Assembly (NCBI GenBank): GCA_903929475.1
Contig: CAIYUV010000274.1
Location: 1 to 45,315, forward strand
Length of the DNA stretch: 45,315 bases
Reading direction: 5' to 3'
DNA from: an uncultured Spartobacteria bacterium
GTDB taxonomy: Bacteria > Verrucomicrobiota > Verrucomicrobiia > Chthoniobacterales > Chthoniobacteraceae
The position numbers were made by a program, and so were the translations under genes. Positions within the stretch are counted from its first letter, which is position 1; each line of letters opens with the position of its first letter. A model generated the notes under the pieces. The model ran no database searches. It was given only the letters and a program-made list of their open reading frames with translations, and had not been told where the DNA came from. This document shows, one piece after another, positions 1-45,315 of this stretch.

Positions 1-363
1 GAGTTCAAAGCGTTTATCCTGAAAGGGAATATCGTCACCCTCGCCGTTGCCTTCGTAATGGGTGTCGCATTCAGCTCACTCGTAACGTCCATCGTCCAGG
101 GCATCATCACACCGCTCGTCAATGCCATTGGCGGTAGTTCAAATGTTTCACTCCACATCGGCATCTTCAATGTGGGGATCATCCTCAGCGCCGCCATTAA
201 TTTTCTCGCAACCGCTGTAGCTGTGTTCTTCGTCGTCGTAAAGCCGGTGAACAAGCTCGTCTCGCTCACTGAAAAACCAAAAGACCCCAACGCTCCAACT
301 CCTCCGCCACCAGCGACGCTCGACGATGTCGTGGCTGCACTGAAGGACTTGAAGAAGCAGTAA
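1..363 (+). CDS. mscL: MscL large-conductance mechanosensitive channel (5' end cut by window)
   Basis: The frame is open from the first base, so the first few residues lie outside the window; 120 residues are visible, against about 130-150 for the family. The visible part begins EFKAFILKGN and runs into the glycine/alanine-rich pore helix TM1 (VTLAVAFVMGVAFSSLV), a short periplasmic loop, then TM2 (about FNVGIILSAAINFLATAVAVFFVVV). A proline-rich linker precedes the C-terminal amphipathic helix (LDDVVAALKDLKK). MscL forms a pentameric inner-membrane pore that opens under membrane tension and protects against osmotic downshock. A strong terminator follows, so the gene seems to end its own transcript. 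Identification is by motif and topology and is secure. Confidence 0.93.
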   Translation, partial: EFKAFILKGNIVTLAVAFVMGVAFSSLVTSIVQGIITPLVNAIGGSSNVSLHIGIFNVGIILSAAINFLATAVAVFFVVVKPVNKLVSLTEKPKDPNAPTPPPPATLDDVVAALKDLKKQ

Positions 364-381
364 ACAATTCCCACCACCCCG

Positions 382-427
382 CAACCGGGCGGCGCTCCAC
401 TACGAAGCGCCGCCCGGTTGTCTTTGT
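382..427 (+). terminator. Rho-independent terminator of mscL
   Basis: A perfect 15-bp G+C-rich stem (382-396 paired with 406-420) with a 9-nt loop is followed by a T-rich tail (tctttgt). It lies 19 bp after the mscL stop codon. It is the cleanest intrinsic terminator in the window. The rest of 364-539 holds no recognisable gene. Confidence 0.85.
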
Positions 428-539
428 AGCAAAAGCATCCATCCACGCCTTCGCACTTGCCGCAGGAAAATCCGTCGCTTACACGCTGACGCTCCCGCGA
501 TGAACGCGGGCATTTTCAAACCAAACACCTACCCACACT

Positions 540-1703
540 ATGAGCAGAAAAATTCGTTACGGAATGGTCGGCGGCGGACGCGGCGCTTTCATCGGCGCAG
601 TGCATCGCATCGCCGCAGCCATGGATCAGCAAGTTGAACTCGTCTGCGGAACGTTCTCGTCCGACCCCGCACGCAGCAAAGCCAGCGGCGCAGATTTCTT
701 CCTCCCCGCGAATCGCTGCTACGGCACCTTCGAGGAAATGATCAAAGCCGAGGCAAAACTCCCGCTCGGCGAGCGCATGGATTTCGTTTCCATCGTCACT
801 CCAAACCACATGCACTTCCCGCCTGCGAAAATGGCGCTGGAGCACGGCTTCCACGTCCTCAGCGACAAGCCCGCCACGTTCAGCCTCGCGCAGGCAAAGA
901 AGCTCGCCGAGATCGTAATAAAGACCGGCCTCCTCTACGGCCTCACGCACAACTACACCGGCTACCCGCTCGTCAAACAGGCGCGCGAAATGGTTGCATC
1001 CGGCGCACTCGGAAAAATCCGCAAAGTCGTCGTCGAATATCCGCAAGGCTGGCTCGCCACGCGCCTCGAAGCCTCCGACCAAAAACAAGCCGCATGGCGC
1101 ACCGACCCCAAACGCAGCGGCGCCGCAGGCTGCATCGGCGACATCGGCACCCACGCCGAGAACCTCGCCGAATACATCACCGGCCTCCAAATCTCCGAAC
1201 TCGCCGCCGACCTCACCGCCTTCGTCAAAGGCCGCAAGCTCGACGACGACGGCAACGTGCTGCTGCGCTTCAAAGGCGGCGCGAAAGGCGTCCTCCACGC
1301 CTCGCAAATTTCCGTCGGCGAAGAAAACAACCTCAACATCCGCGTCTATGGCGAAAAAGGCGGACTCGAATGGCACCAGAACGAGCCAAACACCCTCCTC
1401 GTCAAATGGCTGGATCAGCCCATGCAAGTTTACCGCACCGCCAACGGCTACCTCGGCAAAGCCGCCCTCGCCGCAGGCCGCACGCCTCCCTCGCACCCCG
1501 AGGGCTACCTCGAAGCCTTCGCCAACATCTACCGCAACTTCGCCACCACCATCCGCGCCCGACTCGACGGCAAGAAACTGCCCAAAGGCGACCTCGCCCT
1601 CGACTACCCGAAAATCGAAGACGGCATCCGCGGCATGGCCTTCATCGAAGCCGTCGTCGCCTCCTCGAAAAGGAACGCCGCTTGGACAAAGCTCGACGTG
1701 TAG
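540..1703 (+). CDS. Gfo/Idh/MocA family NAD(P)-dependent oxidoreductase
   Basis: 387 residues, usual length for the family. The N-terminal Rossmann fold has the dinucleotide loop GMVGGGRGAFIG (about residues 8-19), followed by the SIVTPNHMHF strand and the SDKPAT motif (the EKP-type lysine motif with D in place of E). The C-terminal alpha/beta domain carries GDIGTHAENLAEY near residue 200, where the family usually has its catalytic Asp/His pair. Such enzymes oxidise or reduce sugars, inositols or their acids; the substrate cannot be told from sequence. No signal peptide is seen, so it is probably cytoplasmic. It is monocistronic: terminators lie on both sides. The start at 540 gives a Rossmann fold beginning at residue 5, as expected. 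Confidence 0.9.
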   Translation: MSRKIRYGMVGGGRGAFIGAVHRIAAAMDQQVELVCGTFSSDPARSKASGADFFLPANRCYGTFEEMIKAEAKLPLGERMDFVSIVTPNHMHFPPAKMALEHGFHVLSDKPATFSLAQAKKLAEIVIKTGLLYGLTHNYTGYPLVKQAREMVASGALGKIRKVVVEYPQGWLATRLEASDQKQAAWRTDPKRSGAAGCIGDIGTHAENLAEYITGLQISELAADLTAFVKGRKLDDDGNVLLRFKGGAKGVLHASQISVGEENNLNIRVYGEKGGLEWHQNEPNTLLVKWLDQPMQVYRTANGYLGKAALAAGRTPPSHPEGYLEAFANIYRNFATTIRARLDGKKLPKGDLALDYPKIEDGIRGMAFIEAVVASSKRNAAWTKLDV

Positions 1704-1726
1704 CCCGTTCGCCAAACTCAAAAAAC

Positions 1727-1764
1727 AAAGCGGAGCGGTCGCAATATCGCTCCGCTTTTTGTTT
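1727..1764 (+). terminator. Rho-independent terminator after the oxidoreductase gene
   Basis: An 11-bp stem (1727-1737 with 1748-1758), 10-nt loop, then a T-rich tract; it lies 24 bp after the stop codon. The following 1765-1977 contains no gene I can support and probably carries the lpxD promoter. Confidence 0.8.
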
Positions 1765-1977
1765 CTTAAGCGAACGTCCAATTCCGAGCCCCTCATCCAC
1801 TGGAATCCGCCGAACTGTAATAAATGTTTGTCCGGCCCTGCTCCTATCGGTCACCACGAACGCAGTGTGAAAACTCTACAGCGTCGCACTGCCGTGAAGT
1901 TGGGGCTCCAGCGAACAGCGGACTTTACTACGTCGCCCAAATCGCCAATCGTAAAGCAGTCGTAAATTATTTTTCCA

Positions 1978-2988
1978 ATGTTCACCGCTGCTGAACTTGC
2001 CAATCTCCTCGAAGGAGAAATCGTCGACGACCCCGCCACGCCGCTTCGCAGTTTCGCCCCCGCCGAAACCGCGCAACCCGGCGACCTGACCTTCGCAGAG
2101 AACGAAAATTATTTTGCAAAAGCCGAAGCCGGCTGTGCGTCCGCCGTGCTCGTAGGTAAAACCATTTTGACGAGCAACAAAGTTTTGATTCGCGTCGCCA
2201 ACCCGCGCCTCGCGTTTGCGAAAGTGTTACCTCTGTTTTTTCCCGACCCGAAGTTCCCGGCGGGCGTTCATCCCAGCGCGGTCATTGCTGCGACGGCACG
2301 CGTAGATGCGACCGCACACATCGGCCCGCACTGCGTTGTGGGCGATCACACGGTCGTCGGCGCGCGCGCTGTTTTGCAGGGCGGCAATCACATTGGCTCG
2401 GACTGCACGCTGGGCGATGACACAACTCTGTTTCCCAACGTGGTCGTCTATGCGCGGACGCAAATCGGCCAACGCGTGCGCATTCACGCCGGGGCAGTGA
2501 TTGGCGCGGATGGTTTTGGTTACGTTTTCAACGCGGGCGTTCACTGCAAAGTTCCGCAGGTCGGCCACGTCATCATCGGCGACGACGTGGAACTCGGTGC
2601 CGGCACGACGATTGATCGCGGCGCGCTAGGCGCGACAGTCATCGGGCGCGGCAGCAAAATTGATAACCTCGTTCAAATCGCTCATAACGTTGTCATCGGC
2701 GAGCATTGCATCTTGTGCGCGCAGACGGGCATTGCGGGCAGTGTAACGGTCGGTAAACACACTGTAATCGGCGGCCAAGTTGGTATCGCGGGGCATTTGA
2801 AAATCGGCAACCGAGTTACCATCGCCGCGCAAGCCGGCGTGATGCACGAGATTCCCGACGGTGCAAAGTTTTGGGGCACACCCGCGCAACCCGACAAGCA
2901 GACCAAACGGCAACTCATCACCATCCAGCAATTGCCAGAACTGATCCGCCGCGTGGCGAAGTTGGAAAAAGATTCAAAAGAAAAATAG
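1978..2988 (+). CDS. lpxD: UDP-3-O-(3-hydroxyacyl)glucosamine N-acyltransferase
   Basis: 336 residues, close to the usual ~340. The N-terminal uridine-binding domain (LADLLEGEIVDD-like start, then AQPGDLTFAENENYF) is followed from about residue 100 by a left-handed beta-helix of hexapeptide repeats (VIAATARVDATAHIGP and on). The catalytic-histidine signature QIAHNVVIGE is present, as is GGQVGIAGHLKIGN. LpxD transfers a 3-hydroxyacyl chain from acyl carrier protein to UDP-3-O-acyl-glucosamine, the third step of lipid A synthesis, in the cytoplasm. This shows that the host makes an LPS-type outer membrane. It stands alone here, not beside fabZ/lpxA as in proteobacteria. Confidence 0.95.
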   Translation: MFTAAELANLLEGEIVDDPATPLRSFAPAETAQPGDLTFAENENYFAKAEAGCASAVLVGKTILTSNKVLIRVANPRLAFAKVLPLFFPDPKFPAGVHPSAVIAATARVDATAHIGPHCVVGDHTVVGARAVLQGGNHIGSDCTLGDDTTLFPNVVVYARTQIGQRVRIHAGAVIGADGFGYVFNAGVHCKVPQVGHVIIGDDVELGAGTTIDRGALGATVIGRGSKIDNLVQIAHNVVIGEHCILCAQTGIAGSVTVGKHTVIGGQVGIAGHLKIGNRVTIAAQAGVMHEIPDGAKFWGTPAQPDKQTKRQLITIQQLPELIRRVAKLEKDSKEK

Positions 2989-3150
2989 CGGACGCTAGCT
3001 ACGGGGAGACTCGGCACCGACAATACACGGTCAGCAACTGGGTCTGGAGGAACCGAGGAAAAGCTGCTGGGAATTTGCTTTCGCGCCCACAACACAGGAA
3101 ACGATCAGAACGGGGATCAGCACCGGGCTTTCAGCCTTTTTCCAAATGTG

Positions 3151-3185
3151 CATACCAACCTTGAGCGTTGCCCAAGGCTGGTATG
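3151..3185. repeat. Hairpin between convergent lpxD and cysNC, possible dispersed palindrome or two-way terminator
   Basis: Two 13-nt arms (3151-3163 and 3173-3185) pair with one mismatch around a 9-nt loop. It lies in the 231-bp space between two genes that end toward each other, 35 bp from the cysNC stop. It could terminate transcription on either side, but the flanking T-run is weak. It may instead be a dispersed palindromic repeat. No gene is seen in 2989-3219. Confidence 0.5.
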
Positions 3186-3219
3186 AATTAGGACAGTCGG
3201 CCCTCAAACTCGCGCACAA

Positions 3220-5127
3220 TTAAATCTCGAATTCGGCGTCCACTTTGATGCGCTGCCGGAGGAAGACTAGAATCTGGGCGACGCTTTCGGCGACGCTTTG
3301 GTTGCCGGTGGCGACGGTGATTTCGGGGCTTTCGGGGGCTTCGTAGGGGGCGCTGATGCCGGTGAATTCTTTGATCTCGCCGGTGCGGGCTTTTTTGTAG
3401 AGGCCTTTGGGGTCGCGCTGTTCGCAGATTTCGAGGGGGGCGGCGACGTGGATTTCGTAGAAGTCCACACCGGCTTCGCAGGCGATGGTGCGGGCTTTGC
3501 GGCGGTCGGCTTGATACGGGGAGATGAATGCGGTGATGGCGACGACGCCTGCGCCGGCCATGAGTTTGGCGACTTCGGCGACGCGGCGGATGTTTTCGAC
3601 GCGGTCTTCGGGGGAGAAGCCGAGGTTGCTGTTGAGGCCGTGGCGGATGTTGTCGCCGTCGAGGATGTAGGTCTGGATGCCGAGGTTGAAGAGTTCGCGT
3701 TCGAGGGCGCGGGCGACGGTGCTTTTGCCGGAGCCGGAGAGGCCGGTGAGCCAGACGACTGCGCCTTTGTGGCCGTTGCGGGCGTAGCGTTGTTCGGGGG
3801 TGACGTTGCCTTCGCTCCAGAAGATGTTGGCGGATTTGGGCTGGGTGCGGTCGGAGTAGGTGCCGCCGAAGATGATGCCGCCGCCGCCGACTTGGCGTCC
3901 GTCGAGCAATACGAAGCGCCCGAGGAGGGCGTTGCGGTCGGCGTTGTCGAAGGCGAGTGCGCCGCGGACTTGGATGGTGACTTCGGCGACGTCGTTGCGG
4001 GCGATGTAGCCGCGGTCGCCGGGGAGGGCTTCGAGGGTGGAGGCGTCAATGATGCGCTCGATGCTGACGATTTCGGCGTCGAGTTCCTGTGTGGTGAGTT
4101 TCAGTTTGGTGCGCTGCCCGATGGCGAGGTTGCTTTTCCCCATCCAAAAGACGCGGGCTTTGAAACGGTTGGATTCGATGGGGGCGTCGGTCTGGTGCGA
4201 TGCGAGATGACCGCGCTCGATGAAGAGCTGCTCGGTGAGTGTGATGCCGACGCTTTCGCCGGCCTTCGCGCTGGTTTTCTCGGGGGCGTTCCAGACTTCG
4301 ATGCTTTTGATGACGCCGGTTTTGCTGCCGGGTGAGAAGATGAGGGTGTCGCCGACTTTCAATGAGCCGGCTTCGATGCGCCCGGCGAAGATACGGCGGT
4401 CGTCGAAGCGATAGACGTCCTGGATGGGGAAGCGGAGCGGGAGTTCGGTGAGGGATTTCGGCGGCTCGAAGGAATCGAGCGTGTCGGTGATGGTGGGGCC
4501 GGTATACCAAGGCATCGGGTTGGCGACGCCGAGGTCGCGGAGTGCGACGTTGGTGCCGTTGCGAGCGGAGACGGGAACGAACTGCCGCGCTTCCATGCCG
4601 ATTTCTTTGAGGAACGCGGTGTAGTCGCGCACGACTTGATCGAAAACCTCCTGCTTGTAGTCCACGAGGTCCATTTTGTTCACCGCGACGACGACCTGCT
4701 TGATGCCGAGCAAGGAGAGCAAATAGCCGTGACGCCGCGACTGCTCGCGGATGCCTTCGTTCGCCGCAATGAGGAGCACCGCCGCATCCGCGCTCGCCGC
4801 GCCGGTGATCATGTTTTTCAAAAACTCTTTGTGCCCCGGCGCATCAATGATCACGTAGGGGCGCTTGGCGGTCTTGAACTGAATCTGCGTCGTATCAATC
4901 GTGATGTTCTGCGCCTGCTCCTCCAGCAGCGCGTCGAGCAGGAAGGAGTATTCAAACTCCATGTTCTCCGCAGCGCACGCGGCCTGCATCTGTTCCACTT
5001 TGCCGTCAGGCAGCGATTTCGTGTCGTAGAAAATGCGGCCAATCAGCGTGGATTTGCCGTGGTCAACGTGGCCGACGAAAACAACGCGCAGGCGACGGGT
5101 TTGATCAATTGAGGACTGCTGTGTCAT
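3220..5127 (-). CDS. cysNC: Bifunctional sulfate adenylyltransferase subunit 1 / adenylylsulfate kinase (CysN-CysC fusion)
   Basis: 635 residues, as expected for NodQ/CysNC proteins. The N-terminal part is an EF-Tu-like GTPase with G1 GHVDHGKST (residues 19-27), DAPGH and NKMD; the middle holds the beta-barrel domains; the C-terminal ~180 residues are APS kinase with Walker [10 protein letters not shown] and the [10 protein letters not shown] motif. With CysD it makes APS from ATP and sulfate, driven by GTP hydrolysis, and then phosphorylates APS to PAPS. PAPS serves reductive sulfur assimilation or sulfotransferases. Its cysD partner lies upstream on the same strand but is separated by the opposite-strand FkbM gene. 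The start at 5127 places the P-loop at the usual distance from the N terminus. Confidence 0.95.
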
Positions 5128-5205
5128 GGATTGGTGAGTGATTGATTTGGAAGAAAACGATTGTGGTGCTGACAGACAGCGGGCGCGCTGACATTCTGCG
5201 CGGCG

Positions 5206-5862
5206 ATGAATTTTCCGATCCGCATCCCAAGTCTGCGGCGAGTGCTCTTCCTCGTGAAATGCGCGCTCGTCGAGCGACGCTCCCGTTCACGACTCCGCGC
5301 CGCCGGCCTGCGCGAGGGCGACATCGCGATTGATTGCGGCGCAAACGTCGGCGAGATGACGGCGCTGATGCGGGCGAGCGGCGCGACGGTCCATGCGTTT
5401 GAGCCGAATCCGCACGCATTCGCCGCGCTGCAAAAACGTTTCGCGGGCGACGCTGGCGTGATTTGCCATCCGTGCGCCGTGTCCGACGCGCCCGGCACTG
5501 TGCGTCTTTTTCTCCACGTGAACTCGGGACAAAACCCGGTGTTTTGGTCGAACGGCTCGTCGCTGCTCGCGGAGAAGGGCAACGTCAGCAGGCAGGATTT
5601 TGTCGAGGTCGAGGCGGTGGATTTGAGCGCATTCATCGCATCACTTACGCAGCGCGTGAAGGTTCTGAAAATGGATGTCGAAGGCGTCGAGTGCCGCATC
5701 CTCCGGCATCTCATCGAAACCGGAATGATCGAGCGCATTGACCAGTTGTTTGTCGAGACGCACGACGAAAAAATCCCCGCAATCGCGGAGGAAACGCGTG
5801 CTCTGCGCGAACTGGTCCGCGCGCGTGGCTGGGAAAAGAAAATCGATCTCACGTGGGTCTGA
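5206..5862 (+). CDS. FkbM family SAM-dependent methyltransferase, antisense between cysD and cysNC
   Basis: 218 residues. SAM-binding motif I is [13 protein letters not shown] (about residues 44-56), followed by [26 protein letters not shown] and the FkbM-typical [16 protein letters not shown]. Family members methylate hydroxyls of polyketides, sugars or lipids; the target here is unknown. The gene is on the plus strand while cysD and cysNC are on the minus strand: its stop is 4 bp from the cysD stop and its start is 78 bp from the cysNC start. Any cysD-cysNC transcript must therefore run antisense through it. The ATG at 5206 leaves a basic N-terminal lead before the Rossmann fold. No clear ribosome-binding site is visible. 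Confidence 0.85.
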
Positions 5863-5866
5863 CGGC

Positions 5867-6814
5867 TCACATGAACCCTTTCGCGCGGAGTTTCTGCATC
5901 GCGTTGCGCTCGTGATGATCCTGTGCGCGACCTGCACGCTCGCTGGTTTTCGTGTTCGCGAGTTCCTCGATGATGCCGTCAATCGTGTCGGCTTCGCTTT
6001 CCACCGGCCCCGAAATCGGCCAGCAACCGAGTGAGCGGAAGCGATATTTGTTTCCGTCCTTGCCCTTGCGAGCGAAATACATCTGCGGAATCGGGATGCC
6101 CTCTTTTTGGATATACATCCAGATGTCGCGCTCCGTCCAATCGAGCAACGCCTGCACGCGCACATGTTCGCCCGGCGCGCACGAGGTGGTGAATTGATTC
6201 CAAAACTCCGGCGGCTGATCCTTGTAGTCCCACTCGAAATCCTTCGTGCGCGGTGAAAAATACCGTTCCTTCGCCCGAGTCGGATCTTCGTCGCGGCGGA
6301 TGCCCGTGATGAGCGCGTCCCACTGGTTCTCGGCCATCACCTGCTGCAAGGCCACGGTCTTCAACTCATGCGTCACCGTCACCGGGTCCGTCGTATCGTA
6401 GCCGATAGGACCGCGCTCCGCATAAGCTCCGCGACCCGCTCGCGCGTCCTCGTTGATTTTCACGATCAAATTCAGCCCGTGATACTCCACCGCCCAGTCG
6501 CGATACGCGATCATCTCCGGAAATTCATACGTCGTATCAATGTGCAAAAGCGGATAGGGAATGTGCCCACTAAACGCCTTGCGCGTCAGCCAAATCAACA
6601 CATTGGAATCCTTGCCCATGCTCCAGGGCATGCAGATTTTTTTGAAATGATGAAACGCCTCGCGGATGAGGAAAATGCTCTGCGCTTCAAGTGCGTCGAG
6701 ATGCGCCGCATCGCCGCGCGCGATTTTCTCCGGGAAAAATACCGGCGGCACATTCGGCACCGGAGCCGGGTAAAGTTTTGAGTATGCAGGATGGTCGCGA
6801 AAATCGAGATTCAT
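5867..6814 (-). CDS. cysD: Sulfate adenylyltransferase subunit 2 (CysD)
   Basis: 315 residues, typical of CysD. The PP-loop ATP pyrophosphatase motif reads PWSMGKDSNVLIWL (near residue 63), then HIDTTYEFPEM, GIRRDEDPTRAKER and the C-terminal RFRSLGCWPISGPVES signature. It forms the AMP-transferring half of ATP sulfurylase together with the CysN part of cysNC. It lies upstream of cysNC on the same strand but 739 bp away because of the inserted FkbM gene. A visibly A+T-rich region (6815-6990) precedes it and probably holds its promoter. Confidence 0.95.
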   Translation of the reverse strand: MNLDFRDHPAYSKLYPAPVPNVPPVFFPEKIARGDAAHLDALEAQSIFLIREAFHHFKKICMPWSMGKDSNVLIWLTRKAFSGHIPYPLLHIDTTYEFPEMIAYRDWAVEYHGLNLIVKINEDARAGRGAYAERGPIGYDTTDPVTVTHELKTVALQQVMAENQWDALITGIRRDEDPTRAKERYFSPRTKDFEWDYKDQPPEFWNQFTTSCAPGEHVRVQALLDWTERDIWMYIQKEGIPIPQMYFARKGKDGNKYRFRSLGCWPISGPVESEADTIDGIIEELANTKTSERAGRAQDHHERNAMQKLRAKGFM

Positions 6815-6880
6815 GGACGAAAGAACGCGGAGTGAAGCAGATTTATTTTGATTGTCTATCGGGGAAATGTGGTTTTGTAT

Positions 6881-6909
6881 ATCCTATTGATTACAAGAAT
6901 ATAGTGCAA
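6881..6909 (-). promoter_or_regulatory. Tentative sigma-70-like promoter of cysD
   Basis: On the minus strand TTGCAC (6909-6904) and TAGGAT (6886-6881) are separated by exactly 17 bp and end about 67 bp before the cysD start codon, in the most A+T-rich stretch of this part of the window. Agreement with the consensus is only partial (3/6 and 4/6), so this is a guess based on spacing and composition. Confidence 0.25.
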
Positions 6910-6997
6910 CATAGGAACGCCACGTTTTCGAATCAATGATGAGCACAAACGCAATTCCTCTTCCACTTCAGTCTTACACTGCAAACAAAAATGTCTG

Positions 6998-9943
6998 TCA
7001 GTTTTTGTAGGGCATAGTGCCGTTTGCGTTCACTTTGTAGTCGAAGTGTTCGATGTATTCGGGGCCGGGGAGGAAGGCGTCTTCGTTGGCTTTGAGTTTA
7101 CGTGAAAGCCATGCGTCGAGGTCGGCTTGCAACGCGGCGTGGGCGGGCTGGTTGACGAGGTTGATTTGCTGGTAGGGGTCCGTCTCGTTGTCGAAGAGGA
7201 GCCACGGGCCGGAGAGATCGCGCACGTAGGTGTAACGCGTCGTGCGAAGGCCGCGGTATTCCTTTCCTCCGATGCGGCGCTCGAATTCGCCGAAAGGCGC
7301 GACGCATGTGAGCACCGTGGCGCCGTCGCCGGGATTGGGGCCGCCGCGTATGTAGGCGCTGTAGTCGAGTCCCTCGACGCTGTGCGGAATGCGGACTTTT
7401 GTGAGGCCGAGGAGCGTGGGCATCACGTCTTCGGAATTGATCGGTGCATCGAGCTGGCGCGCTTCTTTTCCAAGTCCGGTAGGCCAGCGGATGAGCATGG
7501 GCACGCGCGCGGATTCATCGAATGGCTTTTGTTTTTTCCAAAGACCCTGCGAGCCGAGCATGTCGCCGTGGTCGGATGTGAAAACTACGATGGTATTTTC
7601 GGCGAGACCGCTTTCGCGCAATGCATTCAGAATTTCCCCCATCGCGTCGTCGAGCGCGGAGCAATGCGCGTAGTAGCCTGCGAGATTTTTGCGCGCCTCG
7701 GCCTCGACTTTCGCAGGGACGTTGGGACGCAGCGTGAGTTTCGCCGGGTCGTAAAGTGCGCGGTATTTCGGCGGCGCGGTGATATAGGGATCGTGCGGCG
7801 GGCCCCACGCGAGCCAGAGCAAGAAGGGTTTTTCGATGTTTTTCCGGGTGCGAATGTATTCGCAGGCGTCGTGAGTTTGATCGAGCGCGTCATAGCCCGA
7901 CCAGTGGAGTTTTTCCGAGGTATCGCCATAGTAAATCGAGTCGGTGTAGTTGTGCGTGCATTCGAGCACCTTCCAATAATCAAAGCCCTGCCGCCGTTCG
8001 CGCGGAATGAAATTTGAGCGCCCGTTTCCATCAATGTGCCACTTGCCAATCGCCGCCGTGTCCCAGCCCGCGACATCGAACACCTTCGCGAGCGAGACTG
8101 CTGCGGGGTTCAATTGCACGTCGTTGAGAAAGACACCGTGCGTAAGCGGGCGCTGGCCGGTGAGCAATGAGGCGCGCGTCGGCGAGCAGACGGGCATCCC
8201 CGCGACGGCGTTGACAAAGCGCACGCTCTCTGCCGCGAGTTTGTCGAAGTTGGGTGTATTCACGTTGGGGTCACCAGCAAAACCAAACGCCTGCGGGCGC
8301 CACTGGTCGGCGATGACGAAGACGATGCTGGGCTTCGGCGCAGGCACGGGCTGCGGGTGGTCCGGCGTCACGTCCTTTTTCGCCTGGGCGCTGTATTCCT
8401 CGGTCTGGCGCGTCCATTCGGCAGCGAGTTCGCGCACCTTCTCGGGTTTTTCGGCTGCGAGATTTTTGGTTTCCGAACGATCCACGCTGACGTCGTAAAG
8501 TTCCCACGGGCTGTCCTTCCCATCGGTCACGATTTTCCAGTCACCCATCCGCAGTGCGCGATTGCCTTCGTGCATCCACCAGAGCGAATCGTGCTTCATC
8601 GCGCCGTCCTTCGCAAAAAGTGGCACGAGGCTTTTACCCGGCAATGGTGGTGCGGATGCATCGGGCTGCTTTGCAGCAGCACCCGTTATTTCGAGAATCG
8701 TCGGCACGATGTCCACGATGTGACCGGGTGTTGTTCGCAGTTCGCCATGCGCCTTGATACCAAGCGGCCAGTGCACGATGAGCGGCGTCGAGATGCCGCC
8801 CTCCTGGAGCCACGTCTTGTGCCGGCGAAACGGCGTGTTCGCCATGCTCGACCAACCCGGCCCGAGACTCAGAAAAGTCGCGCCTGTGCCGCACTGGGCC
8901 TCCGGGTCGTGCCCGCTGCCCTGCACCATCATCTCGGCGCTCGCACCGTTGTCGGAGAGAAAAAGGACGAGCGTGTTTTCCAGCGCACCCATCGTGCGGA
9001 GTTGCGTGAGCACCCGACCTATTTCGCGATCCATCCGATCCACCATCGCCGCGTGAACCGCCATTTTCCCCGCCTGAAACTCGCGCTGCGACTTACTGAG
9101 TCCATCCCACGGCAGCGGACGGTTCACTTCGTTCGGCCCGAATTTCTGCATCGCCGCCGGAAATGCATACGGCGGCCCAATCTCCCGCTCGATGGGCGAC
9201 AACGCGCTGCCCCCGATTCCCATCGCGTGCATCCGCTGCCAGCGTTCCTCACGCATCGCGTCCCAGCCTCGCAGATACTTTTCCTTGTAGCGTGCGATGT
9301 CCTCCGCCGGTGCTTGCAATGGGAAGTGCGGGGCGGTGAAGGCGAGAAACTCAAAGAACGGCTGAACGCTGTATTTTTCCGCGTGTTCGCGCAGACATTT
9401 GATCGCGTGGTCGGCAATCGCCTTCGTGGCGTAGTAGCCGCTTTCGGGATCCACAGGCGGTTGCGCCACATCCTCCTCGGTGTGATAGCGCGGTGTGAAA
9501 TACCGATCGTGATCCGTGAGATTATAAGAATGATCGAAGCCGTTCTGCATCGGCTTTCCATCCACGTGCCACTTGCCCGAATGATACGAGCGATAGCCGA
9601 GCGGCCTCAGCAAATCCGGCAGCAATTTCGCCCATGCCGGACGCGTTCCTCGCAGACCGCTCTTCACATCCGGCACCGTGTCGCGCCGCACCTGCTGCGC
9701 GTAGTAGCCGGTGAGAATCGCCGCGCGCGACGGCCAGCAGCGCGCCGTGTTGTAAAATTGCGTGAAGCGCAATCCATCCTTTGCCAGTGCGTCGAGATTC
9801 GGCGTAGAAATCTCACTGCCATAGCAGCCCAAGTCCGAATAACCCATATCATCCGCCACGATGAGCAAAACATTGGGCTTCGCTGACTCTGCGGTGTGAA
9901 GTGCAGCGAACATCAAAACAAAGACGGCGAGGAGCGATTTCAT
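6998..9943 (-). CDS. Secreted double-domain sulfatase (two arylsulfatase modules in one chain)
   Basis: 981 residues from the ATG at 9943, chosen because it gives a clean signal peptide (MKSLLAVFVLMFAALHTAESA); the frame runs upstream to 10015 without one. Module 1 (about residues 22-530) has metal ligands in IVADDMGYSDLG and the formylglycine site CWPSR (Cys69), then HSGKWHVDG and FLSDNGASAE. After a proline-rich linker (near base 8340), module 2 begins KPSIVFVIADQW, with its own formylglycine site CSPTR (near residue 583), IGKWHIDG and FTSDHGDMLGSQG. Both modules keep the C-x-P-S/T-R maturation site, so both may be active. Typical sulfatases are 450-550 residues. Module 1 closely resembles the sulfatase at 10818-12458. 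No maturase gene is seen. Likely periplasmic or exported, removing sulfate esters from glycans. Confidence 0.9.
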   Translation of the reverse strand: MKSLLAVFVLMFAALHTAESAKPNVLLIVADDMGYSDLGCYGSEISTPNLDALAKDGLRFTQFYNTARCWPSRAAILTGYYAQQVRRDTVPDVKSGLRGTRPAWAKLLPDLLRPLGYRSYHSGKWHVDGKPMQNGFDHSYNLTDHDRYFTPRYHTEEDVAQPPVDPESGYYATKAIADHAIKCLREHAEKYSVQPFFEFLAFTAPHFPLQAPAEDIARYKEKYLRGWDAMREERWQRMHAMGIGGSALSPIEREIGPPYAFPAAMQKFGPNEVNRPLPWDGLSKSQREFQAGKMAVHAAMVDRMDREIGRVLTQLRTMGALENTLVLFLSDNGASAEMMVQGSGHDPEAQCGTGATFLSLGPGWSSMANTPFRRHKTWLQEGGISTPLIVHWPLGIKAHGELRTTPGHIVDIVPTILEITGAAAKQPDASAPPLPGKSLVPLFAKDGAMKHDSLWWMHEGNRALRMGDWKIVTDGKDSPWELYDVSVDRSETKNLAAEKPEKVRELAAEWTRQTEEYSAQAKKDVTPDHPQPVPAPKPSIVFVIADQWRPQAFGFAGDPNVNTPNFDKLAAESVRFVNAVAGMPVCSPTRASLLTGQRPLTHGVFLNDVQLNPAAVSLAKVFDVAGWDTAAIGKWHIDGNGRSNFIPRERRQGFDYWKVLECTHNYTDSIYYGDTSEKLHWSGYDALDQTHDACEYIRTRKNIEKPFLLWLAWGPPHDPYITAPPKYRALYDPAKLTLRPNVPAKVEAEARKNLAGYYAHCSALDDAMGEILNALRESGLAENTIVVFTSDHGDMLGSQGLWKKQKPFDESARVPMLIRWPTGLGKEARQLDAPINSEDVMPTLLGLTKVRIPHSVEGLDYSAYIRGGPNPGDGATVLTCVAPFGEFERRIGGKEYRGLRTTRYTYVRDLSGPWLLFDNETDPYQQINLVNQPAHAALQADLDAWLSRKLKANEDAFLPGPEYIEHFDYKVNANGTMPYKN

Positions 9944-10059
9944 CGGACGGCAGCAATAGCGCAGCCCGTCTCGCTGCCAAAGCTGATCTTTCATCCCTGC
10001 CCGAAAGCGCATCAAGAAGTGCGTTGACTAGCGCAGTGTCTGACAGCATCGTCTGACGT

Positions 10060-10305
10060 ATGAAGACCCTGCCATTGCGCGAATTATTGAGGCGGCCCGC
10101 GAGTGTGAAAAAGCTCACCGCAGCGGGACAGGACGTGCAAATCACCGACAACGGAAAACCGCTTTGGCTGGTGCGCGCCGCACGCGCAAAGACGACAGAC
10201 TCCACAAGCAATAAACTGGTGGATGAAGAGCTTGATGCGTTGCTTTCGGAGAGACGCTCAACAGTTTCATCATCGAAGCTCGTCCTTGATTCCCGCGTGC
10301 TGTGA
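10060..10305 (+). CDS. Antitoxin-like protein of a VapBC-type pair
   Basis: 81 residues with a short Phd/YefM-like N-terminal pattern (LRELLRRPASVKKLTAAGQDVQITDNGKPLWLVRAA), the 'prevent-host-death' style in which a small beta-alpha fold binds DNA; the C-terminal tail (VDEELDALLSERRST) would wrap the toxin. It overlaps the PIN gene by 4 bp (GTGA), a sign of translational coupling. The pair sits on the plus strand between two minus-strand sulfatase genes. The family call rests on the short motif and on the partner. Confidence 0.75.
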   Translation: MKTLPLRELLRRPASVKKLTAAGQDVQITDNGKPLWLVRAARAKTTDSTSNKLVDEELDALLSERRSTVSSSKLVLDSRVL

Positions 10306-10778
10306 TTTATGCGGATTCCAGCTTCCTGCTGCGTCTGCTGAGCAATGAAATCGGCTCTGCGGATGCTGTCGCAGTATTTCGCAAACTCGGACGCCCTGCG
10401 CTGGCCTTTTCACCATTACATGAAGTGGAAGTGCGCAATGCGCTCCGGGCAAAAGCTTTTTCAGAAAAACAAACCCTGCCCGCCAGCAAACGCTCCGGCG
10501 TAGATCGGGAGTTGGCAGGCTGGGAATCCCGTCTCGAACGTTTTTTGACGCGTGGCATTTTTGCCACCGTGGATGTGGATTGGAACGGTGCCGTCGCTGT
10601 TGCGCTCCGGCTCTCGAACAAACACACGCTGCGGCTCGGCACCCGCGCCTACGATATTCTTCACGTGGCATTCGCGCTGGAACTCCATTGCGGCGTCTTT
10701 GTCACGTGCGACATCCGGCAGGCAGGCATGGCAAAGTCATCCGGCCTCAAGGTCACGCTCGCGGAAGCCCACGAGTAG
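10302..10778 (+). CDS. PIN-domain ribonuclease toxin (VapC-like)
   Basis: 158 residues. The first acidic residue is in MIYADSSFLLRLL, a second in the EVEVRNALRAKAF helix, then RAYDILHVAFALELHCGVFVTCD, the usual acidic tetrad positions of PIN nucleases. VapC toxins cut tRNA or rRNA and are neutralised by the cognate antitoxin. It starts with GTG at 10302, overlapping the antitoxin stop codon. It is followed at close range by the convergent sulfatase gene. Confidence 0.88.
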   Translation: MIYADSSFLLRLLSNEIGSADAVAVFRKLGRPALAFSPLHEVEVRNALRAKAFSEKQTLPASKRSGVDRELAGWESRLERFLTRGIFATVDVDWNGAVAVALRLSNKHTLRLGTRAYDILHVAFALELHCGVFVTCDIRQAGMAKSSGLKVTLAEAHE

Positions 10779-10817
10779 CCGGGATTTTCAGCGATTGTTT
10801 TTTGAGCAAAGCGCAAA

Positions 10818-12458
10818 TCAGGGCGTCTTTGGGGGCGGAGGAGGTTGCGAGATCGGGGCGGTGAATGGAGGTGCTTCTTTTGCAGCGAGTGCGCTGTATA
10901 GGTCGGTTTGGCGTCTCCATTCTTCGGACATCTCGCGGACTTTGTCCGGCATTGCAGCGGCGAGATTTTTTGTTTCCGAACGATCCATGCTCATGTCGTA
11001 AAGCTCCCACGGACTCGCTTCGCCAGCGGCGACAATTTTCCAGTTGCCGACGCGCAGCGCACGGTTGCGTTCGTGTTTCCACCACAGCGATGCGTGTGTG
11101 ACTGCGCCGTCCTTCGCAAAAAGCGGCACAAGACTCAGTCCCGGCATCGGAGGCAATGGCGGGCCGTCCCACGTGTCGGACGGCTTTCCACCGGCCAGTT
11201 CGAGGATCGTCGGCACAAAATCAATGATGTGCGCGGGCGTGGTGCGCAATTCGCCGTGCGCAACAATGCCGCGCGGCCAGTGAACGATGAACGGTGTAGA
11301 AATTCCGCCTTCGTGAACCCATATTTTGTGACGGCGGAAAGGGGTGTTGGCAAAGCTCGACCAGCCCGGCCCGAGGCTCAGGAAAGTTGCGCCGGTGCCG
11401 CATTCGGCGTTGGGGTCGTGACCATCGCCGCGCATCATCATTTCGGCGCTCGCACCGTTGTCGGAGAGGAAAAAGATGAGCGTGTTTTCCATCGCGCCCA
11501 TCGCGCGAAGTTGCGCAAGCACGCGACCGATTTCGTGATCCATCCGATCCACCATCGCAGCATGAACGGCCATTTTCGCCGCCTGAAACTCGCGCTGCGA
11601 CTGACTCAATTCATCCCACGGCAACGGACGGTTCACTTCGTTAGGGCCAAGCCTTTGTATCGCTGCAGGAAAATCATACGGTGGCCCGACTTCGCGCTCG
11701 ATGGCGGAAAGTGCGCTACCGCCGATTCCCATCGCGTGCATTCGCTGCCAGCGATCCTCTCGCATCGCGTCCCAGCCTCGCAGATACTTGTCCTTGTAGC
11801 GCGCGATGTCCTCGGGCGGTGCTTGCAGAGGAAAGTGCGGCGCGGTGAAGGCGAGATAGCTGAAGAACGGCTGCGCGCTGTATTTCTCGGCGTGTTCGCG
11901 CAGGCATTTGATCGCGTGGTCCGCGAAAGCCGTGCTCGAATAATAGCCGGTGTCTTTCGCAACGGGCGGCAGCGGCACATCTTCCTCCGAGTGCGCACGC
12001 GGCCCGAAGTGCCGGTCATAATCCTCGATGCGATACGAATGATCGAAACCGTTCTGCAACGGCCTGCCGTCAATATGCCACTTGCCGGAATGATACGAAC
12101 GATAGCCGAGCGGCCTCAGCATTTCCGGTAGCAGGCGACCCCACGGCGGACGCGGTGCTAGACCGCCGCTACGAACGCCGGGCACCGTATCGCGACAGAC
12201 CTCCTGAGCGTAGTAGCCGGTGAGAATCGCCGCGCGCGACGGCCAGCAGCGCGCAGTGTTGTAGAATTGCGTGAAGCGCAGTCCGTCCTTCGCGAGCGCG
12301 TCGAGATTCGGCGTGGAAATCTCGCTGCCGTAGCAGCCCAAATCCGAATAACCCAAATCATCCGAGAGGATGAGCAGGATGTTCGGTCTCGGCGGCTCGG
12401 CGGCGTGCAGTGATGCTGCAAGCAACACGAGGTATGTAAAAAACGCCCCTACTTTCAT
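10818..12458 (-). CDS. Secreted sulfatase, paralogue of module 1 of the double sulfatase
   Basis: 546 residues from the ATG at 12458, giving signal peptide MKVGAFFTYLVLLAASLHA; a start at 12479 is possible but would overlap the upstream stop. It carries ILSDDLGYSDLG, the formylglycine site CWPSR (Cys71), YHSGKWHIDGRP and FLSDNGASAEMM, all type I sulfatase signatures. It matches residues 22-530 of the 6998-9943 product almost throughout, including long identical stretches around the active site, so a recent tandem duplication is likely. The C terminus ends in a proline-rich tail exactly where the other protein continues into a second module. It follows the LamG/esterase gene by 7 bp and is probably its operon partner. 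Confidence 0.93.
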   Translation of the reverse strand: MKVGAFFTYLVLLAASLHAAEPPRPNILLILSDDLGYSDLGCYGSEISTPNLDALAKDGLRFTQFYNTARCWPSRAAILTGYYAQEVCRDTVPGVRSGGLAPRPPWGRLLPEMLRPLGYRSYHSGKWHIDGRPLQNGFDHSYRIEDYDRHFGPRAHSEEDVPLPPVAKDTGYYSSTAFADHAIKCLREHAEKYSAQPFFSYLAFTAPHFPLQAPPEDIARYKDKYLRGWDAMREDRWQRMHAMGIGGSALSAIEREVGPPYDFPAAIQRLGPNEVNRPLPWDELSQSQREFQAAKMAVHAAMVDRMDHEIGRVLAQLRAMGAMENTLIFFLSDNGASAEMMMRGDGHDPNAECGTGATFLSLGPGWSSFANTPFRRHKIWVHEGGISTPFIVHWPRGIVAHGELRTTPAHIIDFVPTILELAGGKPSDTWDGPPLPPMPGLSLVPLFAKDGAVTHASLWWKHERNRALRVGNWKIVAAGEASPWELYDMSMDRSETKNLAAAMPDKVREMSEEWRRQTDLYSALAAKEAPPFTAPISQPPPPPKTP

Positions 12459-12465
12459 CTGCGCG

Positions 12466-15400
12466 CTACTTCGCAGCACCTACGATTGGCACATTGCAGA
12501 ACGTCAGCGCGGCGATGCCGTTGGTGCCGTTGAGCAGCGTGTCCTGATTCCAGGTGATCTCTTTGAGATACGTGATTTTCGTCGCGGCGGACGGCTCCTT
12601 CAATTTCAGCGTGAGCACATTTCCAGCGACGCTGCCCGAGGCGACTTTGTCCTTTTCTCCATCGAGATAGAACTGCCCGACCAGCTTGTCATCCCACGCG
12701 ACCGGTTGATCAAACTCCAGCGTGACGGTGTCCTTCGCGGCGAATGCAACCTTCTTCAAATTCGGCGGCGTGATGGATGCGGCGGGCTTTTTGCCGTAGT
12801 GATCGCGCTCGATGAGCGGCTGGATCATCCGTGCAAACTCCGCCCATCCGACGAGCGGAAAGTGGCAGCCGCCGGGCGGGCGAACGCCGAGCGTGGACAT
12901 GATGCCCATGTTGGAAAAGAGCTGCGGCAGCGTGCGCTGTTTTTCGCGGAGCATGTCGCCGGAGCCGTTGCGTCCGCCCATGCTGCATGAGTTCGGCCAG
13001 ATTTGGAAAACGTAGTAGTTCTTCACGTTCGGGAAGTCCTGTTTCCAACCTGCGGCCATCTCGATGAAGAACTCGTGGTAGGTCTCCCATCCGTAGCCGC
13101 CTGTCGGGCCGTCGGAGCCTTGATCGTTTTCGCCCTGATGCCAGAGGATCGCGCGGATGCCGTGCGTCAATTTCGCCTGCTGCACGCGCCAGAGCATCCG
13201 TCCGTAAATCGTGGTGAGGTCGGTCGGATTCCCGGCGACGCGCTGGTGCTGGTCAATGCGCGTTCCGCCGACTGCGGCGTTGATCATGAAAATCGGAACC
13301 TTCTCGCTTTCGAGCAGACGCTTCGCGAGTTCCATGCCCCACCAGCCGAGTTCGGCCTTCTCGCCTTTCTGCGCTTTCCAGACGGGCAGGCACCACAGAT
13401 TGCCCGTGTTGTCCTTCGGATTTTGCGAAGGGCGGCCATAGCTGCGAATCCACTCGCTCGTCTCGGGCGGCGATTTTTCGCCCGTGTCGGTGGCGAGCGC
13501 GTTCGATTGTCCGTCAATGATGTAGGCGTCGCCGCAGACGATGTCGTTCACCGTTTGCTGCACGGTTTCCTTGCCGCCGGCTTTCGTGCCGAACTCCACT
13601 TTGTATTTGATCAAGTCCGGCTTGAGCTGCGTCGAGAGCGCGTAGGATTTGTCGGCGGCGGGCTTGGCCGTCTCGGTCTTGATGAGTTTGTCGTCGGCGT
13701 AGAGTTTGAGGAAAACCGAGTCGGCGGCGTCGGTCAGCGTTCCATTGTAATAGAGCGTGCCCAGCCCCTTGTCGTCGCGTGCGTAAAACTGGCCGTCCTC
13801 GGGCTTCTCGTCCTTTGCAGGTATGCGCGCGAGCCACGGGTCGCTCTTCGGCTCCGTCACCATGATGTCCACGCTGTGTGAGACTGGCGAGCCGCCGTTG
13901 CTGAGCGTCGCAGTCACTGTCAGCTTTCCGCTGTTTTGCGCGCGTTTGAGAACGAGTTTGGTCGGTGTGATATCCGTAACCGCCCCTCCCGGTTCCACCC
14001 CCGTCTCCCATTCGGAGGTGTAGGTTTTGATCACCGCAATCGGACCAACCTTCCACTCCTGTCCAAAGTTTCGGGAACATTCACCCAATGTCCACATTAC
14101 CAGTTTATGTGGCATTTTCGCCAGCATCTCCTTGGTATTCGTCACCTGCGGCACCACCTCGATTGTCGTCCGCCCGTCCCAAGTCGCCGGAGCCTTCAGC
14201 GTGAAAACCGGATCAGGAATCGTCTCCTTGACCGAAATCGCAACGTCCTTCGTCTCCACCTTGTCCGCATAGACCGCCTTGCATTGCAGCGTCACCGTCT
14301 TGTCGCCCGTCACGCGGCCTGCATCGTAGGTAAATGCAAACCGATCCACCGCCACTATCTTCTCCTGCCCGTCGCTTTTCAAAATCCAATACACCTTCTG
14401 CACGCCGCCCGCTTGCGCGGTGAATGACACGCTCTTTCCCTCATCCACCGTCGCAGCCTCGGGCGTCACTTTAAACGCCGTGCCAGTGCGACCCGCTACG
14501 AGCGGCATCACCGGCCCGACGAGAGTCTGCATCGCCTTCTGGTTTTCGTGCTGGAGCTTCACCCACTCGGCGGAGCGCGTCACTTTCGAGATGCGCACTT
14601 CGTCAATGTCGCCGATGAAATTGTAGTTGTTATACCAGCCGCCGATGTAGAGCCGCGCCGGAGTCTTGATCGCGAGCGGAGCGTTCGGTGTCTTCGAGGT
14701 GTTGCTGAGTTCGCCGTTCACGTAGATGCGCGAATCGCCCTGCTGATACGTGTGGACGATGTGGATCCATTCGTTCATCGGCAGCCGGCCCTCGCTCGCC
14801 ACGTCCGCGCCGGAGAAATAGCACTCCATCTTCACGTGCGGCGGACTTTGGAAATGCATCACCACCTTGCCCTGCCCATGTTCATTGCCCCACGCGAGCG
14901 CCTGGCCATTCGACTTCTCCGCACGAATCCACGCCTCGGTCGTGTGTGGACCGGCGCCCACGGGATAGTTCTCGATTTTCTCGCCGCAAAAAATCCCCTG
15001 CTTGCCCGCGAGATGACGCGCCGTGCCGATCATCCCCGCAGTCGCCGTCGTGCCGACATCCTTCGCCTCCACCGAGCCCGCTTCGTCCGTCACCACATCG
15101 CCCATGTGAAACACGCTCAGGTAGCCGTTCGTTTCATTGAACACCGCCTTGCCGTTCGACTCGCTCGCAGCGTCCGCCTTTCCCCACAACATACGGATCT
15201 CCTGCCGCGCATTGCCTTCGATTTTCGGCACGCGCACCCAGATGCTCGCCTCGCCCTTCACCACATCCCACTGCTCGATTTGATAAGCCAGCGGCACACC
15301 CGATGCGTTGGTAAAACGAACATCCTCCCCGTTCGCCTTCGCCTTGCTGAAATCGAACCAGTCCTTGTTCAGGCGCACCAGCACCGGAAAATCCTCCACG

Positions 15401-15567
15401 CTCGTGCCTGCGGGGAGACTCGCTCCCTCCGGTGTTGTGAGGATGAACATCGAGCCCGACTGCTGCCAGCCCGCGTAAGGTGAGTCGCCCGGCTTTGCCT
15501 GCGCCACCGCGAACTGCGGCAGTAAAAGTGCGACGAGGGTGAGTAGCTTGAAGGTGCGTTGTTTCAT
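12466..15567 (-). CDS. Secreted LamG/DUF2341 protein with C-terminal sialate O-acetylesterase (SASA) domain
   Basis: About 1033 residues from the ATG at 15567, which gives signal peptide MKQRTFKLLTLVALLLPQFAVA. Domains in order: DUF2341-like (VLVRLNKDWFDFSKAKANGEDVRF), a LamG/concanavalin-type jelly roll (HTTEAWIRAEKSNG to VRISKVTRSAEWVKLQHE, about residues 180-350), Ig-like segments, then an SGNH-type esterase domain with IDGQSNA (near 686), INAAVGGTRID, LWHQGEND (near 809) and GGCHFP (near 902). SASA enzymes remove O-acetyl groups from sialic acids or plant glycans. The usual DxxH appears as GGCHFP, so the third catalytic position is uncertain. It lies between ThuA (4 bp) and a sulfatase (7 bp): one operon, for glycans that are probably both acetylated and sulfated. 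Confidence 0.87.
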   Translation of the reverse strand: MKQRTFKLLTLVALLLPQFAVAQAKPGDSPYAGWQQSGSMFILTTPEGASLPAGTSVEDFPVLVRLNKDWFDFSKAKANGEDVRFTNASGVPLAYQIEQWDVVKGEASIWVRVPKIEGNARQEIRMLWGKADAASESNGKAVFNETNGYLSVFHMGDVVTDEAGSVEAKDVGTTATAGMIGTARHLAGKQGIFCGEKIENYPVGAGPHTTEAWIRAEKSNGQALAWGNEHGQGKVVMHFQSPPHVKMECYFSGADVASEGRLPMNEWIHIVHTYQQGDSRIYVNGELSNTSKTPNAPLAIKTPARLYIGGWYNNYNFIGDIDEVRISKVTRSAEWVKLQHENQKAMQTLVGPVMPLVAGRTGTAFKVTPEAATVDEGKSVSFTAQAGGVQKVYWILKSDGQEKIVAVDRFAFTYDAGRVTGDKTVTLQCKAVYADKVETKDVAISVKETIPDPVFTLKAPATWDGRTTIEVVPQVTNTKEMLAKMPHKLVMWTLGECSRNFGQEWKVGPIAVIKTYTSEWETGVEPGGAVTDITPTKLVLKRAQNSGKLTVTATLSNGGSPVSHSVDIMVTEPKSDPWLARIPAKDEKPEDGQFYARDDKGLGTLYYNGTLTDAADSVFLKLYADDKLIKTETAKPAADKSYALSTQLKPDLIKYKVEFGTKAGGKETVQQTVNDIVCGDAYIIDGQSNALATDTGEKSPPETSEWIRSYGRPSQNPKDNTGNLWCLPVWKAQKGEKAELGWWGMELAKRLLESEKVPIFMINAAVGGTRIDQHQRVAGNPTDLTTIYGRMLWRVQQAKLTHGIRAILWHQGENDQGSDGPTGGYGWETYHEFFIEMAAGWKQDFPNVKNYYVFQIWPNSCSMGGRNGSGDMLREKQRTLPQLFSNMGIMSTLGVRPPGGCHFPLVGWAEFARMIQPLIERDHYGKKPAASITPPNLKKVAFAAKDTVTLEFDQPVAWDDKLVGQFYLDGEKDKVASGSVAGNVLTLKLKEPSAATKITYLKEITWNQDTLLNGTNGIAALTFCNVPIVGAAK

Positions 15568-15571
15568 AAAA

Positions 15572-16468
15572 TCATTTCTGCGGAGCCAGCCAGCGCGTGG
15601 CATTTTCGATCACGCGCAGCGGCTCGGCTTGTTTGAAAACGGGATAAATTTCGTGGCCGGGACGGAAGTAGAACACGCGGCCCTTGCCCACCTGCCATGC
15701 GCAGCCACTGCGGAAGTGCTCGCCCTTGTCCCAACGTTCCTCAAACACCACCGCATCCGGCTTCGGCACGTGGAACGGCTCGTCATACATCTCCGTCTGC
15801 TTCACGTCCCAATTCAGCGGCAGCCCGGCGGCGATCGGATGCTCCGGTAGCAGCGTCGTCATGTGACTCGGCGCGCCATCGCCACGGTATGCCGGGAAAA
15901 TGCAGCCCGGTAGCGTCAGCTTCCACACATCGCCCTCGTGGACGAGCGAAGGCGTCAGTGGCGCATCGCGACGCGGCACCTTGCCGAGAGGGTTGTGGTT
16001 AAAATATTCAAACTTCGCAGTCGCACGCTCCTCGGCGGGAATCTGCGCCAGCGCATCGTCCTTCGCGCGCTCCTGCATCAGCCGCACAAACGGACGCGAC
16101 CAATGCGCCGAGTGCAACGCCGCAAAGCCGAGCCGCCCGTCGCGCACCCGCGTCACCACACGCTCCACATTTTCCGCCAGCACCGCCGGATTTCGCACAT
16201 GCCCCCACCAAATCACCACATCCGCGTCATCGAGCGTCGCCTCATCCAGCCCCTGCGACGGCGAATTGATCGAAACACTCTTCACCACAAAACCGGGCAG
16301 CGTCGCGAGGTGCGCCGCGATGGTCTCGCCGAGAAACTTGTCACCATAAGCCTGCTTCTGCTCCGGCTGCTGCTCATCCCAAACGAGCACGCGAATCGGG
16401 CGCGGCTCCACAGCGTGAAGCACGGCAACCACCGAAAACAGTCCGGCGAAGACGAAGGAAATTTTCAT
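15572..16468 (-). CDS. ThuA domain-containing protein, exported
   Basis: 298 residues from the ATG at 16468 with signal peptide MKISFVFAGLFSVVAVLHA. The class-I glutamine-amidotransferase-like ThuA fold shows as IRVLVWDEQQPEQKQAYG, DADVVIWWGHVRNP, FAALHSAHWS and GKGRVFYFRPGHEIYP. ThuA-like proteins are found in sugar utilisation clusters (trehalose and similar); their reaction is still unclear, though some act on 3-keto sugars. First gene of the probable operon ThuA - LamG/SASA - sulfatase, with 4-bp and 7-bp spacing. The 203 bp upstream hold an inverted repeat and the stop of the ArsR-type gene. Confidence 0.9.
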   Translation of the reverse strand: MKISFVFAGLFSVVAVLHAVEPRPIRVLVWDEQQPEQKQAYGDKFLGETIAAHLATLPGFVVKSVSINSPSQGLDEATLDDADVVIWWGHVRNPAVLAENVERVVTRVRDGRLGFAALHSAHWSRPFVRLMQERAKDDALAQIPAEERATAKFEYFNHNPLGKVPRRDAPLTPSLVHEGDVWKLTLPGCIFPAYRGDGAPSHMTTLLPEHPIAAGLPLNWDVKQTEMYDEPFHVPKPDAVVFEERWDKGEHFRSGCAWQVGKGRVFYFRPGHEIYPVFKQAEPLRVIENATRWLAPQK

Positions 16469-16556
16469 GAAGGAAAAAGGAAACGGCCACAGACAATCCC
16501 GCAGCCGGAAAAACAGTAGGCAGCCTTTGCAAATGAAGACAACCCCGCCGCACATC

Positions 16557-16653
16557 CCTCGCGAAAAGACGCAGAGGCGCAAAGCTATTGCGATGAGGAG
16601 ACGGCGCGGTTTTCCAGTTCACCCTCTTTGCGCCTTGGCACCTTTGCGCGAGG
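16557..16653. repeat. 28-nt imperfect inverted repeat (dispersed-repeat-like)
   Basis: The left arm (16557-16584) and the reverse complement of the right arm (16626-16653) match over 28 nt with a few mismatches; 41 nt separate them. Both arms consist of the motif gcgcaaag/ctttgcgcc with gcgaaaag-like flanks. From memory, related 'ctttgcgcct...ctttgcg' sequences are scattered in many genomes of this broad group. It fills the gap between the ThuA gene start and the ArsR-type gene stop; no gene is seen in 16469-16671. Confidence 0.65.
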
Positions 16654-16671
16654 TCAGGCAGTGCCCGTGCA

Positions 16672-17013
16672 TCACCCCCGCAGCACGCAGCAGCCGAAAT
16701 CCATCTCGATGCCGCGCTCGGTCTTTGCCACCGGCACGTCGGGTGCGAGTGCGTAGAGCGTCCGCCTTTTGTCGCTCGGGTCCGGCATCGTCGTCAAAAA
16801 GCGGGCGTCGCGCAGCGTGGTGAGATGTTTGAGCACCGCGTCCGGCCTGCGCCCTGCGCCTGCGGAAAGTTGCGACGCCGACAACGGCGGCCCGCCCGCC
16901 AGACGCAACAACAGTCGCCGCCTCACCGGGTCGCAAATCATCGAGAAAATCACATCGGGTTTCCATGGCGACACAGGCGTCGCTGGCGCGGGAGATTGGG
17001 GCGTCGTGCTCAT
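16672..17013 (-). CDS. ArsR-type winged-helix transcriptional regulator
   Basis: 113 residues from the ATG at 17013 (a start at 17034 adds seven). The winged helix-turn-helix is plain: DPVRRRLLLRLAGG, SASQLSAGAGRRPDAVLKHLTTLRDARFL, then the wing PDPSDKRRTLYAL. The C terminus ends FGCCVLRG; two adjacent cysteines could bind a metal or sense redox state, but no standard ArsR metal box is present. It would act in the cytoplasm as a dimeric repressor. Its upstream side is occupied by the 42-bp repeat array, whose phase can be followed to within about 15 bp of the start codon, so the array is the upstream region of this gene. Confidence 0.8.
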   Translation of the reverse strand: MSTTPQSPAPATPVSPWKPDVIFSMICDPVRRRLLLRLAGGPPLSASQLSAGAGRRPDAVLKHLTTLRDARFLTTMPDPSDKRRTLYALAPDVPVAKTERGIEMDFGCCVLRG

Positions 17014-17026
17014 GCGGCAAATTTTT

Positions 17027-17905
17027 AAGCGCAAAAATCCGCCTCGCGCAAGCCGTCACCACGCGGCAGAAATCGCGCACCTGATTTGCATGATCATCCG
17101 CGCCGCAGCACTCCGCATAAGTGTGGACGAAGTGTCCCGGGAAATTCCCGCGCTTTGCAAAACCTCGCGCGACGTGAACCGGTGCCTCGCCGCACAAAAC
17201 GCACACGCAAACTGCGTGAGCATCCGCATCACGACACGCCGCGAAAAGGCAAACGCCGTGATCCATTTGCGCACCGCGCTCCGCAAAAGCGCATCCCGCG
17301 TGATCGCCTGCCCCGATACACCGGACGCACACCCAAACCCGATGAACCTCCTGCCCGCAGCCCGCTGCAAAATGGCAACCGTCATGAACGTCCGGCACCA
17401 TGCGCTTTGCAAAAACCCAACCCGTGTGAGCGATTGCCCCACAGCGGAAAACACGCACCCAAACCGCATGAAAATACAAGCCCGTGCACTCCGCAAAAAG
17501 GCGAACGACGTGATCATGCAAGCCCCTGCACTCCGCAAAACCTCACCCGATGATCCAATGCAAGCCCCTGCGCTCCGCAAAACCTCGCCCGACGATCCAA
17601 TGCAAGCCTCTGCACTCCGCAAAACCTCACCCGACGATCCAATGCAAGCCTGTGCACTCCGCAAAACTTCACCCGACATCCAATACAAGCCCCTGCGCTC
17701 CGCAAAACCCCACCCGACGATCCAATGCAAGCCTCTGCGCTCCGCAAAACCCCGCCCGACGATCCAATGCAAGCCCCTGCGCTCCGCAAAACCTCACCCG
17801 ACGATCCGAAGCAAGCCTCTGCACTCCGCAAAACCCTGCCCGATCATCGGATTCAAGCCCCAAAGTTCCGCAATCAGGCATCTCTACAGAGAAGACGCCC
17901 CCGCG
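17027..17905. repeat. Array of about 19-21 tandem 42-bp repeats, progressively diverged toward the ArsR gene
   Basis: The anchor ctccgcaaaa or a close variant recurs at 17111, 17153, 17237, 17279, 17363, 17405, 17489, 17531, 17573, 17615, 17657, 17698, 17740, 17782, 17824 and 17866, always at a multiple of 42 bp except for one 41-bp step (17657 to 17698). At 17195, 17321 and 17447 the phase holds but the anchor is eroded; a possible anchor at 17027 is also in phase. Units from about 17489 to 17860 are nearly identical, those on the ArsR side heavily diverged. All units are contiguous, without spacers. Both strands have long stop-free frames because 42 is divisible by three: on the minus strand each near-identical unit reads LRSAEACIGSSGEV-like, on the plus strand QAPALRKTSPDDPM-like. 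The 1-bp loss shifts either frame. I do not call a gene here. After 17905 (to 18110) nothing recognisable is seen. Confidence 0.9.
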
Positions 17906-18110
17906 AAGCCTCCCAAACCCATTCCCGACACTCCGCCCGAAGCCATCCAAAGCAACCCCGCCACAAAGCCCGTCGAGCACGCATTTTTGCAGATCATTTT
18001 CACCCAATCCCACATCACGGACAGCACCCCGCCGGCACAAAAACCGAACACTGTGAATGAGGGCCTATGGCTTCCTTCCCAGCGCGTGTCAAAGCGGAGC
18101 ACTTTTGCGA

Positions 18111-18679
18111 TTACTTCGCGGCTGCGAGCAGCGCGTCGAGATCGAGTGCCTTCGTAAACATCGCCAATTTGCCATCCGGCGTGCGCGGCCATTCCGCAAT
18201 CGGGCGATCCCAATACAGTTCCACGCCATTGTCGTCCGGGTCGCGCAAATAAAGCGCCTCGCTCACGCCGTGATCCGCCGCGCCGTCGAGCGGGATGCCC
18301 GCCGCCTTCAGCCGCCGCAACGCATCGCCCAGTTCCGCCCGCGTCGGATACAGGATCGCCGCATGATACAACCCCGTCGTCCCCGGCCCCGGTGCCCGCC
18401 CGCCCGCGCTCTCCCAAGTATTCAGCCCGATGTGATGATGAGCCGAGCCAGTCGGCGACTGGCGAGACAGACTGGCCGTCAGGCCAGCCCGTGAGGGCGA
18501 AGTCGCCGTGAGGCGGCGGCTTCGTCATTTCCACCCGCCGAAAGAAACGCCGCCTCCCGCCCCATCCGCTGCGTCACTTCAAACCCCAGCACATCCCGGT
18601 AAAACCCAATCGCCCGCTCCAAATCCGCCACCTTCAAATGCACATGTCCGATGCACATGTGAGCAGGGTGTAACTTCAT
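18111..18679 (-). pseudogene. VOC (glyoxalase/dioxygenase-fold) protein gene broken by a small insertion
   Basis: The 5' part (18679 downward) encodes CIGHVHLKVADLERAIGFYRDVLGFEV and GREAAFLSAGG, then meets a stop at 18479. The rest resumes in another frame as HHHIGLNTWESAGG, GTTGLYHAAILYPTRAELGDALRRL and SEALYLRDPDDNGVELYWDRP. These are the two beta-alpha-beta-beta-beta modules of a catechol-2,3-dioxygenase/glyoxalase-like protein, with metal ligands expected at HVHLKV, HH and GVELYW. Removing about 90 bp near 18445-18534 restores one frame of roughly 158 codons, the normal family length. Start at ATG 18679. Function before disruption: possibly ring-cleavage or glyoxalase-type; not determinable. 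Confidence 0.82.
18445..18534. mobile_element. Cassette of four consecutive mini-hairpins inserted in the VOC gene
   Basis: Four palindromes follow each other: 18447-18453 with 18457-18463 (7-bp stem, loop ggc); 18472-18477 with 18482-18487 (6 bp, loop gtca); 18487-18490 with 18495-18498 (4 bp, loop gtga); 18504-18507 with 18512-18515 (4 bp, loop gtga). Three loops are gtga or gtca. The block interrupts a protein frame that is otherwise intact, so it arrived as an insertion. It is too short to encode anything and resembles REP/MITE-like non-autonomous repeats. The exact ends and any target duplication are not clear from one copy. Confidence 0.65.
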
Positions 18680-18697
18680 ATTGCCATCTATTTTAGC

Positions 18698-18934
18698 CTA
18701 GGTTGGTCGTGCGAGATTCCAATATTCGTCAGTGACCCTTTTGTGAATATCCTGAAGGTCTTTGGATAATGGATGTGCCTTAGCTGCCCTTTCTGAGAAG
18801 TCACGAAGATCATTCAAAAGAGGCCTTCGATGTTCTAGTGATTGAGCCCAATGATTGATCCACCCCAGTTCTTGGCTGCATAGCATATGAAGTGCGTATG
18901 TATCGCCTCGTCGAGTCTCCGTTTGCTTTAACAA
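18698..18934 (-). CDS. Hypothetical protein, possible continuation of a broken SIR2-like gene
   Basis: 78 residues from a TTG at 18934 that overlaps the stop of the SIR2-like fragment by 7 bp. Composition is helical and charged (LLNDLRDFSERAAKAHPL, LQDIHKRVTDEYWNLARPT). I do not recognise a family. It lies in visibly A+T-richer DNA than its neighbours, as does the SIR2-like fragment. It may be translated by coupling to the upstream frame, may be the -1 frame remnant of a larger protein, or may be noise. It ends 18 bp before the VOC gene start. Confidence 0.4.
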   Translation of the reverse strand: MLKQTETRRGDTYALHMLCSQELGWINHWAQSLEHRRPLLNDLRDFSERAAKAHPLSKDLQDIHKRVTDEYWNLARPT

Positions 18935-19194
18935 TTCTCAAGAAGTGCCTTCAACTCTGTAGGCTTTGCACGTTTCAGTGCTGCCTCATATAGTGTCGGG
19001 AGTTCTGTGTCATCGTATTCGCCCGTATACTTCAGCAGTGCCCAGAGCTTTTTAGCGAATCCAGAACCAACAGGAAGTTTTTCGCCTCCAAGATTTTGCG
19101 CATCTGCTGAAAAGCCTGCACCGAGAAAGAGCACCACTGAGTTGCTGGTGATGGCTTTCTTTAAGAAAGCGGCGTCATTGGATGAGATTTCCAT
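18928..19194 (-). CDS. SIR2-like N-terminal domain fragment
   Basis: 88 residues. The start FLKKAITSNSVVLFLGAGFSADAQN followed by LPVGSGFAKKLWALL is the NAD-binding opening of SIR2-like proteins (SIR2_2 type), with the Gly-Ala-Gly loop. Full SIR2 domains are about 250 residues, and in defence proteins are joined to other domains; here the frame stops after LKALLENC, so most of the domain, including the catalytic Asn/His region, is missing. Such proteins deplete NAD during phage infection. The fragment probably is a decayed defence gene, though a short functional protein is not excluded. Lower G+C than the surroundings supports transfer. Confidence 0.6.
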   Translation of the reverse strand: MEISSNDAAFLKKAITSNSVVLFLGAGFSADAQNLGGEKLPVGSGFAKKLWALLKYTGEYDDTELPTLYEAALKRAKPTELKALLENC

Positions 19195-19209
19195 AGCTAC
19201 AGAAGAGTT

Positions 19210-19317
19210 CTATGCCATTAAACCTCCGCGTCCTTTTCCGCAAACTTCTTCGACTTTTGACTCCCCTTCGGTCATGCCCTGCACGGCGGCGTATTTGCGG
19301 ACGTCTTCGGTGTTCAT
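19210..19317 (-). pseudogene. Short reading frame resembling the ThiC C-terminal tail
   Basis: 35 codons: MNTEDVRKYAAVQGMTEGESKVEEV... The EDVRKYAAxQGM stretch recalls the extreme C terminus of phosphomethylpyrimidine synthase (ThiC), which reads roughly ITxDVRKYAAEQG...EKSxEFxEKGxE. The remainder after residue 20 departs from that pattern, and nothing of the ThiC body is present. Its ATG overlaps the stop of the preceding 55-codon frame (ATGA). It could be a stranded ThiC end left by recombination, or a small coupled protein with chance similarity. Confidence 0.35.
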
Positions 19318-19481
19318 GCCTGTTTCTCCACGACCTTGCCGTTCTGCCAAACGATGACCGGGAGATGATGCGCACGGTTTTGAACCCTGACACTTTCAGC
19401 AGCGCGGAGCATTGCACGCTCGGCACGGATGACGAACACCGGGGCTTTCCGAGGTTTTGTGTTGGATCCTTTCTTTTTCAC
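19314..19481 (-). CDS. Small basic protein coupled to the DUF433 gene
   Basis: 55 residues from a GTG at 19481 that overlaps the DUF433 stop by 4 bp (GTGA). It begins with a lysine-rich stretch (VKKKGSNTKPRKAP), then a helix (RAERAMLRAAESVRVQNRAH) and ends HLPVIVWQNGKVVEKQA. The coupling and codon pattern support translation. DUF433 genes usually precede a DUF5615 PIN-like toxin; this protein is far too short and lacks PIN acidic motifs, so it is not that toxin. Function unknown. Confidence 0.55.
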   Translation of the reverse strand: MKKKGSNTKPRKAPVFVIRAERAMLRAAESVRVQNRAHHLPVIVWQNGKVVEKQA

Positions 19482-19696
19482 GCGGCGGCCTGATGCTCAA
19501 TGTCCGCCTGACTGCAACGCAATACTGACACCGCAATCTCGCGGGACACGGACGGGAAGGTTTCGAGGAAGTAGTCCAGCGACAGATTGTCGGCGAGGTA
19601 ATCAAACAAGGTCTTTACGGGAACACGGGTGCCCTTGAAGACCGGCGTGCCGCCGAGAATGTCCGGGTCAATGGTGATCAGTTCCGTTGCATTCAT
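19478..19696 (-). CDS. DUF433 family antitoxin-like protein
   Basis: 72 residues from the ATG at 19696; in-frame codons upstream do not belong to the domain. DUF433 signature: ITIDPDILGGTPVFKGTRVPVKTLFDYLADNLSLDYFLETFPSV, covering nearly the whole protein, with the small helical DNA-binding fold of the family. DUF433 proteins are generally antitoxins paired with DUF5615 nucleases. No such nuclease is present downstream; instead a 55-residue protein is coupled to it, so the pair is incomplete or atypical. Confidence 0.88.
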   Translation of the reverse strand: MNATELITIDPDILGGTPVFKGTRVPVKTLFDYLADNLSLDYFLETFPSVSREIAVSVLRCSQADIEHQAAA

Positions 19697-19757
19697 GGGG
19701 TCACTATAGGGCCATCGTGCCTTCGCGTAAAGCTCCGCTCTTTCCCCGGCAATCTCA

Positions 19758-20534
19758 TTAGAAATACAGAACACTCAGGCAGGTCAGGCCTGCTTCCGCC
19801 TTTTGCAGTTCGGAGATTGCGAGACGCTTCACATGCAGTCCCTTCGATTCCAGCAGCGCGGCAGTCTGTGGAGAGGATTCGGCGGCAAACACGGTTCCAT
19901 TGACCGCCAGAGTATTGGCACCCCAAGGTTCCGCATCGGGCACCCGCAGGATTTCAAATCGCTGAAATGGCGCAGGGTCAATCCAATCGGTGTTTGCGAC
20001 CAGCAGACCTTCCGCAGGGGATGTCACGCCTGTCTTCAAATGGAGACAGCCGTTCACTTTCACCCCGACCACGCGGTAGCCGAAGCGGGAAACGATTGTC
20101 TCCAACTGTCGTATCCCCTCCCCGTTCGTGCGGCTCGATATGCCGACGAAAAGCGTCTTCCCGATTCGCAGCACATCGCCACCCTCGATGGTTCCGGGAG
20201 GGATGATTCTGTGAATCGCACGGATGCCAGCGATGTGCTCCGCGATTTTGTCGGCCTCGGGTTCGCGGCTTGCCGCGCCCAACCGGCAAAGCACCGCAAT
20301 CTCATCAAGCACGATCACCGGGTCTTCGACGAACGTCGAGTCGGGCAACTCCGGCTCCTCCGGCAAAACAGATACCGAAACTCCCGCAGCCTCCAGCGCC
20401 GCGACATAGGCCGCATGCTGCTGCCCCGCCAATTCTAGATCGAACGTCTGTCGCGTCACATGCAGCAGTTCGCAATTCGCGAGCGAGCGGCTGATTTTCC
20501 TGACGATGCCGTGCGTGATGCGTGGAGCGTTCAT
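19758..20534 (-). CDS. Dimethylargininase-type amidinohydrolase (DDAH family)
   Basis: 258 residues, normal for DDAH. The pentein fold shows as LPDSTFVEDPVIVLDE (substrate-binding Phe/Glu/Asp region), PPGTIEGGDVLRIGKTLFVGISSRTN, the catalytic His in GCLHLKTGVT, and the nucleophilic Cys in the C-terminal LTCLSVLYF. It would hydrolyse N-methylated arginines to citrulline and methylamines, or act on another guanidine compound. Cytoplasmic, no signal peptide. It is the first of a run of minus-strand small genes, 61 bp upstream of the DUF433 gene, but probably has no functional tie to them. Confidence 0.88.
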   Translation of the reverse strand: MNAPRITHGIVRKISRSLANCELLHVTRQTFDLELAGQQHAAYVAALEAAGVSVSVLPEEPELPDSTFVEDPVIVLDEIAVLCRLGAASREPEADKIAEHIAGIRAIHRIIPPGTIEGGDVLRIGKTLFVGISSRTNGEGIRQLETIVSRFGYRVVGVKVNGCLHLKTGVTSPAEGLLVANTDWIDPAPFQRFEILRVPDAEPWGANTLAVNGTVFAAESSPQTAALLESKGLHVKRLAISELQKAEAGLTCLSVLYF

Positions 20535-20570
20535 TCAGTGCCCGCCCAGCTTAATCTGCGCGCTCATAGG

Positions 20571-20822
20571 CTATACGCGACCAGAACGAACCAACCGATG
20601 CATTCCTTCAGCTCGTTTCTGTCTTTTGGAAGGTAATTGGGTATCGAGAGGATCGAAGAAAGGACTTTGTGTATCGGGTTCGGGATCCAGAGAGCCTCCA
20701 AGCGCGAGATAAGTCTGCCAGAGCTTCCTGCTCTCCTTCCAACGCTGGATGGGAGTGAGGCGATACCATTCCGCCCATTCACTGCCGACAAGTTTTTCTG
20801 CGCTTTTCACGGGGATGCTCAT
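20571..20822 (-). CDS. Small conserved-looking protein, possible antitoxin-like partner without toxin
   Basis: 83 residues from the ATG at 20822 (the frame is open to 20906). Contains SEWAEWYRLTPIQRWKES followed by RKLWQTYLALGGSLDPEPD and QSPFFDP. I recall similar short proteins with a W-x(3)-LTP-x(2)-RW core and LGGSLDPEPDxQSPF in Verrucomicrobia, often ahead of a nucleotidyltransferase-like gene, but cannot verify it; no such partner follows here, since ddaH starts 37 bp downstream. No membrane segment or signal peptide. Function unknown. Confidence 0.55.
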   Translation of the reverse strand: MSIPVKSAEKLVGSEWAEWYRLTPIQRWKESRKLWQTYLALGGSLDPEPDTQSPFFDPLDTQLPSKRQKRAEGMHRLVRSGRV

Positions 20823-20902
20823 AACAACCTCACGCCACTGCGTAAAGCCCGGCTCCATTTTCCACAGGCGCGGCTTCACAACGCAGTTGTCTGTTTTCGC
20901 CC

Positions 20903-21544
20903 TCATATCTCGCGAGAAGCCTCGGGCTCACGCCCCCATCGGTCGCTGTGGAGCATGCCCCATTCAAAGTGGCGGCGCTCGCTGAGGCGGAAGCCGCTGG
21001 CGATGAGATACGGGTCGGGCGGGGTGAGACGCTGGGCGGGCAGGCGCGTGGCGATGCGGAAGGCGACGTAGAGGATTTTCAGAATGATGCGCGCACGCCA
21101 TCGCGCGAGACCACGGGGCGGTTCGCAAAAATCCGCGATGAGCCATCGCGCACCGGGCGCGGCTGCGGTGGCGAGACGCGGGATGAGCACGGCGAGTTGC
21201 TCGGGCGGGAAGCAGTCGAGAAAGTAGTGCGTCACCAGCAAATCGAACTCCCCTGCGGGCACGGGCCATGTGAGCGCATCAGCATGGATGAATTCCACAT
21301 TTCCCTCGTCGGTCTGCGCACGGGCACGCGCCAGCATTCCCGCACTCGCATCCACGCAAGTGATCGCCGCCACCGGATACGCCGTGCGCAATGCAGTCAG
21401 GGTTCGCCCGTGTCCTTCGCCGAGCGAGAGGATGCGGCGCGGTGCTTCCGCCGGGAAGCAGGCCGTGCGGGCGCGCTGGAGTCTGTCACCCGCAAACAGC
21501 CGTTCCAGCCAGCGATAATGCGGGGCGATGCGATCAAAGCTCAC
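20903..21544 (-). CDS. Class I SAM-dependent methyltransferase
   Basis: 213 residues from a GTG at 21544, with a GGAG a few bases upstream. Begins MSFDRIAPHYRWLERLFAG, a common start of UbiE/Methyltransf_25 proteins; motif I is ILSLGEGHGRTLTAL, motif II CVDASAGMLARAR, then FIHADALTWPVPAGEFDLLVTHYFLDCF. The substrate is not predictable. The usual motif I glycines are GEGHG, acceptable for the fold. It is probably cytoplasmic, and lies between the small orphan gene and the SGNH hydrolase gene without overlap. Confidence 0.85.
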   Translation of the reverse strand: MSFDRIAPHYRWLERLFAGDRLQRARTACFPAEAPRRILSLGEGHGRTLTALRTAYPVAAITCVDASAGMLARARAQTDEGNVEFIHADALTWPVPAGEFDLLVTHYFLDCFPPEQLAVLIPRLATAAAPGARWLIADFCEPPRGLARWRARIILKILYVAFRIATRLPAQRLTPPDPYLIASGFRLSERRHFEWGMLHSDRWGREPEASREI

Positions 21545-21628
21545 GCTCCGCTATAACGTGGCGCACCGCATCCGACAGACACATTTCAGCAAAAGCGCAG
21601 ATTCGCCGCCTGTGTCCGCGCAGCAAAT

Positions 21629-22900
21629 TTACAGTGGCACGATTTCCACCTGATGCGGCTGGATGACGAGCGACTTTTTGATCGCGGCGAACAGCTCGGG
21701 CATTTCGCCCATGCGCTTTTTGAAAGCGGCGGCGCGTTTTTCTTCGAGCATCTCGGGTGTGAGTTCGAGGAAGTCTGGCACTCCGCCCGCTAGCATCACT
21801 CCACGGAAAATCCTGTCGTGGAAAAAGCGGTTCTTGGCAGTGATGGCGGCGGAGACGGCTTTGACCTGCTCGGCAATCGGCCCGGCGGCGAGAACTGCGG
21901 ATGCGAGATTCACCCCGGCTGCCAGTTCGGCGGCGGAATACTCGGCGACCTTTACCCCGCCGATGCGCACTTCGTGTTTGCCGTCTTTGAGGCCCGTGAC
22001 TTTCAGGCGGTAGTCGTTCATCTCGTCGAGAATCGGCGACCACTGCAAAATCTTCTTCGCATCACTCTCGGGGAAATACGGCAGCGCGTAGTCCTTTTGC
22101 TGAAACTCAATCTTTCCGCCAGCGACGCTATTGAAGCCCTCGACGGTGCAGTTCTGCTTTTGCACGACTTTGCCCGATGCGGCGTCAATCTCCACAGACG
22201 CAACGAGCGCCGGAAAGCTCATGCCTTTCAAAAGAATCGCCGCCATGAGCGTCTGTCCGGGAGGGCCGGGATGCACGGCATCGCCGCCGCCGATGTGGAC
22301 CTTGGGATTCGTCGAGCGCGCTTTTTCCACAACCTCGGCGAAAGGATGAAACTGATCCACGAAAAGCGCGTTGCCATTGGTCGCAGCGTGCTCCTTCACT
22401 CCGTTGGAGAATTTTTCGAGATTCACATTGTCCGGCAAAATGGACGGCCCCTCCGTCTGCGTTTCCACCGGCTGCGGAGTGAACCACGCGACTCGAAGAT
22501 TTGCCGCCTTCGCCTGATCCGCGATGCCCTGCAAACCCTCCATGTAACGTTTAAACCCCGGTTCGTTGAAAACTCTATTCGGCCCGCCTGCGTCGTTCAT
22601 TCCGAAGTTCACGGTGAGCGCTGTCGGCGAAAATGCGGCCACATCGCGCTTGAAGCGATTCTTCCCACCGGGCGCAGTGTCGCCGCCGATGCCGACATTG
22701 ATGAATTGAATGTCCCACGCGGGGAACCTCGTGAGCGTCCACGCTTCGACGTAGCTGCTGTGCAGATATTGCTCCGTGATGCTATCGCCAATCATCACGA
22801 CCTTGTCGCCGTCCTTCAAAAAGAAATCCGCCGCGCTGCCGGTGACGGCTGTGGTGAGAACGATAAACGCGGTGAAGGTTTTTTTTGAAAAAATGGACAT
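21629..22900 (-). CDS. Secreted SGNH/GDSL-type hydrolase (esterase)
   Basis: 423 residues from the ATG at 22900 with signal peptide MSIFSKKTFTAFIVLTTAVTGSAA. All SGNH blocks are visible: GDSITEQ (block I, Ser), NVGIGGDT (Gly), NFGMNDAG (Asn) and GGDAVHPGPPGQ (Asp/His). The second half (about 230-423) is an unassigned extension with KVTGLKDGKHEVRIGG. These enzymes act as lipases, acyl esterases or polysaccharide deacetylases outside the cell. It follows the beta-helix gene on the same strand by 68 bp and is probably cotranscribed. Confidence 0.9.
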   Translation of the reverse strand: MSIFSKKTFTAFIVLTTAVTGSAADFFLKDGDKVVMIGDSITEQYLHSSYVEAWTLTRFPAWDIQFINVGIGGDTAPGGKNRFKRDVAAFSPTALTVNFGMNDAGGPNRVFNEPGFKRYMEGLQGIADQAKAANLRVAWFTPQPVETQTEGPSILPDNVNLEKFSNGVKEHAATNGNALFVDQFHPFAEVVEKARSTNPKVHIGGGDAVHPGPPGQTLMAAILLKGMSFPALVASVEIDAASGKVVQKQNCTVEGFNSVAGGKIEFQQKDYALPYFPESDAKKILQWSPILDEMNDYRLKVTGLKDGKHEVRIGGVKVAEYSAAELAAGVNLASAVLAAGPIAEQVKAVSAAITAKNRFFHDRIFRGVMLAGGVPDFLELTPEMLEEKRAAAFKKRMGEMPELFAAIKKSLVIQPHQVEIVPL

Positions 22901-22968
22901 GGCGTGGTTGAAGGCGCGCACTCCACGAAATGCCGGGCGCTTTGTCGAACAGCTTCGTTGCGGCGATG

Positions 22969-24132
22969 CTACTTTCCGACGGCAGAGCACGCGCCAATGT
23001 TCAGCTTTTCACCCGCAGGAAGCGCGACGGATGAAAGCGGGGCGCGGAAGTAGAATTTTGGAGCGAGTGCGAAGTCGCCCGCTTTTCCCAGCTCGATGGC
23101 CTTGCCGAGCGCGGGGGAACGCGGCGTGAGGCGGTAGTCGTAGTGTGCGGCGTCGGTGAAACCCGGCTGATCAGTCACGAGGTTGTTGGTGTTTTCAGCA
23201 GGGCCGCTGAGCACGTTCTTGGTGCCGGTGATGAGATTGTTCACGACGCGCACGGTGGGATTTCCAGCGATGCGGAGGAAAGCGCCGGAAGCCGCGCGCT
23301 CGTTGATGTAGGTGTTGTTCACCACGAAAAGCTCCTGTGCTGCGTTCTTCGCACCCTCGGCGGCGTAACCGACCGCGAGTCCATTTTCCGCGCGCGGGCC
23401 GTGCTGGATGATGTTTCCGATGATGAAACTTTTTCCGCCATTCGGCAGGTCAATGACGCAGCTCGAATTGCCGTCCGCCTCATCCATCAAGCGATTGTAG
23501 AGGATGAAATTATTCTGCGCACGGCTCTTCACGAGATGACCGGTCTTCGCGTGATGCGACGAGCAAAACTGGAGCGTAAAACTGCGCACCTGCCCGATGT
23601 AGAGATTGTGCGAATAGCCGTCGCCCGCACCGTTGTGGTGAAACTCGCACGACTCCACAAGCACATCGCTCTCGGGATTCGCGCCCGTGAGGATGCCGTC
23701 TTCGTTGTCGTGAAAAACGCAATGCCTCACGGTGAGTCCCCTGCCCTCGTGCCGGATGCCCGCCCCGTTTTTGTCCGGCACACGACAACCGGAAAACTCG
23801 ATATTCTCCACCGTGGTGTCGCTACCGCGAATGACCCAGATGGCTTTCTGCTGCGCGCTCTTTCCATTCGCCGCCAGATGCGCGACGCCATTCACCCCTC
23901 GCAGTGTGAGCCGGCTGGCCGACCACACAGCGACATCCCCCGCATATTCGCCTGCATCAATCTCAACCACATCGCCATCCTGCGCGACCGCCGCCGCCGC
24001 GCTCGGCGTCTTGAGTTGCAGTGCCGGTCCCACGCGCAGATGCCGACCCGCCGTCACCTCCGCAGCATCCATCGCAAACGGCGCAAGCATTAATGCATAG
24101 GTGAAAATGAGGGCCGCCGATTTCATATTCAT
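22969..24132 (-). CDS. Secreted right-handed parallel beta-helix protein (pectate-lyase-like fold)
   Basis: 387 residues from the ATG at 24132 (a second ATG at 24126 is equally good), signal peptide to about MDAAE. The body shows PbH1-type coils: LTLRGVNGVAHLAANG, WVIRGSDTTVENIEFSGC, GLTVRHCVFHDNEDGILTG, VLVESCEFHHNGAGDGYSHNLYIG, NFILYNRLMDEADGNSSCVIDL, VRVVNNLITGTKN. This fold is used by pectate lyases and other polysaccharide lyases or epimerases. No catalytic residue can be assigned with confidence. Likely the first gene of a two-gene operon with the SGNH hydrolase. Divergent from the SBBP gene across 123 bp that should contain both promoters. Confidence 0.85.
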   Translation of the reverse strand: MNMKSAALIFTYALMLAPFAMDAAEVTAGRHLRVGPALQLKTPSAAAAVAQDGDVVEIDAGEYAGDVAVWSASRLTLRGVNGVAHLAANGKSAQQKAIWVIRGSDTTVENIEFSGCRVPDKNGAGIRHEGRGLTVRHCVFHDNEDGILTGANPESDVLVESCEFHHNGAGDGYSHNLYIGQVRSFTLQFCSSHHAKTGHLVKSRAQNNFILYNRLMDEADGNSSCVIDLPNGGKSFIIGNIIQHGPRAENGLAVGYAAEGAKNAAQELFVVNNTYINERAASGAFLRIAGNPTVRVVNNLITGTKNVLSGPAENTNNLVTDQPGFTDAAHYDYRLTPRSPALGKAIELGKAGDFALAPKFYFRAPLSSVALPAGEKLNIGACSAVGK

Positions 24133-24255
24133 GCGCGACCTTAAAAAGCCGACACGCCACACGCGAGGGAAGACTTGCAGTCGGTGCTTGATGGATGGTC
24201 GAGAGAGTCTTAGTGGCCTATTCGTCAGTGCGGTTTCCATTTCCGAAAAACTTCT

Positions 24256-25830
24256 ATGATTCAGGCGACACTATTTTTTCTCCGAGTCTGCATGGTGATG
24301 TTTTGTTTGGTAATCTGGCAGGGACGCGCTTTTGCCACTAAGCCAACGGAGCATTCCTCTGCAGCCGGGCTGAATTTTAGTTTGCAGTTCTCCACCTACT
24401 TCGGCGGCACGAGCGGTGAATTACTGCGCGACATGACGGTGGATGCGCAGGGCAACATCTACATCGCGGGCTCATCGGGTTCGACCGATTTACCCACGAC
24501 GCCGGGCGATCTTCCGGGGACATCAAAAAAAGACGGTGCGTTTGTGGCCAAGTTCAGCGCGGACGGGAAACTCGTTTGGAGCAAACACTGCGGTTCGGAT
24601 AAATCGTATTTCTACAGCGTGAAGGTGGACAAGAACGGCTCGGTGTTTGTGGCAGGTCGGATGATGCCCGGCTTTCCGACGACACCGGGAGCATTTCAGC
24701 CCACGACGAAGCATCCATGCGGCTTCGTCGGCAAACTGAAGCCCGATGCTTCCGCGTGGGTGTGGGCCAGCTACGTCGGCACCGGCTACGCGGCGCGCGA
24801 CATGACGATGGACGACAAGGGCGACATCTATTGCATCCTCGATTACTTTGCCGACAGCACTGAATCGCTGCCTGCAGGATGGTTCGCCAATACCTATTCA
24901 AAAACACCGCACGGCGGCGGCAACCATCTTGGTAGATCGGATGCAGGCATCATCAAAATCTCCAACGACGGCAAGGTCGTGTGGGCATCGTGGATTGGCG
25001 GTTCGAAGGGCAACGACTGGGTCGCTTCGCTCGGCGTAGGTGCCGACCATGCGCCGGTCATCCTCATGCGCACTTGGTCAAAGGATACGCCTGTGACCGC
25101 GGGTGCCGCCGGTCCTGCTGAAGCATCTGCAACGCCGATGGGCGAAGGCTGGCTGGGCAAGCTCTCCGCCGATGGGGCAAAACTCGTTTTCGGCACCTAC
25201 ATCGCCGACGCCTACCCGCGCACGCATAACCTCGCGTTGGACCCGCAGGGCAATATTTTCATCTGCACCTGCACGAAAAACTGGCCGGTGACGGCGGGCG
25301 CGTTCCAGACGAAATACGGCGGCGGGCTGGAGGATTTCGGCATCGCGAAATTTTCGCCCGCTGGAAAATTACTGGCCGCAACGTATCTCGGCGGCAACGG
25401 ACACGAGACAAACGGCCCTGATCAAATGGTCGTGGATGCGAAGGGAAACGTCGTAGTCGCTGGCAGCACCAGCGCGACCGATTTTCCCGTGACGCCCGGC
25501 TCGCTCCAGCCCAAGAATGCCGATGCTGGCGGCAAATATCCCTACGACGGCATTGCATCCGTCCTTAGCAACGATCTCAGCACACTGCTCTACTCGACCT
25601 ACATCGGCGGCACCGGCGACGACATGGCCCGCGCGTGCTGCGCCGGCTCCGACGGCACGCTCTACATCGGCGGCGTCACGACGAGCCATGACTTCCCGGT
25701 GAAGAATCCATTTCAGGAAAAATACGGCGGCGATCCCGGCTACAGCTCCACACCCAACGGCTGCCAGTTTCCCGTCGGCTGGGGCAACGGCGACTGCTGG
25801 CTCGCAAAATTCCGCGCACTTTCAAAATGA
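24256..25830 (+). CDS. Secreted SBBP-repeat (beta-propeller) protein
   Basis: 524 residues. An N-terminal hydrophobic stretch (ATLFFLRVCMVMFCLVIWQGRAFA) acts as signal peptide. The body repeats the SBBP pattern, for example DAQGNIYIAGSSGSTDLPTTPG, DKNGSVFVAGRMMPGFPTTPG, DPQGNIFICTCTKNWPVTAG, DAKGNVVVAGSTSATDFPVTPG and GSDGTLYIGGVTTSHDFPV, giving a multi-bladed propeller. Such proteins are extracellular or surface-bound; their role is mostly unknown, possibly binding. It overlaps the next gene by 4 bp (ATGA), so the two are translationally coupled. Confidence 0.88.
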   Translation: MIQATLFFLRVCMVMFCLVIWQGRAFATKPTEHSSAAGLNFSLQFSTYFGGTSGELLRDMTVDAQGNIYIAGSSGSTDLPTTPGDLPGTSKKDGAFVAKFSADGKLVWSKHCGSDKSYFYSVKVDKNGSVFVAGRMMPGFPTTPGAFQPTTKHPCGFVGKLKPDASAWVWASYVGTGYAARDMTMDDKGDIYCILDYFADSTESLPAGWFANTYSKTPHGGGNHLGRSDAGIIKISNDGKVVWASWIGGSKGNDWVASLGVGADHAPVILMRTWSKDTPVTAGAAGPAEASATPMGEGWLGKLSADGAKLVFGTYIADAYPRTHNLALDPQGNIFICTCTKNWPVTAGAFQTKYGGGLEDFGIAKFSPAGKLLAATYLGGNGHETNGPDQMVVDAKGNVVVAGSTSATDFPVTPGSLQPKNADAGGKYPYDGIASVLSNDLSTLLYSTYIGGTGDDMARACCAGSDGTLYIGGVTTSHDFPVKNPFQEKYGGDPGYSSTPNGCQFPVGWGNGDCWLAKFRALSK

Positions 25831-27278
25831 CCATTCGTGCTACGATCCTTGCCTCGCTCTGTGCCGCACTCGCTTGCTCACCATTCGGTAAGGCACAACT
25901 ACCCGTTTCTGGAACAAACAACGGTGCAGAGATGCACGCAGCAGGCATCCTGACGACGGATGGAAATGTGAATTCCCTCATGCTTCTCACCGACGGTGAG
26001 GAAACACCGGCCAAATATGAGTTCAGCCAGGGCTTTGATAAACAGACACTCAAAGGCATCTTCAGTGTCGGCCGGGTGCAAGTGACCTACTCGAAAAACG
26101 GTCCCATCCGCACATTGCTGAGCATTAAAAAGGAACCGCAGGCGGCCACGGGCACGGTGACGGGAACGGTTGTGCTAATCGGGAATAACGCATTTTGGAT
26201 CGCAATCAAACTCCCCAACGGCCTGCGCGACGGCTTTGCGGGCAACTGGCCGCCCGGAGAAGTCAGCGCAAAACTGAAAACACTGCGCAAGGGCGACACC
26301 GTGAAGATCAAATTTCACACCGACTTCGAGCGGCATCGCATAGACGCCATGGAAGTCCAGCCGATGCAGGGAAACCCTCCCACACCAAACGCTGTGCGCC
26401 CGCCCAGCCCGCCGCCGCCGAAAGTGCCCGATGGCGTGGTGGCGATTCGCGATGTGGAATACGCGAAGGTCGGCGACAAGAGCCTGCTCCTCGACATCTA
26501 CAAACCTGCCGTGCCTGCTGGAAAATTGCCGCTGGTCGTGTGGATTCACGGCGGCGCGTGGCGCGGAGGTTCCAAGAATTTCTGCCCGCAACTTCACCTC
26601 ACCGAACGCGGCTATATCGTAGCCAGCATTGACTATCGTCTTTCGCAGGAGGCGATTTTTCCTGCGCAAATCGAGGACTGCAAGGCGGCCATCCGATTCC
26701 TCCGCGCCAACGCGGCGAAATACTCCATCAATCCCGACCGCATCGGCGTTGCCGGCGATTCCGCAGGCGGACATCTCGTGGCACTTCTCGGCGCGAGCAA
26801 TAGTGTGAAGGACGTGGAAGGCAAAGTCGGCAACAACCTCAACACCTCCAGTGCCGTGCAATGCGTGGTTGATTTCTACGGCCCGACCGACATGATGAAA
26901 TTCAAAGGTCAGCCCGTCTGGCCGAAGACAGACGATCCGAAGTCACCGCTCTGCCAGCTCATTGGTGGGCCGCTCGCGGAAAAGCAGGAGCTGGTCGCCA
27001 AGGCCAATCCCATCACCTACGTGAGCAAAAATGCGCCTCCATTCCTCATCATCCACGGCAACGCCGACAATACAGTGCCCTTTAACCAAAGTGAACTCCT
27101 CGTCGCCGCGCTGAAACAGGCCGGCACCGACGTGACCTTCGAGGTCGTCAAAAATGGCGGTCACGGTTTTAACGCCGAGCAAAGCCAACGCCTCAAACCC
27201 ATCGTCGAGGCATTCTTCGAAAAAAATCTTAAATCCCCGGTATCGCCCCAGCCCGCATCCGAGAAGACGACGAACTAA
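25827..27278 (+). CDS. Secreted alpha/beta-hydrolase esterase (BD-FAE-like) with an N-terminal accessory domain
   Basis: 483 residues with signal peptide MTIRATILASLCAALACSPFGKA. Residues ~25-190 form an unassigned domain whose second half (GTVTGTVVLIGNNAFWIAIKL ... LRKGDTVKIKFHTDFERHRI) looks like a small beta-barrel. A proline-rich linker (RPPSPPPPKVPDG) follows. The hydrolase part has the oxyanion motif WIHGGAWRGG (near 242), nucleophile GDSAGG (near 309), acid Asp in HGNADNTVPF and His in NGGHGF (near 445). It would cleave carboxyl esters on glycans such as acetyl or feruloyl groups. Coupled to the SBBP gene upstream. Confidence 0.9.
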   Translation: MTIRATILASLCAALACSPFGKAQLPVSGTNNGAEMHAAGILTTDGNVNSLMLLTDGEETPAKYEFSQGFDKQTLKGIFSVGRVQVTYSKNGPIRTLLSIKKEPQAATGTVTGTVVLIGNNAFWIAIKLPNGLRDGFAGNWPPGEVSAKLKTLRKGDTVKIKFHTDFERHRIDAMEVQPMQGNPPTPNAVRPPSPPPPKVPDGVVAIRDVEYAKVGDKSLLLDIYKPAVPAGKLPLVVWIHGGAWRGGSKNFCPQLHLTERGYIVASIDYRLSQEAIFPAQIEDCKAAIRFLRANAAKYSINPDRIGVAGDSAGGHLVALLGASNSVKDVEGKVGNNLNTSSAVQCVVDFYGPTDMMKFKGQPVWPKTDDPKSPLCQLIGGPLAEKQELVAKANPITYVSKNAPPFLIIHGNADNTVPFNQSELLVAALKQAGTDVTFEVVKNGGHGFNAEQSQRLKPIVEAFFEKNLKSPVSPQPASEKTTN

Positions 27279-27467
27279 ACATCAACCGGAAGCAGTTCCC
27301 CAGCCTCAGCAGGGGGCACGAACACTCACTTCGCAGGCCTTTTGACATCCGTTCGAACCGATCCTTCCGCACATCGTTTGTATCGGGTGATTCACAAGGA
27401 TTTCACTGCGCTCGACAAAATAATCTTCGACACTAAGAACGTCGCCCTTTCACCTCATATCAAACGC

Positions 27468-29822
27468 ATGAACATCCGCATCACACTCGCCATCGCCGCT
27501 CTCACGCTGCCGCTTTCCGCCGAAGTCGCCACGACCAAGCCACAGGGTCTCAAATGGGACAGCATGGATCTGGGCCCGTTTGCCAGCGGCTGCTACAAGG
27601 TGGGGAACAGCACCTCGTTCAAAGGTGTCGCTGTCGCGGTGGGCACACACGAGGCACCGGCCACGATGCTTTTTGACACGGAGCTGCTGCGCTTTCACGC
27701 GGCGTGGGAGGGCGGGCTTGCGAGATTTCCGAAGGGACGCGGGGGACTCGAAGGCACCATCGGCGCGGATGGCGAAGTGAAGCTCTCGACCGGCTGGGCG
27801 ATTGGCGGCGGCGCGGAGATCAAAGACGATCCGCGCGAGCGTCATCAAGGACTGCTGCCCGGCGCGCACTGGCGTGGGATATACATCAATGGCGACAAGA
27901 CCGTGCTCAGCTACGCCATCGGCAAGCAGAGCATCATCGAACTCCCCGGCAGCGAAGTCCGCGACGGAATGCGCATCTACACGCGCACTTTCACCATCGC
28001 AGCGGGCAGCGATGTGAAGGAACTGCTCATCCTCGATGCAGGTGGCACGACGAAGGACGGGGCGGCAGGCGTCACTCTCGCGGAGAACGGTGACAAGACT
28101 GCTGGCGTCGCAATTCGCGGCGCAGACGCTGATATGAAATTAGTGGGCAAGGATGGCGGGCGAATCGTTCTCCAAATCCCAGCCCTCAAAGCACCGGCGA
28201 CTTTCCAAGTGGCATTCGCCAGCGCGCCCACTGCTGACGCGGCAAAACTGACGGCAGCACTCCCAGCCAAAGTAAGACTCGTCGCGCCCGCTACTTTCAC
28301 CAAGCCCGGCGCACCACGCTGGGGCGCAGCCGTCGAGGTTGTCGGCAAACTCGGCGACAGCGCGCAGGCCTACGCATACGACGAAATCCCGTTGCCCAAT
28401 GACAATCCCTACAAGTCATGGCTGCGTCCCGGCGGGCACGACTTTCTCCCCGACGGCACCTGCGTGGTCGCAAACATCAGCGGCGACGTGTGGCTCGTGA
28501 GCGGGCTCGACGAAAAACTGGAGCACGTGAAGTGGAAGCGTTTCGCGACGGGTCTCTTTCAGCCGCTCGGCTGCAAAGTGGTGGACGGACAAATCTACGT
28601 GCTGGGCCGCGACCAAATCACGCGCCTGCACGACATGAACAAAGACGGCGAGGCGGACTTCTACGAGAACTTCAACAACGAGTGCGTTGTGACGGAAAAC
28701 TACCACGAGTTCGCCCTCGATTTGCAGACCGACAGCAAAGGAAATTTCTTCTACGCGAAAGGCTCTCCGTGGACGCCGACGAACACCAGCCCGCACCAAG
28801 GCACGATGCTCAAAGTGAGCAAGGACGGCTCGAAGATGGAAATTTTTGCCACCGGCCTGCGCGCACCAAACGGTCTCGGCATGGGCCCCGGCGATGTGCT
28901 CACGTGCAGCGATAACCAAGGACACTGGATGCCGTCGAACCGCCTGAACATCGTGAAGCAAGGCGGCTTTTACGGCATGACGCCCGCCGCGCACCGCGAG
29001 CTGACTTTCAAAAAAGGCGACGGCTCGGAGTTCAAGGCGAACCCTTCGAGCGAAGCCGCGCGTAAGGAATTTCATACGGAGTTTTGGGGCAATTCGCCGA
29101 TTCCCGTGAACGGCTACGACCTCCCGCTCATGTGGCTGCCGATGGATATTGATAACTCTTCAGGCGGCGAAGTGTGGGTGCCTGCTGGAAACAAGTGGGG
29201 ACCGTGGGGCGGCAAGATGCTGCAAATGAGCTACGGAAAATGCGCCCTCTTCGGCGTGATGCAGGAAACTGTGGACGGCGTCGAGCAAGGCGGACTCGTG
29301 CGGTTCCCGAATAAATTCAGGAGCGGCATCATGCGTGGCCGCTTTAACCCGAAGGACGGTCAGCTTTATCTCAGCGGCCTGAACGTCTGGCAGAGCGACG
29401 CCGCGCAGGATGGCTGCCTCCATCGCGTGCGCTACACAGGCAAGGCTGTGACCATGCCCATCGCAATCTCTACGAAGGCGAACGGAATTGAAGTCCGTTT
29501 CAGCGGAGCACTCGATGCGGCCAGCGCAGCGGATGCAGGCAACTGGAACGTCGAGCAATGGAATTACAAATGGACCGGCGACTATGGTTCGCCCGACATT
29601 TCCACTCTCGATCCAAATCGGAAGGGGAAGGACCGCATCACCGTCAGCAAAGTGACCGTCGGAGCAGACAAAATGAGCGTGATGCTCGAACTCTCGGATC
29701 GCGTCCCGGCAATGACACTGCGCACCAAGTGCAACGTGAAGGCCGCCGATGGCAGCGAAGTGAAATATCAAATCGATCAGACGGTCAACCGCATCCCAGA
29801 TCAAAAACCGGCGGGGAAATAA
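27468..29822 (+). CDS. Secreted DUF6797/sorbosone-dehydrogenase-like beta-propeller protein
   Basis: 784 residues from the ATG at 27468, which gives signal peptide MNIRITLAIAALTLPLSA; codons upstream to 27342 have no signal character. The first ~250 residues match the DUF6797 pattern (WDSMDLGPFASGCY, APATMLFDTELLRF, GLLPGAHWRGIYINGDKTVLSY). The rest resembles the propeller of PVC membrane-bound dehydrogenases: GGHDFLPDGTCVVANISGDVWLV, YVLGRDQITRLHDMNKDGEADFYENF, FATGLRAPNGLGMGPGD and VNGYDLPLMWLPMDIDNSSGG. It would oxidise sugars or bind them in the periplasm; no cytochrome c motif is visible. 189 bp separate it from the esterase gene. Confidence 0.8.
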   Translation: MNIRITLAIAALTLPLSAEVATTKPQGLKWDSMDLGPFASGCYKVGNSTSFKGVAVAVGTHEAPATMLFDTELLRFHAAWEGGLARFPKGRGGLEGTIGADGEVKLSTGWAIGGGAEIKDDPRERHQGLLPGAHWRGIYINGDKTVLSYAIGKQSIIELPGSEVRDGMRIYTRTFTIAAGSDVKELLILDAGGTTKDGAAGVTLAENGDKTAGVAIRGADADMKLVGKDGGRIVLQIPALKAPATFQVAFASAPTADAAKLTAALPAKVRLVAPATFTKPGAPRWGAAVEVVGKLGDSAQAYAYDEIPLPNDNPYKSWLRPGGHDFLPDGTCVVANISGDVWLVSGLDEKLEHVKWKRFATGLFQPLGCKVVDGQIYVLGRDQITRLHDMNKDGEADFYENFNNECVVTENYHEFALDLQTDSKGNFFYAKGSPWTPTNTSPHQGTMLKVSKDGSKMEIFATGLRAPNGLGMGPGDVLTCSDNQGHWMPSNRLNIVKQGGFYGMTPAAHRELTFKKGDGSEFKANPSSEAARKEFHTEFWGNSPIPVNGYDLPLMWLPMDIDNSSGGEVWVPAGNKWGPWGGKMLQMSYGKCALFGVMQETVDGVEQGGLVRFPNKFRSGIMRGRFNPKDGQLYLSGLNVWQSDAAQDGCLHRVRYTGKAVTMPIAISTKANGIEVRFSGALDAASAADAGNWNVEQWNYKWTGDYGSPDISTLDPNRKGKDRITVSKVTVGADKMSVMLELSDRVPAMTLRTKCNVKAADGSEVKYQIDQTVNRIPDQKPAGK

Positions 29823-29826
29823 TCGC

Positions 29827-32800
29827 TCACGGCACCAGCCGAATCCGCCCGCCGTCATCAGGCTTGAGATAGAATCCAGCGAAGATCGCCTCCTTCTGCA
29901 ACACAACACCACTGTAGCTGATCGTGGTCTGGCCGCGCTTGAATGTGCCGCTCCACATTCCAGTCGAAAGCGCAACAGTGCCGCGCAGGGATTGGTCCGT
30001 GGATGAAGGCGCGGGTGTGATGCGTCCGCTCGTCGCGACGACGGCGGGCCATGTTGCGTTGAGCGTCGCATCGTCTGCATTCACAGTCGCCGCGCCGGCG
30101 CTCACATCAAGCGCTGCGAGCAAACGTGGCAGCGGTGCGCCCGGCGATGTCGCAACAGGCCGCTTGTAATGCGAGCCGCTCAAATCAACATCCAATCCCG
30201 CAGGCCACCCCGATGGAAATCTTCCGGCAACTGCAGGGCGGAACCATCGCAGCGTCGCACTCGCATCACTCTTCGGCAAATCAGCAAGCGCGACATTTCC
30301 ACTGAGCGAGCCTTTGCCTGAATACAACAACTGGAAGACCGGCCATGTGCCGTCGCCGCGCAGCGCAGCACCGATGGTGATCATTTTCCCGTCGGAAAGC
30401 GCCCCGATGAGAGTGACCCCGCCATTTTTTGAAACGATCATGCGCGCCAAGCCGTCGCCGCGCGGTTGATTTGCGCCAGCGGGCACCGAGGCGCTGAGCC
30501 GCATCGTGTATGCGCCGAGCAGGGCGTCCGGCACTTTTACGAAGGGGGCGGGCGGATTCGGCAATGAGGAATAGAGCGAGCGCTCCGCCGTGAACAACGT
30601 CTGCGCGCCGCCGGTCACGGAAAGCGTGGCGTTGATCGCCGTCACCGGCGAGGCGGTCGCGGCTGCTTGAAATGCGAGTGTGAGCGATGTGTGCGGCACT
30701 GCGAATTGCGCAGCGTTGCCTCTGCCAAAAAGCGCATTGCCCGTCGCATCAAATTTACCAGTGAAAGCCGAAATGCGTCCGGCGATCACGATGCTGCCCG
30801 TGAATGTCCCGTTTGCGTTCAGCGTCACAGTCAGCAACCCGGCTTCCATGTTTGAGCCCGGCGCTGCTGCAACAAGCCCGCGATAAATACCGCGCGCAGC
30901 CGGCCATGGCGTGGGGATGAAATTTGCCGTGAGCGTGAGCGACCCCGGCATCGTGAATGCGAGCGTTGGCTGCGCGCTCGTCAGCCCGCCAGTCCATCCT
31001 GTGAAGAAAAATCCCGCGGATGGCGTGGCTTTCACCGCCAGTTGCTCACCTGCGGTGTGCATGGTGCTTCCAAGAAAGCCGTTCGTCACACTCCCGCCGT
31101 TTGAGGGCGAGAGGGACACATTCAAAGTCGCAGGCGTGCCGCCGATGGCGACACGTTTCACCGGTGCCCACTCGGAGGGGTAAATGTCATAGACCACCGC
31201 CCGCGCACGCAGCACGCGTGTGCCCTCCGTTGTCGCTGGAAACGTGAAGGCGGTCGAGGCATCCACGTGCGTCTTCACGGGCGAAACGAGTTCATCGGCG
31301 CTGGTCACGCTGATGTCGTCGAGATGCCAGCCGACGCCGTCGTCCGTGTCCGTGTAGGCATCGAGACTTTGCGTGTAGTCGAATAAAAACCGCACGCGAA
31401 TCGCCCTTCCCGCGAAGTCGGCGAGCGAATAACTGCGGCTGGTAAAGGCGGCCTCGCCGGAAGTATTCGCGCCTGTTTGCGAAAAAACGTCCGCCCACGA
31501 GAGTCCTTCATCCACCGAAATCTGCACGCGCGCAGTCTGACCAGTTCCCGCCCAACCCAGCCGGCTCTTCCATTGCAGATGCGATGCGGAACTTGGGACA
31601 AGCACTTGATTCAACTCCAGCGACTGCCGTGTGAAATCCGGACAAGCGAGGTGAAAACCCTTCGCGCCGGTCGCGTGCAAATCGGAAATGACACTGTAGC
31701 TTCCCGATGTTTTGGCCGTGACATTTGCAAGGCCGTTTTCCGCACCCTCGATCGCACTGAACGCCGCCGCCGTGCTCACCTCCCAATCGTATCCGGTCGC
31801 ATTTGGCACAGCCGCACACGTGAAATCGGCGGCGGTATTTTGTGAAACCACGTCCGTGCCGGAAATGTCCGCAAGCACGGTGTCCGCACCGCTTTTCGCA
31901 GGGTCGAACATCCGCACGGTGTAGGTAAAATTTCTCGGTTGTCCGCCGATTTTAACGCCGTTGATTTGGACAGTCGTCGCAACATCCTGAGCTGGCGCTG
32001 GCAGACCATGTGGATCATTCACAGGTTGGTCGGCAGGAATCCACGCGACGGTGTTTTCGCCGTAGCCGTTTGTGATCGGCTCCAGCGTGTTCGCGACAGT
32101 CTGGCTGTTTCTTGTGAGCGTGACTGTAGCGCTGGAAAAATCCGCGCCGGGATAACTGAACGACCACCTCGGGAATACAAGCTGATAGGGCACATAGCCG
32201 GGGGGCGGCCATGCGACAAATTCGTCGCGCACTGCGGGACGGGTTCCGTTGAGATTGGCGTCGAACACCCACAGCGCGTTCGCGGCGAAGTGCGGATTTT
32301 GCGCGGGCACGTCGCCGGTTCCCATCGTCTGCGTCTGCGGGTAAAGCACCCAGCGGCGATGGCCAAGCTCGGCGTTGTTTGCGCCGGGATCCTCGATGTA
32401 GCCGGTGATGGCGTCGGCGCCGTGCCGACCAAGGTAGAGGTCGGAGCTCGACGCCGCAGTCGCTCCGTCGGCGGTGTAGTAAATCCAGTTCGCCGGAGGA
32501 GTGTGGCTGAGTTGATCATTTGCACTCATCATCAGTGCGGCTTGCTGGCACTTCGCATTGTTCGTAGCGGAAAATACAACGTTCGCAGGAAGACCCGCCA
32601 TCGCCCGGAACCAATTCACGCGGAGCAGCACCGCATCGCGGTAAGCTGCGCTCGTGGTGCCCGCATTTCCCGTGAGGACATCACCCGTGAATCCCATCGG
32701 CACATCCTCGGACGCGGAATAGACGGCATTAAAAAATACGCGTGTCTCCTCACGACCCGCCGTGTCCACTACGAAGCCCGCGCCTGCGGCGGGCAGGATG

Positions 32801-32901
32801 AGCGCAGCGCCCGCGAAGAGGGCGAACGCGGCGTGTTGGATGTGTCTGCAAACTGTCACTGGTGACAACCTAGGAAGAAGCGCGCCATCGGCAAGCGACA
32901 T
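29827..32901 (-). CDS. Large secreted protein with CAP (SCP/PR-1) domain and InlB-B-type repeat
   Basis: About 1024 residues from the ATG at 32901; a GTG at 32859 would put the signal peptide (HIQHAAFALFAGAALILPAAGA) nearer the start and is equally likely. The CAP domain follows: AVLLRVNWFRAMAGLP, QQAALMMSANDQLSHTPP and AELGHRRWVLYPQTQ, with His and Glu positions of the CAP cavity. A middle jelly-roll-like part leads to LSPSNGGSVTNGFLG ... SAGFFFTGWTGGLTSAQPTLAFTMP, a bacterial InlB-B/divergent repeat, and a C-terminal domain found in large PVC secreted proteins. Its role is unknown, perhaps adhesion. It faces the DUF6797 gene with only 4 bp between stops. Confidence 0.78.
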   Translation of the reverse strand: MSLADGALLPRLSPVTVCRHIQHAAFALFAGAALILPAAGAGFVVDTAGREETRVFFNAVYSASEDVPMGFTGDVLTGNAGTTSAAYRDAVLLRVNWFRAMAGLPANVVFSATNNAKCQQAALMMSANDQLSHTPPANWIYYTADGATAASSSDLYLGRHGADAITGYIEDPGANNAELGHRRWVLYPQTQTMGTGDVPAQNPHFAANALWVFDANLNGTRPAVRDEFVAWPPPGYVPYQLVFPRWSFSYPGADFSSATVTLTRNSQTVANTLEPITNGYGENTVAWIPADQPVNDPHGLPAPAQDVATTVQINGVKIGGQPRNFTYTVRMFDPAKSGADTVLADISGTDVVSQNTAADFTCAAVPNATGYDWEVSTAAAFSAIEGAENGLANVTAKTSGSYSVISDLHATGAKGFHLACPDFTRQSLELNQVLVPSSASHLQWKSRLGWAGTGQTARVQISVDEGLSWADVFSQTGANTSGEAAFTSRSYSLADFAGRAIRVRFLFDYTQSLDAYTDTDDGVGWHLDDISVTSADELVSPVKTHVDASTAFTFPATTEGTRVLRARAVVYDIYPSEWAPVKRVAIGGTPATLNVSLSPSNGGSVTNGFLGSTMHTAGEQLAVKATPSAGFFFTGWTGGLTSAQPTLAFTMPGSLTLTANFIPTPWPAARGIYRGLVAAAPGSNMEAGLLTVTLNANGTFTGSIVIAGRISAFTGKFDATGNALFGRGNAAQFAVPHTSLTLAFQAAATASPVTAINATLSVTGGAQTLFTAERSLYSSLPNPPAPFVKVPDALLGAYTMRLSASVPAGANQPRGDGLARMIVSKNGGVTLIGALSDGKMITIGAALRGDGTWPVFQLLYSGKGSLSGNVALADLPKSDASATLRWFRPAVAGRFPSGWPAGLDVDLSGSHYKRPVATSPGAPLPRLLAALDVSAGAATVNADDATLNATWPAVVATSGRITPAPSSTDQSLRGTVALSTGMWSGTFKRGQTTISYSGVVLQKEAIFAGFYLKPDDGGRIRLVP

Positions 32902-32945
32902 TGCGCCGATTGACAGCACGCATTTCCCGCGACACGCATCAGGCG

Positions 32946-33518
32946 ATGATTCCGGCAGACCTACTCCTTTACGCCTACCGCAGCGGCGCATTCCCGATGG
33001 CCGCGCCCGACGGAGAGATTTCGTGGTTCTCGCCTGACCCGCGCGCTCTCATCCCGATTGATGATCGCTTTCACATCTCGCACGGCCTCGCGCGCACGCT
33101 GAAAAAAAACCTTTTTGAAATCCGCATCAACACTGCCTTCGAGGATGTGATGAAAGCCTGCGCCCGTCGCGACGAGACTTGGATCAACGACGACATCCTC
33201 GCCAGCTATGTAAATCTCCACCGCCTCGGCCACGCACATTCCGTGGAGGCGTGGCGCGATGGAAAGCTGGCTGGCGGCCTTTACGGCGTCGCGCTGGGCG
33301 GCGCGTTTTTCGGCGAGAGCATGTTTCACGAAATCACCGATGCATCCAAGGTCGCGCTGCACGCGCTAGTCACGCGGATGCGCGAGCGCGGCTTTTCCCT
33401 TCTGGATACACAGTGGACCACGCCACACCTGCAAACTTTCGGAACCTACGTCGTCTCCCGCGCAAAATACCTCAAACTCCTGCGCAGCGCACTGACGGCG
33501 ACGTGTTCATTTGTTTGA
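32946..33518 (+). CDS. aat: Leucyl/phenylalanyl-tRNA-protein transferase
   Basis: 190 residues. The start at 32946 gives MIPADLLLYAYRSGAFPM, the family N-terminal signature; then WFSPDPRALIPID, FEVRINTAFEDVMKAC-like, GHAHSVEAWRDGKLAGGLYGVALGGAFFGESMF and LLDTQWTTPHLQTFG. Aat adds Leu or Phe from its tRNA to the N terminus of proteins bearing Arg or Lys, marking them for ClpAP (N-end rule). Cytoplasmic. Divergent from the CAP-domain gene, whose possible start codon at 32901 is only 45 bp away, so the two promoters must be interleaved. Confidence 0.95.
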   Translation: MIPADLLLYAYRSGAFPMAAPDGEISWFSPDPRALIPIDDRFHISHGLARTLKKNLFEIRINTAFEDVMKACARRDETWINDDILASYVNLHRLGHAHSVEAWRDGKLAGGLYGVALGGAFFGESMFHEITDASKVALHALVTRMRERGFSLLDTQWTTPHLQTFGTYVVSRAKYLKLLRSALTATCSFV

Positions 33519-33530
33519 GCACGGAGGTGT

Positions 33531-34202
33531 TTATGGATCGTAAAATGGATCCCACTGATACTTGCCCTTGGTCGTGGTGTTGTCAGTGAACTTGGCCCAA
33601 TCCATGTCCGACACATGGTTGTCGGCAAAGAGCACGTTGATAGCCGTGCGCAGTCTGTGCGTGCCGTAGTTTTGTGAACCCGTGGTGCCGAGGGGCTTGA
33701 TCGAGACACTGGTGTTGGCGACTGCATCCGCCCTGAAAAGGACAATCTTGCTCGAAGTGGTCGTATCCACAGCCGGCGCCAACATAATGAGCGTGGAAGT
33801 GGGTGCCTTCCATTTGCCCTCGAAAGTGTCAAAAAGATTGTCATTCATCCCGTAGCTGATTGGAATGGGGTCGGGCGGAGGATTCTTGTCTGCGGATGGA
33901 CGATCCTTGGTTATTTTATCGAAAGGCGAACGGAAGGATCTCCAATCTTTCACATAAACGTTCTTCAATGCATTCGGCCATATTTCGTCAACCGGAGCAT
34001 TCTTGGCGAAGAACGAACCCTTCGAGTCACTCATATACTGGGTGATTCCCTGGCCGAGCGTTTTGAGGTTGTTCAGACAATCCATGGACCTCGCCTTTTC
34101 CATGTAGCCAGCGAGCACGGGGAAAAGCAGCGCCATCAGGATCGAGATGATGGTGACAACAACGAGCAATTCGATAAGGGTGAACGCGGATTTCTTTTTC
34201 AT
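33531..34202 (-). CDS. Type II secretion-like pseudopilin (prepilin-type N-terminal methylation domain)
   Basis: 223 residues. The N-terminal KKKSAFTLIELLVVVTIISILMALLFPVLAGYM is a prepilin leader plus hydrophobic helix; the residue before Phe is Ala instead of the usual Gly, which prepilin peptidases tolerate in some cases. The C-terminal part has the TAINVLFADNHVSDMDW motif of PVC H-X9-DG-type pseudopilins. It would be inserted in the inner membrane and processed by a prepilin peptidase, but no secretion genes are near. PVC genomes carry many such isolated genes. Single gene, converging with aat. Confidence 0.88.
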   Translation of the reverse strand: MKKKSAFTLIELLVVVTIISILMALLFPVLAGYMEKARSMDCLNNLKTLGQGITQYMSDSKGSFFAKNAPVDEIWPNALKNVYVKDWRSFRSPFDKITKDRPSADKNPPPDPIPISYGMNDNLFDTFEGKWKAPTSTLIMLAPAVDTTTSSKIVLFRADAVANTSVSIKPLGTTGSQNYGTHRLRTAINVLFADNHVSDMDWAKFTDNTTTKGKYQWDPFYDP

Positions 34203-34331
34203 GGGATGCTTGGGTGACGGGAATCTACGAGCACCGCGACGGATTGCACGCGAGTTTTTAGAAAATTTCCGTTATCTTCGCTTGTTTCCCTGTTGTCGCC
34301 AATTCCCCTCTCCGCTACCGCTGCGCGCGAA

Positions 34332-35420
34332 ATGAAACGCATCCTCATCCTCACCACCGGTTTCGGCGAAGGACACAACGCTGCCGCGCGCGCGCTGGCC
34401 GCAGGGCTGAACGACCTCGGTGCGCAGGCTGAGGTGCGTGATCTTTTCCTCGAAAGCTACGGTCGCACGCAGGAAGTTTCCCAGCGACTCTACATCGAGT
34501 GCATCAACCGTGCGGCGTGGCTCTGGCTCATCGTCTATCGCCTGCTCGACTGGCTCCCGCTCATGCGCTTCGTCGTCGGGCCATGCATTGGCAAAATGCA
34601 GCGCCGCCTCGCATCCGTGGTCGCGGAAATGCAGCCGCACGCCGTCGTCTCCGTCTATCCCGCCTACGGCTACGTGATCAACAGACTCTACCTACGCGGC
34701 GACGCGCCTTTTGCCAGCCACACGCTGGTCACCGACAGCATCACCATCAATTCCGTCTGGCACCGTTGCACCTCCGACACATGGCTCGTGCCGAATGAAG
34801 ACACCGCTGCCGTCATGCGCGCCGCCCGCGTGCCTTCGGAAAAAATCCACGTCACCGGCTTTCCCGTCCCGCTGCGCTTCGCCGACGAGCGTCCAGTCCG
34901 CCCCGCACCCGGCGGTGCCGAGCCGCTGCGCATCCTTTACATGGCAAATCAGGCCAAGGCCGACGCCCCCGCCATCATCCGCCATCTTCTCACGCTCGAT
35001 GCCGTGAAACTCACCGTCACCGTCGGTCGCGACACCGCACTCGGCAGACAAATCCAACGCATCGCACGCGAAGCGGGACGCGAAGTGGAAATCCACGGCT
35101 GGACGAAACGGATGCCGGAACTGCTCATGTCGAGCCACATCTTCATCGGCAAAGCCGGCGGTGCCGCCACGCAGGAAGCCCTCGCCGCACGCACGCCGAT
35201 GCTCATCACCAAAGTCGTCCCCGGTCAGGAAGAGGGCAACGCACAACTCGTCGTCAACGGCGGATGCGGCGCAGTCTGCCAGACCTCCAGCGCCATCGTC
35301 GCGCAAATCGAAACCCTGCTCGCTGGTAACTGCGCACTCTGGCACCAATGGCACGCAGCCATCACCAAAATGTCCCGACCCAACTCCGCCCGCGACAACG
35401 CCCGCTTTATCCTGCAATGA
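34332..35420 (+). CDS. MGDG-synthase/MurG-type glycosyltransferase
   Basis: 362 residues from the ATG at 34332. N-terminal ILILTTGFGEGHNAAARALAAGL is the GT28 start of processive diacylglycerol glycosyltransferases; then YPAYGYVINRLYLRG, the DSITINSVWHR motif, HVTGFPVPLRF and the sugar-nucleotide-binding MSSHIFIGKAGGAATQEALAARTPMLI. It would add a sugar from UDP-hexose to diacylglycerol or a related lipid at the inner face of the membrane. Stop overlaps the HAD gene start (ATGA), so the two are coupled. Confidence 0.88.
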   Translation: MKRILILTTGFGEGHNAAARALAAGLNDLGAQAEVRDLFLESYGRTQEVSQRLYIECINRAAWLWLIVYRLLDWLPLMRFVVGPCIGKMQRRLASVVAEMQPHAVVSVYPAYGYVINRLYLRGDAPFASHTLVTDSITINSVWHRCTSDTWLVPNEDTAAVMRAARVPSEKIHVTGFPVPLRFADERPVRPAPGGAEPLRILYMANQAKADAPAIIRHLLTLDAVKLTVTVGRDTALGRQIQRIAREAGREVEIHGWTKRMPELLMSSHIFIGKAGGAATQEALAARTPMLITKVVPGQEEGNAQLVVNGGCGAVCQTSSAIVAQIETLLAGNCALWHQWHAAITKMSRPNSARDNARFILQ

Positions 35421-36019
35421 TCCGCACCTTCCTCTTCGACATCGGCAACGTCCTCGTTCGCTTCGATTTTTCCAAAGCCGTCCGCGCCCTCGCAGCACTG
35501 AGCGATGTCAGCGATGAAAGCGAAGTCCTCGCCCGAATCGAAACGGTGAAAATCGCCTACGAAGACGGCCAGTTGCCGCGCACCGACTTCATCCGTGAGA
35601 TCATCTCCATCTTAAAATATCGCGGCACCGAAACGGAACTTGTCGCCGCGTGGCAGGACATCTTCACAGCGAACGAGCCGATGCACGATCTCGTCCGCAA
35701 ACTGCGCGCGAACTTCCCGCTCTACCTCCTCAGCAACACGAGCGACATCCACGTCGAGGGACTCTTCCGCGACTTCGACATCTTCCGCAACTTCACCGGC
35801 GCGACTTACAGCTACGTCGTGCGCGCATCGAAGCCGCATCCACCCATCTACCAAATCGCCACGCTCGAACACGGCCTCGTCCCCGCCGAGACGCTCTTCA
35901 TTGACGACCTCGCCGCCAACATCGCCACCGCAAAGGAACTCGGTTTCCAAACGCACCACTACCACCCCGACCGCCATCACGAATTGCTCGCGACCCTCGT
36001 CACCCACGGCATCGCGTAG
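35417..36019 (+). CDS. HAD-superfamily phosphatase (YihX-like)
   Basis: 200 residues. Motif I is FDIGNVLVRFDF, the variant seen in YihX/alpha-glucose-1-phosphate phosphatases; motif II LLSNTSD; motif III Lys in RASKPHPPIYQ; motif IV FIDDLAANI. It would dephosphorylate a sugar phosphate or similar metabolite; the exact substrate is unknown. Cytoplasmic. Begins with ATGA overlapping the glycosyltransferase stop, suggesting a shared role in sugar or lipid metabolism, though coupling in compact genomes is not proof. Confidence 0.9.
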   Translation: MIRTFLFDIGNVLVRFDFSKAVRALAALSDVSDESEVLARIETVKIAYEDGQLPRTDFIREIISILKYRGTETELVAAWQDIFTANEPMHDLVRKLRANFPLYLLSNTSDIHVEGLFRDFDIFRNFTGATYSYVVRASKPHPPIYQIATLEHGLVPAETLFIDDLAANIATAKELGFQTHHYHPDRHHELLATLVTHGIA

Positions 36020-36068
36020 CACTCACACGACACTCGACACGCGCGCGCCGTTTCTCTACGCGAAACGC

Positions 36069-36242
36069 ATGAAAGCCATCCTGCTCTGTCTCGTCACCGC
36101 CGCACTTTTCACCGGCTGCGAAAGCGACCTGCCACCGAACCCTGCGCAACCCACCGTCACCTTCGGCAACAACAAGCGCCGCGAAGACGGCAACGAGCGC
36201 CCCGTCGGCCACGCCACCGACCGTGAACAAAACGTCTGGTAG
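36069..36242 (+). CDS. Small lipoprotein
   Basis: 57 residues. Signal peptide [17 protein letters not shown] ends in a lipobox (LFTGC) with the lipidated cysteine at residue 17; the mature part is polar and proline/asparagine-rich ([22 protein letters not shown]). It lies 49 bp after the HAD gene and 35 bp before guaA, so it may ride on the same transcript. No family recognised. The lipobox, start codon and short clean frame support a real gene. Confidence 0.75.
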
Positions 36243-36277
36243 TCAGAATTCGACATCCGTCATCCGTCATTTTCCAA

Positions 36278-37837
36278 ATGTCCGCACAGTCCCGCATCAT
36301 CATCCTCGATTTCGGTTCGCAATACACTCAGCTCATCGCGCGCCGCGTCCGCGAATGTCAGGTGTATTCGCAAATCGTCCCGTATAATACCTCCGCAAAA
36401 AAAATCGCCGCACTCAAGCCCAGCGGAATCATCCTCAGCGGCGGCCCCATGTCCGTGTATTCCAAGCACGCGCCGCATCCCGATCGCGCCATCTTCAAGC
36501 TCGGCATCCCGATGCTCGGCATCTGCTACGGCGTGCAACTCATGGCGCATTTTCTCGGCGGAAAAGTCGAGCACAGCACCCATCGCGAATACGGACACGG
36601 ACAACTCCGCGTCACCACCAAATGCCCGCTCTTCGCCGGACTCGGCGACACGATGGATGTATGGAATTCCCACGGCGACAAACTCACCAAGCTCCCAAAA
36701 GGTTTTCGTGCCGTCGCAAAAACCGACAACGCCTCCTACGCCGCCGTGCAGGACACGAAGCGCAAATTCTACGGCCTGCAATTTCACCCCGAAGTCGTCC
36801 ACACCCCGCGCGGACGCGAGCTGTTGGAAAACTTCATCCACGACGTTTGCGGCGCGCAGCCCGACTGGACGATGGGGTCATTCATCGAAGAAATGTGCGC
36901 CAGCATCCGCAAGCAGGTCGGCAACGACCACGTTCTCCTCGGCCTCAGCGGCGGTGTGGACTCCAGCGTCGCCGCAGCGCTTTTGCACAAAGCCATCGGC
37001 GACCAGCTCACGTGCGTCTTCGTCAATAACGGCCTCCTCCGCGCCAACGAAGCCGAGAGCGTCCAGCGCATCTTTGGCGAGCACTTTAAAATCAAACTCA
37101 AATACGTGGACGCCAGCACCCGCTTTTTGAAAAAGCTCAAGGGCATCACCGATCCCGAACGCAAACGCAAAATCATCGGCAACGAATTCGTTTACGTATT
37201 TCAGGACGCGACCAAGCAGCTCGCCCGCGGAAAAAACTCCAAATTCAAATGGCTCGCACAAGGCACGCTCTACCCCGACGTGATTGAAAGCGTCGCCATC
37301 GGCGGCAACCCCGCCTCCATGATCAAGAGCCACCACAACGTCGGTGGCCTGCCAAAGAACATGAAGTTTCAACTCCTCGAACCCCTCCGCGAGTTGTTCA
37401 AAGATGAAGTCCGCGAAGTCGGCGCACAGCTCGGCCTGCCAAAAGAAATCGTCCACCGCCAGCCCTTCCCCGGCCCCGGCCTCGCCGTCCGCATCCTCGG
37501 CGACATCACTCGCGAACGCCTCCGCATCCTCCGCGAAGCCGACAGTATCGTCGTCAGCGAAATGAAAGCGTCCGACTGGTATTACAAAGTCTGGCAGTCC
37601 TTCGCCGTCCTTCTCCCTGTGAAGAGCGTCGGCGTCATGGGCGACGAGCGCACCTATGACAACTGCTGCGCCCTGCGCATCGTCGAGAGCCAGGACGGCA
37701 TGACCGCCGACTGGGTCCGCCTCCCCTACGATCTCCTCGCCCGCATCAGCTCCCGAATCGTCAACGAAGTCAAAGGCATCAACCGCTGCGTCCTCGACAT
37801 CACCAGCAAACCCCCCGGCACCATCGAGTGGGAATGA
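36278..37837 (+). CDS. guaA: GMP synthase (glutamine-hydrolysing)
   Basis: 519 residues, as usual. Glutaminase part: [20 protein letters not shown], nucleophile in [16 protein letters not shown], the His/Glu in [13 protein letters not shown]-pyrophosphatase part: [19 protein letters not shown] (PP-loop), then [38 protein letters not shown] and the C-terminal dimer domain ending [13 protein letters not shown]. It aminates XMP to GMP in the last step of GMP synthesis. Cytoplasmic. Last gene of the plus-strand group from 34332; converges with the DUF1592 gene. Confidence 0.97.
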
Positions 37838-37867
37838 TGCATAACGGATTCCGTGTGGCGGGCGTGC

Positions 37868-40351
37868 TTACTTGTTTCGGAAAAGGTCGCTCTGAATCAC
37901 CAGGTGAATCAGCGTGCGCAGGCCGTAGTCGGATTTTTCGGCAACTTGCACGATGGCGTTGATGGCGGGTTCATCGAGACGGGTGACTGGTGCGCCGGTG
38001 GCGTAGGTTACGAGATGGCGCGTCACACCGCGCGCGAGTTGATCGGTTTTATTCGCGAGAAGCTGACGCAACTGTTGCACTCCGGTGAAAGCGACACCGT
38101 CGGGCGTCTTGCCGGTGCAGTCCACGGGCAGCCCGTCGCGCCACGGGGGGCGACCCTTGCGCTCCTGCGGCTGGAGCTTTGCGACATCGGGATCGGCCTC
38201 GCGGTATTTGGTGCGGAAGGCTCCGGTGACATCGAAACTCTCCAGCGCAAAACCGTAGGGATCGAACTTCGCGTGGCAGGCTGAACATGATCCTTTGCGA
38301 TGGAGTTCGAGCTGCTCGCGCAGAGTCTTTGCTCCGCGTGTGTCGGGGTTGATTGGCTCGACGCTCGGCGGCGGCGGCGGGATGTGGATGCCGAGCAATC
38401 TTTCAGAAACCCACACACCGCGCTTCACGGGCGATGTGCCTGTGCCATTGGCGGTCACTTTCATCACGGCAGACTGCGTCCAGATTCCACCGAACGGCGA
38501 GTCCGCCGGGATGGCGACTTCCTTCAAATCGAATCCCTTCACCTCCGGCAAACCGTAGTGCCGCGCGAGCCGTTCGTTCACGAGCGCCCACTTCGGTGCG
38601 ACAAATTCGCGCACGCTCAGGTTTTTATCCATGATGCGGCGGAACGTGGCCTGCGTTTCCATCACGCTGGAAATTTTCAGCAACTCGTCGAACTCGGGAT
38701 AGAGCTTCGTATCCGGCGTCGTGTCTCCGATGGCACGAAGGTTCAGCCATTGATCCACAAAGTCCTTCGTGAATCGTTCGGATTTCGGGGACTTCAGCAT
38801 CCGTTCCGTTTGCTGCGCGAGCACGGTGGAATTCTGGAGCTGGTGCTTGTGCGCAATATCGAGCAGTTCTTCGTCGGGCGTTGAATTCCACAGGAAATAC
38901 GAAAGCCGCGATGCCAGTGCGAAATCCGTGAGCCTGCCGGGCCGCTCGATGACACACAGAAAATCGGGCGACGTCATCATTTTCAGCAATTCGCTCCGGA
39001 TCGTTAAGCCCAGCTTTTCACCTGCGTCAATTCCCTCGGTGAAACTCGCCATAATCCCATTCAGTTCCGCCTCGGTCACATCGCGCCGGAAAAATCGCGC
39101 GGCGACGCGCTGAAATGTCGTGCGCATCACGGACAGAAGTTCATCGCGTGAAAATTTCCCGCTCTTCAATGTGCCATCGGGTTGCCGGAACACCTCCTGC
39201 ATCGCGGGCGGCATATCCGCGCACAGCCAGCGGTCGCCGGGCAGCGGCAATTCCGGCGCATCCACATCCACCCATTGCACGGCGAGTCCGGGGCCCTTGC
39301 ATTTGCTCGCCAGCGAATTTTTTGGCACCTGCACACCGAGACCGAACGGGATGAGGCGGAGGCTGTCCGAAACGGGCGCGGTGTCGTTGAACTCCCGCGT
39401 GCGCAGATACACCTCCGTCTCGATCACAGCGGGTTTACCGGGCGGCACCTCCACCACTTTCACGAGATCGATCAACTGCGGATAGGCAACCGTGTGCCCG
39501 GCGTAAATCCCGACCAGCATCGGCTTGTCCGTCTGGTAGCCGTAGGCAAAAATGCGCACGCGGTGCATTCCCGGAGTTGCGGCTGAAAAATCGGCCGTCG
39601 CTTCACCGGCGGCGTTCTTTTTTCGCAGCGGCACCGACGTCGTGTCGGTGTTGAAGGAAACTTTCCATCCATTCGGCAGCTCGAGGATGTGCCCCGGTGA
39701 CTGCTCGCTTGCGACAGCGTAGAGACGCGTGGTTTTCGTGAAATCCCTCGGCGGCTGCCTGAACATCTGGATGAGCACCCGCTCGGCAATCTGCACATAT
39801 CCGGCTGCGCCAGCCGATGAGAGCGGTAGCGCGGCGCTGACTTTGTCGTAGCCGTTCACACGGGCATCTCCCGGCAAATCGCGAACAACTGCGGGACGGA
39901 ATCCAAACAGATCCTGAATTGTGTTTGCGTATTCATTGCGATTCAGACGGCGGAATTTACTCCGCCCCTCGCGCTGCTGGACGCCGACGAGCAGGTTCGT
40001 AAATTCGCCGTCCACCCAGCCCGTCAAAGCCCTGCTCTCTTCGGGTGCGAGCGGCTTTTCGTCCTCCGGCGGCATCACGCCCGACTCGATTTGCTCGCGC
40101 ATCCGGAACCACAATTCGGAATCCGTCGCCATCTGCTCCAGTGTTCGCGGACTGTCAAAATTGATCTTCGCCTTCTGCTTTTCCGCACCGTGGCATTTTG
40201 TGCAATGGGCCGCGAGCACAGGCATCACGTGCGTCTTGAATGTGCCTGCGGCATCATTCGCTCCAGTGAGCGGTGCAGCGCCGGGCGCAGGCGAGGCACA
40301 CAAGAGCGCGAACAAAACCGATGAGAGAAACCAGCGGTGGTTGCGTTTCAC
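37868..40351 (-). CDS. Exported DUF1592-type protein with two c-type haem sites
   Basis: 827 residues with a signal peptide (MKRNHRWFLSSVLFALLCASPAPGA). Planctomycete-type cytochrome C domain first, with CTKCH (Cys50-His54); then DUF1587 (FRRLNRNEYANTIQDLFG), DUF1595 (ARFFRRDVTEAELNGIM), DUF1592 (SRLSYFLWNSTPDEELLDIA), DUF1588 (RGVWVSERLLGIHIPPPPPSV, containing CSACH) and DUF1585 at the end (QLLANKTDQLARGVTRHLVTYATG). Function is unknown; thought to act in periplasmic electron transfer or glycan use. Followed on the same strand by its usual neighbour DUF1552, which precedes it here by 7 bp upstream. Confidence 0.93.
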   Translation of the reverse strand: MKRNHRWFLSSVLFALLCASPAPGAAPLTGANDAAGTFKTHVMPVLAAHCTKCHGAEKQKAKINFDSPRTLEQMATDSELWFRMREQIESGVMPPEDEKPLAPEESRALTGWVDGEFTNLLVGVQQREGRSKFRRLNRNEYANTIQDLFGFRPAVVRDLPGDARVNGYDKVSAALPLSSAGAAGYVQIAERVLIQMFRQPPRDFTKTTRLYAVASEQSPGHILELPNGWKVSFNTDTTSVPLRKKNAAGEATADFSAATPGMHRVRIFAYGYQTDKPMLVGIYAGHTVAYPQLIDLVKVVEVPPGKPAVIETEVYLRTREFNDTAPVSDSLRLIPFGLGVQVPKNSLASKCKGPGLAVQWVDVDAPELPLPGDRWLCADMPPAMQEVFRQPDGTLKSGKFSRDELLSVMRTTFQRVAARFFRRDVTEAELNGIMASFTEGIDAGEKLGLTIRSELLKMMTSPDFLCVIERPGRLTDFALASRLSYFLWNSTPDEELLDIAHKHQLQNSTVLAQQTERMLKSPKSERFTKDFVDQWLNLRAIGDTTPDTKLYPEFDELLKISSVMETQATFRRIMDKNLSVREFVAPKWALVNERLARHYGLPEVKGFDLKEVAIPADSPFGGIWTQSAVMKVTANGTGTSPVKRGVWVSERLLGIHIPPPPPSVEPINPDTRGAKTLREQLELHRKGSCSACHAKFDPYGFALESFDVTGAFRTKYREADPDVAKLQPQERKGRPPWRDGLPVDCTGKTPDGVAFTGVQQLRQLLANKTDQLARGVTRHLVTYATGAPVTRLDEPAINAIVQVAEKSDYGLRTLIHLVIQSDLFRNK

Positions 40352-40358
40352 AATTCGC

Positions 40359-41609
40359 TTACGTCAGGCCGGTGATGTTCCCCGCTCCAGAACCAAAGGT
40401 GTCCGTTTCCGCGCCAAATCGCTGGAGCATGCTCACGAACAATTTTCCCAGCGGCGTGTTGTTCTTCGGATCACCGGCGATGTGCTGGCCGTGCTTGTAG
40501 CCGCCACCCGCGAGCAGGATTGGCAGGTTCGTCGTGCCGTGCCCGCTCGCGTCGCCGAGGTTGCTGCCGAACAAGACTTGCGTGCTGTCGAGCAACGTGC
40601 CCGCCCCGTCCTTCGTATTGCGCAGCGAGAGCAGGAAATCCCGGAACGCCTTCATCTCCACGCGCTCGACGATGCGCAGTTGCTCGATCTTCGCGGGATT
40701 GAGTCCGTGATGTGTCAGCCCGTGGTGATTTTCCGAAACGCCCTCGATGGGCGGCGTGAGATCCATGCCCCGGATGAAAATGCTGATCACCCGCGTCGAA
40801 TCCGTCTGCAACGCCAGCTTCGTGAGATTCATCAGCAGCTTTGCGCGCCCGATGCTGTCGCTGCGGTCGAGCGCATCCGACGGCGGCGGCTCCGCAATCA
40901 CCGGCTTCGGGCGGTTCACCCATGCCTCGTCGGCCTGAAGCTGCTTTTCCATTTCGCGCACCGCGTCGGTGTAATCCGTCACCTGCTGTTGATCCTGCTT
41001 GCTCAGCGTCCGCTTGAGTTCGGAAAAACGGTCGCCCATCCGATCCAGCACGCTCCGCCCGCGTTTGAGCCGCGCGATTTCGTGCGCCACCTCGTCCTTG
41101 TTCCCTGCGAGGAACAGCCGCGAAAAAATTTCCGACGGCTTGCACATCGCGGGCACGCCGGCACCACTCGGCGCGTGCGTGAGCGGGCTGTCGTCGAGCG
41201 TCGAGAGCGTCAGCAGCGGGAACCGCGTCGCACCCGCGACATGCTTTGCGGCAAGATAATCCAGCGAAACGCTGTTGCGGAATCCGCCCTGCGTGGGCCG
41301 CTTTGCGCTCGTGAGAAAACACGCCTCCGACGCGTGATCGCCGCCGATCTCCGGATGCGAAATCCCCGAGAACACCGTGAACTGATCACGCAGTTCATTG
41401 AGAATTTGCAAATACTCGCCCAGCTCGTAATCCCGCCCCGCCTTCGCCGGGAAAAACGACGGCCCATAAAGCCCGAAGCTCGTGCAAATGCTCACAATCC
41501 TGCGCGGCGGTCCCTTCTCCCCCTCAGCCGCAAAAGTTTCCAGCCACGGCAAAGCGAGCGCAACGCCGGTCGTGCGGAGGAAAGTGCGGCGGTTGATGTG
41601 CGTGTTCAT
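40359..41609 (-). CDS. DUF1552 protein with twin-arginine signal
   Basis: 416 residues. Tat-type leader: INRRTFLRTTGVALALPWLETFA. Family signatures: RRIVSICTSFGLYGPSFFP, SGISHPEIGGDHASEACFLT, FRNSVSLDYLAAKHVAGATRFP, ENHHGLTHHGLN and LFGSNLGDASGHGTTNLPILLAGGGYKHGQH. It is exported folded, often with a cofactor or metal. DUF1552 and DUF1592 genes are normally neighbours in PVC bacteria, and here the gap is 7 bp, so they form an operon with DUF1552 first. Role unknown. Confidence 0.93.
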   Translation of the reverse strand: MNTHINRRTFLRTTGVALALPWLETFAAEGEKGPPRRIVSICTSFGLYGPSFFPAKAGRDYELGEYLQILNELRDQFTVFSGISHPEIGGDHASEACFLTSAKRPTQGGFRNSVSLDYLAAKHVAGATRFPLLTLSTLDDSPLTHAPSGAGVPAMCKPSEIFSRLFLAGNKDEVAHEIARLKRGRSVLDRMGDRFSELKRTLSKQDQQQVTDYTDAVREMEKQLQADEAWVNRPKPVIAEPPPSDALDRSDSIGRAKLLMNLTKLALQTDSTRVISIFIRGMDLTPPIEGVSENHHGLTHHGLNPAKIEQLRIVERVEMKAFRDFLLSLRNTKDGAGTLLDSTQVLFGSNLGDASGHGTTNLPILLAGGGYKHGQHIAGDPKNNTPLGKLFVSMLQRFGAETDTFGSGAGNITGLT

Positions 41610-41754
41610 CGGACTGTCGGTTTAAGTATGGCATCATGCCAGAGTTTTGGAAGCAAGCGCCGCAGTTTGTGGCTAGATGCTTGCAGCGGCCATAAACGCC
41701 TTCGACTAATCACCGTTGACCGTGTGCCGCCGTAAGGCTACGACGCGCGGCTCT

Positions 41755-43041
41755 ATGAAAGTCTCCGCCTATCTCTCCACACTACTCGCTCTCGCTTCGT
41801 TCGCCTTTGGCGAAAATAATGTGCCGCCTGCGGGTTTCACTGCACTTTTCAACGGGAAGGATCTTGAAGGCTTCCGTGGCGGCGACACGGCAGATCATCG
41901 CGCGTATGCGACGCTGCCGGATGCGGAGAAGACGAAATGGACGGAGGATATGCGCAAACACTGGAAGGTGGAGGGCGGCGAATTGCTCAACGACGGCAAC
42001 GGAAAATATGCGACGACGGAAAAGGAATACGGGAATTTCGAGCTGCTGGTGGACTACAACATGGCGCCGAAGGGCGACTCGGGGATTTACCTGCGCAATG
42101 TGCCGCAGGTGCAGATTTGGGATCACACGAATAAAGGTGAATTCAAGAACGGCGCGGACAAGGGCAGCGGCGGGCTTTGGAACAACAGCCCCGGCGCTCC
42201 GGGAAAAGATCCCCTGGTGCTCGCGGACAATCCCGCAGGCGAGTGGAATCATTTCCGCATTGTGATGATCGGCTCGCGCGTGAGCGTTTGGCTGAATGAC
42301 AAGCTGACCGTGGATCACGCGATTCTGGAAAATTTCTACGACCGCAAAACACCGGTTCCCGCGAAGGGGCCAATCTGCCTGCAAACGCATGGCGCGCCGA
42401 TCAAGTGGCGGAATATTTTCATCCGCGAGATCGGCGGCGAGGAGGCGACGAAGCTGCTCGTCGAAAAAAGCGCGAAGGGTTTTGAGACGATTTGGAACGG
42501 GAAGGATTTCGAGGGTTGGGCAGGGCCGGTGGATCAATACGAGGTGGTGGATGGCGCCATCGTTTGCAAGAAGGGCAAAGGCGGCACGATTTACACCAAG
42601 GAAGAGTATTCGGACTTCGCAGTGCGGCTGGAATTCAAGCTGCCGCCAAATGGCAACAACGGACTCGCGATTCGCTACCCCGGAACCGGCGACACGGCCT
42701 ACGAAGGAATGTGTGAGAACCAAGTGCTGGACGATAACTACAAGGGCATAGATCCGCGGCAGGCACACGGCTCGGTGTATGGCATCGCAGCGGCGGCGCG
42801 CGGCTACCAGTATCCCATCGGCGAATGGAATTACGAAGAGGTGTGGGTGAAAGGCTCGCGCATCAAAGTGGAACTAAACGGCACGCCGATTCTCGAAACA
42901 GACGTCAGCAAGATCGACCCGAAGACTTTCATGGCGGGTAGCAAGCATCCGGGATTAGAGCGCACGAGCGGGCACTTCGGCTTTGCCGGGCACAACGACC
43001 CCGTGATGTTCCGCAACATCTCGATCAAGAAACTCCAGTAG
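41755..43041 (+). CDS. Secreted protein with two DUF1080 (3-keto-glycoside hydrolase-like) domains
   Basis: 428 residues from the ATG at 41755 with signal peptide MKVSAYLSTLLALASFAFG. Two related lectin-type folds: GFTALFNGKDLEGFRGG ... FELLVDYNMAPKGDSGIYLRN in the first half and FETIWNGKDFEGWAGP ... FAVRLEFKLPPNGNNGLAIRYPG in the second. DUF1080 proteins include 3-keto-disaccharide hydrolases; paired with exported dehydrogenases they take part in glycoside oxidation-cleavage. It diverges from the DUF1552 gene; the 145 bp between them should hold both promoters. Confidence 0.92.
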   Translation: MKVSAYLSTLLALASFAFGENNVPPAGFTALFNGKDLEGFRGGDTADHRAYATLPDAEKTKWTEDMRKHWKVEGGELLNDGNGKYATTEKEYGNFELLVDYNMAPKGDSGIYLRNVPQVQIWDHTNKGEFKNGADKGSGGLWNNSPGAPGKDPLVLADNPAGEWNHFRIVMIGSRVSVWLNDKLTVDHAILENFYDRKTPVPAKGPICLQTHGAPIKWRNIFIREIGGEEATKLLVEKSAKGFETIWNGKDFEGWAGPVDQYEVVDGAIVCKKGKGGTIYTKEEYSDFAVRLEFKLPPNGNNGLAIRYPGTGDTAYEGMCENQVLDDNYKGIDPRQAHGSVYGIAAAARGYQYPIGEWNYEEVWVKGSRIKVELNGTPILETDVSKIDPKTFMAGSKHPGLERTSGHFGFAGHNDPVMFRNISIKKLQ

Positions 43042-43114
43042 AGTTCGGCGTCCGCGTTCTTTCAGTGAAAACGCTCATCGCTCGTGCTTCGGAAGCCACT
43101 TGGTGATCGAATCA

Positions 43115-43531
43115 TCAGCCCCTCGGCGCAATGAGCGTGACCTTTGAAAAATAGGTCGAGTAACGCGCGTCATCACGCGAGAGGAGTTGGTGACCCGCCA
43201 CTGCAGCATGCGCGCCGATATAGAAATCCGGCAACGGCGTATCCCGCGAGCCACCCCGCAGCCGATATTCGCGATGTGCAGCGGCGGCGATGGTGGATGC
43301 TTCAAATGGGAGCGGTTCTTTCAAAAATCCCGCCTGTGCCAGCCACGCATCGAGCCTCGCCCAATCGAAGTCAAAAGCGGGTGCCACCTCTGCGCAGATG
43401 ATGGGGTTCACCGCCACCGCGCCACTCGTCTTTGCCTTTCGTAATTCGGCAGACGACCACGCCAGCCAGCGCGCGTCGGCAGTCAGAATGTCCAGGAGGA
43501 CATTCGTATCCACGAGAGTCGTCCCGCTCAT
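43115..43531 (-). CDS. PIN-domain toxin (VapC-like), second pair
   Basis: 138 residues. MSGTTLVDTNVLLDILTAD holds the first catalytic Asp; NPIICAEVAPAF the Glu; TPLPDFYIGAHAAVAGHQLLSRD the later acidic residues. VapC-type ribonuclease. Its ATG shares one base with the antitoxin stop (taatg). Unrelated in sequence to the first pair beyond the PIN fold. Confidence 0.92.
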   Translation of the reverse strand: MSGTTLVDTNVLLDILTADARWLAWSSAELRKAKTSGAVAVNPIICAEVAPAFDFDWARLDAWLAQAGFLKEPLPFEASTIAAAAHREYRLRGGSRDTPLPDFYIGAHAAVAGHQLLSRDDARYSTYFSKVTLIAPRG

Positions 43532-43746
43532 TAGACCTCTCCTCGCGTCTCGCGCATCCGCTCATCCGTCGTCAGCTTCCCTTTTGCAATGCCGCTGCTC
43601 GCCGCAAGCCATGCGTCAAACCCCGCCACTTCTGCTTCACCGCGAACCTTGCCCTCCCGCGTCTCGTGAATGAATCGCTCCAACTCCGCCAATTCCTCCA
43701 CAGACAAACTGGGAACCACAGCTTCGATTTCAGCAACAGTGCTCAT
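43531..43746 (-). CDS. Antitoxin-like partner of the second PIN toxin
   Basis: 71 residues from the ATG at 43746; upstream codons are not conserved-looking. MSTVAEIEAVVPSLSVEELAELERFIHETREGK is a helical N terminus typical of small antitoxins, followed by a Trp-containing tail (FDAWLAASSGIAKGKLTTDERMRETRGEV) that could bind the toxin. One-base overlap with the PIN gene supports coupled expression. Confidence 0.75.
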   Translation of the reverse strand: MSTVAEIEAVVPSLSVEELAELERFIHETREGKVRGEAEVAGFDAWLAASSGIAKGKLTTDERMRETRGEV

Positions 43747-43846
43747 GCACGCACCATGCCCGACTTTCTGCGGAGAGTCAACGCGTGGCAGGGGAAACAA
43801 GAGTCAATCCCTCGGCGCTAGCGCGAATATTCTGCCCCTACTTCCG

Positions 43847-44494
43847 TCATGGTTGAGAGCTTGGTGAGCGTGCGAGACTGGGAGAGCGGACAACAAATGC
43901 CTTCTTGTCGGAAGGCGTATAGGCCAATTCGATAGAATCTCCCCGGTAGAAATTAGTGTCGGGCGGGAAAGTAGTGTCAGGAAAGTAAATCAACAATAAG
44001 TGATGCGTGGCGAAATCGCGAGGCACCTTCGATAACTTCGCTGACTGGCACAAGTCATCGATGATCTTGGAATCGCTTGCGATGACGAATGTATATGTCG
44101 TGCCGTCGCTGAAACTCGTGTGCATCTCGTGCTGGTAAATCGGCAACGAATTGGGTGCGGCCTCCCAAACCAGCCTCCGAAATCGGGAAATCGGCTTGGA
44201 GCCGATATACGAAGTGACGAGCATGGTGACAAGTAGCGACAGCGCGACTGCGGCAGAAATAGTAGTGCCGATGAGTCGCCCTGCCAAAATTGCGATAATC
44301 GCTGAGATGCCTACTAAGATGATGAGACCGAAACTGTAAATACTTACGAGATAACTGCCCGCCGAGGAGACGCCGGCAAAAAAGCTGCCGTTGCCGAAAT
44401 CGAAGCAAAGGGAGATGAACGCCGCCGCTAAAACGCCAAATGCCACGGCTATACCCAGCGGCATCGAGAATTTTCTGGGGTTTCGGAGGATCAC
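43847..44494 (-). CDS. Membrane protein of unknown function
   Basis: 215 residues from a GTG at 44494 (or ATG at 44464). Three hydrophobic segments in the first half (PLGIAVAFGVLAAAFISLC, YLVSIYSFGLIILVGISAIIAILAG, ISAAVALSLLVTMLVTSYIG), then a soluble C-terminal region of about 115 residues with YQHEMHTSFSDGTTYTFVIASDSKIIDDLC. No family recognised. It may sense or anchor something at the envelope. It lies downstream of the small frames 44678-44939 on the same strand, with 183 bp between that hold nothing I can support. Confidence 0.7.
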   Translation of the reverse strand: MILRNPRKFSMPLGIAVAFGVLAAAFISLCFDFGNGSFFAGVSSAGSYLVSIYSFGLIILVGISAIIAILAGRLIGTTISAAVALSLLVTMLVTSYIGSKPISRFRRLVWEAAPNSLPIYQHEMHTSFSDGTTYTFVIASDSKIIDDLCQSAKLSKVPRDFATHHLLLIYFPDTTFPPDTNFYRGDSIELAYTPSDKKAFVVRSPSLARSPSSQP

Positions 44495-44677
44495 AGTGCG
44501 AGAACGCCTAACATCCTTCTATCCCGCACACGTGCAGGGGTTGTTGGTGGATGAATGTTGGTATCATGGAGGTGGCGTTTGCGGATGCCGACGGAAATGG
44601 AGCGGGAGTTTTCTGTCGAGAGGAAAGATTCTCTACTTCCCAAACCGCCAAGACCCGCGCTGGCATCACTGCGATTT

Positions 44678-44803
44678 CTAATGGTGTTGGCATTGTGCGA
44701 ATAGACCAAGAAGTATAACCACGACGAAGGCGAGCAGGACCATCGTCCACCAAAGGCGAACGACGAAGCACACTAACCACCAGATAGCGCGGAGGAGTTT
44801 CAT
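44678..44803 (-). CDS. Small hydrophobic membrane protein
   Basis: 41 codons, almost entirely Trp/Leu/Val/Phe: MKLLRAIWWLVCFVVRLWW followed by TMVLLAFVVVILLGLFAQC. Positive residues at the start, then one or two membrane spans. Its ATG follows the stop of a 44-codon frame by 1 bp. The hydrophobic pattern is unlikely by chance. Function unknown. Confidence 0.5.
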   Translation of the reverse strand: MKLLRAIWWLVCFVVRLWWTMVLLAFVVVILLGLFAQCQHH

Positions 44804-44804
44804 T

Positions 44805-44939
44805 TTACTTCACAAACCGCCACGCTTCCCGCTTCAGCAACTTCGCCTTCACCTCCAATTCCGCCAACTTCCCTAGATACGCCCGCGAATCCCTTCCATC
44901 ATAGAGCGACATGCGACTGGGAGATTTTTTGAGGCGCAT
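44805..44939 (-). CDS. Small charged protein, upstream of the small membrane protein
   Basis: 44 codons from ATG 44939: MRLKKSPSRMSLYDGRDSRA then YLGKLAELEVKAKLLKREAW and RFVK, a basic N terminus and an amphipathic charged helix. It ends 1 bp before the membrane-protein start, so the two would form a small operon. An internal ATG (MSLYDGRDSRA) is an alternative start. No family recognised; without homologues it is tentative. Confidence 0.4.
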   Translation of the reverse strand: MRLKKSPSRMSLYDGRDSRAYLGKLAELEVKAKLLKREAWRFVK

Positions 44940-45040
44940 ATTGCGGGTGGGGTAGCGGCTCGGTGAGTGGGGTGTCAATGACGGTTTCTGCGCGTCCCTG
45001 CTCCCTACCCGTCCTCCAAAACCCGAAGCCGTTCGGCCAA

Positions 45041-45205
45041 CTAGTGGGAGATGGACTTGATGAGGCCATTCAGCCAGTCGCGCAGTTTATCACTAAAGCG
45101 ATCCGTGGCCTGTCGTTTTCCGCACGTAGGTCGCTTGCCCGAGTTGCACCAAGCACACTTGCCGCAATTGACGCAGACGAACGAGACACGCTCAGCAGCT
45201 CGCAT
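45041..45205 (-). pseudogene. Chimeric cysteine-rich frame at the inner end of the IS3 remnant
   Basis: 54 codons. It begins inside IS-derived DNA and runs out into FVCVNCGKCAWCNSGKRPTC and GKRQATDRFSDKLRDWLN, with several Cys in zinc-ribbon-like spacing, ending GLIKSISH. The part beyond 45175 could be the 3' end of a host gene truncated by the IS. The start inside IS sequence argues against a native intact gene. Confidence 0.35.
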
Positions 45206-45315
45206 TGCGCTCTGAGACTTAATTTCGGGTGCTTGTAATCCACCAACTCGGCACGCCCCTTCACAGGCCGAGTTGTTTGGATTTTTTTACCAGAAAATCC
45301 ACCTTGATGGTCAGC
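45175..45315 (-). mobile_element. IS3-family element fragment (orfA tail with frameshift site, start of orfB), cut by window edge
   Basis: From the right edge the minus strand reads the OrfA C terminus LTIKVDFLVKKSKQLGL and stop (45263-45261). A run of seven A (45288-45282 on this strand) is the expected -1 slippage site; reading on in the -1 frame gives the OrfB start VKGRAELVDYKHPKLSLRAQ followed by CELLSVSRSS, typical of IS3-family transposase N termini. The similarity ends abruptly near 45175, so OrfB, with its DDE catalytic region, is missing on this side: a decayed or truncated copy. Confidence 0.72.

Follow-up and report, generated by a model that had tools for sequence, protein, structure and literature searches.

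A phased array of 42-bp repeats upstream of an ArsR-type gene in an uncultured Spartobacteria bacterium, a candidate operator array

In the genome of an uncultured Spartobacteria bacterium we found a tandem array of 42-bp units that reaches the start codon of a gene for an ArsR-type winged-helix protein. Comparison with sister loci suggests that the array is probably a cis-acting row of predicted operators for the adjacent ArsR-type protein, arranged in phase along a single helix face. The array was studied in a stretch of 45,315 nucleotides, here called the window, which is contig C274 of a 4.5-Mb genome in 295 contigs (G000). The literature was searched for such phased arrays and nothing relevant was found.

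The first-pass annotation of the window had described about 19 phase-locked units of 42 bp with one 1-bp slip, fresh at the distal end and decayed towards the ArsR-type gene, and had proposed a tandem-repeat finder as a check. TRF reported an array at 17473-17861 with a period of 42, 9.3 copies and 85% matches. The phase could be traced further to about 17000, as lag autocorrelation of 17000-17480 gave z values of 3.7, 4.1 and 6.3 at lags of 42, 84 and 126, the last being the strongest within the decayed part. Following the register we counted 20 units between 17030 and 17866, and the description was thereby confirmed. The distal fresh part (17474-17866, minus strand) contains nine strong motif copies at 42-bp steps with the core GGTTTTGCGGAGYGCAGRGGCTTGCAT on the gene strand, where the fresh units read GGTTTTGCGGAGYGCAGRGGCTTGCATTGGATCRTCGGGTGA. 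The step from the copy at 17642 to that at 17683 is the only one of 41 bp, and the 1-bp slip was located at 17668-17683. The proximal diverged part (17014-17473, minus strand) comprises about 11 units with a higher-order period of 126 bp and the core at a 42-bp pitch. In this proximal part 14 of the 42 columns agreed in eight or more of the 11 units, against 0.83 expected from random rotation. The decayed units thus keep a core as well as the spacing, and the earlier idea that the spacing alone is kept did not stand. The motif scan found no match to the array motif anywhere else in the window, and a DNA search of 56 relatives gave no match outside the own genome. The units of the window array were not significantly palindromic (P 0.08). 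A CRISPR-like array was considered and rejected: the repeat is the whole unit, there are no spacers and the window has no Rfam match.

The adjacent ArsR-type gene (16672-17013, minus strand; gene calls were made with a simple codon model) encodes 113 amino acids ending in the signature MDFGCCVLRG. Its start is likely the ATG at 17013 and not the TTG at 17034, so that the array extends right up to the start codon and its placement directly upstream of the gene holds. The protein belongs to the ArsR/SmtB winged-helix family with scores of 39 bits for Pfam HTH_20 (cut-off 27; 8e-10) and 23.2 bits for HTH_5 (cut-off 22). It falls below the metalloregulator threshold of NCBIfam HTH_metalloreg (30.8 bits against a cut-off of 55), and the recognition-helix region of the family alignment (A1), where metal-site cysteines were sought, contains no conserved cysteine. 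Members of the subfamily share the C-terminal tail (L/M)D(F/Y)G...R. When genomes were scanned for close relatives of the protein, the sole match was a distant one in Dehalococcoidia, and a single-sequence structure prediction had too low a confidence (pLDDT 41) to be of use. Two further features were recorded nearby. Short boxes of the CGCAGAGGCGCAAAG type lie between the ThuA-like and the ArsR genes (16565-16650), and a glyoxalase-like frame (18111-18371 and 18479-18679) is broken by an imperfect palindrome of about 90 bp (18431-18528) with a predicted RNA fold of -54 kcal/mol.

Arrays are linked to this subfamily of ArsR-type genes in related bacteria. A profile of eleven homologues was searched against 213 genomes of the order and gave matches in 21 of them. 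At 13 of the 14 loci scoring above 95 bits an array or phased sites were present directly upstream of the gene, with a period of 42 or spacings of 43 and 64-65 bp; at the remaining locus only 288 bp precede the contig end. The array-bearing relatives belong to the own genus, to genus g6 and, with lower scores, to family f3. An array is likewise present at members of lower score whose C-terminus is similar (own C104, G009:C32, C217, C183, C80, G037:C19 from another family, G001:C100 and G009:C67). Canonical ArsR genes that lack the DFG-type tail (G009:C239, G009:C27 and G001:C62) had no array, and neither had a conserved group of orthologues from other genera. This distribution argues for operators read by the subfamily. 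In the window's genome both ArsR genes that pass the HTH_20 cut-off have arrays, and in 388 kb of relatives, a sample partly chosen for containing ArsR or glyoxalase matches, only one array with a period of 21n bp lay away from genes of these types. The neighbours of the loci are unrelated genes; at G001:C100 mraW follows immediately after the ArsR gene.

The unit sequences differ between loci, and their geometry recurs. Scanning eight old loci for recurrent sites gave 36 distances, namely 42 (19 times), 43 (6), 64 (5) and 65 bp (2), with 45, 48, 84 and 89 bp once each. The predominant spacings of 42-43, 64-65 and 84 bp lie near multiples of 10.5 bp and correspond to 4, 6 and 8 helical turns, which supports helical phasing, and the odd distances of 45, 48 and 89 bp coincide with flips in orientation. 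Recurrent sites at near-integral numbers of turns thus adjoin a regulator gene, in the window at a pitch of 42 bp, as expected of a helically phased operator array. At G009:C161, G001:C75 and G003:C42 one and the same array contains copies of a non-palindromic site facing either way. The sites of G009:C32 are near-perfect palindromes, GATAGCATCA-N6-TGATGCTATC, and a search of that genome allowing 3 mismatches gave no copy outside the array. Unit palindromicity reached z values of 5.4 and 5.1 at two loci, and the units of many arrays, some without an ArsR neighbour, were more palindromic than column-permuted controls. An earlier proposal of curvature through phased A tracts did not hold up. Tracts of at least four A/T number 18 in the 19.9 units of the window array, but in GC-rich sister arrays of the same 42-bp pitch A tracts are few or absent, and curvature of this type is therefore not a common feature.

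Sites are better conserved than spacers in one set of loci. The layout 42-64-64-42-42 is common to G001:C54, the orthologous G006:C113 and an orphan copy in G001:C11, with sites 83-92% and spacers 56-74% identical (Fisher P 6e-5 to 4e-8); for C54 and the orphan copy the values were 86% and 58% (P 4e-8). The boundary motif of this set is identical at 13-14 of 14 positions. The orphan copy (G001:C11:50304-50499; L261 around 1333-1612) has no ArsR gene and lies upstream of an SGNH-like gene. Across loci the sharing of array 8-mers tracks the identity of the proteins (Mantel r 0.64, with none of 5000 permutations as high), a co-variation to which common descent contributes, since close relatives are expected to share array sequence. 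Together with the helical spacing, the palindromic sites of G009:C32 and the sites in both orientations, these observations point to operators. Also in keeping with operators, substitutions show no mod-3 bias, and about 4750 differences between neighbouring units stand against roughly eight internal slips, although this scarcity of indels is partly a detection bias because discovery by periodicity favours indel-poor arrays. The footprint and palindrome evidence stems from sister loci; the window array has no detectable orthologue and its own sites can therefore not be footprinted.

The window array also belongs to a wider class. About 20 more arrays of 21/42 bp in the same genome are capped by CCAACAGAGAAGA, and its core recurs at the distal end of the window array in a boundary element, TCTACAGAGAAGAC (17884-17897, plus strand), whose 5' side faces the array. 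The genome contains 20 copies of the motif WACAGAGAAGANC, against none in the reversed control. Nearly all copies have an array of 21, 42, 63 or 84 bp on their 5' side (weak at L139 and L140); only at L125 does one lie on the 3' side. These intergenic arrays of 21/42/63 bp (e.g. L123-L142) have locus-specific units and the cap CCAACAGAGAAGANC, and subfamilies of them share sequence around the cap. The genes beside the ArsR-less arrays are of many kinds. Upstream of the ArsR gene, a shorter form of the motif, TCTCTGT/ACAGAGA, was present at 8 of 23 array loci of the relatives and the window's genome, compared with a background of 0.026 per 900 bp; its orientation varies, it lies inside the array at G001:C42, and it is absent from about half of the sampled arrays in the window's genome. 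The core motif of the window array, GCRCTCCGCAAAACC, is found at three more places in the genome (C56, C239 and C292) without an adjacent ArsR gene. A dispersed block similar to GGCGGCACAAGTGTGTCGCTGGAGG precedes the GCRCTCCGCAAAACC-bearing stretches at C239, C292 and C56 (L010, L008 and L012). The notion of an array unique to the ArsR locus was thus wrong. These ArsR-less places, the about 20 ArsR-less arrays and the lack of significant palindromicity in the window units speak against the operator reading. Of the roles proposed in the first-pass annotation, that of operator array withstood the refuting condition set there, since relatives do carry arrays with a 42-bp period next to the homologous ArsR-type gene, and the helical spacing supports the phasing; arrays of this type also occur away from ArsR genes, which that annotation had not foreseen.

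Could the arrays be neutral satellites, made by slippage, in which the phase persists only as substitutions outnumber indels? We consider this improbable. The contrast between a fresh and a decayed end, a different unit sequence at every locus and the many arrays without an adjacent regulator would fit such an origin. However, periods cluster at 21 and 42 in 13 of 20 arrays from a 710-kb sample (contig C10, which is all N, was left out and its match discarded), the arrays are concentrated upstream of one protein subfamily, and the sites are better conserved than the spacers. Neither the two orientations nor the spacings of 64-65 bp are simple products of a 42-bp duplication.

By analogy with TubR-tubC or ParB-sopC, the ArsR-type protein and its array might instead form a segregation or nucleoid complex at a centromere or chromosome-anchoring site. 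The F-plasmid centromere sopC (parS-F) consists of twelve tandem 43-bp repeats with inverted-repeat binding sites that are bound by SopB/ParB (PMC6238139), and stand-alone genes without a conserved neighbour would suit a structural site. Several paralogues per genome with different sites do not fit this explanation, and no ParA, TubZ, ParM or tubulin-like GTPase was recognised beside the loci by gene calls and Pfam in the part of the neighbours that was scanned; such a function seems quite unlikely to us. Still less probable is a transcribed array, in which the boundary element would start or process an RNA of repeat units and the ArsR gene would be a mere neighbour. In its favour, the element faces the array in a constant direction at about 20 arrays of the genome, but this direction is reversed in C54, C113 and C183, the window has no Rfam match and the association with the ArsR subfamily would go unexplained. 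A decaying coding repeat of 14 residues, the other earlier suggestion, is hardly credible despite a 462-codon open frame on the plus strand that spans the array, as substitutions are even across the three codon positions, without an excess at the third, in 37 of 38 arrays of this genome and relatives, several old arrays contain stops in all six frames and there is no Pfam match.

Under the operator reading, dimers of the ArsR-type protein are predicted to bind one site per unit. As the units are 42 bp or four helical turns apart, all dimers would lie on one face of the DNA and would be able to contact each other. They may thus form an extended, possibly wrapped nucleoprotein complex that covers the promoter and controls the own ArsR gene, and sometimes the genes near orphan copies. 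Tandem duplication would add new units at the distal end, while older units would retain only the core contacts and the spacing. We infer binding, autorepression, cooperative assembly, distal growth and a window array that works like its sister loci; autoregulation and wrapping are suggested by the architecture and by the known analogues sopC and TubR. It is possible, though doubtful, that the ArsR-type proteins form a diversifying set in which every member recognises its own helically phased array (21n bp), grown from a CCAACAGAGAAGA boundary common to all, while orphan arrays elsewhere act as distant sites for docking or regulation; this would be an undescribed genome-wide system of lock-and-key co-evolution. 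If true, these loci would offer a natural series of regulators and operators, diverged in sequence at near-identical geometry, in which the evolution of winged-helix specificity and the reason for the spacing of four and six turns could be read. Intergenic arrays of this class, many of which have a boundary motif in common, may shape transcription or chromosome architecture in this little-studied lineage.

In ArsR/SmtB metalloregulators a regulator gene is accompanied by an upstream operator. The window protein shares the winged-helix HTH_20 domain with them and scores below the metalloregulator cut-off, and canonical members in these genomes lack the array that the window gene has. MraZ is a regulator with repeated sites directly before mraW in the dcw cluster. 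In G001:C100 (L240) the module of ArsR gene and array holds the usual position of mraZ before mraW, whereas the protein family and the spacing are unrelated to those of MraZ. TubR binds direct repeats upstream of its own operon and represses it (PMC5016525). The small winged-helix protein with upstream repeats resembles this type III partition system (TubRZ-tubC), in which tubZ lies next to tubR; here the scanned neighbours are unrelated and no TubZ was recognised among them, the pitch is 42 bp and there are several copies per genome. Tandem repeats of 43 bp with inverted-repeat sites make sopC a further analogue. The window array lacks a ParB protein, a ParA partner and a plasmid context, its protein being of the winged-helix ArsR type with no ParA seen beside the loci, and it differs from sopC in that these bacteria carry many paralogous arrays with different sites.
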